DNA of 50,300 nt, taken from contig JAGBWX010000118.1 of assembly GCA_017629575.1 (NCBI GenBank), forward strand, positions 1 through 50,300. Direction: 5' to 3'. This DNA comes from Spirochaetales bacterium (GTDB lineage: Bacteria > Spirochaetota > Spirochaetia > Sphaerochaetales > Sphaerochaetaceae). Made by a program: the position numbers and the translations under genes. Each line of letters starts with the position of its first letter. The first letter of the stretch is position 1. Of this stretch, positions 1 through 50,300 are shown piece after piece. The notes beneath the pieces were generated by a model, which ran no database searches, had not been told where the DNA came from, and was given only the letters and a program-made list of their open reading frames with translations.

Positions 1-658
1 CGTCAGTGAAAATCTCGAGAACAAGCTTATCATAGTCGTTTATCTGACCAACTCTTGTAGGCTCGATTGAGTACTTTACTCTCTTAACTGGAGAGAAGAA
101 AGCGTCAATTGAGATAACACCTGGTTCTTCAGAGTACTTCTCGTTAAGCTCAGAAGGAACATAACCGCGACCAAGGTCGATCTGTACTTCCATTTCAAGG
201 TCGCAGTCTTCCATCATTGTGAAGATTACGAGGTCCTTATTAGTAACAGTTACCTGGTCTCTCTCAAAGTCTGCTCCAGTTACAACTCCTGGTCCCTTGC
301 ATGGGATTGTAAGAACTGTACCTTCACATTCCTCTGGCATGCTGATCTGTAATTTCTTAATGGCTGCGATGATATCAGAGATATCTTCTCTAACACCCTT
401 CAGAGGTTCAAACTCTGAAGTTACCATATGTGCAACTCTCTGCTCATTATTGTTAAAAGTTGTGAAGCGAATTGCTGTTACTGCATAACCCTGGATAGAA
501 GAAAGGAGAACTCTGCGGAGTGTGTTTCCAACAGTTGTTCCGAAACCTCTCTCAAATGGGTATGCCACAAACTTACCATAATCAGCTGTAGCTACTGTAT
601 GATCAGAGATGATTCCTGTAGGTCTCTTAAAACCCTTAAGAAGATTTTTTCTTGCCAT
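1..658 (-). CDS. rpoA: RNA polymerase subunit alpha (partial)
   Basis: The alpha subunit dimerises and scaffolds assembly of beta and beta-prime in RNA polymerase. About 219 N-terminal residues are visible; the gene runs off the left edge, so the C-terminal DNA-binding domain is not seen. The protein begins MARKNLLKGFKRP and contains the conserved assembly motif GFGTTVGNTLRRVLLSS near residues 38-54. An AGGAG Shine-Dalgarno lies 12 nt before the ATG at 656-658. It follows rpsK by 72 nt with no rpsD between them, the arrangement known in spirochaetes. It is the last visible gene of the tuf-S10-spc-alpha unit. Confidence 0.97.
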   Translation of the reverse strand, partial: MARKNLLKGFKRPTGIISDHTVATADYGKFVAYPFERGFGTTVGNTLRRVLLSSIQGYAVTAIRFTTFNNNEQRVAHMVTSEFEPLKGVREDISDIIAAIKKLQISMPEECEGTVLTIPCKGPGVVTGADFERDQVTVTNKDLVIFTMMEDCDLEMEVQIDLGRGYVPSELNEKYSEEPGVISIDAFFSPVKRVKYSIEPTRVGQINDYDKLVLEIFTD

Positions 659-730
659 TGTATATGGTTACTCCTATAAATTTACTGCTAAACAAGCAGT
701 GCTGCCTGCTGGCCCGAAGCCAGCATGGCA

Positions 731-1108
731 TTAAACACGGCGTGTCTTGCGTGGGCGGCAGCCGTTGTGTGGGATTGGGATTACGTCCTTAATTGATCTA
801 ACCTTGAGTCCGAGAACACCGAGGGTTCTGATTGCGCTTTCGCGACCAACGCCTGGTCCCTTAACGAAAACATTTACCTCTTTAAGGCCGAAGTCCATTG
901 CCTTCTTTGCAGCAGTCTCACATGTTGTCTGTGCAGCATAAGGAGTGGATTTCTTAGCACCGCGGAAGCCGAGGCCACCAGCTGATGCCCATGATACTGC
1001 GTTACCAGCAAGGTCGGTAACAGTAATGATTGTATTGTTGAAGGTTGCCTGGATGTATACGTTACCTTCCAGAACAGTCTTCTTTACCTTTTTCTTTACG
1101 TTAGCCAT
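731..1108 (-). CDS. rpsK: 30S ribosomal protein S11
   Basis: S11 sits on the platform of the small subunit and contacts the 690/790 region of 16S rRNA near the mRNA exit. The 125-residue protein has a lysine-rich start, the core signature [14 protein letters not shown], the segment [14 protein letters not shown], and the family's arginine-rich end [10 protein letters not shown]. Length is normal for the family. It lies 13 nt after rpsM in the same transcription unit and 72 nt before rpoA. No anomalies are seen. Confidence 0.98.
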
Positions 1109-1121
1109 TTCCTACCTTCCC

Positions 1122-1487
1122 TTATTTCTTCTTACCAGCAACAGTCTTCTTCTTGCCCTTTCTTGTTCTTGCGTTAGTCTTGGTTCTCTGACCATTAACT
1201 GGCAATCCCTTTCTGTGGCGGAGACCTCTGTAGCAACCAATGTCCATCAGTCTCTTGATGTTGAGAGCTACTTCAGTTCTAAGCTGACCTTCAATCTTGT
1301 ACTCTTCTTCGATAACCTTTCTAAGAAGAGCTACTTCATCGTTAGAGAGTGTATTGATTCTAACTTCTGGATCAATATTTGTTTTCTGGCAAATATCCAT
1401 AGCGGACTTGTTACCGATACCATAGATGTATGTCAGAGAGATCTTAACTGCCTTATTTGGCAAGTCAACACCTGCTATACGTGCCAT
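1122..1487 (-). CDS. rpsM: 30S ribosomal protein S13
   Basis: S13 is a head protein of the small subunit that forms inter-subunit bridges and touches the P-site tRNA through its basic tail. The 121-residue sequence starts [20 protein letters not shown], contains the helix-hairpin-helix-like IYGIG motif, and ends with [20 protein letters not shown] plus a lysine-rich tail. An AGGAGG-type ribosome site lies just before the ATG. It directly follows rpmJ, as in other spirochaetes where adk, map and infA are not interposed. Confidence 0.98.
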
Positions 1488-1500
1488 TTTGGCCTCCTAA

Positions 1501-1614
1501 TTATTTCTGCCTCTGCTTATGCTTAGGGTTCTCGCAAACGATGCGTACAACACCGCCGCGTCTAATTACTTTACACTTGTCACAAATTGGTTTGACACTT
1601 GCTCTTACTTTCAT
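1501..1614 (-). CDS. rpmJ: 50S ribosomal protein L36
   Basis: L36 is the smallest large-subunit protein and stabilises domains of 23S rRNA by a zinc-ribbon-like fold. Translation of 1614 to 1501 gives a 37-residue protein, [20 protein letters not shown] and onward, ending KHKQRQK. Cys11, Cys14, Cys27 and His32 are all present, so this is the zinc-binding (C+) form. It lies between secY and rpsM with 14 nt on each side, which is the expected place. The length of 37 codons is typical of the family. Confidence 0.97.
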
Positions 1615-1628
1615 AGTTAAAGCTCCTA

Positions 1629-2993
1629 TTAGATCTTGTTGGTCTTGCGCTTCTTGGACTTATAGTCCCTAGAGATATTATGCTGTCCGAGCTCTGCTTC
1701 CAACTGGTTAACTGTGTCAAGCTCACAACCAACCATGATGATCAATGATGTGCCGCCGAAGAGCATAGCAACATCTGCTGGGAGCTTGAAGAGGAGCTGA
1801 ATCAGTGTAGGAATCAGTGCGATGAATGCGAGGAAGATAGCACCAGAGAAAGCAACTCTGTTAATAACCTTTCTGAGGTAATCTTCGAGCACTGAAACTG
1901 GCTTACCAGTTTCCTTGTTGTAGACAACATTGTGGTTCTTTGGATCCTTCTTGAATCCTGTACCGATGCCTGGGACTGTACCGCCATTTGATCTAACGTT
2001 CTCAGCGATTTCATCTGGTCTGAGTACGAGAGATGTATAGAAGTACGCAAAGCCTAAAATCAGCAGGGTGTAGATGATTAGATAAGGGGCACGCTGCGGA
2101 TTTAAGAAATTTGCTACAGACTGTAGCCACTTTACATTAGAGTTATATCCTAACTGAAGTGGGAAGGAAAGAAGTGTAGATGCAAAGATTACAGGGATAA
2201 CACCTGATGGGTTAATCTTAATTGGGAAGAATGTATTCTGTCCGCGATACATCTTGTTTCCAACCTGGCGGTTAGCATATAAAACTGTAATCTTTCTCTG
2301 TCCCTTTTCTTCATAGATAACGAGTGCAACTACGAAGAAGAACATGATAACAACCACGATCAGGGAGACAGGATTGATTGTGTGGTTAGCGATTCCTGTA
2401 ATCATTGTATAGAATGCACTTGGGATACGTGCAACGATACCAGCGAAAATCAGGAGTGAAATACCATTACCAATACCCTTCTGAGTAATTCTCTCACCGA
2501 GCCATACCATAAGCATTGAACCAGCTGTTACGCTGATGATTGCTACTGGAATGAATAAGCCAGCAGGAATTGCGAGGGCACCAGGAATGCTATTTGCGTA
2601 AACTGATGCAGCAGCTGCCTGAAGAGCACAAACTACGATTGTACCATAGCGTGTATACTGCTGAATCTTCTTTGAGCCCTGAGGATCCTCTGCAAGTTTC
2701 TTCAAAGCTGGGATAACCACCATCAGCAACTGGATGATAATCTGTGTGCTGATGTATGGCATTACTCCCAACATACAAATAGAGAAATTTGCAAATGCAC
2801 CACCAGAGAAGAAATTGAGGTATTCAGTGAAGGAGTTTGAATAGCTGCTGAAGTAGTTGAGAACTGCGCTTGGGTTAATTCCAGGAATTGGAAGATAAGC
2901 ACCAATACGAGTTACAACAAGGATAGCTAATGTGTAAAGAATTTTCTTTCTTGTATCCTTCAGTCTGAATGATTCTACCAGAGTGTTTGCCAT
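1629..2993 (-). CDS. secY: Protein translocase subunit SecY
   Basis: SecY forms the protein-conducting channel of the Sec translocase in the inner membrane, together with SecE (encoded at 26279) and SecG. The 454-residue product is in the normal range for the family and shows the expected series of about ten hydrophobic segments. Recognisable parts include the first transmembrane region ending [11 protein letters not shown], the plug region after it, the [14 protein letters not shown] segment, and the cytosolic loop with [19 protein letters not shown]. It lies 19 nt after rplO and 14 nt before rpmJ, the usual end of the spc cluster. Confidence 0.98.
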
Positions 2994-3012
2994 TGTAAAT
3001 ACCTTTTGTTAA

Positions 3013-3444
3013 TTACTTAACTTCTCCGCCAGCAGCCTGAATCTTCTCAGCAGCAGTCTTAGAACACTTAATGCCTTCTACAACTACCTTCTTAGTGATC
3101 TCACCGTTTGAGAGGATCTTAGCAACTGTCTCATTACCCTTGATAACACCGTTTGCTCTGAGTGTTTCATCAGAAACAACGTCACCATTCTCGTATACTG
3201 CATCGATTGTTGCGAGTGATACAGCCTGGTAAGTTACCTTAAAGAGGGAATTTGAGAAACCACGTCTAGCAACACGTCTGTAGAGTGGCATCTGTCCGCC
3301 TTCGAAACCTGGGCGAACACCACCGCCAGAGCGGCTATTCTGTCCGTCATGACCGCGGCCACATGCTCTACCCTTAGAGCCCTGGCCACGACCTACGATT
3401 GTCTTATTCTTTGTAGCACCAACTGGTTTTACGATCTGTGCCAT
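3013..3444 (-). CDS. rplO: 50S ribosomal protein L15
   Basis: L15 is a late-assembly protein of the large subunit with a long glycine/arginine-rich N-terminal extension that runs into rRNA. The 143-residue sequence shows this extension clearly (GRGQGSKGRACGRGHDGQ, then GGGVRPGFEGGQMPLYRR) followed by a compact C-terminal domain. Length is normal. It lies only 2 nt after rpmD, so translational coupling is likely, and 19 nt before secY. Confidence 0.98.
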   Translation of the reverse strand: MAQIVKPVGATKNKTIVGRGQGSKGRACGRGHDGQNSRSGGGVRPGFEGGQMPLYRRVARRGFSNSLFKVTYQAVSLATIDAVYENGDVVSDETLRANGVIKGNETVAKILSNGEITKKVVVEGIKCSKTAAEKIQAAGGEVK

Positions 3445-3446
3445 AG

Positions 3447-3626
3447 TTAAACCTCCTCAACCTTTACAAGGTGCTGTACGGTGTTAACCATACCACGGTT
3501 TACAGGGTTATCTTCACGGATAACGGAGCTGTTGATCTTTCCAAGTCCGAGAACCTTAACAGTTCTTCTCTGAGCTGGAAGTGATCCTGCTACTCCCTTT
3601 ACGAGTGTAATCTTGATCTGTGCCAT
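3447..3626 (-). CDS. rpmD: 50S ribosomal protein L30
   Basis: L30 is a small two-domain protein of the large subunit. The 59-residue sequence [20 protein letters not shown] and onward contains the typical [17 protein letters not shown] core. An in-frame upstream codon at 3638 would add four residues and overlap the end of rpsE. I chose the ATG at 3624-3626 because a GGAG Shine-Dalgarno sits 6 nt upstream of it and the resulting N-terminus matches the family. Some lineages lack rpmD; its presence here is unremarkable. Confidence 0.96.
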
Positions 3627-3628
3627 AA

Positions 3629-4135
3629 TTAGCTCCACATCTCCTTTAGAGACTTGCCTCTTGAATTTGCTACAGCCTTAGCGTCATAGAGGTGCTCGAA
3701 AGCATCGAATGTTGCCTTAACTGTATTGATGCCGTTTCTGGAACCAAGTGACTTTGAAAGGATGTCCTTGATACCTGCAGCATCACATACTAAACGAACT
3801 GCACCACCAGCGATAACACCAGTACCAGGAACAGCTGGCTTCATGAGGATAGAAGCGCTCTTGAAGTTACCAATGATGTCGTGTGGAATTGTGTTTCCCT
3901 TGAGAGGAACTGTGATGATGCTAGTCTTAGCCTTGTCTGTAGCCTTTCTGATAGCGTCTGTTACGTCGTTAGCCTTACCGAAGCCGTAACCTACTCTACC
4001 GTCGCCGTAGCCAACTACTACGAGAGCTGAGAATGAGAATCTTCTACCACCCTTAACTACCTTAGCAACACGGTTGAGCTTAACAAGCTTCTCTACATAT
4101 CCGTCTTTGACTTCTTTTTCTCTTACCTTTTCCAT
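3629..4135 (-). CDS. rpsE: 30S ribosomal protein S5
   Basis: S5 helps form the mRNA entry channel and is linked to decoding fidelity. The 168-residue protein has the N-terminal double-stranded-RNA-binding-like domain with [20 protein letters not shown] and [10 protein letters not shown], then the C-terminal domain with the glycine-rich [21 protein letters not shown] stretch. The spacing to rplR is 8 nt, and its stop lies just ahead of the rpmD start. Length and motifs are normal. Confidence 0.98.
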
Positions 4136-4143
4136 ACCTGCTC

Positions 4144-4503
4144 CTAGAACTGAACGCCGGCCTTTCTAGCGCCGTCAGCAATGCTCTTTACGATACCGTG
4201 GTAGATGTATCCGTTTCTGTCGAAAACAACTGCCTTGATACCCTTGTCTAAGAGCCTCTTTCCTACAGCTTCGCCGAGCTTAGCAGCATCAGCAACTGTG
4301 TTTCTAAGGTCCTTGAATTCAGCCTCAACTGTAGATGCAGCAACGAGAGTGTGTCCGATTGTATCATCGATTACCTGAACATACATGTTCTGGTTTGATC
4401 TAAATACAGTCATTCTTGGTCTCTCAGCAGTACCAGAAAGAGTCTTTCTAATGTGAACCTTTCTCTTTAACTGCCTTCTTCTCTTATCAATCATTCTGTT
4501 CAT
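4144..4503 (-). CDS. rplR: 50S ribosomal protein L18
   Basis: L18 binds 5S rRNA and mediates its attachment to the central protuberance with L5. The 119-residue sequence has a basic N-terminus ([15 protein letters not shown]), the conserved [20 protein letters not shown] segment and the C-terminal [20 protein letters not shown] block. The start at 4503 has an AAGGCGG ribosome site; an internal ATG three codons later is a less likely alternative. It sits between rplF and rpsE in standard spc order. Confidence 0.97.
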
Positions 4504-4514
4504 TCTAAGCCGCC

Positions 4515-5063
4515 TTATTTCTTACCACCGGACTTACCAACCTTGCGGCGGATGTTCTCAGTGTCGTACTTGATGCCCTTGCCCTTGTAAGGTTCTGGTT
4601 CTCTGAGAGAACGGATTTCTGCGCTTACCTGGCCTACCTTAGCCTTATCGATACCTGAGATAATAATCTTTGTAGGTGTCTCTGCTACGATAGTGATTCC
4701 CTCTGGGATCATGTACTCGATAATTGTTGAGAAACCGAGACCGAGAGTAAGGATCTTTGCATCCTTGCTAATCTCTGCCTTGAAACCAACACCATTGATG
4801 AGGAGAGTCTTTGAATAACCCTTTGATACACCCTCAACCATGTTGTGGATAAGCTGGCGATAGAGGCCATGGTAGCTTCTTGATGCCTTCTCGTCGTCGA
4901 TTCTTGTTACTACAACTTCATTTGGCTGAACGTCGATCTTAACCTCAGGTCTAACTTCCTGTGTAAGTGTGCCCTTTGGTCCCTTAACTGTTACAACGCC
5001 ATCTGCGAAGCTAACTGTTACACCTGCTGGAACAGCAACTGGTAATTTACCGATTCTAGACAT
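4515..5063 (-). CDS. rplF: 50S ribosomal protein L6
   Basis: L6 lies near the GTPase-associated region of the large subunit. It has two similar alpha/beta domains, visible here as [19 protein letters not shown] plus KGPKGTLTQ in the first and the second domain ending in [20 protein letters not shown]. The length of 182 residues is typical. It lies 12 nt after rpsH and 11 nt before rplR, consistent with one transcript. No unusual residues were noticed. Confidence 0.98.
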
Positions 5064-5075
5064 ACTATCCTCTCC

Positions 5076-5474
5076 TTACCAGATTGTGCAGATGAGCTCA
5101 CCACCAACACGTGCTTCCTTAGCCTTCTTGCCTGTGATAACACCTGTTGAGGAAGAAACGACTACCACACCAATGCCATTGTAAACAGAAGGCATTTCCT
5201 TGTAACCGCAGTAAACACGGCGACCAGGAGTGGAGATACGCTCTATGCCATGGATAACTGGAGTAAGATCATCTTCATACTTGAGGAAAACTCTGATGAA
5301 TGTGATGTCGTCCTTAGTTACCTTCTTAAAATTCTTGATGAAACCTTCGTTCTTAAGGATCTTGATAATCTGGAGCTTAAGATTTGAAGCTGTTACATCA
5401 ACCTTCTCATGCTTTGCCTGACTAGCATTTCTGATCTTAGTCAGCATATCTGCAATTGGATCACTAACTGCCAT
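5076..5474 (-). CDS. rpsH: 30S ribosomal protein S8
   Basis: S8 binds the central domain of 16S rRNA and, in studied bacteria, represses its own operon by binding mRNA. The 132-residue sequence begins [20 protein letters not shown] and ends with the RNA-binding signature [17 protein letters not shown]...GGELICTIW. Spacing to rpsN is 13 nt. I did not identify a convincing S8 operator near rplE, so autoregulation here is only an inference from the family. Confidence 0.98.
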
Positions 5475-5487
5475 TTTTCCTAATCTC

Positions 5488-5673
5488 CTACCAGCTGGAC
5501 TTTGTTACACCAGGAATCTGACCTTCTGAAGCCAGCTTTCTGAAGCAAAGTCTACACATATCAAAATCACGCATATAACCACGAGGTCTACCACAGATTC
5601 TGCAGCGATTATATCTTCTTGTTGAGAACTTTGGCTCTCTATTACACTTTACGATTAAAGACTTCTTTGCCAT
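5488..5673 (-). CDS. rpsN: 30S ribosomal protein S14, zinc-binding type Z
   Basis: S14 is an essential head protein of the small subunit. This 61-residue copy is the short zinc form. Cys24-x2-Cys27 and Cys40-x2-Cys43 are in place around [12 protein letters not shown], giving one zinc ribbon. The C-terminus has the standard [16 protein letters not shown]. The gene is in its normal place between rplE and rpsH. No second zinc-free copy is visible in this window. Confidence 0.98.
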
Positions 5674-5688
5674 TTTCTTTCAGTCTCC

Positions 5689-6246
5689 TTACTTTGCAAA
5701 AGGCATTCCGAGAGCCTTAAGAAGAGCATAGCCCTGCTCATCGTTAACCGCTGTAGTAACAATAGCAATGTTCAAGCCGCTAACTCTCTCGATCTTGTCA
5801 TAGTCGATTTCAGGGAAAATGATCTGCTCAGTAATACCGAGAGAATAGTTTCCATGACCGTCGAAGGCATTAGGATTAACGCCCTTGAAGTCCTTAACAC
5901 GAGGAAGTGCAATGCAGATAAGTCTTTCGAGGAAGAACCACATGTTGTCGCCTCTGAGAGTTACCATAGCACCAATTTCCTGACCTTCTCTAACCTTGAA
6001 GTTAGCGATGGACTTTCTAGCCTTAGTCTTAACAACATGCTGACCTGTGATCTGCTCGAGCTCCTTAACAGCTGCATCAAGAAGCTTCTTATTTGTTGTT
6101 GCTTCGCCTACACCGACAGATACTGTGATCTTCTCAAGTCTTGGAGTTTCCATTGGTGTCTTGAAACCAAACTGCTTGAAAAGCTCTGGTGCTACTGTCT
6201 CGAGATACTTCTTCTTAAAATTTGGAACGAACTTCTCTTCAGCCAT
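5689..6246 (-). CDS. rplE: 50S ribosomal protein L5
   Basis: L5 joins 5S rRNA to the central protuberance and contacts P-site tRNA. The 185-residue product [20 protein letters not shown] shows the conserved [20 protein letters not shown] and [20 protein letters not shown] blocks. An open frame continues upstream to 6312 inside rplX. The ATG at 6244-6246 was chosen because a GAGGTG ribosome site precedes it and the upstream residues do not resemble L5. The gene starts one base after the rplX stop, so its ribosome site lies inside rplX and translation is probably coupled. Confidence 0.97.
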
Positions 6247-6247
6247 T

Positions 6248-6550
6248 TTAGAGCACCTCACCTGTCTTCTTTGCAAAGCGGACTTTCTTTCCGTTTTCCA
6301 TCTTGTATCCAATCTTAGATGTCTTTCCGTCCTTAGTTACATAAGCAACGTTTGAAACATGGATTGGAGCTTCAACTTCCACGATGCCGCCCTTATCCTG
6401 AGCATTTCTCTTCTTCATGGTCTTCTTAACCATGTTAGCACCCTGGACGTAGACCCTCTCTGATGCTGGGTCAACTTTAACGATCCTACCAGTAAGGCCC
6501 TTGTCCTTACCAGCAATGATCATGACTGTGTCATCTTTCTTCAGTCTCAT
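6248..6550 (-). CDS. rplX: 50S ribosomal protein L24
   Basis: L24 is an assembly-initiating protein that binds the 5-prime end of 23S rRNA. The 100-residue sequence has the KOW-type N-terminus ([20 protein letters not shown]) and the conserved [12 protein letters not shown] and [16 protein letters not shown] segments. It lies 9 nt after rplN, and its stop codon is separated from the rplE start by one base. Normal length and context. Confidence 0.98.
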
Positions 6551-6559
6551 CTCTTTCTC

Positions 6560-6925
6560 CTACAACACTTCCGGTGCGAGTGAAACAATCTTCATGTAAC
6601 CGTCACGAAGTTCTCTTGCAACTGGTCCAAAGATACGCTTACCGCGTGGGTTATTGTTGGCATCAATGATAACGCAAGCGTTGTCATCGAACCTGATATA
6701 GGTACCGTCAGGTCTGCGGTATTCCTTCTTAGTGCGAACTACTACTGCCTTCATAACGTCGCCCTTCTTGATTGCGCCGTTAGGGAGTGCGTCCTTTACT
6801 GCAACTACGATGATGTCACCGATTCCAGCAACATATCTGTGGCTGCCGCCGAGAACCTTGATGCACTGCACACGCTTTGCACCACTGTTGTCCGCTACGT
6901 TCAAATAAGTCTGCATCTGTACCAT
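6560..6925 (-). CDS. rplN: 50S ribosomal protein L14
   Basis: L14 sits at the subunit interface, forms inter-subunit bridges and is the docking site of silencing factor RsfS. The 121-residue sequence begins [20 protein letters not shown], has the signature [20 protein letters not shown] and ends [12 protein letters not shown]-like ([12 protein letters not shown]). A strong AAAGGAG ribosome site precedes the ATG. It lies between rpsQ and rplX in standard order. Confidence 0.98.
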
Positions 6926-6937
6926 GACTTTTCTCCT

Positions 6938-7189
6938 TTAGCGTGCTCTCTCGACGACTTCTTCAAGTCTCCAGCACTTGTCCTTGCTTAAGTGGCGGCA
7001 TTCGACAACGCGAACTGTATCGCCATAATTTGCATCGTTCTTCTCGTCGTGAGCCTTAACCTTCTTTGTAGAGATCACGTACTTCTTGTAAAGAGGATGA
7101 AGAGTTCTCTCAGAAACCTCTACAACAATAGTCTTGTCCATCTTATCACTAACAACAAGACCAGTGAGTCTTTTCTTCTTTGCGTCCAT
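6938..7189 (-). CDS. rpsQ: 30S ribosomal protein S17
   Basis: S17 is an OB-fold primary binding protein of 16S rRNA needed for early small-subunit assembly. The 83-residue sequence has [20 protein letters not shown], the [20 protein letters not shown] loop and the C-terminal [16 protein letters not shown]. Length matches the family. Spacing to rpmC is 14 nt and to rplN 12 nt. Confidence 0.97.
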
Positions 7190-7203
7190 TTACCGTGCCT
7201 CTC

Positions 7204-7407
7204 TTAGTTAGATGTCTTCTCAAGACCAATGTCAACTGCATGGATTCTTGTATTAAGACGAGCAATATTTCTTCTGGTGTTTCTCAGAGCCATTGGATTG
7301 TCCAGGTGGCCAAGTACCTTCTGCATTCTGAGGTCAACCAGCTCTTTTCTGAGCTCATCGCGCTTTGCTACGAGCTCCTTATAACTGAGTTCCTTATATG
7401 ACTTCAT
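7204..7407 (-). CDS. rpmC: 50S ribosomal protein L29
   Basis: L29 lies at the polypeptide exit of the large subunit next to L23 and is part of the docking region for trigger factor and SRP. The 67-residue product is a two-helix protein rich in Lys and Glu, with YKELVAKRDELRKELVDLRMQ in the first helix and NPMALRNTRRNIARLNTRI in the second. It starts 3 nt after the rplP stop, so translation is probably coupled. Confidence 0.96.
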   Translation of the reverse strand: MKSYKELSYKELVAKRDELRKELVDLRMQKVLGHLDNPMALRNTRRNIARLNTRIHAVDIGLEKTSN

Positions 7408-7410
7408 AAC

Positions 7411-7827
7411 TTACTCCTGTTCAGCCTTGGTAACAACCTTAGTCTTGATTGGGAGCTTTGATGCTGCAAGAAGGAGTGCTTCTCTAGCAAGTGATTCTTC
7501 AACACCACCCATCTCGAACATAACTGCTCCAGTCTTAACTACTGCTACCCAACCGTCTGGTGCGCCCTTACCGTTACCCTGTCTTGTTTCAGCAGGCTTC
7601 TTTGTGTAAGGCATATCAGGGAAGATACGAATCCAAACCTTACCACCTCTCTTAACGTGACGAGTCATTGCAACTCTGGCTGCCTCAATCTGGCGGTTTG
7701 TAATCCAGAGTGGCTCGAGAGCCATCAGACCATACTCACCAAAGGAGAGTGTATTGCCTCTGTGGGCTACTGCATCGCGTGTTCCGCGCTGCTTCTTTCT
7801 GTATTTGATTCTCTTAGGACTAAGCAT
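7411..7827 (-). CDS. rplP: 50S ribosomal protein L16
   Basis: L16 helps shape the A-site tRNA binding corridor of the large subunit. The 138-residue sequence begins [20 protein letters not shown], contains [40 protein letters not shown], and the MGSGKG-like loop as [19 protein letters not shown]. It is of normal length and lies 4 nt from rpsC and 3 nt from rpmC. Confidence 0.98.
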
Positions 7828-7831
7828 GCTA

Positions 7832-8536
7832 TTAACCTCTTGCCTCTGCTTCGGTCTTCTTCTTTACAAGAGTACCGACGGTATCATCTTCTGCCTTAGC
7901 GTGATCATAGATCTCACCATTGAATACCCATACCTTGATGCCGATAGCACCGAAGGAAGTATTTGCTGTTGCGAAGCCGTAATCGATATCTGATCTGAGT
8001 GTATGAAGTGGGATTCTTCCGTCCTTCATCCATTCTGTTCTTGCGAGTTCAGCGCCGCCAAGACGACCAGAACACTTAATCTTGATACCCTGAACGCCAC
8101 CAGCCATAGCTCTAGAAACTGCATTCTTCATAGCTCTTCTGTAAGCGCCACGGTTCTCAAGCTGTCTTGCAATGTTCTGAGCAACGAGCTGAGCATCGCA
8201 TTCTGCCTTCTTGATTTCCTTGATCTTGATCTGAACCTTCTTGTCAGTAAGCTTCTGCATCTTCTCTGCGAGCTTCTCAACGTTTGCACCCTTTGCACCG
8301 ATGATGATGCCAGGTCTTGCTGTAGCTACGCAAAGTGTAACGCGCTGTGGCTTTCTGATGATTTCAACATCACTGATCTCTGCACCTGCAACCTCTGGGC
8401 AAGCCAGGAATGCCTTTCTAAGTACAAGATCTTCATGAAGAGTATCTGCATACTCTCTTGGATCAACATACCACTTTGACTTCCATGTCTTATTAACACC
8501 GAGTCTAAGTCCAATTGGATTAACTTTCTGGCCCAT
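7832..8536 (-). CDS. rpsC: 30S ribosomal protein S3
   Basis: S3 lines the mRNA entry tunnel and takes part in mRNA unwinding. The 234-residue sequence starts [20 protein letters not shown], has a KH domain with the GAKG loop in [20 protein letters not shown], and a C-terminal domain with [15 protein letters not shown]. The ATG overlaps the rplV stop as TAATG at 8534-8538, so ribosomes finishing rplV can restart here. Length is at the upper end of normal. Confidence 0.98.
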
Positions 8537-8898
8537 TATTTACCCACCTTTGCATTCTCGTCGACAACAACGGTAATATGAGACATTCTCTTTAAGAGGA
8601 TATCGCGCTTTCCATGTGAGCGAGCCCATACTCTCTTTAGTCTTGGGCCTTCATCAACCTTGATCTCAGAGATGAAGAGTGACTCTTCGTCAAGCTTCTT
8701 GTTGAGATTGAGGGCATTAGCGCCAGCGGACTTGAGAACTTTCAGAATGAGATTAGCACCCTTCTGAGGCATTGCTTCGAGAATGGCTACTGATTCCACA
8801 TAGCCCTTTCCTCTTACGAGGTCTGCAACAGGGCGTACCTTTGAAGGAGAAACCATTAAATATTTAGCAACTGCTTTATAACCTTTCTTAGTTTCCAT
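8536..8898 (-). CDS. rplV: 50S ribosomal protein L22
   Basis: L22 reaches from the surface into the peptide exit tunnel with a beta-hairpin and is a site of macrolide resistance changes. The product shows KGYKAVAKYLMVSPSKVRPV near the start and the tip-region residues RLKRVWARSHGKRDI near the end. Two adjacent ATGs exist at 8901 and 8898. The second is preferred because the AGGT ribosome site lies 6 nt before it instead of 3. The stop overlaps the rpsC start (TAATG). Confidence 0.96.
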   Translation of the reverse strand: METKKGYKAVAKYLMVSPSKVRPVADLVRGKGYVESVAILEAMPQKGANLILKVLKSAGANALNLNKKLDEESLFISEIKVDEGPRLKRVWARSHGKRDILLKRMSHITVVVDENAKVGK

Positions 8899-8909
8899 CA
8901 TATTACCTA

Positions 8910-9182
8910 TTACTTACCTTTTTTGTCAGATGCATGACCGCGGAAAGTTCTTGTAGGAGCAAACTCACCGAGCTTGTGTCCTACGAGGTTCTCTGTTACG
9001 AAAACAGGGATCCAGGTCTTGCCATTATATACGGAGATAGTGAAACCAACCATGTCCGGAGTGATTGTTGAGCTACGTGAGTAGGTCTTAATCATCTGCT
9101 TCTGACCAGCATTGTTTGCTGCTTCAACCCTCTTAAGAAGACTAGCTTCAATAAAAGGACCTTTCTTAATTGACCTTGCCAT
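8910..9182 (-). CDS. rpsS: 30S ribosomal protein S19
   Basis: S19 pairs with S13 in the head of the small subunit. The 90-residue protein [20 protein letters not shown] includes the conserved [20 protein letters not shown] segment and the RNA-binding [16 protein letters not shown]. It is in canonical position between rplB and rplV, 9 nt downstream of rplB, and of normal length. Confidence 0.98.
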
Positions 9183-9191
9183 TTTCTACTC

Positions 9192-10016
9192 CTACTTGCG
9201 CTTCTTAACGATGAAACTGTTGGAAGGCTTCTTCTTAGAACGTGTCTTACCGCCCTTAGCTGGCTTACCCCACTTTGAAACTGGGTTACGTCCTGCTGCT
9301 GTCTTACCTTCACCACCACCGTGTGGATGGTCGATTGGGTTCATTACAACACCTCTTACCTTTGGTCTCTTACCAAGGTGTCTTGATGCACCAGCCTTAC
9401 CAAGAGAAACGTTCATGTGGTCTTCGTTGCCGAGTACGCCGATTGTTGCATAGCACTGGCCAAATACCATTCTCATTTCGCCTGAAGGTAAGCGAAGTGT
9501 TACGTAATCTCCTTCCTTAGCTACGATTGTTGCACTGAGGCCTGCTGCTCTAACAAGCTGTCCACCACGTCCGAGATTGAGTTCAACGTTGTGTACAGAA
9601 AGTCCAAGTGGGATTTCCTTGAGAGGAAGTGCGTTGCCTACTGTGAGAGGTGCGTTTGGGCCGGAAACGATCTTTGTTCCAACTGTTACGCCTTTAGGTG
9701 CAAGAATGTAGCGCTTCTCACCATCTGCATAGAATACAAGTGCGATGTTTACAGATCTGTTTGGATCGTATTCGATTGTCTTAACAGTACCTGGTACACC
9801 ATACTTGTCGCGCTTGAAATCAATAATTCTGTAAGCTCTCTTGTGGCCACCGCCGCGTCTTCTAACACTGACGCGTCCGAAGGTATCACGACCTGCCTTT
9901 GAAGGGAGGTTCTTAGTGAGGGACTTCTCTGGCTTCTGAGCTGTGATCTCAGATCTTACAAGAGTTACCTTCTGACGGAGACCAGGAGTATTTGGTTTAT
10001 AATTCTTAAGAGCCAT
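9192..10016 (-). CDS. rplB: 50S ribosomal protein L2
   Basis: L2 is a primary 23S rRNA-binding protein needed for subunit association and the peptidyl-transferase centre. The 274-residue product shows the OB-like N-terminal RNA-binding domain ([20 protein letters not shown]) and the C-terminal domain with the conserved [20 protein letters not shown] loop, which contains the functionally important histidine region. Length equals the family norm. It lies 14 nt downstream of rplW. Confidence 0.98.
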
Positions 10017-10030
10017 CTTTCCTTTTCTCC

Positions 10031-10333
10031 TTAGATATTATCAATGGCCTGAATAGTCTGTCCCTTGGCCAAGGTTACAATTGCTTTCTTCCAGGATGGA
10101 GTATAGCCCTTGATGTAGCCACCCTTTCCTCTGGAGAACTTTGGCTTGCCGCCAACATTCATTGTGTTGCATGATGTGCACTCTACGTTGAAAAGAACCT
10201 TAACAGCATTCATGATCTCAAACTTGTTAGCCTTTGGATCAACCTTGAATGTGTACTTCTTGCACTCTGCTTCACGTGCGAAATTTGACTTTTCGCTCAA
10301 AATTGGTTCAATGATTACCTGATCTGCTCTCAT
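10031..10333 (-). CDS. rplW: 50S ribosomal protein L23
   Basis: L23 is the exit-tunnel docking protein for trigger factor and SRP. The 100-residue sequence contains [20 protein letters not shown], the [20 protein letters not shown] core and the basic C-terminal [20 protein letters not shown]. It lies 11 nt after rplD and 14 nt before rplB. Cys residues in ECTSCNT are unusual in number but not a zinc motif that I recognise. Confidence 0.97.
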
Positions 10334-10344
10334 CTCTCTGCTCC

Positions 10345-10974
10345 TTAGTTCTCACCATAGAAATCATTAAGATTTGAAGCTGCTGTCTTGAGAACGATAA
10401 TCTTCTTGCCGTAAAGGAGTTCCTTTGCAGAAAGCTTATCGTAAGCAAGTACGTGCAGGTAAGGAATGTTCCTTGCTGCGCGGCGAAGCATAGCATCATC
10501 ATCCTTAAGGATAAGAACTGTGCGCTGGTTTTCAGTATTGAATGCCTTCATTACTTCAGCGACATCCTTTGTCTTGCCATTTTCGCTGGTGAAATCTTCA
10601 ACAACTACGAGTCTTTCTTCTTCAACACCAAGTGTAAGAAGGCTCTTCATTGCAAGTCTCTTCACCTTCTTAGGCAGAGTATAGGAGTAATCTCTTGGCT
10701 TTGGTCCGAAGATTGTGCCGCCACCTACTGAAACTGGGGACTTCTTATCACCTCTTCTTGCATTACCAGTACCCTTCTGCTTATAAGGCTTAGTATTGCT
10801 GTAATTGACCTCAGCACGGGTCTTTGTGCAAGCTGTACCGACGCGGCGGTTAGCTGCTTCATTTCTTACGGCGTGGTAAATGGATCCTGTTGAAACCTCT
10901 ACTCCGAATACGTTCTCATTCAGAGCGATTGTTCCGATCTCTTTGCCGTTTGTGGAAAAGACTTTCTGTTCCAT
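10345..10974 (-). CDS. rplD: 50S ribosomal protein L4
   Basis: L4 extends a long loop into the peptide exit tunnel; in enterobacteria it also represses the S10 operon. The 209-residue sequence has the basic loop AEVNYSNTKPYKQKGTGNAR then RRGDKKSPVSVGGGTIFGPK, followed by PRDYSYTLPKKVKRLAMKSL. These are the expected tunnel and core motifs. It lies 14 nt after rplC. No enterobacterial-type S10 leader is evident. Confidence 0.98.
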   Translation of the reverse strand: MEQKVFSTNGKEIGTIALNENVFGVEVSTGSIYHAVRNEAANRRVGTACTKTRAEVNYSNTKPYKQKGTGNARRGDKKSPVSVGGGTIFGPKPRDYSYTLPKKVKRLAMKSLLTLGVEEERLVVVEDFTSENGKTKDVAEVMKAFNTENQRTVLILKDDDAMLRRAARNIPYLHVLAYDKLSAKELLYGKKIIVLKTAASNLNDFYGEN

Positions 10975-10988
10975 ATTCTCTACCTAAC

Positions 10989-11609
10989 CTACTTCTTTAC
11001 TGCTTTCTTTACGATAACAGTGCTCTCGTTTGCGCCAGGAATAGCACCCTTAACCATAAGAACCTGCATCTCGCTGTCAACTGCGACTACCTTAAGATTC
11101 TGGACTGTAACTCTTTCGCTACCTAAATGACCAGCCATCTTCTTACCCTTGAAGGTATGTGAAGGTGTAGATGACATAGCTGTACCACCAAGATCTCTGT
11201 GGAACTTGGAACCGTGTGTCTTTTCACCACCGCGGAATCCCCAGCGCTTCATACCACCCTGGTAACCCTTACCCTTAGAAGTACCGGTTACGTCTACGAA
11301 AGTCACATCTTTGAATAAGTCAACACCTAAAGCATCACCAACTGCTACTTCGTTATCGAAGTTTCTCATTTCCATAACGGTCTGCTTAGGATCGCAAACA
11401 TCCTTGAACTGTCCTGCGTATGGCTTTGTAACATGGCTCTTCTTCTTTTCGCCAGTGCCAAGAACTACTGCAGAATAACCGTTCTTGTCTTCGGTTCTAT
11501 TTGCGATGACTACGTTATCCTCTATTTTAATTACTGTCACAGGAGTAAGTCTTCCTTTCTCGTCAAACACCTGTGTCATTCCAACTTTTTTGCCGATAAG
11601 CCCTAACAT
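10989..11609 (-). CDS. rplC: 50S ribosomal protein L3
   Basis: L3 is one of the first large-subunit assembly proteins and reaches towards the peptidyl-transferase centre. The 206-residue protein begins [20 protein letters not shown] and contains the conserved [20 protein letters not shown] and [20 protein letters not shown] blocks, including the region with the usually methylated residue. Length is typical. It lies 14 nt after rpsJ. Confidence 0.98.
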
Positions 11610-11623
11610 CTCTTACCTCAACT

Positions 11624-11932
11624 TTACTGTCTAATTTCAACGTCCACACCTGCAGGGAGCTCGAGCTTCATCAGGGCTTCAACTACCTTCTGTGTTGGAT
11701 CCAGGATGTCAATCAATCTCTTGTGTGTTCTCATCTCGAACTGCTCACGACTCTTCTTATTAACATGTGGTGATCTGAGGACAGTATACTTGTTGATACG
11801 TGTTGGTAGAGGTATTGGGCCTGATACTTTTGCGCCCGCCTTAACTACTGTCTGAACGATTGCCTTTGAGCTCTGCTCTACGAGGTCAACGTCAAATCCT
11901 CTTAACCTAACACGAATTCTTTCGTTTGCCAT
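11624..11932 (-). CDS. rpsJ: 30S ribosomal protein S10 (NusE)
   Basis: S10 is a head protein of the small subunit and, as NusE, joins NusB in antitermination complexes and links RNA polymerase to ribosomes through NusG. The 102-residue sequence begins [20 protein letters not shown] and has [20 protein letters not shown] and the C-terminal [11 protein letters not shown]. It follows tuf after a 66-nt gap that contains a GC-rich hairpin. In many bacteria rpsJ opens the S10 operon; here tuf lies in front. Confidence 0.98.
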
Positions 11933-11961
11933 TTTAAAAAATCTCCAAAAATCAAATAGGC

Positions 11962-11980
11962 TGCCGGGTTAGCCCCGGCA
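11962..11980 (-). terminator. Hairpin between tuf and rpsJ, possible attenuator
   Basis: The minus-strand transcript can form a 7-bp stem TGCCGGG/CCCGGCA with a five-base loop, 19 nt after the tuf stop. It is followed by a weak T-rich stretch (CTATTTGATTTTT) instead of an uninterrupted run. This could terminate part of the transcripts after tuf, so that EF-Tu exceeds the ribosomal proteins, or protect the upstream mRNA end. Partial read-through is needed because no promoter for rpsJ was found in the gap. Confidence 0.55.
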
Positions 11981-11998
11981 AGGCCTTTAGTGTTTTAA

Positions 11999-13189
11999 TC
12001 AGTCTGCGATCTCAGTTACCTGGCCTGAAGCAACAGTTCTGCCGCCTTCTCTGATAGCGAAGCGGAGACCCTTGTCCATAGCGATTGGGTGAATGAGTTC
12101 AACGTTGATTTCTGTGTGGTCGCCAGGCATAACCATTTCCTTACCAGCTGGGAGGTGACATGTGCCTGTGATGTCTGTTGTTCTGAAGTAGAACTGAGGT
12201 CTGTAACCATCGAAGAATGGTGAGTGTCTACCACCTTCTTCCTTAGAAAGTACGTATACTGTACCAACGAACTTTGCGTGTGGTGTGATTGAATTTGGCT
12301 TTGCGAGAACCTGACCTCTAACAACTTCCTTCTTGTCAACGCCTCTGAGGAGTGCACCGATGTTATCGCCTGCCTGGCCTTCGTCGAGGAGCTTGTTGAA
12401 CATTTCAACACCTGTACATACAGTGTTCTTTGTTTCCTTGATACCTACGATCTGAACTGGGTCGTTTACGTGAACAACACCGCGCTCTACTCTACCTGTT
12501 ACTACAGTACCTCTACCTGAGATTGAGAAGATGTCTTCGATAGGCATGAGGAATGGCTGGTCAACTGCTCTTTCTGGCTCAGGAATGTATGAATCCATAG
12601 CGTCGAGGAGGTTCTGGATACAAGCTGTTGCTTCTGCATCGTCGCCTTCTGTCATTGCGAGGTAAGCTGAACCCTTAACGATTGGGCAGTTTGCACCGTC
12701 GAAGCCGTACTCTGTGAGGAGGTCTCTCATTTCTTCTTCTACGAGCTCGATGAGGTCTGGATCGTCAACCTGGTCACACTTGTTGATGAATACGATGATT
12801 GCTGGTACACCTACCTGTCTTGCGAGGAGGATGTGTTCCTTTGTCTGAGCCATAGCACCGTCTGTTGCAGCAACTACGAGTACAGCACCGTCCATCTGAG
12901 CAGCACCTGTGATCATGTTCTTGATATAGTCAGCGTGGCCTGGACAGTCAACGTGAGCATAGTGTCTGTTTGTTGACTCATACTCAACGTGTCTTGTGTT
13001 GATTGTGATACCTCTTTCCTTTTCTTCTGGTGCATTGTCGATTGCATCATAAGCAAGGGCCTTACCGCCATTCTTCTTTGCACAGTAACCTGTGATAGCA
13101 GCAGTGAGTGTTGTCTTACCATGGTCAACGTGACCGATAGTACCTACGTTTACGTGTGGCTTAGTTCTTACGAATTTATCCTTAGCCAT
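11999..13189 (-). CDS. tuf: Elongation factor Tu
   Basis: EF-Tu is the GTPase that delivers aminoacyl-tRNA to the ribosomal A site. The 396-residue protein has the P-loop GHVDHGKTT (about residues 18-26), the switch II motif DCPGH, the guanine-specificity motif NKCD, and beta-barrel domains 2 and 3 ending [12 protein letters not shown] strong AAGGAGG ribosome site precedes the ATG at 13189. It is the first gene of the S10-spc-alpha unit, with a consensus promoter about 280 nt upstream. The order tuf-rpsJ matches Treponema and Borrelia. Confidence 0.99.
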
Positions 13190-13440
13190 CAGTTCCTCCT
13201 TGTGGACTTAGCCACAAATCAAATTGATATAGTTTATAAAGGCCCAAGCCCTTATTCTGTTTCCGAGACAACTGATTGCTATTTCGAGTTAATGAAGTTC
13301 CAGAGGTCGGAGGATCTATGTCCTGCGACATACGTCTTAAGATTTAAAAAAGCGTTTTTCCGGAACCACCCTATCGCCACAGCAACCGGTTTGGCTCTAT
13401 TGTCAGCACATGACAAAATTATCCCGTCAAGGCATGACAC
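13190..13440 (-). promoter_or_regulatory. Long 5-prime leader of the tuf-S10 transcript
   Basis: About 250 nt separate the predicted start of transcription from the tuf ATG. I see no open frame with a ribosome site in it. It contains short self-complementary segments, for example AAGG/CCTT around 13,240 and AGTCCACA with TGTGGACT-like pairing close to the ribosome site, but no single dominant structure or T-run terminator. A leader of this length on a ribosomal operon often carries control or processing sites; no known riboswitch or ribosomal-protein site was recognised. Confidence 0.4.
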
Positions 13441-13447
13441 CTTGAAC

Positions 13448-13476
13448 AATATATGAAATATTTGAAATCATGTCAA
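13448..13476 (-). promoter_or_regulatory. Promoter of the tuf-S10-spc-alpha unit
   Basis: On the minus strand there is a perfect -35 box TTGACA (13471-13476), a 17-nt spacer and a -10 box TATATT (13448-13453). This is the best vegetative sigma factor promoter match between the TSCPD gene and tuf. The predicted start of transcription is near 13,441. Confidence 0.8.
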
Positions 13477-13578
13477 GCAAATTCTTTCTAAATAAGAAAA
13501 AGGCTGAATTTATGGCTATATATGACGCAACTTTTAAAGTGGAATTCTGAATTATGCAAATTCGAACTGATGTTTTTA

Positions 13579-13607
13579 TTGATACAGAATAGTCGTTCTG
13601 CTAATCT
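13579..13607 (+). promoter_or_regulatory. Candidate promoter of the TSCPD gene
   Basis: TTGATA (13579-13584), a 17-nt spacer and TAATCT (13602-13607) fit a vegetative promoter on the plus strand. The start of transcription would fall near 13,614, leaving only about 12 nt before the ATG at 13626, just enough to include the GGAG ribosome site at 13615. Confidence 0.5.
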
Positions 13608-13625
13608 TTACTCTGGAGTAACAAC

Positions 13626-13874
13626 ATGAAAGACGTCAATTTCAATACTAAGGGCGTCTGCGCTAGAAGCATCTCCTTCCAGATTGATGATGAGTCAAAG
13701 ATTCGCGGTCTTTCATTCAATGGTGGCTGCAACGGAAACCTAAAGGCTATCTCAAAACTCTGCGAAGGTCAGGATGCATCTACAATAGCTTCAATCCTCG
13801 AAGGCAATACTTGTGGATTCAAGAATACATCATGCGCAGATCAGCTTGCAAAGGCAATCAAGGCCAATCTTTAA
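13626..13874 (+). CDS. TSCPD domain-containing protein
   Basis: This 82-residue protein matches the small stand-alone TSCPD family (TIGR03905-like), which resembles the cysteine-rich C-terminal domain of class II ribonucleotide reductases. Its biochemical role is not established. Visible signatures are GVCARSISFQIDD near the start, FNGGCNGNLKAISKL in the middle, and CGFKNTSCADQLAKAI near the end. The usual TSCPDQ reads TSCADQ here, with Ala in place of Pro. Cys12, Cys35, Cys46, Cys63 and Cys70 could bind metal or form disulfides. It is the only plus-strand gene in the left half, with its own promoter and terminator. Confidence 0.88.
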   Translation: MKDVNFNTKGVCARSISFQIDDESKIRGLSFNGGCNGNLKAISKLCEGQDASTIASILEGNTCGFKNTSCADQLAKAIKANL

Positions 13875-13876
13875 GA

Positions 13877-13901
13877 CAGGAAGGATTCTTCCTGTTTTTT
13901 T
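13877..13901 (+). terminator. Rho-independent terminator of the TSCPD gene
   Basis: A 7-bp stem CAGGAAG/CTTCCTG with loop GATT is followed by seven Ts. It starts 2 nt after the stop codon. The T-run also contains the stop codon of the convergent gene on the minus strand. Confidence 0.9.
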
Positions 13902-14241
13902 ATCTGCAATTGATGCGCTTTTGAGTCAAATAACTGACAAAGTCGTAGTATAGGCTCTGAGAGGCAAGAATCTGAATGCCATCTCTTACAATTCCAGTAA
14001 TGTTTAGAGCACTAATTACCTGATCTATGTCCAGAAGTTCATCATTTTCAATTTTATCGAGAAAGAAAGGAACATTCTCCTTTCTAAACTCGGAGTTTCC
14101 ATTTGAAGTCTCCCAAAGCTCTATAATCGACAATGTTGAGATTTGGCTGAGCCAGAGAGCGATATTGACCTCGGCCTTCGATGAGAAACGACTCACATAT
14201 TCAGTGAGGCTGTAATAGTCGTCTAAATCAGGAACAATCAT
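13900..14241 (-). CDS. Hypothetical protein
   Basis: I do not recognise this 113-residue acidic protein. It begins MIVPDLDDYYSLTEYVSRFS and has a predicted helical pattern with hydrophobic blocks around residues 26-43 (VNIALWLSQISTLSIIELW) and 81-104. No signal peptide or clear membrane segment is evident. An AAGGAT ribosome site lies 6 nt before the ATG, which supports translation. It lies just beyond the rpsG terminator, so it needs read-through or its own promoter; a clear promoter was not found in the 16 nt between them. Its stop lies in the T-run of the convergent TSCPD terminator. Confidence 0.6.
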   Translation of the reverse strand: MIVPDLDDYYSLTEYVSRFSSKAEVNIALWLSQISTLSIIELWETSNGNSEFRKENVPFFLDKIENDELLDIDQVISALNITGIVRDGIQILASQSLYYDFVSYLTQKRINCR

Positions 14242-14256
14242 TTTCTATCCTTAACG

Positions 14257-14286
14257 TAAAAAAGAAAAGGACCGGTTTCCCGGTCC
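14257..14286 (-). terminator. Terminator of the rpoBC-rpsLG unit
   Basis: The minus strand after rpsG reads GGACCGG-GAAA-CCGGTCC followed by TTTTCTTTTTT. This is a 7-bp GC-rich stem with a stable GNRA-type loop and a T-rich tail, a strong intrinsic terminator. It ends the long transcript that begins before tRNA-Thr. Confidence 0.92.
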
Positions 14287-14294
14287 CGTAGCAA

Positions 14295-14774
<480 letters not shown>

Positions 14775-14777
14775 CTA

Positions 14778-15152
14778 TTAGGCCTTAGGCTTCTTAGCAC
14801 CGTACTTAGAGCGGCTTCTCTTTCTGTCGTTAACACCGAGTGTATCCTTGGAGCCTCTGATGATGTGATATCTTACACCAGGAAGGTCCTTTACTCTTCC
14901 ACCTCTGATAAGAACAACTGAGTGTTCCTGAAGATTGTGGCCGATACCAGGGATGTATGCGGTTACTTCGATACCGTTGGAGAGTCTTACTCTCGCTACC
15001 TTTCTGAGAGCTGAGTTAGGCTTCTTAGGAGTAACTGTCATTACTCTTGTGCAAACTCCTCTCTTCTGTGGGCAACCCTCAAGAGCTGGAGACTTTGTCT
15101 TGCTCTTTGTGGATGTTCTGCCCTTTCTAACCAGCTGATTGATTGTAGGCAT
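14778..15152 (-). CDS. rpsL: 30S ribosomal protein S12
   Basis: S12 lies at the decoding centre and controls accuracy. The 124-residue protein begins [20 protein letters not shown] and contains [20 protein letters not shown] and [20 protein letters not shown], in which the lysines linked to streptomycin response (KKPNS) appear wild-type. It lies 15 nt before rpsG and 134 nt after rpoC, with several hairpins in that gap. Confidence 0.98.
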
Positions 15153-15177
15153 TTAATTTACCTCTTTAATTTCTTAG

Positions 15178-15288
15178 ACCGTCTGCTCACATTCAGACAG
15201 TCGGTACCGCACAGGCGGTACTTTATGTAAAACTGCGGTCAGCATGAGCCCTATCTGAGTTCAGCGGCCTAGGCGCCAACAGGCGCCT
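15178..15288 (-). promoter_or_regulatory. Hairpin cluster between rpoC and rpsL
   Basis: The gap and the rpoC stop region can form three stems in a row. They are a 7-bp stem at 15271-15288 (AGGCGCC, loop of 4, overlapping the rpoC stop), a 7-bp stem at 15204-15221 (GTACCGC, loop ACAG) and an imperfect stem at 15178-15205 (ACCGTCTG with CAGAC). None is followed by a T-run, so these look more like RNA processing or stability elements than terminators. No promoter for rpsL was found here. Confidence 0.5.
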
Positions 15289-18200
15289 ATTCCTCTATCT
15301 GAAGCTCGTCCATATCGACAGGAGCTCCCACAGTCTTCATGTCTGCAAGATCCTCGATGTCCATGTCGTCATCAACATAGGCTTCGGACTTTCTTTCCTT
15401 TCTAGCCTTGTCAACTTCCTTCTGGAGCTCGAGAAGTTTCTCGTCTTCCTCAAGGCGAACAGTTCTGTATCTCTTAAGACCTGTACCAGCAGGGATAAGG
15501 TGACCAATAATAACGTTTTCCTTGAGACCTCTGAGCTCATCCTTTTTACCAGCAATTGCCGCATTTGTCAATACTCTGGTAGTTGAAAGGAATGAAGCAG
15601 CAGAAATGAAGGAGTCTACAGTAAGAGCTGCATCTGATACACCCTGGAGAACTGGGCGGCCAATTGCAGGTGTTCTACCTTCCTTCTTAGCCTCTGCATT
15701 AACCTTATCGAAGAGGTTCTTATCAACCTTCTGCATCTTAATGAATGGTGTGTCACCTGCTCTGAGGATCTCTACCTTCTTAAGCATCTGGCGGATGATG
15801 ATACCAAGGTGCTTTTCGTTAATCTCTACGCCCTGCATTCTATAAACCTTCTGGATCTCTGTTACGAGGAAGGAAAGAACTGCATTCTGACCGAGAACGT
15901 CAAGAACTTCTCTTGATGTTACAGGCTCATCACAAAGTGGGTCACCTGCCTTAACTTCGTCTCCATCTCTTACGAGAAGGATTGCATCCTTTGTATAAAC
16001 CTTGTGTGGGTGGAGGTTGCCGAATGCATCTTCAATAGTAACTGTTGTTGAACCACTATTAGAAGAAGAAACAACGCTCTTAACCATACCGCTGACTCTA
16101 GCAAGGATGATTGGGTTGATCTTGTTAGAAGATGAAACCTTACCATGTCTTGCTTCGAAGAGTGCGTCAACCTGTGGAAGACCACCGGCGATATCCTGAG
16201 TTGTTGTACTATCCTTAGATACTCTAGCAATAATATCACCAGCCTCAACGAGTTCGCCTCTCTCCTGAACGAGCATGTATGCACCACCAGGAATCTGATA
16301 GCTGTTAACTGTGCCATTGTCAGTCTTAACAACAACTGTTGGCTTATACTGACCAAGGTGTGAACCTGCTACAACTACCATTTCTGCTTCGCCAGCTTCG
16401 TTATAGAACTTTCTATAAGACTTGTCTTCAACGAAGTCGCTCATATCTTCAATTGTACCGGCCTCTTCTGCGATGATTGGATCGGAGAATGGGTCAAATG
16501 TGATGATGTCCTTATCTGCAGGTACTACTTCATCCTCAGCAACATAGAGCTCTGAGCCTGCTGGAACTGGGTACTCTACCATAGAACCGATTACGAATGC
16601 TTTCTTGCCGCTTACATAAAGCTTGCCGTTTACGCTTGCGTTAACTACATCGCCGTTCTTTTCGTAGAATGGGTAACCCTTACCAACTGCACCGCCATCT
16701 TCAACGAGGAGGTTGTCATAGAGACCTGTAATATCCTCGAGGATTCTAGCAACTACAAGGTGTCCCTTTCTTGGGAAGAGCTTCTGACCGTTCTTATTCT
16801 CAATAATCATGCCCTTAAGCTGGCTTACGATTACTGGGTATGAGAAGGAGAGCTTGTTTTCCTTTGTTGAAGTTGAAGCTGTACCACCAACGTGGAATGT
16901 TCTCATTGTAAGCTGTGTACCAGGCTGACCGATTGACTGAGCTGCGATGATACCAACAGCTTCACCAATCTCAACTGTTCTATTAGTTGCGAGGTTTCTA
17001 CCATAGCACTTGCGGCAAACACCGTGTTCGCTTTCACATGTAAGAACTGTTCTGAGAAGAACCTTTTCTACGCCAGCTGCTTCGATTCTCTCTGCTGTCT
17101 CGTCATCGATTTCCTCATTTGCCTTAGCAAGGACAACTGCGTGTCCATCCTCATCTCTGAGGAATGGATGATAAACATCCTCAACTGGGCATGAGCCTAC
17201 GATTCTTGAAGCAAGAGATTCTACAACGTTGTCACCGTCCTTAACAGCTGTTGTCCAGATACCGTTGATTGTCTGACAATCTTCTTCTGAAACAACTACA
17301 TCCTGAGCTACGTCAACAAGCTTTCTTGTGAGGTAACCAGCCTTAGCTGTCTTAAGAGCTGTATCTGTAAGACCCTTTCTAGCACCGTTGGAGGAAATGA
17401 AGAATTCCATGATTGAAAGTCCTTCCTTGAAGTTGGACTTAACTGGAACGTCGATAACCTTACCATTAGGCTTAGTCATGAGGCCTCTCATAGCACCAAG
17501 CTGTCTGATCTGAGTCTTAGAACCTCTAGCACCTGAGTCAGCCATCATGAAGAGAGGGTTGAAGCCGTGCTGGCTCTTCTTGAGCTCGTCCATAAGAACG
17601 TTAGTGAGCTTTTCGTTAGTCTCAGTCCAAACTTCGATAACTCTGTTGTATCTTTCTTCCTGAGTAATCTGACCGTCGCGGAGCTGCTTGTTAACAACAG
17701 CCTGCTTAGCGTTAGCTTCTTCAATGATGCCGTCCTTTGCGTCTGGAACGATCATGTCTGAGAGACCGATTGTTGCGCCGAAGATTGTAGCATACTTGAA
17801 GCCGAGGTCCTTAACTGAGTCAAGGAGCTCAACAGCAACAGAAGGCTTTCTGTTCTTGATTGTTGCGCCAATGAGCTTCTTAAGCTGCTTATCGCCAAGG
17901 CAGTAGTTCTGGTAAGCAATACCTGTAGGAATTGAAGAGTTGAAGATAATTCTTCCTGCAGTTGTCTCGAACCATGTCTTGCCGTCAGCCTTTACTGTGT
18001 TGCCCTTTGCATCAACTACATCAAGGTCCTTCTTGAAGCGGTAGTAGATCTTCTCGTTATATGAAATAGCCTTGAGGTCGATTGCTGCTTCAATTTCAGC
18101 AATAGACTCGAAGTGCTTTCTCTTTTCTCCTCTGTCGAGGTCTTCTCTTTCCTTTGTAAGGTAATAGATACCAAGAACCATGTCCTGTGATGGGAATGCA

Positions 18201-19675
18201 ATTGGCTTACCGTTTGCAGGGTCGAGAAGGTTTGTTGTTGAGAGCATAAGTGTCCAACACTCGAGCTGTGCAGCGTGAGTGAGTGGTACGTGAATAGCCA
18301 TCTGGTCACCGTCGAAGTCAGCATTGAATGCATGACATACGAGTGGGTGGAGCTTAAGAGCCTTGCCTTCTACGAGAACTGGCTCGAATGCCTGGATACC
18401 AAGACGGTGGAGTGTAGGAGCTCTGTTAAGCATAACAGGGTGTTCCTTAACTACATCATCAAGGATTGACCATACCTCTGGAGCTTCCTGCTCTACGAGG
18501 TTCTTTGCTCTCTTGATATTCTGAGCAATATCATCCTGAACAAGCTTGCGCATGATAAATGGCTTGAAGAGTTCGAGTGCCATCTTTGAAGGAACGCCAC
18601 ACTGATGCATTCTCAGTTCTGGTCCAACAACGATTACTGAACGGCCTGAATAGTCAACACGCTTACCGAGGAGGTTCTGTCTGAATCTACCCTGCTTGCC
18701 CTTGAGTACATCAGAGAGTGACTTGAGGTCTCTCTTTGATGAGCCATTTGTAGGATTTGTTGTCTTAGAGTTGTCGAAAAGTGAATCAACAGCTTCCTGA
18801 AGCATTCTCTTTTCGTTTCTGATGATGATATCTGGAGCCTGGAGCTTGATGAGTCTATCAAGTCTGTTGTTTCTATTGATAACTCTTCTATAAAGCTCGT
18901 TAAGGTCAGTTGTAGCGAATCTGCCGCCATCAAGCTGAACCATTGGTCTCAAATCTGGTGGGATTACTGGGATAACCTTGAGAATCATCCATTCAGGTCT
19001 GTTGCCAGACTTGAGGAAGTCCTCGCAGTATCTGATTCTAGAAAGAAGCTTGTTGTCAATCTTGTTGTTAGCCTCTTCCTTCTGAGCAAGCTGCTGTCTG
19101 AGCTCTTCTGAGAGTGTCTCGAGGTCGAGACCCTTAAGAAGGTCATAGATAGCCTCTGCGCCCATACCAGCCTTGAAAGTATCACCATACTTATCGTATG
19201 CAGCATTGTAGTCGTCCTCAGTGAGAACCTGGTTCATTCTGAGGTCAGTATCCTGGCCAGGATCTGTAACTACATACTTTTCATAGCTGAGAATCTCCAT
19301 GAGCTCTGATCTCTTGATGTCCAAGAGATAGCTCATGATAGATGGAGTTGATCTGTAGAACCAAATGTGAGCAACAGGAGCTGCGAGAGTGATGTGACCA
19401 ATTCTCTCACGTCTTACCTTTGTATCTGTTACTTCAACACCACAGCGGTCACAGACAACACCCTTATATCTATTTGACTTGAACTTACCACACCAGCACT
19501 CCCATTCCTTGGTTGTACCGAAGATTCTCTCGCAGAAGAGACCTTCTCTCTCTGGGCGGAGTGAACGGTAGTTAATAGTCTCTGGCTTCTTTACCTCACC
19601 ATAGGACCAGGCAAGAATCTGCTCTGGAGATGCTAGCTTAATCCTAATGCTGCTGAAATCCAGTATTTCCTTCAT
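15287..19675 (-). CDS. rpoC: RNA polymerase subunit beta-prime
   Basis: The beta-prime subunit forms the clamp and carries the catalytic aspartates of RNA polymerase. The 1462-residue protein has the N-terminal zinc ribbon (CWCGKFKSNRYKGVVCDRCG, four Cys), the rudder/lid region with GKQGRFRQNLLGKRVDYSGR, the active-site motif NADFDGDQMAIHVPL, the trigger-loop region and a second zinc site with CESEHGVCRKCYG. The C-terminus is acidic (DDDMDIEDL and beyond). Length is between those of typical Gram-negative and Gram-positive forms. It starts 13 nt after rpoB. Confidence 0.99.
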   Translation of the reverse strand: MKEILDFSSIRIKLASPEQILAWSYGEVKKPETINYRSLRPEREGLFCERIFGTTKEWECWCGKFKSNRYKGVVCDRCGVEVTDTKVRRERIGHITLAAPVAHIWFYRSTPSIMSYLLDIKRSELMEILSYEKYVVTDPGQDTDLRMNQVLTEDDYNAAYDKYGDTFKAGMGAEAIYDLLKGLDLETLSEELRQQLAQKEEANNKIDNKLLSRIRYCEDFLKSGNRPEWMILKVIPVIPPDLRPMVQLDGGRFATTDLNELYRRVINRNNRLDRLIKLQAPDIIIRNEKRMLQEAVDSLFDNSKTTNPTNGSSKRDLKSLSDVLKGKQGRFRQNLLGKRVDYSGRSVIVVGPELRMHQCGVPSKMALELFKPFIMRKLVQDDIAQNIKRAKNLVEQEAPEVWSILDDVVKEHPVMLNRAPTLHRLGIQAFEPVLVEGKALKLHPLVCHAFNADFDGDQMAIHVPLTHAAQLECWTLMLSTTNLLDPANGKPIAFPSQDMVLGIYYLTKEREDLDRGEKRKHFESIAEIEAAIDLKAISYNEKIYYRFKKDLDVVDAKGNTVKADGKTWFETTAGRIIFNSSIPTGIAYQNYCLGDKQLKKLIGATIKNRKPSVAVELLDSVKDLGFKYATIFGATIGLSDMIVPDAKDGIIEEANAKQAVVNKQLRDGQITQEERYNRVIEVWTETNEKLTNVLMDELKKSQHGFNPLFMMADSGARGSKTQIRQLGAMRGLMTKPNGKVIDVPVKSNFKEGLSIMEFFISSNGARKGLTDTALKTAKAGYLTRKLVDVAQDVVVSEEDCQTINGIWTTAVKDGDNVVESLASRIVGSCPVEDVYHPFLRDEDGHAVVLAKANEEIDDETAERIEAAGVEKVLLRTVLTCESEHGVCRKCYGRNLATNRTVEIGEAVGIIAAQSIGQPGTQLTMRTFHVGGTASTSTKENKLSFSYPVIVSQLKGMIIENKNGQKLFPRKGHLVVARILEDITGLYDNLLVEDGGAVGKGYPFYEKNGDVVNASVNGKLYVSGKKAFVIGSMVEYPVPAGSELYVAEDEVVPADKDIITFDPFSDPIIAEEAGTIEDMSDFVEDKSYRKFYNEAGEAEMVVVAGSHLGQYKPTVVVKTDNGTVNSYQIPGGAYMLVQERGELVEAGDIIARVSKDSTTTQDIAGGLPQVDALFEARHGKVSSSNKINPIILARVSGMVKSVVSSSNSGSTTVTIEDAFGNLHPHKVYTKDAILLVRDGDEVKAGDPLCDEPVTSREVLDVLGQNAVLSFLVTEIQKVYRMQGVEINEKHLGIIIRQMLKKVEILRAGDTPFIKMQKVDKNLFDKVNAEAKKEGRTPAIGRPVLQGVSDAALTVDSFISAASFLSTTRVLTNAAIAGKKDELRGLKENVIIGHLIPAGTGLKRYRTVRLEEDEKLLELQKEVDKARKERKSEAYVDDDMDIEDLADMKTVGAPVDMDELQIEE

Positions 19676-19688
19676 CCGTACTTTCCTC

Positions 19689-22600
19689 CTAGAAAGAGCC
19701 CTTTTCTCTCTTCTTGATTATCTCTTCGTCGCGCTCTGTGAGTGGAACCTGCTTCTCGTTCTCATCGTAAACGGAGATATCAAGAGCAAGACCTCTGATT
19801 TCCTGAACAAGAACGTTGAATGCTTCAGGCATTGAAGTTGTCTGGTTTGTCTCACCCTTAACGATAGACTCGTAGATCTGTACTCTACCCTTCATATCGT
19901 CAGACTTGATAGTAAGAAGCTCCTGGAGAGTATTAGCAGCGCCATAAGCCTCGAATGCCCATACTTCCATTTCTCCAAGTCTCTGACCACCGAACATAGC
20001 CTTACCACCAAGTGGCTGCTGTGTAACAAGTGAGTAAGGACCTGTTGATCTTGCGTGCATCTTATCATCAACAAGGTGATGAAGCTTGAGATAATAGATA
20101 TATCCACAGAATACAGGGTTTACGAATGGAACACCTGTTCTGCCATCATAGAGTGTGATCTTACTGTTCTTAGGAAGACCGCCCTCTACCATTTCTGCTT
20201 CGATCTGCTCCATTGATGCTGACTGGAAGACAGGTGTCTTATACCACTTGTCATTCTTTACAGCTGCCCAACCAAGCTGAGTTTCCATAAGCTGACCGAT
20301 GTTCATTCTTGATGGAACGCCGAGTGGGTTCAAGCATACATCGAGTGGAGTACCATCTTCCATGTATGGCATATCTTCTTCTGGGAGAACTCTTGATACA
20401 ACACCCTTGTTACCGTGTCTACCAGCCATCTTGTCGCCCTGCTTAAGCTTTCTCTTAGTAGCAATGAGAACCTTAATGGACTGCTCTACGCCTGGCTGAA
20501 GTTCATCCTTATCGCTCTTTCTGAGGCGCTGGATGTCGATAACAGTACCTTCTGTTCCGTGTGGAACCTTGAGTGAGCTGTCTCTTACTTCCTTAGCCTT
20601 CTCACCGAAGATTGAGTTAAGGAGCTTTACTTCAGGAGTTGCATCAGCTTCTGACTTTGGAGTTACCTTACCAACGAGGATATTGCCTGGGCGTACATAT
20701 GTACCGATACATACGATACCCTCTGCATCAAGATGCTCAAGGAGCTTATCTGATGTGTTTGGAATATCTCTTGTAAGCTTCTCTGGTCCGAGCTTTGTCT
20801 CTCTGATATCGATTGAGAATTCCTTGATATGGATAGATGTATAGATATCTTCTCTTACAACTCTCTCTGAGATAAGAACAGCGTCTTCGTAGTTGTAGCC
20901 GTTCCATGGAACGAAGCCAACGAGGATATTTCTACCAAGTGCAAGCTCACCATTCTGTGTTGCAGGACCATCAGCGAGAACACCGCCAGCCTCAACATGC
21001 TCGCCAACTGAAACAATTGGCTTCTGGTTCATACAGCTATCCTGGTTAGTTCTTTCGAACTTGTGAACCTCATATGTATCTACTTCGCCTTCAATCTCTG
21101 AGTTATCAGGAAGAACCTTAATCATTGTTGAAGATGCGTATACTACTGTACCTGCTCTCTTAGCCTTGATGAGAACACCTGAGTCATAAGCTGTTCTCTG
21201 CTCCATGCCTGTACCTACTCTTGGAGCCTCTGGGAATACGAGAGGAACTGCCTGACGCTGCATGTTTGAACCCATGAGAGCTCTGTTTGCGTCGTCGTGC
21301 TCCAAGAATGGAATGAGAGATGTTGCTACAGATACTACCTGCTTTGGAGAAACATCCATCCAAGAGATCTGCTCTGGTCTAGCTGTTGAGTAGTCGCCAT
21401 AGCTTCTTACAGAAACTTCTTCTTCGATGAAGTGGCCATTCTCGTCAACCTTTGCGTTGCCCTGAGCAATCATGAACTTCTCTTCGTCGTTAGCATCGAG
21501 ATATCTTACTTCATTTGTAACTACGCCATTAACAACCTTTCTGTATGGAGTCTCGAGGAAGCCATACTCGTTGATTCTTGCATAGTTAGCAAGTGAGAGG
21601 ATAAGACCGATGTTAGAACCTTCAGGTGTCTCGATAGGACAGATTCTTCCATAGTGTGTATAGTGTACGTCTCTAACTTCGTAGATAGCTCTTGCTGAAG
21701 ATCTTGAAAGACCGCCCTTAGGACCGAGAGCTGAAACTCTTCTCTTGTGAGTAAGCTCAGCAAGTGGGTTGATCTGGTCCATGAACTGTGAGAGCTGTGA
21801 AGAACCGAAGAACTCCTTGATAGCTCCAACAATTGGCTTGATTGAGATGATGTCCTGTGGCTTTGTGCTTTCATCAGCCATGTTCATCTTTTCTCTTGCA
21901 GTCTTAGCCATTCTTGCAAATGCATCAGAGATGTTGTTCTGTAAGAGTTCGCCTACAGTTCTAACTCTTCTGTTGCCAAGAGCGTCGATATCGTCGTCCT
22001 TAATCTGTCCATTACAGAACAGGATAAGGTTATTTACTGTGTTGATAACGTCTGAGCAGACAAGGCTTGTTCTTGTTTCGTACTTCTCTTCATCAAGACC
22101 ATAGAACTTCTTGTTGAGCTTGTGTCTACCGATGTCTGAAAGCTCAAAGCCTCTTGCATTGAGGAAGAATTCCTGGAAGTAAGAGATGATTCTCTTAGGA
22201 TCTGGGAATGTCTTGAGGTTCTGTGGGAGTGAGTTCTTGCAAGCCTCAACGATGCAGCCAATGTACTGGTTCTGGAATTCCTCGCCCTCTTCATGTCTAT
22301 AAGCTTCACAGAGAATTCTCTCTCTTCTGAGGGTCTTGAGAATTGCCATTGAAGGTGCATCAAGGTCTACTGCATTTGTATCTACAACCTCAATAGTCTC
22401 AAAGCCCTTGTCTCTGAGTTCTGTGAGTTCGTTGATTCCAAGCTCATCGCCAGCACAGAATGAATACTCTCCATCCTGGTTCTTGATGTCCTTATATGAG
22501 AAATACTTAGCATCTTCTGCAACATCAGCTGTGCTGATAGTCTTTGATGTATAGAAAGCAGAAACAATCTTGTCTCTGGAGTCAACTCCGAGAACTCTGA

Positions 22601-23279
22601 GGAAGAATGTTACCAGGAATGGCTTCTTGCCAAAGGATACCTGGATGATGTTGTTAACCTTCTTCTTCTCTGTTGCTGCACTATTTTCAGTCTTCTTATT
22701 GTCAGCCTTTTCGTTCTTTCTTGTGAGAACGAATTCAAGCTTTGTACCTGAATATGGGTAAAGGGTACCATAATACTGGGAAGAAGCATCGTTCTTCTTG
22801 CCTTCTTTGAAGACAACGCCTGGTGAACGTACGATCTGAGAAACGATAACACGTTCTGCGCCATTGATAATGAAAGTACCGCGATCTGTCATGAGTGGGA
22901 AATCACCAAAGAAAATTTCCTTTTCCTTGATTTCACCATTCTTTGTCTCGAGAGATACTGTAGCCTTTACTGGAACTCCGTATGTTCTTCCCTTCTTCTT
23001 GCATTCTGACTCGGAATATTTGATTCCTTCCATATCGACAGAATAGCCCCTATATTCAACTGACATTTCGTCATTAGGTGCCTTGATTGGGAATGTTTCC
23101 TGGAATACAGCCTCCAGGCCATACTTATCGTTTGGAGCTTCTCCGTTGAGAACCTTATCCAGCTGCAGGAATTTTTTATAAGACTCAGTCTGAATTCCAA
23201 TAAGATCCGGAAGTTCGCATACTTCTGGGAGCTCAGAGCCGATGTCTACTCTTTTTAATGCCTTACCGTCGCCGGCCAT
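19689..23279 (-). CDS. rpoB: RNA polymerase subunit beta
   Basis: The beta subunit forms one side of the RNA polymerase active cleft and the rifampicin pocket. Conserved blocks include FGSSQLSQFMDQINPLAELT, THKRRVSALGP, EVRDVHYTHYGRICPIETPE, and near the end KMHARSTGPYSLVTQQPLGG. An open frame extends to 23327. I chose the second ATG of the pair at 23282/23279 because GGAGGT lies 6 nt upstream, which gives 1196 residues. The segment after SALGP is altered: it reads KGGLSRSSARAIY where most bacteria have GGLTRERAGF. Two stable hairpins separate it from rplL. Confidence 0.98.
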   Translation of the reverse strand: MAGDGKALKRVDIGSELPEVCELPDLIGIQTESYKKFLQLDKVLNGEAPNDKYGLEAVFQETFPIKAPNDEMSVEYRGYSVDMEGIKYSESECKKKGRTYGVPVKATVSLETKNGEIKEKEIFFGDFPLMTDRGTFIINGAERVIVSQIVRSPGVVFKEGKKNDASSQYYGTLYPYSGTKLEFVLTRKNEKADNKKTENSAATEKKKVNNIIQVSFGKKPFLVTFFLRVLGVDSRDKIVSAFYTSKTISTADVAEDAKYFSYKDIKNQDGEYSFCAGDELGINELTELRDKGFETIEVVDTNAVDLDAPSMAILKTLRRERILCEAYRHEEGEEFQNQYIGCIVEACKNSLPQNLKTFPDPKRIISYFQEFFLNARGFELSDIGRHKLNKKFYGLDEEKYETRTSLVCSDVINTVNNLILFCNGQIKDDDIDALGNRRVRTVGELLQNNISDAFARMAKTAREKMNMADESTKPQDIISIKPIVGAIKEFFGSSQLSQFMDQINPLAELTHKRRVSALGPKGGLSRSSARAIYEVRDVHYTHYGRICPIETPEGSNIGLILSLANYARINEYGFLETPYRKVVNGVVTNEVRYLDANDEEKFMIAQGNAKVDENGHFIEEEVSVRSYGDYSTARPEQISWMDVSPKQVVSVATSLIPFLEHDDANRALMGSNMQRQAVPLVFPEAPRVGTGMEQRTAYDSGVLIKAKRAGTVVYASSTMIKVLPDNSEIEGEVDTYEVHKFERTNQDSCMNQKPIVSVGEHVEAGGVLADGPATQNGELALGRNILVGFVPWNGYNYEDAVLISERVVREDIYTSIHIKEFSIDIRETKLGPEKLTRDIPNTSDKLLEHLDAEGIVCIGTYVRPGNILVGKVTPKSEADATPEVKLLNSIFGEKAKEVRDSSLKVPHGTEGTVIDIQRLRKSDKDELQPGVEQSIKVLIATKRKLKQGDKMAGRHGNKGVVSRVLPEEDMPYMEDGTPLDVCLNPLGVPSRMNIGQLMETQLGWAAVKNDKWYKTPVFQSASMEQIEAEMVEGGLPKNSKITLYDGRTGVPFVNPVFCGYIYYLKLHHLVDDKMHARSTGPYSLVTQQPLGGKAMFGGQRLGEMEVWAFEAYGAANTLQELLTIKSDDMKGRVQIYESIVKGETNQTTSMPEAFNVLVQEIRGLALDISVYDENEKQVPLTERDEEIIKKREKGSF

Positions 23280-23361
23280 CATTGTACCTCCATAAAGAGC
23301 ACAAAAAGTGCCCTGAAGCATTGTCATGCTTCTAATTAATCGGGTTTCTAAAAAGACACTT

Positions 23362-23411
23362 TATGCCACCGGAGTTACCGATGGCATAGTCCCTAGCCCT
23401 CCCGCGAGGGC
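23362..23411 (-). promoter_or_regulatory. Double hairpin between rplL and rpoB
   Basis: The minus-strand transcript first forms a 6-bp stem GCCCTC/GAGGGC (23396-23411, four-base loop). It then forms an 11-bp stem at 23362-23388 (TATGCCATCGG with CCGGTGGCATA, five-base loop, one G-U pair). A short T-run lies 7-12 nt after the second stem. The position matches the rplL-rpoB boundary, where other bacteria have an attenuator or RNase III site that lowers rpoB relative to L7/L12. That function here is inferred. Confidence 0.6.
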
Positions 23412-23432
23412 CAGGTAAGTATTTAGTGGGTG

Positions 23433-23801
23433 TTATTTTACTTCGATAACACAACCAGCAGCTTCGAGCTTCTCCTTCATTGAAGCAGCCTCTTCCTTAG
23501 AAACAGCTTCCTTGAGAGTACCACCAGCTTCACAAAGCTCCTTAGCTTCCTTAAGACCGAGACCTGTGATTGCTCTTACTTCCTTGATACATGCAATCTT
23601 CTTTGCTGCATCAACTGACTTGAGGATAACGTTGAACTCTGTCTGCTCTTCAACAGCTTCTGCAGCTGCTGCTGGGCCTGCTGCTACTGCAGCTGCTGCT
23701 GCAACAACACCAAACTTCTCTTCCATCATCTTGATGAGATCAGAGATTTCCATAACACTCATGTTTGCGATTGATTCGAGGATTTCTTCCTTAGTAGCCA
23801 T
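23433..23801 (-). CDS. rplL: 50S ribosomal protein L7/L12
   Basis: L7/L12 forms the multi-copy stalk that recruits and stimulates translational GTPases. The 122-residue sequence has the N-terminal dimerisation helix ending [17 protein letters not shown], an Ala/Gly-rich hinge, and the C-terminal globular domain with [20 protein letters not shown] and [16 protein letters not shown] cysteine near the end (GCVIEVK) is uncommon in this position. The gene follows rplJ by 70 nt, with a hairpin in the gap. Confidence 0.98.
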
Positions 23802-23832
23802 ATTATCTTCTCCTAAATAAAATATTTTTTTG

Positions 23833-23866
23833 ACGGTCTAGCAGGTTACGCGAAGACTAGGACCGT
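23833..23866 (-). promoter_or_regulatory. Hairpin between rplJ and rplL
   Basis: ACGGT and CTAG segments on one side (ACGGTC-CTAG) can pair with CTAG-ACCGT on the other across a 15-nt loop, with one bulged base. An A-rich stretch and the AGGAG ribosome site of rplL follow. No T-run is present, so termination is unlikely. It may stabilise the rplL message or help raise L7/L12 yield relative to L10. Confidence 0.4.
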
Positions 23867-23871
23867 ATTTA

Positions 23872-24396
23872 TTAAGCTTCGGTAGAAGCAGCACCACCCT
23901 TTGACTCGACATATGCGAGAAGAGTTGCAGCAAGCTTCTGTACAGGTGCCTTCATTGTTCCCATGAGAGAAGCAATGAGTTCCAGCTTTGTTGGGAGCTT
24001 GGAAATTTCTTCAATCTGTGCAGCGCTAAGAAGCTCACCGTTAAGAAGAGCACCCTTAACCTGTACGTTTACGCCGTCCTTAGCTGCTCCGAAGAGTACC
24101 TTAGCAACAACGTTTGCTGTGTCGCCCTTAACGAGTGCAACAGCTGTTGGACCAACCATCTGCTCTTCAGCGCCACCCTTGTCGAGGTTCTTGAGAGCGA
24201 TTTTTGCATAGCGGTTCTTAACAACTCTATAAGCAGCGTCATCCTTTCTCAGATTCTTTCTGATGTTAGTGATCTGCTCTACAGTCATTCCTCTGTAGTC
24301 TGTGAAGATGTATCCATCATAGCCTGCGAACTCTTCTCTGAGTGCTGCTACAGCATCTTCCTTAGCTGGGGTTACATGTGCCTTAAATTCTTCCAT
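23872..24396 (-). CDS. rplJ: 50S ribosomal protein L10
   Basis: L10 is the stalk base that binds 23S rRNA and several L7/L12 dimers. The 174-residue protein shows EEFAGYDGYIFTDYRGMTVE, RKDDAAYRVVKNRYAKIAL and a helical C-terminus. A GTG three nt upstream could also be read, but the AAGGAGG site is 6 nt from the ATG at 24396, which favours that start. Only 11 nt separate it from rplA, so there is no room for a separate L10 leader of the usual kind. Confidence 0.97.
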   Translation of the reverse strand: MEEFKAHVTPAKEDAVAALREEFAGYDGYIFTDYRGMTVEQITNIRKNLRKDDAAYRVVKNRYAKIALKNLDKGGAEEQMVGPTAVALVKGDTANVVAKVLFGAAKDGVNVQVKGALLNGELLSAAQIEEISKLPTKLELIASLMGTMKAPVQKLAATLLAYVESKGGAASTEA

Positions 24397-24407
24397 CACA
24401 TTCCTCC

Positions 24408-25103
24408 TTAAGCATTAGCAGATGCAAGAGCATCTTTAACGTCTACATGAACGCCAGGGCCCATGGTTGAGGAAAGGGCAACTGAAAGAACAAAATCACC
24501 CTTAGCATCAGATGGCTTCTTTCTGAGGATTTCAGTAAGAGCTGTCTTTGCGTTTTCAGTGATCTTGTCAACATCCATGTTAACCTTACCTACTGCGAGG
24601 TGAACAACGCCTGTCTTATCAGAACGGAACTCTGTTCTACCCTTGTTAAGCTCTGCGAGAGCTTCCTTGATGTCGTTGGTTACAGTGTGTGTCTTTGGGT
24701 TTGGCATGAGGCCTCTTCTACCAAGGATTGGACCAAGTCTACCAACGTCCTTCATCATGTCTGGTGTTGCTACTGCAACATCGAATTCCATCCAGCCACC
24801 TCTAATCTTTTCGATGAGGTCTGTATCACCAACATATGCTGCGCCTGCGTCGAGAGCTTCCTGTGCCTTATCGCCCTTAGCGAAAACAAGAATCTTCTTC
24901 TGAGCAGAGAACTGGTGTGGAAGAACAACAGTGTCTCTAACAGTCTGGCTCTTCTTGAGAGAGAGCTTTACTGAAAGCTCAACAGTCTCAGTGAACTTAG
25001 CAAATGAGCATTCCTTTACGAGGTTTGCTGCATCTGTAAGAGCATAAGCCTTGTTTCTGTCTACCTTCTTAACTGCTTCCTGATACTTCTTACCTTTCTT
25101 CAT
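24408..25103 (-). CDS. rplA: 50S ribosomal protein L1
   Basis: L1 forms the mobile stalk that helps release E-site tRNA and often represses its own mRNA. The 231-residue sequence has [19 protein letters not shown] at the start, [20 protein letters not shown] (the RNA-binding signature) in the middle and [11 protein letters not shown] near the end. It begins one base after the rplK stop, which suggests translational coupling. A possible L1-binding leader precedes rplK. Confidence 0.98.
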
Positions 25104-25104
25104 C

Positions 25105-25536
25105 TTACTTCTCCACCTCTACGCCCATAGAACGAGCAGTTCCAGCTACGATTCTCTTAGCTGCATCCATATCGTTTGCATTAAGGTCTTCGAACTTGGT
25201 CTTAGCGATCTCTGTGAGCTGTGCATCAGTAAGCTTGCCCACCTTAGTCTTGTTAGGTGTGCCAGATGCTGTCTGGATGCCGAGTGCCTTCTTAATAAGA
25301 ACAGCTGCTGGAGGAGTCTTCAGAACGAAAGTAAAGCTCTTGTCTGAGTAGACTGTGATGATAACTGGGAGGATGAGTCCAGCTTCGTAACCCTTGGTCT
25401 TGTCATTAAACTGCTGGACGAACTGAGGTGCGCTGACACCATGAGGGCCGAGTGCAGGACCAACTGGTGGTGCTGGTGTGGCCTTCTGGGCAGGGCACTG
25501 AAGCTTGATTACTGCGGTAACCTTCTTCTTTGCCAT
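25105..25536 (-). CDS. rplK: 50S ribosomal protein L11
   Basis: L11 is part of the GTPase-associated centre and is needed for the stringent factor to sense uncharged tRNA. The 143-residue product starts [20 protein letters not shown] and has [20 protein letters not shown] and the C-terminal [13 protein letters not shown]. An open frame runs upstream to 25629, but the ATG at 25534-25536 has a TAAGGAG ribosome site and matches the family N-terminus. It follows a 150-nt leader after nusG. Confidence 0.98.
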
Positions 25537-25595
25537 TTTCTTTCTCCTTACGTCGGAATCTGGTCTGAGTTGACCGATAATTTCGGATTCCGCGC

Positions 25596-25643
25596 TGGTA
25601 TTAACGCTCACCATACGGTGGGCTCCCACCCTTCAACGAAGGG
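25596..25643 (-). promoter_or_regulatory. Leader structures before rplK, possible L1-binding site
   Basis: Between nusG and rplK the transcript has a 6-bp hairpin CCCTTC/GAAGGG (25629-25643). It overlaps a segment GGTGGGAG, then CACC-GTAT-GGTG, then AATACCA (about 25596-25630). A GTGGGAG-stem-ATACCA layout is reminiscent of the asymmetric loop bound by L1 in rRNA and in rplK leaders of other bacteria. I infer possible L1 autoregulation from this resemblance only. Confidence 0.4.
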
Positions 25644-25665
25644 GAGTAAACAAAATTAAATAAAA

Positions 25666-25705
25666 ATAAGAAAAACCGAAAGGCTCTGACTATGCCAGAA
25701 CCTTT
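25666..25705 (-). terminator. Intrinsic terminator/attenuator at the nusG stop
   Basis: The minus strand forms a 10-bp stem AAAGGTTCTG/CAGAGCCTTT with one G-U pair and a 7-nt loop, overlapping the last codons and stop of nusG. It is followed by CGG and then a T-rich tract (TTTTTCTTATTTTT). This meets the criteria for an intrinsic terminator. Because no clear promoter for rplK was seen, partial read-through (attenuation) is the simplest reading. Confidence 0.7.
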
Positions 25706-26262
25706 TCTACCTGTGTGAAATCTACGTCAACAGGTGTTGAACGACCGAAAATCTGAACTGAGAGGCGAAGTCTGCCTTTCTGAAGATCAATCTCTTCGAT
25801 AATTCCATTAAATGATGCGAAAGGACCAGCGGTAACACGTACCTCTTCTCCCTTCAGGAAATCCTGCTTTGGCTTAAAGCTCTTTTCCTCTGGTACAGCA
25901 CCAGTGCGAACAAGGATCTCTTTGTGCTCTCTAGCTGAAAGTGGTTTTGGAGGATTCTTGCCTGTTCTGTCTGCTGTTAAGAATCCAGTTACACCCTGAA
26001 TTCTAGCAATTTTTGCTGTAGTTGTTCTCCAAGAATCTTCAGGGAGCTCAAGCTCAACGAGAATATAACCAGGAAGAAGCTTCTTGAGCTGAGTCTTCTT
26101 TTCACCCTTCTCTGTAAGTACATTAACAGTTTCCATTGGAACTGTTACACCTGTACAGTAAAGAGCAAAGTCAGCATCTGTTTCACGAAGCTTATTGATG
26201 ATCCTTTCAATCTTCTGCTCGTATCCTGAATATGTATGAACTACGTACCAGCCTTTTTCCAT
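25690..26262 (-). CDS. nusG: Transcription termination/antitermination factor NusG
   Basis: NusG binds the RNA polymerase clamp, supports Rho termination and couples transcription to translation through S10. The 190-residue protein has the NGN domain (WYVVHTYSGYEQKIERIINK, LLPGYILVELELPEDSW) and a C-terminal KOW domain (GEEVRVTAGPFASFNGIIEE). A small insert is present between the two compared with the shortest forms. It lies 16 nt after secE. Its own stop region folds into a terminator-like stem. Confidence 0.98.
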   Translation of the reverse strand: MEKGWYVVHTYSGYEQKIERIINKLRETDADFALYCTGVTVPMETVNVLTEKGEKKTQLKKLLPGYILVELELPEDSWRTTTAKIARIQGVTGFLTADRTGKNPPKPLSAREHKEILVRTGAVPEEKSFKPKQDFLKGEEVRVTAGPFASFNGIIEEIDLQKGRLRLSVQIFGRSTPVDVDFTQVEKVLA

Positions 26263-26278
26263 TCTCTACAACCTCTAA

Positions 26279-26458
26279 TTAGAACATTAAATCCATTACG
26301 AGACCGAGAAGTGTATCACAAAGACCGAGAGTAACACCTGCAGCGATAGTGAAGATAATAACTACCCAAGTTGAGTGAACTACAACCTCACGAGAAGGCC
26401 AGTTAACCTTCTTGAGTTCAGAGATACACTCTTTGAAAAACTTGCCAATTTTCTTCAT
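26279..26458 (-). CDS. secE: Protein translocase subunit SecE
   Basis: SecE clamps SecY in the inner membrane. The 59-residue sequence has the amphipathic helix and conserved KKVNWPSREVV motif followed by one transmembrane segment (VVIIFTIAAGVTLGLCDTLL). This is the short, single-span form common outside enterobacteria. A longer frame reaches 26518 but would run into tRNA-Trp. The ATG at 26456-26458, with AAGGAG upstream, is the correct start. Confidence 0.96.
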   Translation of the reverse strand: MKKIGKFFKECISELKKVNWPSREVVVHSTWVVIIFTIAAGVTLGLCDTLLGLVMDLMF

Positions 26459-26488
26459 TGAAAACTCCTTAGAAATTCGAGGTACCAG

Positions 26489-26562
26489 CAGGCCGAGAGA
26501 GATTCGAACTCCCAACACCCGGTTTTGGAGACCAGTGCTCTAACCGTTGGAGCTATCGGCCT
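26489..26562 (-). tRNA. tRNA-Trp (CCA anticodon)
   Basis: The minus strand folds into a standard tRNA. It has acceptor stem AGGCCGA/TCGGCCT, D-arm with GCTC/GAGC, anticodon loop CTCCAAA with anticodon CCA, and T-arm GGGAG/CTCTC with loop TTCGAAT. The discriminator base is G, as expected for tRNA-Trp. The 3-prime CCA is not encoded. It is located between rpmG and secE, the usual place in many bacteria. Confidence 0.97.
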
Positions 26563-26590
26563 GCTCGTACCTCGACAATCCAGATCCAAA

Positions 26591-26770
26591 TTATTTGATC
26601 TTTGTTTCGCGATGCAGTGTGTGCTTGTGCTCAAATTTACAATACTTCATAAGCTCGAGCTTATTTGGTGTATTGCGGCGATTCTTTTCTGTAGTATAGT
26701 TCTTCTGCTTGCACTCTGTGCACTGAAGAGCAATCTTCTCTACTGGGCCTTTCTTCTTTGAACTTGCCAT
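26591..26770 (-). CDS. rpmG: 50S ribosomal protein L33
   Basis: L33 is a small zinc-ribbon-type protein near the E site. Translation of 26770 to 26591 gives 59 residues beginning [20 protein letters not shown]. It has [20 protein letters not shown] and ends [10 protein letters not shown]. Cys17, Cys20 and Cys44 are present, but the fourth zinc ligand expected at position 47 is Glu (CKFEHKH), with His48 and His50 nearby. So zinc binding may be altered or lost. The gene sits between the two tRNAs and heads the protein-coding part of this transcript. Confidence 0.95.
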
Positions 26771-26817
26771 ATCCTAACTCCTAACAACAGGTTTACCCGT
26801 CATTCTTGATAATTATG

Positions 26818-26890
26818 AGCCCTCGAGCGGATTTGAACCGACGACCCCCACCTTACCATGGTGGTGCTCTACCTACTGAGCTACAAGGGC
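26818..26890 (-). tRNA. tRNA-Thr (GGT anticodon)
   Basis: The minus strand folds with acceptor stem GCCCTTG/CGAGGGC (one G-U), D-arm GCTC/GAGC, anticodon stem CCACC/GGTGG and loop ATGGTAA, giving anticodon GGT. The T-loop TTCAAAT is present; the T-stem has one apparent mismatch (GTCGG against CCGCT). The 3-prime CCA is not encoded. It is the first gene of the transcript that continues through rpmG, tRNA-Trp, secE and the RNA polymerase genes. Confidence 0.95.
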
Positions 26891-26929
26891 GCTTACATAT
26901 TCCTCTGATAAAGCAAACATGCAGGGGAA

Positions 26930-26959
26930 AATGTATCAAATCTCTATATAACTTGTCAA
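26930..26959 (-). promoter_or_regulatory. Proximal promoter before tRNA-Thr
   Basis: TTGACA (26954-26959), an 18-nt spacer and TACATT (26930-26935) preceded by TGA, an extended -10. The predicted start of transcription is near 26,923, about 33 nt before the tRNA. This is a strong vegetative promoter on the minus strand. Confidence 0.75.
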
Positions 26960-27001
26960 GAAGAGATGACAAATTATTCGTCTAAAACTCAATCGCATTA
27001 T

Positions 27002-27030
27002 AAATTAACCCTTTCTCATCTTTTTGTCAA
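27002..27030 (-). promoter_or_regulatory. Distal promoter before tRNA-Thr
   Basis: TTGACA (27025-27030), a 17-nt spacer and TAATTT (27002-27007); a TATAAT follows immediately at 26997-27002. Together with the site at 26930-26959 it forms a tandem promoter pair about 71 nt apart, common for highly expressed stable RNA and ribosomal units. The remaining sequence to 27,150 is AT-rich, with no gene seen. Confidence 0.6.
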
Positions 27031-27177
27031 ACGGTTGAGAAGAAATTTATATGCAATATGCACTCTTTTATATTACAAAGAATCCACAAGGTCAATTTCC
27101 GGACCGCTTTATATATATAAATATGTTTATTGTTTAGAAAAATAAAGAAATTTACTTGTAAACACAGATTAACATTT

Positions 27178-27215
27178 GTTTAGTTATTGAATATATTGCT
27201 TAAAATTAACTAAAC
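27178..27215. repeat. Inverted repeat upstream of glgP
   Basis: GTTTAGTTA at 27178-27186 is repeated in inverse orientation as TAACTAAAC at 27207-27215, with a 20-nt AT-rich centre. It ends 36 nt before the glgP start. This may be a protein-binding operator or a hairpin in the 5-prime leader. The sequence from 26891 to 27251 holds no gene. Confidence 0.45.
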
Positions 27216-27251
27216 TAAAAAGAACCAAGAAACCTATATAGGAGAATTGAT

Positions 27252-29765
27252 ATGGCAACTGAAGAACATATCAGATACGGCAAGTCCACAAAAGAAATCG
27301 CAATGGACTTCGCTGAACAGCTTAAGTACAACCAGGACGCAGACCTATATCATACAACCCAGGAAGGCAGATATCAGACAATTGCATACGCAATCAGAGA
27401 TAGAATCATCCACCAGTGGCATCTTTCAAGAAAGACACAGAGAGATAAGCATTCTAAGAGAGTATATTACCTCTCTCTTGAATTCCTCATGGGAAGAGCA
27501 ATGACAAACAACATCATCAACCTTGGCATTGAAAAGAATGTTAAGGAAGCTCTTGCAAGCCTCGGCTACAGCTATGAGGAACTTGCTGATGTTGAACCAG
27601 ATGCTGGTCTTGGAAACGGAGGCCTTGGTCGTCTTGCTGCATGTTTCATGGACAGCCTTGCAACACTTGAACTCCCTGCTTATGGCTATGGCATCAGATA
27701 CAATTATGGTATTTTCAGACAGCAGATCAGAAACGGCTGGCAGGTCGAACAGCCAGACAACTGGCTCAAGGATGGAAATCCTTGGGAACTCAAGAGACCA
27801 GACCTTATCTACCCTGTCTATTTTGGCGGTGAAGTAAAGTACATCAACGAAAACGGAAAGGACACATTCAAGTGGGTTCCAAACGAACTCGTTAACGGCA
27901 TGGCTTACGACACACCAATTGTTGGCTACGGTGGCAAGACAATCAACACTCTCAGACTTTGGTCAGCACAGAGCCCAGATGGCTTCTCATTCCAGGAATT
28001 CAACTCTGGAGACTACACAGAAGCTGTAAGAAACAAGATCAATGCGGAGACACTTTCTCAGGTTCTCTATCCAAATGATACTCTCTACATGGGCAAGGAG
28101 CTCAGACTCAAGCAGCAGTATTTCTTCGTATCCTGCTCACTCCAGGATATCGTAAGACGCTTTAAGAGAACTGGCAGCTACGACTGGAAGAAGTTCCCAG
28201 AAGAAGCAGCTATCCAGCTCAACGACACTCACCCATCACTCTCAGTTCCAGAGTTGATGAGACTTCTCATTGACCAGGAAGGCCTTGGTTGGGACGAAGC
28301 TTGGGATATTACAGTCAAGACAATGGGCTATACAAACCACACACTCATGCCAGAAGCACTCGAGAAGTGGCCACTCCCAATGCTTGAGAGCATCCTCCCA
28401 AGACACATGCAGATCATTTATGAAATCAACCAGAGATTCATAGAAGAGGCTGTTGCATTCTTCCCTATGCATACAGACAAGATTTCAAAGGTTTCAATCA
28501 TCGAGGAATCAACACCAAAGATGGTAAGAATGGCAAACCTTTCAATCATTGGCTCTCACTCAACAAACGGTGTAGCAGCTCTCCACTCAGACCTTCTCGT
28601 AAAGTCCATGTTCCCAGAGTTCTCATTGATCTATCCAGATAGATTCAATAACAAGACAAACGGCATCACACAGAGAAGATGGCTCCTTGATGCAAACCCA
28701 GGGCTTGCAAACCTCATTACAGATACAATTGGCAGCAAGTGGATTACAAACTTCGATGAAATTGCAAACCTTAAGCCATATGCTGAAGACCCTGCATTTG
28801 TTGAAGAGTTTGCAAAGATCAAGTACCAGGCAAAGCTCAATGCAGCATCATTCTTGAAGAAGGACTGTGGAATCATCCTCAATCCAGAGACTCTCATCGA
28901 CGTTCAGGTTAAGAGAATCCATGAGTACAAGAGACAGCTTTTGAATGCACTCAATGTAATCATGATCTATAACAGAATGAAGAGTGATAAGGCTTACAGA
29001 GACTCCTTCACACCAACAACATTCCTCTTCGGCGGAAAGGCTGCACCTGGATATGTGAATGCAAAGCTCATCATTAAGTTCATCAATAACATTGCTAAGG
29101 TTGTTAACTCAGATCCACAGGTAAACAAGCTCTTGCAGGTACACTTCATGCCTAACTATAGAGTAACAATGGCAGAAAGCATTATTCCTGCAACAAATAT
29201 CTCGGAGCAGATCTCAACAGCTGGTACAGAAGCTTCTGGTACAGGCAACATGAAGTTCATGGTTAACGGTGCGCTTACTATGGGTACTCTCGACGGTGCG
29301 AACGTAGAGATTGCAGAAGAAGTTGGCAGAGACAACATCTTCATCTTTGGACATACTGAAGACCAGATTGCTGCTCTCAGCAAGAATTACAATCCATATG
29401 AATGGGCATATTCAGATCCAGAGATTAAGTCAATGCTCGAGCTTGTTGACTCTTACCACTTCAACATCCACGAGCCACACATCTTCGAGCCACTCAAGAA
29501 GTCACTCTTCGACTACGGTGACAAGTATTATCTCTTCGCAGACCTTAGAATGTACCATGATGAACATGAGAGAGCTACAAAGCTCTACAGCGAAAACCCA
29601 GCAGAATGGAACAAGAAGGCTGTTATCAACATTGCATCCTCTGCAAAGTTCTCATCAGACAGAACTATCAAGGAATATGCTGATGAAATTTGGAAGATTA
29701 AGCCATGTAAGGTTAAGAAGTCCAAGGATGATTCAGTACTTGAAGATGCAAAGAATGTAGACTAA
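27252..29765 (+). CDS. glgP: Glycogen phosphorylase
   Basis: This enzyme cleaves alpha-1,4 glucan with phosphate to give glucose 1-phosphate, using pyridoxal phosphate. The 837-residue cytoplasmic protein matches the family over its whole length. Visible signatures are YYLSLEFLMGRAMTNNIINL near residue 72, AIQLNDTHPSLSVPELMRLL, YTNHTLMPEALEKWPLPM, and the PLP-lysine segment EASGTGNMKFMVNGALTMGT, in which the lysine follows GNM. A GGAG ribosome site precedes the ATG. It is a single-gene unit with an inverted repeat upstream and a strong terminator downstream. It indicates storage or use of glycogen or maltodextrin. Confidence 0.98.
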   Translation: MATEEHIRYGKSTKEIAMDFAEQLKYNQDADLYHTTQEGRYQTIAYAIRDRIIHQWHLSRKTQRDKHSKRVYYLSLEFLMGRAMTNNIINLGIEKNVKEALASLGYSYEELADVEPDAGLGNGGLGRLAACFMDSLATLELPAYGYGIRYNYGIFRQQIRNGWQVEQPDNWLKDGNPWELKRPDLIYPVYFGGEVKYINENGKDTFKWVPNELVNGMAYDTPIVGYGGKTINTLRLWSAQSPDGFSFQEFNSGDYTEAVRNKINAETLSQVLYPNDTLYMGKELRLKQQYFFVSCSLQDIVRRFKRTGSYDWKKFPEEAAIQLNDTHPSLSVPELMRLLIDQEGLGWDEAWDITVKTMGYTNHTLMPEALEKWPLPMLESILPRHMQIIYEINQRFIEEAVAFFPMHTDKISKVSIIEESTPKMVRMANLSIIGSHSTNGVAALHSDLLVKSMFPEFSLIYPDRFNNKTNGITQRRWLLDANPGLANLITDTIGSKWITNFDEIANLKPYAEDPAFVEEFAKIKYQAKLNAASFLKKDCGIILNPETLIDVQVKRIHEYKRQLLNALNVIMIYNRMKSDKAYRDSFTPTTFLFGGKAAPGYVNAKLIIKFINNIAKVVNSDPQVNKLLQVHFMPNYRVTMAESIIPATNISEQISTAGTEASGTGNMKFMVNGALTMGTLDGANVEIAEEVGRDNIFIFGHTEDQIAALSKNYNPYEWAYSDPEIKSMLELVDSYHFNIHEPHIFEPLKKSLFDYGDKYYLFADLRMYHDEHERATKLYSENPAEWNKKAVINIASSAKFSSDRTIKEYADEIWKIKPCKVKKSKDDSVLEDAKNVD

Positions 29766-29790
29766 TCTGCGTCAAAACACACATATGAGA

Positions 29791-29822
29791 AACAGGGACA
29801 CTGTGAGTGCCCCTGTTTTTTT
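29791..29822 (+). terminator. Terminator of glgP
   Basis: AACAGGG pairs with CCCTGTT, and CACT with AGTG inside it, with one mismatch between the two stems. Seven or eight Ts follow. It begins 25 nt after the glgP stop. Confidence 0.9.
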
Positions 29823-29838
29823 CATTGCATTTATTTTT

Positions 29839-30666
29839 TTAGCAGAGTTCCATGAAGATTTCGTATTCTTGAGCTGTATAACAGTAAAATACAACGTACA
29901 TCGGCCACTCTGGATGGTATTCGAAATATCCCATTACAGACTGAAGTGCAATCTCAATCGCAGGCTTCTTAGGATAACCATATACACCTGTACTGATCAG
30001 AGGAAACGCTACAGACTTCAAACCGTTCTCTCTAGCCCTCTCCAGTGCTGTGATATAGCAAGAGGCAAGACGTTCCGCGTCTTTTTCCCGGTTTCTATAT
30101 ATAGGGCCAACAGTATGAATGATGTTAGAGCATTTCATATCATATGCCTTGGTTATCTTTGACTCACCGCACTCACAGCCATTGAGAGTAAGACACTCTT
30201 GGTAAAGCTCTATTCCGGCAGCATTGTGGATAGCACCATCAACACCGCCACCGCCAAGCAATGTACGGTTTGCAGCATTTACAACTGCATCACCCTCAAA
30301 TTCTGTAATATCGCCATGCACAACTGAAATCTGTGAGATATCCAAAGCTGAGATGATTTCCTCAATGAAGTCCTTTTCGATTATTATTCCATTGATTACA
30401 AAGCCATCATAGTCGACAAATTCATCTACAAAAGCAGAATAAAGGTCATAGAAGCTAATCTCACGGAGGCCTTCACCCTCCTCCAATAGTTCGAGATACT
30501 CATGATCATGATCTTTGATTGTCTTTCCAGAAAGGTATGTTTCCTTTCCTAAGAGAGCAGCTTCTAGTAACACATGGAATAGTGCATCATCGAAGTCTAC
30601 AGTTGGATTTAAAACGATTTTCTCTGTAAGTTTTTTTATCGCTGTTACGTCTTTTCTATTTCTCAT
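29839..30666 (-). CDS. Macrodomain protein with N-terminal extension
   Basis: Macrodomains bind ADP-ribose and often remove ADP-ribose or acetyl-ADP-ribose from targets. Residues about 110-275 form a YmdB/AF1521-type macrodomain, with VVHGDITEFEGDAVVNAANR, the LLGGGGVDGAIHNAAG loop and LISTGVYGYPKKPA. The catalytic-type Asn and Asp/Gly loop residues are present. The zinc-binding Cys/His motif of SirTM-linked macrodomains is not. The first ~105 residues are an additional acidic domain ending DGFVINGIIIEKDFIEEII, faintly like the SseB fold. No ribosome site is seen; its ATG overlaps the TGA of the upstream gene (ATGA), so translation is coupled. Confidence 0.88.
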   Translation of the reverse strand: MRNRKDVTAIKKLTEKIVLNPTVDFDDALFHVLLEAALLGKETYLSGKTIKDHDHEYLELLEEGEGLREISFYDLYSAFVDEFVDYDGFVINGIIIEKDFIEEIISALDISQISVVHGDITEFEGDAVVNAANRTLLGGGGVDGAIHNAAGIELYQECLTLNGCECGESKITKAYDMKCSNIIHTVGPIYRNREKDAERLASCYITALERARENGLKSVAFPLISTGVYGYPKKPAIEIALQSVMGYFEYHPEWPMYVVFYCYTAQEYEIFMELC

Positions 30667-31217
30667 ACTGTAAATATAGTACTATTTATTCCAGTTTCAT
30701 CAAATATTGGCGACAAAAGAGATAGTAACCTATTCCAATATGGAGGATAGCCATTGCAGCCTCTATAAGATAAGGCGTGCTTCTTTTCTAAAGTAACATC
30801 GAGAGTCCAAGTCGTGCCATCTAACAGCTCTGGATTGTAGAAGTTGCTTTTCCAACCTGTGAGATATAATTCATTGAATAAAGAAAAGCAGAAACTCTTC
30901 CAGTAATCAGCGGAAACAGCGCCCTTCTTATCTAACCCTAGTTTTTCAGATGAAATCTTATATTTGATAACGTTATCGCCTGCTGTAATTTTTAATGCTA
31001 TTACATCTTTATTGGCATATACGCCATTGATCGATAAATAGAAGCTCTTAACAATCGAGGAATATTCAGACTTTCCACAAACAGTACCAAACTTCTGCTT
31101 GCAAGCTTTGCATTTAAATGCACTATTCTGAGAGATATCTACTCCCATTTCAAGCTTGCCACCATAATCTATTTGCATCACCTTCGTGCTTCCGCACTTA
31201 GGACATACAACATCCAT
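30663..31217 (-). CDS. Zinc-ribbon protein of unknown function
   Basis: This 184-residue protein begins MDVVCPKCGSTKVMQIDYGG. Cys5, Cys8, Cys36 and Cys39 (CPKC, CKAC) form an N-terminal zinc ribbon; the remaining ~140 residues are mixed alpha/beta with many aromatic residues and are not recognised. The start at 31217 is chosen for its GGGGA ribosome site; an in-frame codon at 31247 lies before the likely start of transcription. The stop overlaps the macrodomain start by ATGA, so the two proteins probably act together. No signal peptide or membrane segment is seen. Confidence 0.75.
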   Translation of the reverse strand: MDVVCPKCGSTKVMQIDYGGKLEMGVDISQNSAFKCKACKQKFGTVCGKSEYSSIVKSFYLSINGVYANKDVIALKITAGDNVIKYKISSEKLGLDKKGAVSADYWKSFCFSLFNELYLTGWKSNFYNPELLDGTTWTLDVTLEKKHALSYRGCNGYPPYWNRLLSLLSPIFDETGINSTIFTV

Positions 31218-31248
31218 TTTATCTTCCCCCTTGATAGATAAAATCAAT

Positions 31249-31271
31249 ATTATATCCCTGTTGTATACAAC
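31249..31271 (-). promoter_or_regulatory. Promoter and operator-like palindrome of the zinc-ribbon/macrodomain pair
   Basis: A perfect -10 box TATAAT (31249-31254 on the minus strand) is present with no good -35 box. A perfect 12-bp palindrome GTTGTATACAAC (31260-31271) lies in the spacer just upstream. A repressor or activator bound there would control this promoter. The rest of the gap to 31492 is very AT-rich and holds no gene. Confidence 0.5.
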
Positions 31272-31320
31272 AACGCCTAAAACTAACCTGTTTTAGTAGA
31301 ACATCATCATCATTAATAGC

Positions 31321-31340
31321 ACATTTTTACGGAAAAATGT
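31321..31340. repeat. AT-rich hairpin in the 31.2-31.5 kb gap
   Basis: ACATTTTT and AAAAATGT pair over 8 bp with a four-base centre (ACGG on the plus strand). No T-run follows on either strand in the correct orientation for a terminator, so this may be an operator or a cruciform-forming site. It lies about 100 nt upstream of the zinc-ribbon gene. Confidence 0.35.
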
Positions 31341-31492
31341 AAAAAATAATTTATCTAGGATAAACCATCTATATTTAATATGAAAACAAGATATTTTCAA
31401 CATTAAGCTTGGCATTTTTGAAAAGTTTTTTATTTTTAGTAATTTTTTAAATATTTTATTAGATATTCAATAATTTATTAGAATACTATTTA

Positions 31493-32683
31493 TTAATAAC
31501 TAAATTTTAGTTTTATAGACTTTCCATCCATCTTTGGGGTTTTTCCAAATAGTAAAAGAATTGTTGGAGCAATGTCGACAATCCTACACTCCAGATTACT
31601 GCATTCAACATTGAAGCCAGAGAAAATCAAAGGAGAAAAAGGCCCCTTCTCAGGCAAGAATCCATGGGATGAAGCTCTCTTGATATTTTCCAGGAGAATT
31701 TCTGACTTACTATCCTTGAAAGCCACTGAATCGGCGGCCTCAACCTCAAACGAAAATTCTCCATCAAGGTTATAGTTATCAATAAGTTCCTTCTTTGTGA
31801 ATATTCTATCTATCGTTCCCGGGTTGTCCAAAGCAATTTGGCTAAGAACCTCAAAGGCCTCTTTTTCATCGATATCATTGATATAAATCTGAGAGGAAAG
31901 AGAGACAGTATAGCAATGGATTCTATCTCCATAGCCTTTTCTGTCTATCGCCTCCTGAAGATAGAAGTACTTTGTAAAGTTTCGGTGTCCATGATCGCCC
32001 AGAACAACAAATAGCGTATCATCAAAGATTCCAGCACTCTCGAAGGCAGATAAGACCTCACCTATCTTCTCATCGATGAAGGATATAGCATGAAGTACAT
32101 TTTCGCTCTCTGCTCCACAATTATGCCTTTGATGATCTAGGTATGAAAGATGTAGAAAGGACAAGCCAGGCTTTTCTTCCTTGATGATATCTGCATAAAC
32201 GCTTGCTGCAAAGTTATCCATTGCAGGCGTTCTCATCCAACAGAGCTTGTCCTTATGTCTTTTATAGAAATCGAAGCCCTTTGGAGAAGCTGCACTTCTG
32301 AACCTTTCATCAGAATCCTCAAATTCCCCATCTGCCCAAATTTCAGGAACAAGAATATCTATGTCAGCCCCGCCAAGAACTGGCCACATTACTGCAGCTG
32401 TCTTAACATCAACATAATCTGTTATTAAAGGCACCTTAATAGCATCCCTATACCATTTCCAGTCCCCGGTCTTTCTATCGTAGTTGTGAAAGAGTCCAGT
32501 TTTATTCGGATAACAGCCGGTCATGATTGATGCATGGCATGGATACGTGTAAGTAGGATAAATGCTCATAATCTTTGGCACTATCGCGGCCTTGGAAAGA
32601 AGCCTTCCCATGTTAGGAAGGCTCTCGAAATGCTTAAGGTCGCTCTCAATGAGGGCATCTATAGAAATTACCGATACGTACAT
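31493..32683 (-). CDS. Alkaline phosphatase-superfamily phosphodiesterase
   Basis: The 396-residue protein belongs to the type I phosphodiesterase/nucleotide pyrophosphatase branch, two-metal enzymes that split phosphodiester or related bonds. Visible features are the metal-ligand Asp9 in VISIDAL, the nucleophile Thr46 in PTYTYPCHASIMTGCYPN, the metal-binding YLDHQRH segment and the GDHGH motif. There is no signal peptide, so it should act in the cytoplasm. It is the last gene of the ABC transporter operon, and its ATG overlaps the stop of the previous gene (TAATG). This suggests that the imported compound carries a phosphodiester or phosphonate group. The exact substrate cannot be read from sequence. 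Confidence 0.88.
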   Translation of the reverse strand: MYVSVISIDALIESDLKHFESLPNMGRLLSKAAIVPKIMSIYPTYTYPCHASIMTGCYPNKTGLFHNYDRKTGDWKWYRDAIKVPLITDYVDVKTAAVMWPVLGGADIDILVPEIWADGEFEDSDERFRSAASPKGFDFYKRHKDKLCWMRTPAMDNFAASVYADIIKEEKPGLSFLHLSYLDHQRHNCGAESENVLHAISFIDEKIGEVLSAFESAGIFDDTLFVVLGDHGHRNFTKYFYLQEAIDRKGYGDRIHCYTVSLSSQIYINDIDEKEAFEVLSQIALDNPGTIDRIFTKKELIDNYNLDGEFSFEVEAADSVAFKDSKSEILLENIKRASSHGFLPEKGPFSPLIFSGFNVECSNLECRIVDIAPTILLLFGKTPKMDGKSIKLKFSY

Positions 32684-33309
32684 TAGAACTGCCAGCTATT
32701 GTACTCGAAAGGCTGTACTTCTGGTTCGCCCTTGTCGTTTTCTTCGTTCTTGCAATACTCGAGATACTCCTCGTAAACCTTTTTGATATCCACGCCTTCA
32801 AGCTGAGGGATTACCCTGCTTGCCTCTGTAAGGAAGTGAACCTCGTCTCTGCCCATTGCCCTGCCCTTCTTTGTATGGAGGTCATAAGCATAATCTGGAA
32901 CCTCTGCACCTCTACCGTGTGCAAAGTCCTTAATAAGCATATTCTTAACGTTATCAGAACTTCTTTCCTTGTACTGTCTGCAAAGATATCTGATTGCATG
33001 GATGAAGAAGATTGGCCTATCTCCATCGTTATAGAGGAATTCCTTTCTGATGTTGTTGAGTGTATAGATTAACTCTGGAGCGTGAACATCGCCAAAGCCA
33101 ATATCCTCTACTGAAATAGCAAGAAGTCTTCTCCACATCTTATCCTCGAACTGAGGGCTTGTGATGTACATCTCATAAGCTGCTGCGAGAGCATTGTGCT
33201 CAAGACCTCTTCTGATAGACTTCTGGAGCATTGAGATAACCTCGTCTCCTGAGATACCGTTTCTTGTTGTTACTGATGCCCATGGGTCATATGACATGAA
33301 TTTGCTCAT
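32683..33309 (-). CDS. Stand-alone RarA/MgsA C-terminal-like protein (copy A)
   Basis: This 208-residue protein resembles the C-terminal region of the replication-associated AAA+ ATPase RarA/MgsA (oligomerisation and helical domains) but has no Walker A or B motif. Shared features are LQKSIRRGLEHNALAAAYEM, the ISVEDIGFGD segment like SEDIG in RarA, and DYAYDLHTKKGRAMGRDEV near the end. Its paralogue is at 36366, and both lie in the same sugar-type ABC operon. It could be an adaptor that uses the helical fold, but no function is known to me. An AAGGA ribosome site precedes the ATG; the stop overlaps the phosphodiesterase start. Confidence 0.78.
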   Translation of the reverse strand: MSKFMSYDPWASVTTRNGISGDEVISMLQKSIRRGLEHNALAAAYEMYITSPQFEDKMWRRLLAISVEDIGFGDVHAPELIYTLNNIRKEFLYNDGDRPIFFIHAIRYLCRQYKERSSDNVKNMLIKDFAHGRGAEVPDYAYDLHTKKGRAMGRDEVHFLTEASRVIPQLEGVDIKKVYEEYLEYCKNEENDKGEPEVQPFEYNSWQF

Positions 33310-33314
33310 TTTTC

Positions 33315-34142
33315 TTATCCTTTAATGCCTGATGAAGAAACACCGGCTACGAAATATTTCTGAGTTACTGTAAAGAGGATGAGGATTGGAATAATAGCCA
33401 AGGATGCACCTGCAAGCTGGACTGGGATATTCGCACCACCTCTTTCCTGGAAGAACTTAAGCGCTGGAGTGATCATCTGCTTATCAATTGAGTTGATGAA
33501 GAGATATGGGTCAAGGAAGTTATTCCAGATGTTGATAAAGCTGAAAAGAACAGTTGTAGCGATGGATGGACCAGAAAGAGGAAGGAAGATTGATGAGAGA
33601 ATCCTTGGATGTGAACAGCCATCGATTCTTGCAGCCTCTGAGAAATCCTCTGGGATAGACCTAAAGAACTCTGTCATCAGCATAAGATAGAATACCTCTG
33701 TGATTTCAGGAAGAATGATTGACCACTTGGTATCGAGAAGATGGAGAGTCTTGAAATAAAGGTAACGAGGTACCATTGTTGTCTCACCAGGAACCATCAT
33801 AGTTGCTAGAAGCAAGCCAAGGATGAATCCTCTGCCCTTGAACTTCAATCTGCTAAATGCATAGCTAGCAGGAAGAGTAACCAAGAGACGAAGCAAAATT
33901 GTTATCACAACTGTTACGATTGTATTGGAGTACCAATCAAGGTAATTCTTATGCAAGAATACTGTCTTATAGTTCTCCATTGTTGGCTTGATAATGTAAT
34001 AGAAAGGCTCATATGCATCGCCAGATACTCTGAAAGAGATGAGAACCATCATGAAAAATGGAAATAATGCAACGAGTGCGATAAGCCATGCTGTTAAAGT
34101 AAGAGCCTTAGAGCCCGCACTATTTTTTATCTGTTTTCCCAT
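33315..34142 (-). CDS. ABC transporter permease, CUT1 MalG/UgpE type
   Basis: This 275-residue inner-membrane protein is the second permease of a carbohydrate-type importer. Six hydrophobic segments can be traced from LTAWLIALVALFPFFMMVLI to the C-terminus. The coupling-helix EAA motif reads EAARIDGCSHPRILSSIFLP. The C-terminal QKYFVAGVSSSGIKG is the usual end of MalG-type permeases (VAGVTAGAVKG). It overlaps the first permease by 16 nt. No ATPase gene is present in the operon, so a shared MsmK-like ATPase elsewhere is likely. Confidence 0.95.
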   Translation of the reverse strand: MGKQIKNSAGSKALTLTAWLIALVALFPFFMMVLISFRVSGDAYEPFYYIIKPTMENYKTVFLHKNYLDWYSNTIVTVVITILLRLLVTLPASYAFSRLKFKGRGFILGLLLATMMVPGETTMVPRYLYFKTLHLLDTKWSIILPEITEVFYLMLMTEFFRSIPEDFSEAARIDGCSHPRILSSIFLPLSGPSIATTVLFSFINIWNNFLDPYLFINSIDKQMITPALKFFQERGGANIPVQLAGASLAIIPILILFTVTQKYFVAGVSSSGIKG

Positions 34143-35023
34143 ACGGCCCTCACTTTATCAAGAATCTTGTTGAATGCAATGATGATCAATGTAAATAGAG
34201 TTCCCTCTGCAGCAGCAATGGAGAACTTCATATATGTGAATGCATCCTCGTAAATCTGAAGAGAAAGAACTCTAGAGGAAGATGCAGGTCCGCCATTTGT
34301 AAGTGAAACTACTGTTGTGTAGCTCTTGAATGAGTTGATGACTGTGATTGTCAAAAGCATGAAGAGCGCAGATGAAATCATTGGGAGAACGATATATCTG
34401 ATTCTCTGCAAGCCAGATGCGCCTTCTATATCTGCAACCTCAAAGAGATCGTTTGGGATATCCTGGAGAGCAGCAAGGATTGTGATTGTATTGAATGCCA
34501 TTGCAAGCCATGCACCAATGATAGCTGTCATAGGGAGAGCCAAATCTGGACTTGAGAACCACTTTGGGCCAGCTTCTCCAAAGGCACGGAAAATAGCATT
34601 GATAGGACCTTTTGTTGGATTGAATAGGTATTTCAATACGATACCGATAGCGATAACGTTGGTTACATATGGCAGATATGCCATTGTCCTGACGAAGGTA
34701 CGTCCTCTGAACTTTCTATTGAGGAGCATAGCTGTCAGGAAGCCACCGACCATAACAACTACTGTATAGATCAGTGCATACTGAAAGGATTTCTCCAGAG
34801 AAGTCCAAAAGGAATTGCTCTGGAGAACCTTTACATAATTCTCCAAGCCTACAAAGGTAGTATCAGAAACAGTCCTGATGGAGTTTCTGCCAAGAAAGCT
34901 GACTGCGAAGCCGTAGATGAGAGGATATACCTTAAATACGGCAAACAATACCACGAATGGGAGAATGAAAATATATCCCGTGCGTGCATCTCTTAAATTA
35001 CTTTTTGTAAGCTTGGTTTTCAT
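34127..35023 (-). CDS. ABC transporter permease, CUT1 MalF/UgpA type
   Basis: This 298-residue protein is the first permease of the importer. It has an N-terminal segment FILPFVVLFAVFKVYPLIYG typical of the family, about six membrane spans, and the EAA-like motif EVADIEGASGLQRIRYIVLP, in which the usual first EAA reads EVA. The ribosome site AAGGT lies over the stop of the binding-protein gene. It overlaps the next permease by 16 nt. The pair should form the membrane channel for the substrate delivered by the protein encoded at 35038. Confidence 0.95.
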   Translation of the reverse strand: MKTKLTKSNLRDARTGYIFILPFVVLFAVFKVYPLIYGFAVSFLGRNSIRTVSDTTFVGLENYVKVLQSNSFWTSLEKSFQYALIYTVVVMVGGFLTAMLLNRKFRGRTFVRTMAYLPYVTNVIAIGIVLKYLFNPTKGPINAIFRAFGEAGPKWFSSPDLALPMTAIIGAWLAMAFNTITILAALQDIPNDLFEVADIEGASGLQRIRYIVLPMISSALFMLLTITVINSFKSYTTVVSLTNGGPASSSRVLSLQIYEDAFTYMKFSIAAAEGTLFTLIIIAFNKILDKVRAVWENR

Positions 35024-35037
35024 TTCTGTACCTTAGA

Positions 35038-36354
35038 TTACTGAACGTTCTTGATAGCCTCATTAACTCTGTTAACAACGTTATCAATTGTTACATCGAT
35101 TGACTGGAGACCGAGGAAGTATGCTTCAAGCTCGTCTTCTACGATGTTGTCATACTCACCAGCAGCTGTACCGATGATGTCAGACTCTGTTGTGCCAAGA
35201 CCTGTGTTAATCCAAGCATTATAGATTTCATCAACTGTTACCTGACCGTTTGATGCATCAGCTACGCTTGAGAATGCGAGGTTCTTATCTTCCTCTGAAA
35301 GTGTTGCAAGAGCAGGAATACCACCCTCGTACTTCCACTGGTTTTCACCAAGCCAGAGTACGTACTCGAGAGCTTCTTCTGGGTGTGCTGCGTTCTTGTT
35401 AACTGAGACATAACCCATTGATACGAGGTTGTTTGCGCCGTTTTCATTGCCTGTTGATGGCATTGGTGCTACACCATAGCTCCAATCCTTTGGATAGTCT
35501 GTCTGGCTGTTAAGAAGTCTTGTGAACCAGTTGCCGTTAGGGAACATAGCAATGTGGTCACCAGCGAGAGCATAGTAGTTCCATGATGCGTTCTCGTTCT
35601 TGAACTCTTCTACTGACATCTGAACCTTGAGTTCGTTGCCGAGTGTAGCATAGAATTCGATAGCTTCTCTCCATCTTGGGTCATCGAAGTTACATGTTCC
35701 ATCTTCCTTGTAAAGAGGGATTTCTTCCTGCTTAGCAAGCATGATTGTCCATGGTGGGTCGATGCTCATGTGTGAGCCATAGATACCCTTTGAAGGATCT
35801 GTGAGCTTCTTTGCTGTCTCAACATATTCATCCCATGTCCAAGGACCTTCTGGATAAGGAACACCAGCTGCATCGAAAAGGTTCCTGTTAAAGAATACGC
35901 ACCAAAGTTCCTGCTTAACTGGAACTGAGTAGAATTCACCTGACTCGTCAGCTGGGAGGTAGCCACCGTAAACAGAATTTACGTCAACACCAGCTGCTGC
36001 TGCGAGCTCTGAAAGTGGTGCGAAGAAACCAGCTTCTACTCTTTCATAGTAGAACTTTGGTCCGAGAGATGGGATAACGTCAATTGTGCGACCTGCGAGA
36101 AGGTCAATATTAACCTTTGCATCGTGGTCATCGTCGTTGCCTGGTGTTGGCTGTACGTCAACATGGATGCCAGTCTCTGCTTCGAAATCAGCATTCATTC
36201 TGTTGTACCATTCTTCATTAGCATATGAAGCACGACATACTGTTGTAACAACTCTCTGTTCTGTTGAAGCTGTTGCGCTTTCATTTGAACCCTGTGCGAA
36301 GAGCATGGAAGCTGCAGCCACGATGAGCAGCGCTGTGCATACAATTTTCTTCAT
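35038..36354 (-). CDS. ABC transporter substrate-binding protein, UgpB/MalE type
   Basis: This 438-residue periplasmic protein delivers a solute to the two permeases. It starts with a signal peptide MKKIVCTALLIVAAASMLFA, probably cut after LFA; there is no lipobox cysteine at the cleavage point. The mature part belongs to the family-1 binding proteins (COG1653-like), with GPWTWDEYVETAKKLTDPSK and AMFPNGNWFTRLLNS as recognisable blocks. The sequence does not decide between sugars, glycerol phosphates or other polyols. It lies 11 nt after the RarA-like copy B and 14 nt before the first permease. Confidence 0.93.
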   Translation of the reverse strand: MKKIVCTALLIVAAASMLFAQGSNESATASTEQRVVTTVCRASYANEEWYNRMNADFEAETGIHVDVQPTPGNDDDHDAKVNIDLLAGRTIDVIPSLGPKFYYERVEAGFFAPLSELAAAAGVDVNSVYGGYLPADESGEFYSVPVKQELWCVFFNRNLFDAAGVPYPEGPWTWDEYVETAKKLTDPSKGIYGSHMSIDPPWTIMLAKQEEIPLYKEDGTCNFDDPRWREAIEFYATLGNELKVQMSVEEFKNENASWNYYALAGDHIAMFPNGNWFTRLLNSQTDYPKDWSYGVAPMPSTGNENGANNLVSMGYVSVNKNAAHPEEALEYVLWLGENQWKYEGGIPALATLSEEDKNLAFSSVADASNGQVTVDEIYNAWINTGLGTTESDIIGTAAGEYDNIVEDELEAYFLGLQSIDVTIDNVVNRVNEAIKNVQ

Positions 36355-36365
36355 TTTAAGACTCC

Positions 36366-36938
36366 TTATTTTCTCTTGTTTTCTTCAAGAATAGTCAAAA
36401 TTCTTTCTCTGTAGGTTCTGTCCCTACCTTCCCACTCAGGCTCTACAACAGAACCTGTTGAGTAGAAATAATCTTCATCCTTACCTTCAATCTGTCCCTG
36501 GAGAGTATGCTTGTCGATAGCATATTCAGGAATCTCTGGCTTGATATTTCCAGCCTTGTATTCCTTCATAATCCAGTTATACATCTCATCTGAAGATCTA
36601 TCCTTCATAGACTTGCAGAGATATCTAACAGCATGGATTGCAAAAAGGCCTCTGTCGCCATCCTGTACAATGGTCTTTCTCATCTGGTCGAGAGAGTTGA
36701 TATAGATTGCAGCCATCTCATTTGCGAAACCAACATCTTCTACGCTGATTACCTTAAGTCTGAACCAAAGATACTCTTCCAACTCCTTGCTTGTGATAAG
36801 CATTTCATATGCAAGAGTAGCAGCGTTTTCTGGATGATTTCTTCTGATTTCTTTCTGAAGCGCAGAAATAACAAGATCTGCAGCTAGACCTGATCTAGTC
36901 TGGCACTTCTGCCAGTGGTCATATGGGAATGAACTCAT
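36366..36938 (-). CDS. Stand-alone RarA/MgsA C-terminal-like protein (copy B)
   Basis: This 190-residue protein is a paralogue of the one at 32683 and is the first gene of the ABC operon. Both share LQK-IRR near residue 28, AYEM-ITS, ISVED-GF, GDR then IHA-RYLC, and RSSD followed by YA-D-HT-G and GKDE. The order of motifs matches the C-terminal half of RarA/MgsA, but no nucleotide-binding motifs are present. A GAGG ribosome site precedes the ATG. The presence of two diverged copies at both ends of one transporter operon suggests a role tied to that uptake system, possibly as a heteromeric complex. Confidence 0.78.
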   Translation of the reverse strand: MSSFPYDHWQKCQTRSGLAADLVISALQKEIRRNHPENAATLAYEMLITSKELEEYLWFRLKVISVEDVGFANEMAAIYINSLDQMRKTIVQDGDRGLFAIHAVRYLCKSMKDRSSDEMYNWIMKEYKAGNIKPEIPEYAIDKHTLQGQIEGKDEDYFYSTGSVVEPEWEGRDRTYRERILTILEENKRK

Positions 36939-37074
36939 AATTTACCTCTATACGTGAAAAATCCTTAACAGTATATTTCAAAGCTTTTTTGCCATTCTAT
37001 AAGAAGAATTCTCTTATTTTTTTGAAAAAATCTCTTTTAGGTGTATCATTATTTGATTATAGGAGGAATTTTAT
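36939..37074. promoter_or_regulatory. Divergent promoter region, ABC operon and AraC regulator
   Basis: On the plus strand TTGAAA (37022-37027), a 16-nt spacer and TATCAT (37044-37049) form a plausible promoter for the regulator, followed by AGGAGG at 37061-37066. On the minus strand a TATACT -10 box (around 36973) has no good -35 box. A promoter with a poor -35 is what an AraC-type activator normally serves. No clear inverted or direct operator repeat was recognised. Confidence 0.5.
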
Positions 37075-37956
37075 TTGAGATACCTTCAAGAAATAATTAA
37101 TGATAGCAACCTTGTTGAGGCTTGGAGATTTTCTTCTTTGGCAATCGATGCTGCTCCTTTTAAGGACTTAAGAGTCAAACAGGGAGGTTTTGGTCTTCAT
37201 GGCAAAACATTCTGGCTCCAGAGAATATCAAAAAGAAAATTCCACGTTTTTGTATACACTGTTTCTGGGGAAGGAGAAATCCTTCTTGAGGATGGAACCC
37301 TACTCCATCAAAATAGAGGAGACCTCTTCATTTCCTGGTCCAGGGGACAAGGACACTACGAACGAACAGTAGGCGATGAGCCATGGGGAATGCTTTGGCT
37401 TACTGTTTGGGAAGATTCCCCATATTTCTCAATCACTGAGAAAGACTGGGAGATGAGAAACTGCATAGAGTTTGTCGATAACATGTCGATTATTGCAAAG
37501 AATATCATCAAGGAGGAGCGTACTGCCGATAAGAGAAGCTACGAGGCATTGCTCTTATACGAAAAGCTCTTTTTGCTAGATTTTGAAAGAAGTCTTTGTT
37601 TATCAAAAATACCAATACTCAATGAGCATAGAATCAAAATTGAAGCTCTTTGGGACAAAGTAGTATCTAGGCTCCACGAGAATTGGCCTTTGGTGAGACT
37701 TTCAGAGGAAGCTGGCTATAGTCGCGCTCATTTTATTAGACTCTGCCAGGAAATCTATGGAAAGAATCCCGGAGAGATTGTCAGAGACATGAGGATGAAG
37801 CAAGCTGAAGTTATACTCCGAAACTCCACCACAACAATCCAACAATTGGCAGAGAGGGTTGGATTCCAAAATATCTCAACATTCTCAACGGCATTCAAGG
37901 CATACAGTGGGCAAACTCCTAGGGAATTCAGGAAAACGAAAAGTTCATTGAAATGA
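37075..37956 (+). CDS. AraC-family transcriptional regulator
   Basis: This 293-residue protein has an N-terminal cupin-type ligand domain (GEGEILLEDGTLLHQNRGDL region) and a C-terminal pair of helix-turn-helix motifs: VRLSEEAGYSRAHFIRLCQE, then IQQLAERVGFQNISTFSTAF, ending GQTPREFRK. The start is TTG at 37075-37077, 8 nt after a perfect AGGAGG; no in-frame ATG occurs nearby. It is transcribed away from the ABC operon and is the likely local activator. The ligand is presumably the transported compound or a breakdown product. Confidence 0.94.
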   Translation: MRYLQEIINDSNLVEAWRFSSLAIDAAPFKDLRVKQGGFGLHGKTFWLQRISKRKFHVFVYTVSGEGEILLEDGTLLHQNRGDLFISWSRGQGHYERTVGDEPWGMLWLTVWEDSPYFSITEKDWEMRNCIEFVDNMSIIAKNIIKEERTADKRSYEALLLYEKLFLLDFERSLCLSKIPILNEHRIKIEALWDKVVSRLHENWPLVRLSEEAGYSRAHFIRLCQEIYGKNPGEIVRDMRMKQAEVILRNSTTTIQQLAERVGFQNISTFSTAFKAYSGQTPREFRKTKSSLK

Positions 37957-37970
37957 TAAGAAATAGAATT

Positions 37971-38006
37971 GGCAGGAAAAATCCTGCCCTTGTTTTTCGT
38001 TTTTTA
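37971..38006 (+). terminator. Terminator of the AraC-family gene
   Basis: GGCAGGA pairs with TCCTGCC over 7 bp with loop AAAA, followed by CTTGTTTTTCGTTTTTT. It begins 14 nt after the stop codon. Confidence 0.85.
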
Positions 38007-38010
38007 ACAA

Positions 38011-38694
38011 CTAAATAGGAAGATAACTAAAGAGATGTCCCAAAATTGGGGAGATGATCAAAGCTGGGATATAGTGAGCAGTCTTGAACTCCTTGATTCC
38101 AAGAAGTCCCATTGAGAGGATAATCAACAAGAAGCCACCTGAAGCTGCAATATATCCAATGCCCGATTCACCTAAAATTGGAGAGATGAAGGAGCCTGCA
38201 ACAACGAAGAATCCCTGGTAAATGAGAACAACTATAGAGGAAAGAAGAACGCCCCTTCCATATGTTGCTGCAAATACAACTGCCATAAATCCGTCCATTA
38301 CAGACTTTATGAGGATGAGACTATTGTCTCCTGTAGTACCAGCGTTTATAGAGCCAACAATTGCCATCGCTCCAGAGCAGAAGAGGATTGATGAATCCAA
38401 GAATCCCTTTCCAAAGCTGTTATCATCGCCCTCTCTCTTGAACTTGTTTCCAAGGCCCTCAATTCTTTCATCGAGCTTAAGTGCTGCACCGATGAAGCCA
38501 CCAAAGATCAGCGAAAACAGAAGAGCGAGAACAGAAAGGTCTGTCATGGCCATATCGATTCCAAGAATTAAAGTAACAACTCCAGCGCTTGTCATTACAA
38601 CGCTCTGAAAGTTGCTTGAAACATGCTTTTTCATTAATAGACCAATTGAACCGCCTAAAATTACTGCCAATGCATTGATGAGAGTAACTAACAT
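38011..38694 (-). CDS. DUF554 membrane protein
   Basis: This 227-residue inner-membrane protein matches the DUF554 (YdfK/YqgA-like) family, whose function is unknown. It has about seven hydrophobic segments, starting MLVTLINALAVILGGSIGLL. Family signatures LILGIDMAMT, GGFIGAALKLDERIEGLG and FLDSSILFCSGAMAIVGSIN are clear. There is no ribosome site. A TGA-TAATAT extended -10 box ends 8 nt before the A of the ATG, so the mRNA may be leaderless. It is divergent from the nucleotidyltransferase gene. Confidence 0.9.
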   Translation of the reverse strand: MLVTLINALAVILGGSIGLLMKKHVSSNFQSVVMTSAGVVTLILGIDMAMTDLSVLALLFSLIFGGFIGAALKLDERIEGLGNKFKREGDDNSFGKGFLDSSILFCSGAMAIVGSINAGTTGDNSLILIKSVMDGFMAVVFAATYGRGVLLSSIVVLIYQGFFVVAGSFISPILGESGIGYIAASGGFLLIILSMGLLGIKEFKTAHYIPALIISPILGHLFSYLPI

Positions 38695-38701
38695 GCTTCA
38701 G

Positions 38702-38750
38702 ATATTATCACCATGGAGAAAGTTGAAAAAGTCCCTTGGTATGATAACAT
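38702..38750. promoter_or_regulatory. Divergent leaderless-type promoters (DUF554 / nucleotidyltransferase)
   Basis: On the plus strand TTGAAA (38723-38728), 16 nt, and TAACAT (38745-38750) with TGA in front place the start of transcription at about 38757, the A of the ATG. On the minus strand TAATAT (38702-38707) with TGA in front ends 8 nt before the DUF554 ATG at 38694. Neither start codon has a Shine-Dalgarno sequence. Confidence 0.5.
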
Positions 38751-38756
38751 AAAACA

Positions 38757-39323
38757 ATGGACGCAATTATTCTTGCAGCAGGACTATCTGAGAGAATGGG
38801 AAGAAATAAGCTTCTCCTTCCTTTTGGCGAGTCGACAATCCTGAATTGTGTAATAGAAAAAGCAAAGCCCTTTGCAGATAGAATCATTGTTGTCACAGGA
38901 CATGAAAGCAATTTGATAGAAGCATCCATAAAAGATGATGGAATAATCTTTGCATTCAATGAGAACTATAAAAAAGGGCAAAAAGGCAGCGTGCTCAGAG
39001 GCATAAAGGAGAGCATTGACGACTTTTTCATCATTCCTGGAGATGTTCCAATGATTGCATGTGAGGATATCTGCAATACCATTGCGCTTTTGAAGAATGC
39101 TAGCGCTGCAAGGTGCTTCTTCAAAGATATTCCAGCTCATCCTGTTGCATTCAAAAAGGAAAACCGGGAAAAGCTCCTATCTTACCCCGGTCCAATCAAA
39201 AATTATTTAGATGAAATCGGCTTTAGTCGCCATCAGGGAACCATTGGCTCTGCTTTTGACGCAGATACCTCAATCCGCTATGAGTCCCTGCTGACAGGAA
39301 ACCCCGATTCGTCCCTCCTCTAA
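38757..39323 (+). CDS. MobA-like nucleotidyltransferase
   Basis: This 188-residue protein has the GT-A fold signature of the MobA/MocA/YgfJ group. The N-terminal LAAGLSERMGRNKLLLPFG binds the nucleotide, and the acidic PGDVPM binds metal. Relatives transfer CMP or GMP to molybdopterin or activate sugar phosphates. No molybdenum enzyme genes lie nearby, so the substrate is open. There is no ribosome site, and a leaderless mRNA is likely. Its last 54 nt overlap the end of clpB on the opposite strand. Confidence 0.85.
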   Translation: MDAIILAAGLSERMGRNKLLLPFGESTILNCVIEKAKPFADRIIVVTGHESNLIEASIKDDGIIFAFNENYKKGQKGSVLRGIKESIDDFFIIPGDVPMIACEDICNTIALLKNASAARCFFKDIPAHPVAFKKENREKLLSYPGPIKNYLDEIGFSRHQGTIGSAFDADTSIRYESLLTGNPDSSLL

Positions 39324-41858
39324 AAACAGCTTTATTCTGCATCCACTCAATAGCTGTCCGGAGAGAAGTGCCTTAGACAACTTGTTTTCTACCTCATTCT
39401 GAATGCATCTCCTAATTGGTCGTGCGCCAAATACAGGATCAAAGCCTTCTTCTGCGATATAACCTTCAACATCTTTGTCCCAAGTTAGGCTATAGCTCTT
39501 TCTTCTAAGTCTCTCTCCAAGCTCTTTAAGCTGGATTTCCACGATTTTCTCAATCTGTGGCTTTCGCAGAGGATTGAAGATGACAATCTCATCAATTCTA
39601 TTGATGAATTCAGGCTTGAAGGAACGAGATATAATATCCCTTACCTTTGCCTCAGCATTCTCAGGATCCTGAAGGATATACTCACTTCCCAGGTTACTTG
39701 TCATTATGATGATAGTGTTGGTGAAATCTACAACTCTACCCTGGCCATCTGTAAGTCTTCCATCATCAAGCACCTGCAATAGAATATTGAAAACATCTGG
39801 ATGGGCCTTCTCAATCTCATCGAAAAGCACGACAGAATAAGGTCTTCTTCTGACGACTTCTGTAAGCTGTCCACCCTGATCATATCCTACATAGCCTGGA
39901 GGCGCACCGATGAGTCTAGATACAGAATGCTTCTCCATGTACTCAGACATATCGATACGAGTCAGGGCCTTTTCATCATCAAACAGGAAACCTGCCAAAA
40001 CCTTTGCAAGGAGAGTCTTTCCCACACCAGTAGGACCTGCGAAGAGAAATGATCCCAGAGGTCTATTCTCATCTCCGATTCCTGCCTTGTTCCTCCTAAT
40101 TGCATTAGAGACAGCTTCTATTGCCTCATCCTGCCCAACGACAGATTTTGACAGAGTATTCTCGAGGTTCACATACTTCTGCATTTCAGAACTCATCATC
40201 TTCTGTACAGGAACACCTGTCCAAGCAGATACGATTCTGGCAACATCGTCCTCTGTGACCTCCTCCCTCAGCAATCTTCTGTCATCCTCCTTAAAGGAGT
40301 TGACCTTCTCCTCAGCCTTTTCGACTTCTCTCAAAAGCTCAGGCAACTTTCCATGCTTAATCATCGCAGCTGTTGAAAGATCTCCACTTCTCTCTGCCGC
40401 CTGCTCTTCAAAATGGAGTTTTTCCAATTCGCTTTTCTTGTGCCTGAGATCCATAATGGCTTCCTTTTCATTCATCCACTCAAGGTTCAATGCATCAAAC
40501 CTTGTCTGCAGATCTGCAAGCTCCTTATTAATCTTTTCCAGCCTATCCTTAGAAGCATTATCATCCTCTCTTGAAAGTGCCTGCTTCTCGATATTAAGCT
40601 GAAGCATCTTTCTCTGGAGCTTATCTAGCTCCTCTGGCTGGCTTTCGATTTCCATCTTTATCTGCGATGCTGCCTCGTCAATTAAATCGATAGCCTTATC
40701 TGGAAGGAATCTGTTTGTAAGGTACCTATCTGATAGCGTTGCAGCAGCAACTAGAGCTTCATCCTTGATTCTTACGCCGTGGTGCACCTCATACTTGCTC
40801 TGCAAGCCTCTAAGAATGGAAATGGTATCTTCAACAGAAGGCTCTTTTGTATATACAGGCTGGAATCTTCTTTCGAGAGCCTTATCGCTTTCTATATACT
40901 TTCTATACTCATCAAGAGTTGTTGCACCAATTGCATGAAGCTCTCCTCTTGCTAGCGCTGGTTTGATAAGATTGGATGCATCAGTAGATCCCTCTGATGC
41001 TCCAGCCCCCACAATTGTATGCAATTCATCTATAAAGAGAATAATCTCACCATCGCTTTTAGTGACTTCATTGATTACTCCCTTAAGTCTCTCCTCAAAC
41101 TCACCCCTGAACTTAGCACCTGCAATCAAGGCTCCGATATCAAGAGAAAGAAGTCTCTTGTTTGCCAATGTTTCAGGTACATCGCCCTTTGCAATTCTCT
41201 GAGCAAGGCCCTCAACAATTGCTGTCTTACCTACTCCAGGCTCGCCGATGAGACCTGGATTGTTCTTTGTTCTTCTGCAGAGAACCTGCATCACTCTTCT
41301 AATTTCCTCATCTCTACCGATGACAGGATCAAGCTTATCCTCTCTTGCTGAGCGAGTAAGGTCTTTGCAATACTTGTCGAGAACTTTATAGTTGCCTTCA
41401 GGGTCCTGGCTTGTAATTCGCTGATTGCCCCTGATTGACTTCAGTGCTGATAGAACACTATCCTTGGTGACTCCTAGCTTAATGAGGGCATCCTTTTCTG
41501 GACATTCATCTGTCAAAAGTGCGAGCAGAAAATGCTCTGATGATATATATTCATCCTTAAATTCCGCAGCAGCCTTGTCGCATGCATTGAGAATTCTTGC
41601 AGCAGATCTTGAGAATGCTCTCTGAGCTTCTCCATATGTCTTTGGAAGTCTTGAGATTATTCCATCCATCTCAGAGATTACTCTATCTGGAGAAACGCCC
41701 AGTTTCTGGAAAAGAGGATAAAGAACACCTTCCCTGTCCTCTGTCAGAGCTATGATGATATGAGCTGGTGTTACTTCTGCATTCTGCTTTGAATCTGCAA
41801 TAGCTACAGCGCTTTCAATTGCCTTCTGAAGCTTTACAGTAAATTTTTCATAGTTCAT
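39270..41858 (-). CDS. clpB: Chaperone ClpB
   Basis: ClpB is the hexameric AAA+ disaggregase that works with DnaK to rescue aggregated proteins after heat stress. The 862-residue protein has the N-terminal Clp repeats, the first ATPase domain (Walker [14 protein letters not shown], Walker [10 protein letters not shown]), a long coiled-coil M-domain around residues 400-520 that sets it apart from ClpA/ClpC, and the second ATPase domain ([22 protein letters not shown]). A GAGGGG ribosome site precedes the ATG. A TATATT box lies upstream, but no CIRCE element was found in the 69-nt gap. The 3-prime end overlaps the nucleotidyltransferase gene tail to tail. Confidence 0.98.
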
Positions 41859-41927
41859 TCAATCCCCTCTCTTAAAGAAGCAAATTTACACTATGAAATA
41901 TAATAATGAAGATTGAAATCGGAAAGC

Positions 41928-42524
41928 TTATGCCTTGAGGAACTCAAGATAGCTGGTAATCAAGGAAATAGCTGCATCTCTATCAAATGTTCTGAATACA
42001 GCTACCTGGAAGCAACAGGACTCAATGAGATAGAAAAGATTGCGGCTTACTGCCTCTACATCACACTTCTTGATTGTATTGTTGCTGATTCCCTGTCTTA
42101 AAAGTCTCTTCAGAAGAATGATGAGCTTGATTGTTCTTTCCTCGATTACCTTTGAAAAATCTACGCCTCTTTTCTTTTCTGAAAGCATGAATTCCATAAG
42201 GTTGGAAACTGTAGCATCATGAGTTGATGCATAATCAAGAACATCCTTGAAGATTTTGAAAATTCTATCGAGCTCTGTATCATCATTCTCTGCCCATGCA
42301 ATTGCAGAGTAGCGCTTGAACATCTTGCCTGTAACGAGCTTCACAGCATAGTAGTAGATATCGTTCTTATCGTTGAAATACTGATAAACAGTTGGTCTAG
42401 AAATACCACTCTCTTCTGCAATCAGTGACAGATTAGCTTCACGATAACCCTCGCGTGCGAATACTGCGAGAGCTGAACTCATGATTAATTCTTTTCTTTC
42501 TTCTTTATCTACTTTTTTAGGCAT
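41928..42524 (-). CDS. TetR-family transcriptional regulator
   Basis: This protein of about 198 residues has the N-terminal TetR helix-turn-helix (ALAVFAREGYREANLSLIAE then SGISRPTVYQYFNDK, roughly residues 15-60) and a variable helical ligand/dimer domain. Three alternative upstream codons exist; the ATG at 42524 is favoured because a TTGAAT-16-TAAACT promoter would start transcription at about 42527. That makes the mRNA almost leaderless, and no ribosome site is seen. It is divergent from the LysE-type exporter gene and probably represses it. clpB lies 69 nt downstream on the same strand. Confidence 0.9.
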   Translation of the reverse strand: MPKKVDKEERKELIMSSALAVFAREGYREANLSLIAEESGISRPTVYQYFNDKNDIYYYAVKLVTGKMFKRYSAIAWAENDDTELDRIFKIFKDVLDYASTHDATVSNLMEFMLSEKKRGVDFSKVIEERTIKLIILLKRLLRQGISNNTIKKCDVEAVSRNLFYLIESCCFQVAVFRTFDRDAAISLITSYLEFLKA

Positions 42525-42533
42525 GTTACGCAT

Positions 42534-42571
42534 AGTTTATTACTTTTGCAAAAAAATTCAAATGCTATAAT
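42534..42571. promoter_or_regulatory. Divergent promoters of the TetR and LysE-type genes
   Basis: Plus strand: extended -10 TGC-TATAAT (42563-42571), with the predicted start of transcription at 42578, the A of the ATG. Minus strand: TTGAAT (42556-42561), 16 nt, TAAACT (42534-42539). A perfect palindrome TTTTGCAAAA (42544-42553) lies between the two -10 boxes and would block both promoters if it were the TetR operator. Confidence 0.5.
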
Positions 42572-42577
42572 GTAAAT

Positions 42578-43153
42578 ATGGCTGACCTAATTGTTTATAT
42601 GCTGTTGCTTTCAATTACACCAGGGCCTAATACTATTGCCAGCTTGATAAATGCATCAGAGAAGGGATTCTTCAAAGGCATCACGCTAAATCTTGGCATG
42701 GTCACAGGCATTTTCACCATAGCGTCTGCCTCCTACGTAATCCTAGCAACATTGGGAAAGAGCATTCCTACATCAAGTCCTGTCTTTCAAATCCTAGGTG
42801 CAATATATCTTCTTTATTTAGCATATAGTCTAGCCACCAAGGGCAAGATATCCTTGGAAGCCGATAATAAAGGAGGCTTTAAGACAGGATTTATGATGCA
42901 GTTAGTGAATATAAAAGTATTCCTGCTATGCATCACAGCCATATCTTCATTCATCATCCCCAATAGCATGGGATATCCTGCAGTACTGCTCATTCCTGCA
43001 ATATGCTTCTTAAGCCAGATTGCTTGGGCTCTCTTTGGATCTGCGATCTCAAATATTTATAGAAAGTACAGCAAAGCTATCAATATTGTATTTGCATTGA
43101 TGCTCTTATATTTGGCAATCAAGAATGTTATTGCCTTTATAGAGGCAATATAA
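42578..43153 (+). CDS. LysE-family amino acid exporter
   Basis: This 191-residue inner-membrane protein belongs to the LysE/RhtB family of amino acid or metabolite exporters. It has about six hydrophobic segments and the family's N-terminal signature SITPGPNTIASLINASEKGF, followed by GITLNLGMVTGIF. The start codon lacks a ribosome site and lies 7 nt downstream of a perfect TATAAT, so translation of a leaderless mRNA is likely. The divergent TetR-type gene is the probable regulator. The exported compound cannot be told from sequence. Confidence 0.92.
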   Translation: MADLIVYMLLLSITPGPNTIASLINASEKGFFKGITLNLGMVTGIFTIASASYVILATLGKSIPTSSPVFQILGAIYLLYLAYSLATKGKISLEADNKGGFKTGFMMQLVNIKVFLLCITAISSFIIPNSMGYPAVLLIPAICFLSQIAWALFGSAISNIYRKYSKAINIVFALMLLYLAIKNVIAFIEAI

Positions 43154-43174
43154 AAGGCCCTCTTTCAAGGGCCT
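43151..43174 (-). terminator. Terminator of the ornithine carbamoyltransferase gene
   Basis: On the minus strand AGGCCCT pairs with AGGGCCT over 7 bp with a six-base loop, followed by TTTTAT. It overlaps the stop codon of the convergent exporter gene, for which it lacks a T-run. Confidence 0.8.
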
Positions 43175-43179
43175 GATCA

Positions 43180-44193
43180 TTAGAATGAGTATTTATCCGA
43201 AATGGTTGCTACCATGACTGCTTTGATTGTATGCATTCTGTTCTCTGCCTCATCAAAGACTACGGAGTTCTTGCTTCTGAATACCTCGTCAGTTACCTCC
43301 ATCTCCTTGAGACCAAACTTCTCATAAACATACTCAGCTGTTGTTGTATTCATATCGTGGAAAGAAGGGAGGCAGTGTTCGAAGAGTGTTGTTTCCTTTC
43401 CAGATGCTGCCATCAATGCTGCAGTTACCTGATAAGGCTTCAAGAGAGCAATACGCTCAGCCATCTTATCTTCCTCGCCCATTGAGCACCAAATGTCTGT
43501 ATATATAACGTCGGCATCCTTTACTGCTTCATATGGATCTTCTGTAAGGAGGATGGAACCACCGCTAGCCTCTGCCCAAGCCTTGCACTCTGCAACTAAG
43601 CTATCTGCAGGAAGAAGGGACTTTGGAGCGCCTACTGCATAGCTCATTCCAACCTTAGATGCGCCAATCATGAGACCATTAGCAACGTTGTTTCTGCCAT
43701 CGCCGATGAAAGCAAGCTTGATTTCATTGAGCTTTTTGCCTGTATATTCAACTGCTGTCATAAAGTCTGCGAGAACCTGTGTTGGGTGGTCATCATCTGT
43801 AAGGCCATTCCATACTGGTACGCCAGCATATGCTGCAATATCTTCTACCACCTTGTGAGCAAAGCCTCTATATTCAATTCCATCATAGAGATGGCCAAGA
43901 ACCTTTGATGTATCTTCAAGAGATTCCTTCTTACCCATCTGTGAATTTGTAAGGAATGTAACACCTGCACCTTCATCAAAAGCTGCAACTTCGAATGAAC
44001 AGCGAGTTCTTGTAGATGTCTTATCGAAAAGAAGAACAATGTTCTTTCCATCAAGAAGCTTTCCCTCTAAGCCAGGAGCTGTGCCCTTTCCTTTTTTCTT
44101 GGACTTGAGCGCCATTGAGAGCTCAATTAAATACTCAATTTCTTCCTTTGTATAATCCTTTAGAGTTAGAAAACTTCTGCCTTTAAGATTCAT
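43180..44193 (-). CDS. argF: Ornithine carbamoyltransferase
   Basis: The enzyme joins carbamoyl phosphate and ornithine to citrulline, or works in reverse in the arginine deiminase pathway. The 337-residue protein has the carbamoyl-phosphate motif STRTR in FDKTSTRTRCSFEVA, HPTQ, DIWCSMGEE and the catalytic HCLP. An upstream in-frame codon at 44235 is excluded because the promoter at 44217-44245 starts transcription after it. The GGAGGG site fits the ATG at 44193. No arcA, arcC or other arg genes are adjacent, so anabolic (argF) versus catabolic (arcB) use is not settled; argF is the default symbol. Confidence 0.93.
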   Translation of the reverse strand: MNLKGRSFLTLKDYTKEEIEYLIELSMALKSKKKGKGTAPGLEGKLLDGKNIVLLFDKTSTRTRCSFEVAAFDEGAGVTFLTNSQMGKKESLEDTSKVLGHLYDGIEYRGFAHKVVEDIAAYAGVPVWNGLTDDDHPTQVLADFMTAVEYTGKKLNEIKLAFIGDGRNNVANGLMIGASKVGMSYAVGAPKSLLPADSLVAECKAWAEASGGSILLTEDPYEAVKDADVIYTDIWCSMGEEDKMAERIALLKPYQVTAALMAASGKETTLFEHCLPSFHDMNTTTAEYVYEKFGLKEMEVTDEVFRSKNSVVFDEAENRMHTIKAVMVATISDKYSF

Positions 44194-44216
44194 TTTTATT
44201 CCCTCCACATGCAGAG

Positions 44217-44245
44217 AGAATACATATTTATGCATTATTTGTCAA
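44217..44245 (-). promoter_or_regulatory. Promoter of the ornithine carbamoyltransferase gene
   Basis: A consensus -35 TTGACA (44240-44245), a 17-nt spacer and TATTCT (44217-44222) lie on the minus strand. The start of transcription is near 44,210, giving a leader of about 17 nt that holds the GGAGGG site. Confidence 0.75.
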
Positions 44246-44268
44246 TAAAAGTTAAAAATATTGTATAT

Positions 44269-45618
44269 TTAATCACTTTCAATGAATTCTGCATTAGCAA
44301 AAGATATCTTATCTGCGGTGCTTTCCATACTTACGAGCACTGTTGAAAGCTTATCTTTTTTCTTAGAGGCGCTATCGAGACTATCTGAAGCCTTATCAAC
44401 GGCCTTCTTAGATTCATCGATAGCTTTTGAAAGATCAGCAAAATATTTCTTAAGAACCTCGAAGTTCTTCCAGATCTTAGAAGTATACTGCTCAATCTGA
44501 AGTGTTCTAAAGCCAAGGCTGAGTGAATTGAGGAGAGCTGCAAAGTTATTTGGACCAGTGAGGATAACCCTGAACTCGCTCTGAAGGCGCTCAACAAGAC
44601 CTTCCATTCTCAAAAGCTCTGCATATATGCTCTCTGCAGGTAGGAATAGAATAGCAAAGTCGGTGGTTTCTGGAGGGAGAATATACTTTTTGTTGATATC
44701 CCTTGCCTCAGAGATTACGCGCTCCTTGAGCATCTTGAGTGATGCCGCAATCTGAGTTTCATCTTTTGATTCAATTGATTCCTTGTACTTAACATAGTCT
44801 GTTGTTGGAAACTTTGAGTCGATAGGAAGATAAACATCACCCATGCCTTCCTTACCTGGCAATCTGATTGCAAACTCAACCCTCTCCTTCTTCCCGGAAG
44901 GTGAGTAATCCTTCTCATACTGATCAGGAGTGAGAATATCTGAAAGAATTGTTTCAGCCTGTACTTCGCCCCATACACCTCTTGCCTTTACATTTGAGAA
45001 AATTTTATTGATGTTCTTTACATCCTCAGTGAGTGCATTCAAGCTTCCAAGGCTCGCATAAAGCTTTGAAAGGTTCTCAGTAACTTCCTTGAAGGCCTTT
45101 GAGATTCTTTCCTCGAGAGTCTGCTGAAGCTTCTCATCGACAGTCTTTCTCATCTCATCAAGCTTCTGATTGTTCTCCGTTCTGATCTTATCCATGTCAG
45201 TGCGAATCTGGAGGGTAAGCTTCTCTGTTTTATCAGATATCTCCTTAAATGCTTTAATATTGCTATCAGAGATATCTTTAAAGCTCATATTCATCGAATT
45301 GAGCATATCAATTTGGCGAGCATTGACCTTATCCTCAAATTTGGAGAGCTTCTCGTAGAAGATATTCATCTGCTCTCTGTTGGCTGTGTTAATAGCATTG
45401 AGGCCTGTAGAAAAAGTACCTCTATTTTCCCTTTCCTCATCCAGAATCTTTTTTACCGCACTATCGAGAGACTTCTCGACACTCTCAGATTCCTTAGTCA
45501 CATGGCTAATAACATCCTCTGAATTTCCATTATCACCGCCCTTTTTGATTAGAAGAGCAATAACGGCTAAAAGAAGTACGACAATGATTGATGATAAAAT
45601 AATAAGGGTAACCAGCAT
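44269..45618 (-). CDS. rmuC: DNA recombination protein RmuC
   Basis: RmuC limits inversions at short inverted repeats and has a nuclease-like core, but its mechanism is not well established. The 449-residue protein has one N-terminal membrane segment (IILSSIIVVLLLAVIALLI), a long coiled coil of about 180 residues, and the conserved core beginning KARGVWGEVQAETILSDILT and including PIDSKFPTTDYVKY. The start lacks a ribosome site. A TATATT -10 box at 45625-45630 ends 7 nt before the A of the ATG, so the mRNA may be leaderless. Confidence 0.93.
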   Translation of the reverse strand: MLVTLIILSSIIVVLLLAVIALLIKKGGDNGNSEDVISHVTKESESVEKSLDSAVKKILDEERENRGTFSTGLNAINTANREQMNIFYEKLSKFEDKVNARQIDMLNSMNMSFKDISDSNIKAFKEISDKTEKLTLQIRTDMDKIRTENNQKLDEMRKTVDEKLQQTLEERISKAFKEVTENLSKLYASLGSLNALTEDVKNINKIFSNVKARGVWGEVQAETILSDILTPDQYEKDYSPSGKKERVEFAIRLPGKEGMGDVYLPIDSKFPTTDYVKYKESIESKDETQIAASLKMLKERVISEARDINKKYILPPETTDFAILFLPAESIYAELLRMEGLVERLQSEFRVILTGPNNFAALLNSLSLGFRTLQIEQYTSKIWKNFEVLKKYFADLSKAIDESKKAVDKASDSLDSASKKKDKLSTVLVSMESTADKISFANAEFIESD

Positions 45619-45666
45619 ATTAACAATATAGCCTAAATAAAGGGCTTAACGAAAGAAAATAAGCAA

Positions 45667-45695
45667 TAAAAAAGCCATCCGTTTGGATGGCTTTA
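45667..45695 (-). terminator. Terminator of metQ
   Basis: AAAGCCATCC-AAAC-GGATGGCTTT on the minus strand gives an 8-10-bp stem with a four-base loop, followed by TTTTATT. It lies 20-50 nt after the metQ stop. Confidence 0.9.
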
Positions 45696-45713
45696 CGAGA
45701 GGATTAAGATAGA

Positions 45714-46520
45714 TTAGTCAACGAGAACTACTTCACCGTTTGGATAGCGTTCTGCTACATATGCTGCAACCTTGTCACCCTTGAGAGCTTCTACGAGAGC
45801 CTTGATCGCAGGATTGTTTTCGTTTCCTTCCTTAACTGCGATAACGTTTACGTAAGGTGAAGATGCATCTTCAACGAAGAGACCGTCTCTTGTTGCAACG
45901 AGACCAGCTGGGATGGCGTAGTTACCGTTGATGATTGCGCCGTCAACATCCTGAAGAATTCTTGGGAGTGTTGCTGCTTCGATTTCTGAGAACTTGAGGT
46001 TCTTTGGGTTCTCTGCGATATCGATTGGAGTTGCTTCTAAGCCTGCGCCTTCCTTAAGAGTGATGAGACCTGCTGCCTGCAAGAGGAGAAGAGCTCTACC
46101 TTCGTTTGTTGGGTCATTAGGAATTGCGATTGTTGCACCGTTTGGGAGAGAAGCAATGTCTGAATACTTATTTGAATAGAGTGCGAATGGCTCTACGTGG
46201 ATGCCACCTGCGTTTACAAGGTGGAAACCATGTTCCTTGTTGAAGGAATCAAGATATGGGATATGCTGGAAGTAGTTAGCGTCAACTGAACCATCTTCTA
46301 CAACATTGTTTGGAACAACATAGTCTGTGAATTCAATAACTTCAAGTGTGATGCCCTGTGCTGCGAGATCGTCAACAATGAGGTTGAGAAGTACTGCATG
46401 TGGATCAGGAGTTGCTGCAACTTTAATCTTTGATGAAGATGCTGTCTCCTGAGCTGGCTGTGCGAAAAGTGATGTTGCGAGTACTGCGAGTACGAGAGCG
46501 ATTGTTAAAACCTTTTTCAT
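45714..46520 (-). CDS. metQ: Methionine ABC transporter substrate-binding protein
   Basis: MetQ (NlpA family) captures methionine for the MetNI importer. The 268-residue protein has a signal peptide MKKVLTIALVLAVLATSLFA and family motifs KVAATPDPHAVLL, FTDYVVPNNVVEDGSVDANY-FQHIPYLD and IAIPNDPTNEGRALLLLQ. No lipobox cysteine follows the signal peptide, although most MetQ proteins are lipoproteins. The start at 46520 is set by a GGAG site 6 nt upstream; an earlier in-frame codon lacks one. It is separated from metI by a terminator, a new promoter and a methionine-rich leader ORF, so it is controlled apart from metNI. Confidence 0.94.
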   Translation of the reverse strand: MKKVLTIALVLAVLATSLFAQPAQETASSSKIKVAATPDPHAVLLNLIVDDLAAQGITLEVIEFTDYVVPNNVVEDGSVDANYFQHIPYLDSFNKEHGFHLVNAGGIHVEPFALYSNKYSDIASLPNGATIAIPNDPTNEGRALLLLQAAGLITLKEGAGLEATPIDIAENPKNLKFSEIEAATLPRILQDVDGAIINGNYAIPAGLVATRDGLFVEDASSPYVNVIAVKEGNENNPAIKALVEALKGDKVAAYVAERYPNGEVVLVD

Positions 46521-46567
46521 ATTATTCTCCATTTGTTTTAAATACAAAGTATTTGCTTAGATAGACC

Positions 46568-46582
46568 TTCCCCTAGGGGGAA
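46568..46582 (-). promoter_or_regulatory. Second hairpin of the metQ leader
   Basis: TTCCCC pairs with GGGGAA over 6 bp with a three-base loop. The CCCCC strand can instead pair with CC-T-GGGGG at the end of the leader ORF (46630-46637), so two structures exclude each other. No T-run follows in the metQ direction, so the effect may be on translation, processing or Rho access, not intrinsic termination. Confidence 0.5.
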
Positions 46583-46624
46583 CTACAATTTTTTTAAAGA
46601 TGTGTGGTGATTATGAAAGAAATA

Positions 46625-46690
46625 TTATGCCCCCAGGGGCATCATCATAGAGGACATGCACATGTACATTGATGTTGTTTTTCTAGCCAT
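46625..46690 (-). CDS. Methionine-rich leader peptide of metQ
   Basis: A 21-codon ORF with seven Met codons (residues 1, 8, 10, 12, 15, 16, 17), including a run of three, ends 104 nt before metQ. It begins MARKTTSMYMCMSSMMMP and ends LGA before TAA. A full AGGAGG lies 8 nt upstream, and a promoter at 46722-46750 starts transcription about 25 nt before the ATG. The final Met codons run straight into a GC-rich palindrome (GCCCCTGGGGGC). This is the layout of an attenuator leader peptide in which ribosome stalling at Met codons signals methionine shortage. The protein itself need have no function. The role is inferred. Confidence 0.75.
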   Translation of the reverse strand: MARKTTSMYMCMSSMMMPLGA

Positions 46691-46721
46691 CTAGCATTCC
46701 TCCTGTTATATTTATGAATCC

Positions 46722-46750
46722 AATATACATAAAAGTGAAAGAATATGCAA
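46722..46750 (-). promoter_or_regulatory. Promoter of the metQ leader
   Basis: TTGCAT (46745-46750), a 17-nt spacer and TATATT (46722-46727) lie on the minus strand right after the metI terminator. The start of transcription is near 46,715, which gives a ~195-nt leader before metQ. Confidence 0.65.
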
Positions 46751-46759
46751 GAAAAATAC

Positions 46760-46795
46760 GTAAAAATGTAAAAAGCAGTCTTTCGACTGCTTTTT
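46760..46795 (-). terminator. Terminator after metI
   Basis: AAAAGCAGTC-GAAA-GACTGCTTTT forms a 10-bp stem with a stable four-base loop on the minus strand, followed by TACATTTTT. It starts 3 nt after the metI stop and separates metNI transcription from metQ. Confidence 0.88.
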
Positions 46796-46797
46796 GA

Positions 46798-47469
46798 CTA
46801 TCTCTTGGAGATCATTTTTGCTGCTATTTTATTGCCAACAAGCTGAATAATCTCAACAAGAAGAATGATGATAACTACTGTGATAATCATGATATCGCTT
46901 CTAAATCGCTGATATCCATATCTGATTGCAAGGTCACCAAGACCACCACCGCCGATTGCGCCAGCCATAGCTGAGTAACCTATGAGGTTGATGATTGTGA
47001 GCGTAATTCCAGATACCAATGATGGCATTGCCTCTGGAATGAGAACTTTATATACAATCTGCCAATTTGTTGAACCCATAGCCTTTGCTGCCTGAACAAC
47101 GCCTGGATCAACCTCTCTGATGGCACTCTCGATAACTCTTGCAACAAAAGGAGCTGCTGCAATTGAAAGAGGGATAATTGTTGCCTTTGTTCCAATTGCT
47201 GTTCCAAGAATAATTCTTGAAAGAGGCATGATGAGAATCATGAGGATGATGAATGGGAAAGATCTCAAGATATTAACGATTCTTGAAAGAACTGCATTCA
47301 ACATTGGCTTTGGAAGGATTCCACCCTTCTCCTCTGAATCGGTAATGTAAAGAAGTACGCCAATAGGAAGTCCGAGAATTACAGAGAATAAGGTAGAGAA
47401 GGCTACCATCTGAATTGTCTGAATGAAAGGAGAGCTAACGAGCTTCCAGTATGTTGCAAGCTGATCCAT
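46798..47469 (-). CDS. metI: Methionine ABC transporter permease
   Basis: MetI is the membrane channel of the methionine importer. The 223-residue protein has about five hydrophobic spans and the EAA motif region QAAKAMGSTNWQIVYKVLIP, in which the usual leading EAA is not exact. N-terminal and C-terminal signatures ATYWKLVSSPFIQTIQMVAF and GGGGLGDLAIRYGYQRF are typical of MetI. Its ATG overlaps the metN stop at 47469, so it is translationally coupled to metN; the internal stop in metN could therefore lower MetI production. Confidence 0.95.
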   Translation of the reverse strand: MDQLATYWKLVSSPFIQTIQMVAFSTLFSVILGLPIGVLLYITDSEEKGGILPKPMLNAVLSRIVNILRSFPFIILMILIMPLSRIILGTAIGTKATIIPLSIAAAPFVARVIESAIREVDPGVVQAAKAMGSTNWQIVYKVLIPEAMPSLVSGITLTIINLIGYSAMAGAIGGGGLGDLAIRYGYQRFRSDIMIITVVIIILLVEIIQLVGNKIAAKMISKR

Positions 47470-48470
47470 TAATTTGCCTCCTTTGTCTCTTCGACGATTA
47501 CGCCAAGCTCTCTTAAGAGCTCAACAGACTTCTTTGCAATATCCTTATCTGGTCCAATGTCTGTTACCATTACACCAAGTTCTTCATCATTTACGCGCTG
47601 AACTCCAGCTGCTCTGATGTTGAATACAGCACCAACTTCCTTAGTTACCTTAGAGATGATTGGCTCGCCTGTCTTGTTGCCTCTGAAACGGAGAGTATAG
47701 TGACCTCCATCTTCGGACCATCTAACCATTGATGTCTTAACATTTGTAAGATTTGAAAGGAAGTCCTTTGTAACATCACTCTGTGGGTGTGCGAAGATAT
47801 CTGAAACAAGACCTTCTTCAACAACCTTTCCAGATTCGAGAACAGCTACTCTATCACAGGCATCGCGAACAACTTCCATCTGATGAGTAATCATTACAAC
47901 TGTAAGATTCATCTTCTTCTGGATTTCCTTGATAAGAGAAAGGATTGCTCATGTTGTCTGAGGGTCGAGTGCGCTTGTTGCTTCGTCGCAGAAAAGAATA
48001 TCTGGCTGAATTGCAAGAGCTCTAGCAATTGCGATTCTCTGCTTCTGTCCACCTGAGAGTGTTGATATTGGAGCATCTCCCCTTCCAGAGAGATCAACGA
48101 GCTCAAGAAGTTCTTCTACGCGCTTCTTAATAGCAACCTTATCCATCTTGCAGATTTCCATTGGGTATGCAATGTTCTCTGCTGCTGTGCGAGAAGAGAA
48201 GAGATTGAAATTCTGGAAAATCATGCCAATCTTTCTTCTTTCCTGGATCAGTTCTGCCTTAGAAAGGTTGTCTACTCTCTTATCTCCATAATAAACTTCG
48301 CCCTGGTCTGGCTTTTCCAGCATTGATATAAGGCGCACAAGTGTACTCTTTCCTGCACCTGAGCGACCAATAATTCCATATACTGTATTAGAAGGAATAT
48401 TCAGTGAAACATCTTCAACAGCATGAAGATCTCCATATACTCTTCTAAGATTCTTTAACTTGATTTCCAT
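47469..48470 (-). pseudogene. metN: Methionine ABC transporter ATPase, interrupted by in-frame TGA
   Basis: MetN is the ATPase of the methionine importer. The 5-prime part (48470-47949) has Walker A GRSGAGKST, the signature LSGGQKQR and Walker B ILFCDEATSALDP. The reading then meets TGA at 47949-47951. It continues in the same frame with AILSLIKEIQKKMN and the H-loop THQMEVV, then the C-terminal regulatory NIL/ACT-like domain to 47469. Without the TGA the protein would have 333 residues, normal for MetN. The TGA replaces what is usually Arg after SALDPQTT; one base change from CGA or AGA explains it. It may be a fresh mutation, a sequence error, or read-through. Confidence 0.85.
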
Positions 48471-48490
48471 AGTTATTGTCCTTGTAGATA

Positions 48491-48519
48491 TTTATATCAA
48501 ATTTGGGACTATTAACCAA
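48491..48519 (-). promoter_or_regulatory. Promoter of metNI
   Basis: TTGGTT (48514-48519), a 17-nt spacer and TATAAA (48491-48496) with TGA in front (extended -10). The start of transcription is near 48,484, and AAGGA lies 7 nt before the metN ATG. No riboswitch-like structure fits in this short leader. Confidence 0.6.
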
Positions 48520-48523
48520 CACA

Positions 48524-48554
48524 TAACAAAACCCCCTAACATGATTTAGGGGGT
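48524..48554 (-). terminator. Terminator of kduI
   Basis: ACCCCCTAA pairs with TTAGGGGGT over 9 bp with a six-base loop, followed by TTTGTTATG on the minus strand. It lies 21 nt after the kduI stop and overlaps the metN promoter region. Confidence 0.85.
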
Positions 48555-48574
48555 CTTGGTGTAATTTTGACTAA

Positions 48575-49420
48575 TTATCTTAAGTCTGTATCTGTCTTGA
48601 GCCAGTCCTGATCGTCGTAAGCTCTGTTCTCACCGCACATTGCCCAAATGAATGTGTAGTTAGATGTGCCACAACCTGAGTGGATTGACCATGATGGGTT
48701 GATTACAGCTTCATCATTGTGCATGATGATGTGTCTTGTCTCATTTGGCTCGCCCATGAAGTGGAATACGATATTGTTCTCTGGGATATCGAAGTAGAAG
48801 TATACTTCCATTCTTCTTTCATGAAGATGTGCTGGCATTGTGTTCCATACAGAACCTTCCTCAAGGTGTGTAAGACCAAGTGAGAGCTGGCAAGTATCGA
48901 GTACATCTGGGTGGATATACTGGTTGATTGTTCTCTCGTTTGATGTTGCCTGTGAGCCAAGGTGCTTGTGGATAGCGTCCTTGAGAGGAATAAGCTTAGC
49001 AGGATATGCCTTATGAGCTGGTGTTGTTACAATGAAGAACTTAGCAGGATTTGCTGGATCGTCTGATGAGAATGAGACTTCCTTTGTGCCCATTGGAAGA
49101 TAGATGCCATCAAAGTGATCCATCTCATAAACTGTTCCATCAGCAATGAGCTTGCCCTTTCCGCCAATATTGATTGAACCAAGCTCTCTTCTCTCTAAGA
49201 GATATGTTACGCCAAAGTTCTTCCAGCAATCGATGTTCTTATCGAGCTTGATTGTCTCATTAACAGGCATTGCACCCATTGTTACGATTCTATCTACATG
49301 TGAATATACTGCTGATACGTCATCTGCAACAAAGATATTCTTGATGAGGAACTCATCTCTGAGCTCGTCTGTGTTCATCTTTGCAAAAGCAGCCTTACCT
49401 GTTGAATATCTAATGTCCAT
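48575..49420 (-). CDS. kduI: 5-dehydro-4-deoxy-D-glucuronate isomerase
   Basis: KduI interconverts 5-keto-4-deoxyuronate and 2,5-diketo-3-deoxygluconate in the breakdown of pectin and glycosaminoglycan fragments. The 281-residue cytoplasmic protein is a cupin-type zinc enzyme. The metal ligands are visible in PAHLHERRMEVYFYFD (two His and one Glu) and in SIHSGCGTSNYTFIW (His). The start MDIRYSTGKAAFAKMNTDEL and length match the family. A GGAGG site precedes the ATG. It stands alone with its own terminator; no kduD or lyase is adjacent in this window. Confidence 0.97.
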   Translation of the reverse strand: MDIRYSTGKAAFAKMNTDELRDEFLIKNIFVADDVSAVYSHVDRIVTMGAMPVNETIKLDKNIDCWKNFGVTYLLERRELGSINIGGKGKLIADGTVYEMDHFDGIYLPMGTKEVSFSSDDPANPAKFFIVTTPAHKAYPAKLIPLKDAIHKHLGSQATSNERTINQYIHPDVLDTCQLSLGLTHLEEGSVWNTMPAHLHERRMEVYFYFDIPENNIVFHFMGEPNETRHIIMHNDEAVINPSWSIHSGCGTSNYTFIWAMCGENRAYDDQDWLKTDTDLR

Positions 49421-49483
49421 ATTGTTTGTCCTCCAATAATTCTTTGATACATTTAAAATTCTATACGATATTTTTTCAACAGT

Positions 49484-49939
49484 CTATTTGACCTTTCTGC
49501 CTTTGTTTAGAAGTTTTCCGAGAAATGCTTCTGTTCCGCTGTAAATATCAGAAAAAGCTGTATCAAAATCACCTGAATACCAAGGATCTGCCACATCTCT
49601 ATCCAAAAGCATGAAAATCTTCTCATCACATCCAAACCGAGTGATTAGCCTTCTATAATTCGAGCTATCTAGGGCAATGACATAATCAGCATCCTCAAAC
49701 TCTCTTTCTGTGATTCTATGCGCTCTATGATAGGAAAAAGGTATTCCTTTTTTCCTCATAATTGCCTTAGCAGGTGGATAGATATCATTTCCATCTTCTT
49801 CTGAAGAAACACCTGCGGATGTAATTATGAACCTATCAGATAAACCTTTATCTGAAACAAGCTTCTTTAAAATATATTCTCCCATTGGAGATCTGCAGAT
49901 ATTGCCGTGGCAAACATATATTACATTTGTTTTACTCAT
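49484..49939 (-). CDS. Low-molecular-weight protein-tyrosine phosphatase
   Basis: This 151-residue cytoplasmic phosphatase removes phosphate from tyrosine residues or small acyl phosphates. It has the P-loop CHGNICRSP near the N-terminus, with the nucleophilic Cys and the Arg, where the usual first residues are C-x-G-N. It also has the general-acid Asp in the DPWY motif near residue 115. A TTG two codons upstream is in frame, but GAGG lies 7 nt before the ATG at 49937-49939, which decides the start. In many bacteria such enzymes act with tyrosine kinases in polysaccharide export; no such partner is seen here. Confidence 0.93.
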   Translation of the reverse strand: MSKTNVIYVCHGNICRSPMGEYILKKLVSDKGLSDRFIITSAGVSSEEDGNDIYPPAKAIMRKKGIPFSYHRAHRITEREFEDADYVIALDSSNYRRLITRFGCDEKIFMLLDRDVADPWYSGDFDTAFSDIYSGTEAFLGKLLNKGRKVK

Positions 49940-49956
49940 ATCCAATCCTCAACAAA

Positions 49957-50163
49957 CTAATCGTAAGTATAAAGTAAATAACTATTTGCAAGAAGGTACA
50001 TGACAGCTCTAATCCATAAAACAAGTAGTTCATCGAATTTATTCAAAAATGTAGAATAATCCAAATACACTTTATATTTATCCTGTGCCGTCAGACAGGT
50101 ATCTGTAAGATAACCTTTTTCGTTGTTCCATTCTTTCAATCCACGGTAGTAGGATATCTTCAA
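49957..50163 (-). CDS. Short hypothetical ORF (TTG start)
   Basis: A 68-codon frame begins with TTG at 50163 that overlaps the TGA stop of the partial gene to its right (TTGA). It encodes a lysine/tyrosine-rich N-terminal part and a hydrophobic segment (LLVLWIRAVMYLLANSYLLY) near the C-terminus. I do not recognise it. It might be a coupled small membrane protein, or a remnant of a longer gene after a frameshift. No ribosome site is clear. Confidence 0.3.
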   Translation of the reverse strand: MKISYYRGLKEWNNEKGYLTDTCLTAQDKYKVYLDYSTFLNKFDELLVLWIRAVMYLLANSYLLYTYD

Positions 50164-50300
50164 AAGTCTTTTCTTCTTTTCACGGCCTTCTTCTTATCGG
50201 CAACTTCTTCCGGAAGTACGATGTCCATACAACCCACTTCATTCAGCATCTTTTTATAATCACCGACATAGCACGAACACCGAACCTTACAATTAGGATA
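50160..50300 (-). CDS. Partial CDS entering from the right edge
   Basis: An open frame runs from the right edge to TGA at 50160-50162, giving 46 residues. It begins YPNCKVRCSCYVGDYKKMLN and ends in a lysine/arginine-rich tail AVKRRKDF. Three cysteines lie close together near the start. The family is not recognised. It is uncertain whether this is an intact C-terminus or part of a decayed gene together with the frame that follows. Confidence 0.4.
   Translation of the reverse strand, partial: YPNCKVRCSCYVGDYKKMLNEVGCMDIVLPEEVADKKKAVKRRKDF

Follow-up and report, generated by a model that had tools for sequence, protein, structure and literature searches.

The stretch of DNA analysed here (the window, 50,300 nucleotides) is part of a spirochaete MAG of 1.41 Mb that is 85% complete. 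On the minus strand, metI and metQ are separated by a gap that holds a probable promoter, a short open reading frame (ORF) with its own Shine-Dalgarno sequence, and two stem-loops. In the direction of transcription, the features are as follows:

46798..47469, minus strand: metI (NCBIfam NF008049, MetI), the upstream gene, with its own terminator
46795-46770, minus strand: terminator of metI, from the terminator scan
46722..46750, minus strand: probable promoter TTGCAT-17-TATATT, read directly (TTGCAT 46750-46745, TATATT 46727-46722)
46698..46704, minus strand: leader Shine-Dalgarno AGGAGG(A), with AGGAGG at 46704-46699 and the 5' arm of helix P1, GGAGGA, at 46703-46698
46625..46690, minus strand: Met leader ORF, MARKTTSMYMCMSSMMMPLGA*, 21 codons, read directly and conserved
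46640..46669, minus strand: control region with Met codons 8, 10, 12 and the run 15-16-17, read from the ORF
46649..46654, minus strand: 3' arm of P1, the anti-Shine-Dalgarno UCCUCU inside the ORF, from the own-versus-swapped pairing test
46627..46642, minus strand: hairpin hp1, ATGCCC-CTGG-GGGCAT, which extends over the last codons and the stop; terminator-like in the scan
46587..46626, minus strand: U-rich stretch passing into a C/A-rich one, 40 nt without G; either a terminator tail or, possibly, a Rho site
46568..46582, minus strand: hp2, the second stem-loop, UUCCCCCUAGGGGAA, read directly; not universal
46526..46530, minus strand: metQ Shine-Dalgarno GGAGA, read directly; no specific pairing partner
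45714..46520, minus strand: metQ, methionine-binding lipoprotein of the NlpA family (PF03180, E 2.5e-95; NCBIfam MetQ)

The leader ORF contains seven ATG triplets (codons 1, 8, 10, 12, 15, 16 and 17). With a Met frequency of 2.5% in the neighbouring proteins, the probability of at least six Met in 20 codons is about 6e-6, and just one of the 508 window ATG ORFs of 12-30 aa, namely the metQ leader, has at least six internal Met. The proposed promoter is absent from the sigma-70 scan listing of the window; in the upstream regions of relatives, TTGCAT followed after 17 or 18 nt by TATATT or CATAAT recurs. A previous, sequence-only reading of this DNA had pointed out the promoter, the AGGAGG, the 21-codon ORF with seven ATG and a GC hairpin before metQ, and all of these are confirmed in position, with one correction: the GC palindrome that was said to follow directly after the ORF does form a hairpin, which overlaps the last five codons and the stop. 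In metN (window 47469-48470, minus strand), we noticed one in-frame TGA at 47949-47951 (DPQTT*AIL), the rest of the frame being intact. Other reading frames of the window use TGA as an ordinary stop, and the one in metN represents a point mutation or an assembly error.

All 46 metQ loci recovered in the genus possess the leader ORF, which ends 77-127 nt upstream of metQ. This conservation is the decisive point showing that the leader is not a product of chance, and it bears out the claim that a Met-codon leader peptide belongs to metQ, both the ORF and its Met codons being kept in every one of these loci. A covariance model of the leader was searched in the genomes of the genus and of the family. 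It gave a single strong match beside metQ in 46 of 48 genus genomes, the remaining two being without clear metQ; matches in the genus with E above 0.001 lay in coding sequence or came without the leader ORF and were counted as chance. Altogether, the model matched in 80 of 139 genomes and 8 of 22 genera of the order, which contains only the family Sphaerochaetaceae. Further genera of the family (g2, g7, g12, g13, g14 and g21) have the same leader. A second covariance model, run against the remainder of 395 class-level genomes, detected nothing convincing outside the family, and two matches with E 0.002-0.006 were taken as chance. In loci without the leader, metQ usually starts a few tens of bases after metI.

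The N-terminal half of the peptide is freely variable among the genus loci, and its C-terminal half reads M-x-M-[SFLA]-S-M-M-(M)-P-x-[RWG]-A*. The Met run comprises two, three or four residues or takes the form M-C-M; MMMP and MMMMR versions occur, and M-C-M-P is present in most g21 leaders. Each of 81 leaders, 17-28 aa in length, carries 3-8 internal Met (mean 5.3), and Met makes up 27% of their residues.

The leader is not confined to the typical metI-metQ gap. It had been proposed to act on metQ separately from metNI, and this agrees with its presence at metQ loci without a preceding metNI (e.g. L008-L012). Further matches of the model are located upstream of a second, divergent metQ with an M20 peptidase gene behind it (L219, L220, L229-L231, L245), a metN-metI-metQ-M20 cluster (L236), an ABC operon of a family-5 solute-binding protein (SBP5) and peptide permease (L235, L237), an operon of an iron-type alcohol dehydrogenase gene and one resembling methionine aminotransferase (L238), and metA, encoding homoserine acyltransferase (L239; PF04204 E 3e-116). 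Occurrence with metQ in loci devoid of adjoining metNI, together with copies elsewhere, ties the leader to methionine supply and not to one locus. As a separate observation, the second MetQ (L219:738-1637, minus strand; also L220, L229, L230, L231, L245) matches the NlpA/MetQ profile in permuted order: its residues 29-170 correspond to profile positions 99-236, and residues about 197-295 to the start of the models. This order suggests that the predicted protein beside the M20 peptidase is a circularly permuted binding protein.

Two conserved helices were recognized in the leader RNA. In the first one (P1), the leader Shine-Dalgarno with downstream bases (e.g. GGAGGACAU) is paired with the codons before the last Met run (AUG UCC UCC). 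Over the 81 leaders, the mean duplex energy with the own partner is -11.5 kcal/mol, compared to -8.9 kcal/mol with swapped partners (0 of 10000 permutations); the specificity holds in g1 alone and in g2 alone (0/10000 each) and in g21 (113/10000). In a scan of about 2,100 window pairs, P1 is the lone strong outlier (t = -11.7). It has 6 pairs in the window and 8-13 in most relatives; roughly one leader in ten lacks it or has a weak form. Compensatory combinations are GUG UCC UCC with GGAGGACAC in L028, CAG CUC UCC with GGAGGGUUG in L230 and ACC UCU with AGGAGGU in L191. Amino acids shift along with the pairing (Met to Val or Gln; Ser, Phe or Leu), so it is the pairing that constrains the codons. 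An alignment-based covariation count for P1 is supportive and weaker, since only the innermost pairs align.

The second helix, hp1, has the consensus AUGCCC-N4-GGGCAU with bases near-invariant in 77 distinct leaders. One pair has changed in a compensatory way, from C-G to G-C in L240, and one C-G has become U-G upstream of metA. In L030, L114, L212 and L240 the stop codon has moved into the loop and the hairpin is kept; selection therefore acts on the RNA hairpin and not on the final RA residues. Together with its U-rich tail hp1 scores as terminator-like, and the U tract begins about 4 bases beyond the stem, which would make it a weak intrinsic terminator. Positions 20-49 after the hp1 start contain 4% G, 46% U and 22% C (81 leaders), this share of C not exceeding the genome average of 23%. 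In minimum-energy folds, P1 is formed in 71 and hp1 in 78 of the 81 leaders; the whole-leader fold energy of the window carries no signal (z 0.35). The sequence-only reading contains no P1, and its remark that no T-run follows the second stem applies to hp2 and misses hp1, which with its tail AATATTTCTT is terminator-like in the window scan.

That reading had further proposed a switch in which the G-run of hp1 pairs either locally or with the C-run of hp2. We reject it as a general mechanism, as the pairing is not conserved. Stem-loop hp2 is present in the window and many g1 loci; it is missing in several g2 loci and upstream of metA, and lacks the C-run in the L008-L012/L015/L018 group. Fold energies of the linker are near those of shuffled sequences (mean z -0.46 in g1). 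Alignment of relatives, which had been recommended, gives a divided answer: the Met-rich ORF and hp1 are kept, the hp2 pairing is not.

Methionine control is commonly ascribed to SAM riboswitches, T-boxes or MetJ, and the SAM-I riboswitch and T-box are the usual bacterial RNA regulators of methionine genes. Rfam models applied to the metQ upstream region at gathering and relaxed thresholds produced only chance-level matches. A SAM riboswitch at metQ was dismissed, there being no gathering match to RF00162 or other SAM families, and so was a T-box (no RF00230 match). As positive control, SAM-I (RF00162) was detected upstream of metK in the window's genome (L241, G000:C116). SAM-I is also located before genes that, judged by eye only, resemble N-formylglutamate amidohydrolase in G039 (L242, L243).

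We propose, as the best explanation overall, that metQ is probably controlled by a cis-acting, ribosome-dependent methionine attenuator. That the leader is a methionine-sensing leader-peptide regulator appears very likely to us; that it works by ending transcription at hp1 or shortly beyond it has, in our judgement, an even chance of being correct. Comparison reveals the Met-rich ORF, P1 on its own Shine-Dalgarno, hp1, the U-rich tail and the association with methionine genes. Several properties of attenuators are found here: a short ORF led by a Shine-Dalgarno, in which codons of the regulated amino acid abound, a position before methionine genes that is conserved in relatives, and conserved hairpins (P1, hp1) that a stalled ribosome can disturb. 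A mutually exclusive antiterminator, which also characterizes transcriptional attenuators, was not found, and the pairing scan of leaders yielded no covarying alternative pairing of this kind. The sensing part is well supported by this anatomy, while the output step, be it hp1 acting as terminator or Rho, is what we infer.

The mechanism might operate as follows. When Met-tRNA is short, the ribosome would stall on the Met codons that flank the 3' arm of P1 and enter hp1 (AUG-CCC). It would cover the 3' strand of P1 and the 5' arm of hp1, both helices would open and the polymerase would read into metQ. With ample Met-tRNA, the ribosome would complete the ORF and leave, P1 would close and no further ribosome would load. 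At this point, hp1 and the U-rich tail, possibly with the help of Rho, would halt transcription before metQ. In untranslated or vacated leader RNA, P1 and hp1 are predicted to fold together, with the Shine-Dalgarno shut and the terminator-like hairpin formed. As a net result, metQ would be on in methionine shortage and off in plenty. Besides the late start of the U tract, the lack of a conserved antiterminator and the short P1 of the window, two more points count against such an attenuator. A ribosome that finishes the ORF also covers hp1, and methionine shortage also limits initiator fMet-tRNA and should lower translation of the leader.

The sensor could be the same and the output different. 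Termination might depend on Rho acting in the G-free, pyrimidine-rich tract, hp1 being a mere pause or boundary. We consider this possible but rather unlikely. Rho is encoded in the genome (TIGR00767 E 4e-191), the tract is poor in G as described above, and in mycobacteria, polyY stretches that are candidate Rho sites accompany cys leader peptides lacking terminators (PMC1262725). On the other hand, the C content of the tract is no higher than average, a ribosome halted in the Met run would reach no further than about hp1, leaving the tract uncovered, and the conservation of hp1 followed by U also speaks against hp1 as a mere boundary. Alternatively, the output might be translational, as in erm and cat leaders, with the leader anti-Shine-Dalgarno or hp2 blocking the metQ Shine-Dalgarno unless the ribosome stalls; the hp1/hp2 switch belongs to this group of models. 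The anti-Shine-Dalgarno can indeed pair with the metQ Shine-Dalgarno (mean -7.2 kcal/mol), and in the window, hp1 and hp2 are complementary to each other. But the own metQ Shine-Dalgarno pairs no better than swapped ones (1692/5000), no partner of it stands out in the pairing scan and hp2 is not universal. An erm/cat-type attenuator was rejected for lack of a specific or covarying partner of the metQ Shine-Dalgarno, and we regard translational output in general as improbable.

Two other readings concern the peptide itself. TnaC and the SAM-dependent arrest of plant CGS1 are comparison cases for nascent-peptide arrest, in which the Met-rich chain would stall the ribosome in response to free methionine or SAM and not for want of charged tRNA. 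The nearly invariant C-terminal S-M-M-(M)-P would fit such an arrest. The freedom of the remaining peptide and of the Met run (two, three, four or M-C-M; MMMP or MMMMR) would not, and the invariance of CCC is accounted for by hp1; we regard arrest as improbable, too. Finally, Met-x-Met patterns can bind copper, and the ORF might encode a functional small Met-rich protein, metal-binding for example, that neighbours metQ by chance. An unconserved N-terminal half, a length varying from 17 to 28 aa, covarying RNA helices within the ORF and copies always upstream of transport or metabolic genes leave very little room for this idea.

Returning to the methionine attenuator, we also examined Met-rich leaders in other bacteria. 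In Clostridia, Met/Cys-rich ORFs led by a Shine-Dalgarno occur before metN or metQ (e.g. L057 of Gemmiger formicilis, L086 of Anaerocolumna aminovalerica, L088, L106, L107, L111), and each of seven clostridial leaders examined in detail is followed by a canonical terminator of hairpin plus U-run. Among 29 metN loci of the family of L086, not selected for presence of a leader, 7 have a Met/Cys-rich ORF and a downstream terminator-like site, compared to 1 of 680 shuffled upstream regions. These clostridial leaders resemble the spirochaete one in having a short Met-rich ORF with Shine-Dalgarno directly before methionine ABC genes, and differ from it by their canonical intrinsic terminators and the absence of the MMMP/hp1 motif. 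Having no motif in common, the two are presumably convergent. As predicted from sequence, the clostridial leaders lend support to a wider occurrence of methionine-codon attenuation. Clostridial loci with a Met/Cys-rich ORF and a terminator-like hairpin upstream of metN or metQ, leaders that are not in Rfam, are L057, L060, L086, L088, L106, L107, L111, L263, L264, L271, L274, L275, L282 and L289.

Some further observations come from Treponema. In a Treponema MAG (L052), a Shine-Dalgarno-led ORF MTKYFEKLVRENFRNGVMCLCILSK* lies about 200 nt upstream of metQ. Its codons AUGUGCCUCUGC are complementary to its own Shine-Dalgarno GGAGGCA, and it is possibly a Cys/Met leader of similar design. Just upstream of other Treponema metQ genes (L040, L047, with close variants in L046 and L054), a palindrome like TACCTAGTTGCTAGGTA beside the promoter is possibly an operator.

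Leader-peptide attenuation is textbook knowledge for Trp, His, Leu, Thr, Phe and Ile/Val, and to our knowledge methionine is hardly represented among the amino acids with leader peptides. Because methionine is also the single amino acid required for initiation, its sensing by translation looks paradoxical. In a family of gut and environmental spirochaetes the cells probably read methionine supply from the movement of ribosomes through a Met-codon ORF. If true, a methionine leader regulon in one spirochaete family, together with unrelated clostridial attenuators, would show that this route is in use. P1 offers a concrete design of a latch, and the covariance model and peptide motif make this class of leaders searchable. 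More tentatively, we imagine a family-wide regulon whose sensing codons lie on both sides of the strand that closes off the ribosome site of the leader itself. Stalling would then open the switch and admit further ribosomes (a self-latching device), charging of both initiator and elongator tRNA-Met could be sensed, and the principle would have originated independently in spirochaetes and Clostridia.

Taken together, the leader is real, conserved and specific, and it is probably a variant of leader-peptide attenuation. With amino-acid attenuators (trp, his, leu, thr, phe, ilv; actinobacterial cys) it shares a short Shine-Dalgarno-led ORF with cognate codons and a hairpin at the ORF end, and in the E. 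coli trp leader the own ribosome site is also sequestered. None of the Rfam leader models matches the spirochaete leader. In contrast to classic attenuators, methionine would be the residue sensed, a distinct antiterminator/terminator pair is lacking, hp1 extends over the last codons and the stop, and the 3' arm of P1 lies between Met clusters.

A full-text literature search, with subscription titles mostly outside it and priority therefore not certain, returned a single methionine leader annotation, metL of Streptomyces lividans TK24, proposed as a leader peptide upstream of metNIQ (PMC8079986). It resembles the spirochaete leader in serving the same transporter and in having no clear terminator. 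It differs in being annotated from sequence only, in its peptide MSTTSDRTPATEATTTPGARCMCRRMCAF with only two internal Met, which bears no resemblance to the spirochaete peptide, in its leaderless transcript and in having no reported comparative support (PMC8079986). For methionine operons, a comparative study of Actinobacteria found no conserved RNA structure; the actinobacterial cys leaders, described as lacking an obvious terminator and bearing a candidate Rho-binding polyY tract, are similar to the spirochaete leader in these two respects and in their codons for a sulfur amino acid, and differ from it in that the codons are those of cysteine and the genes are other ones (PMC1262725).
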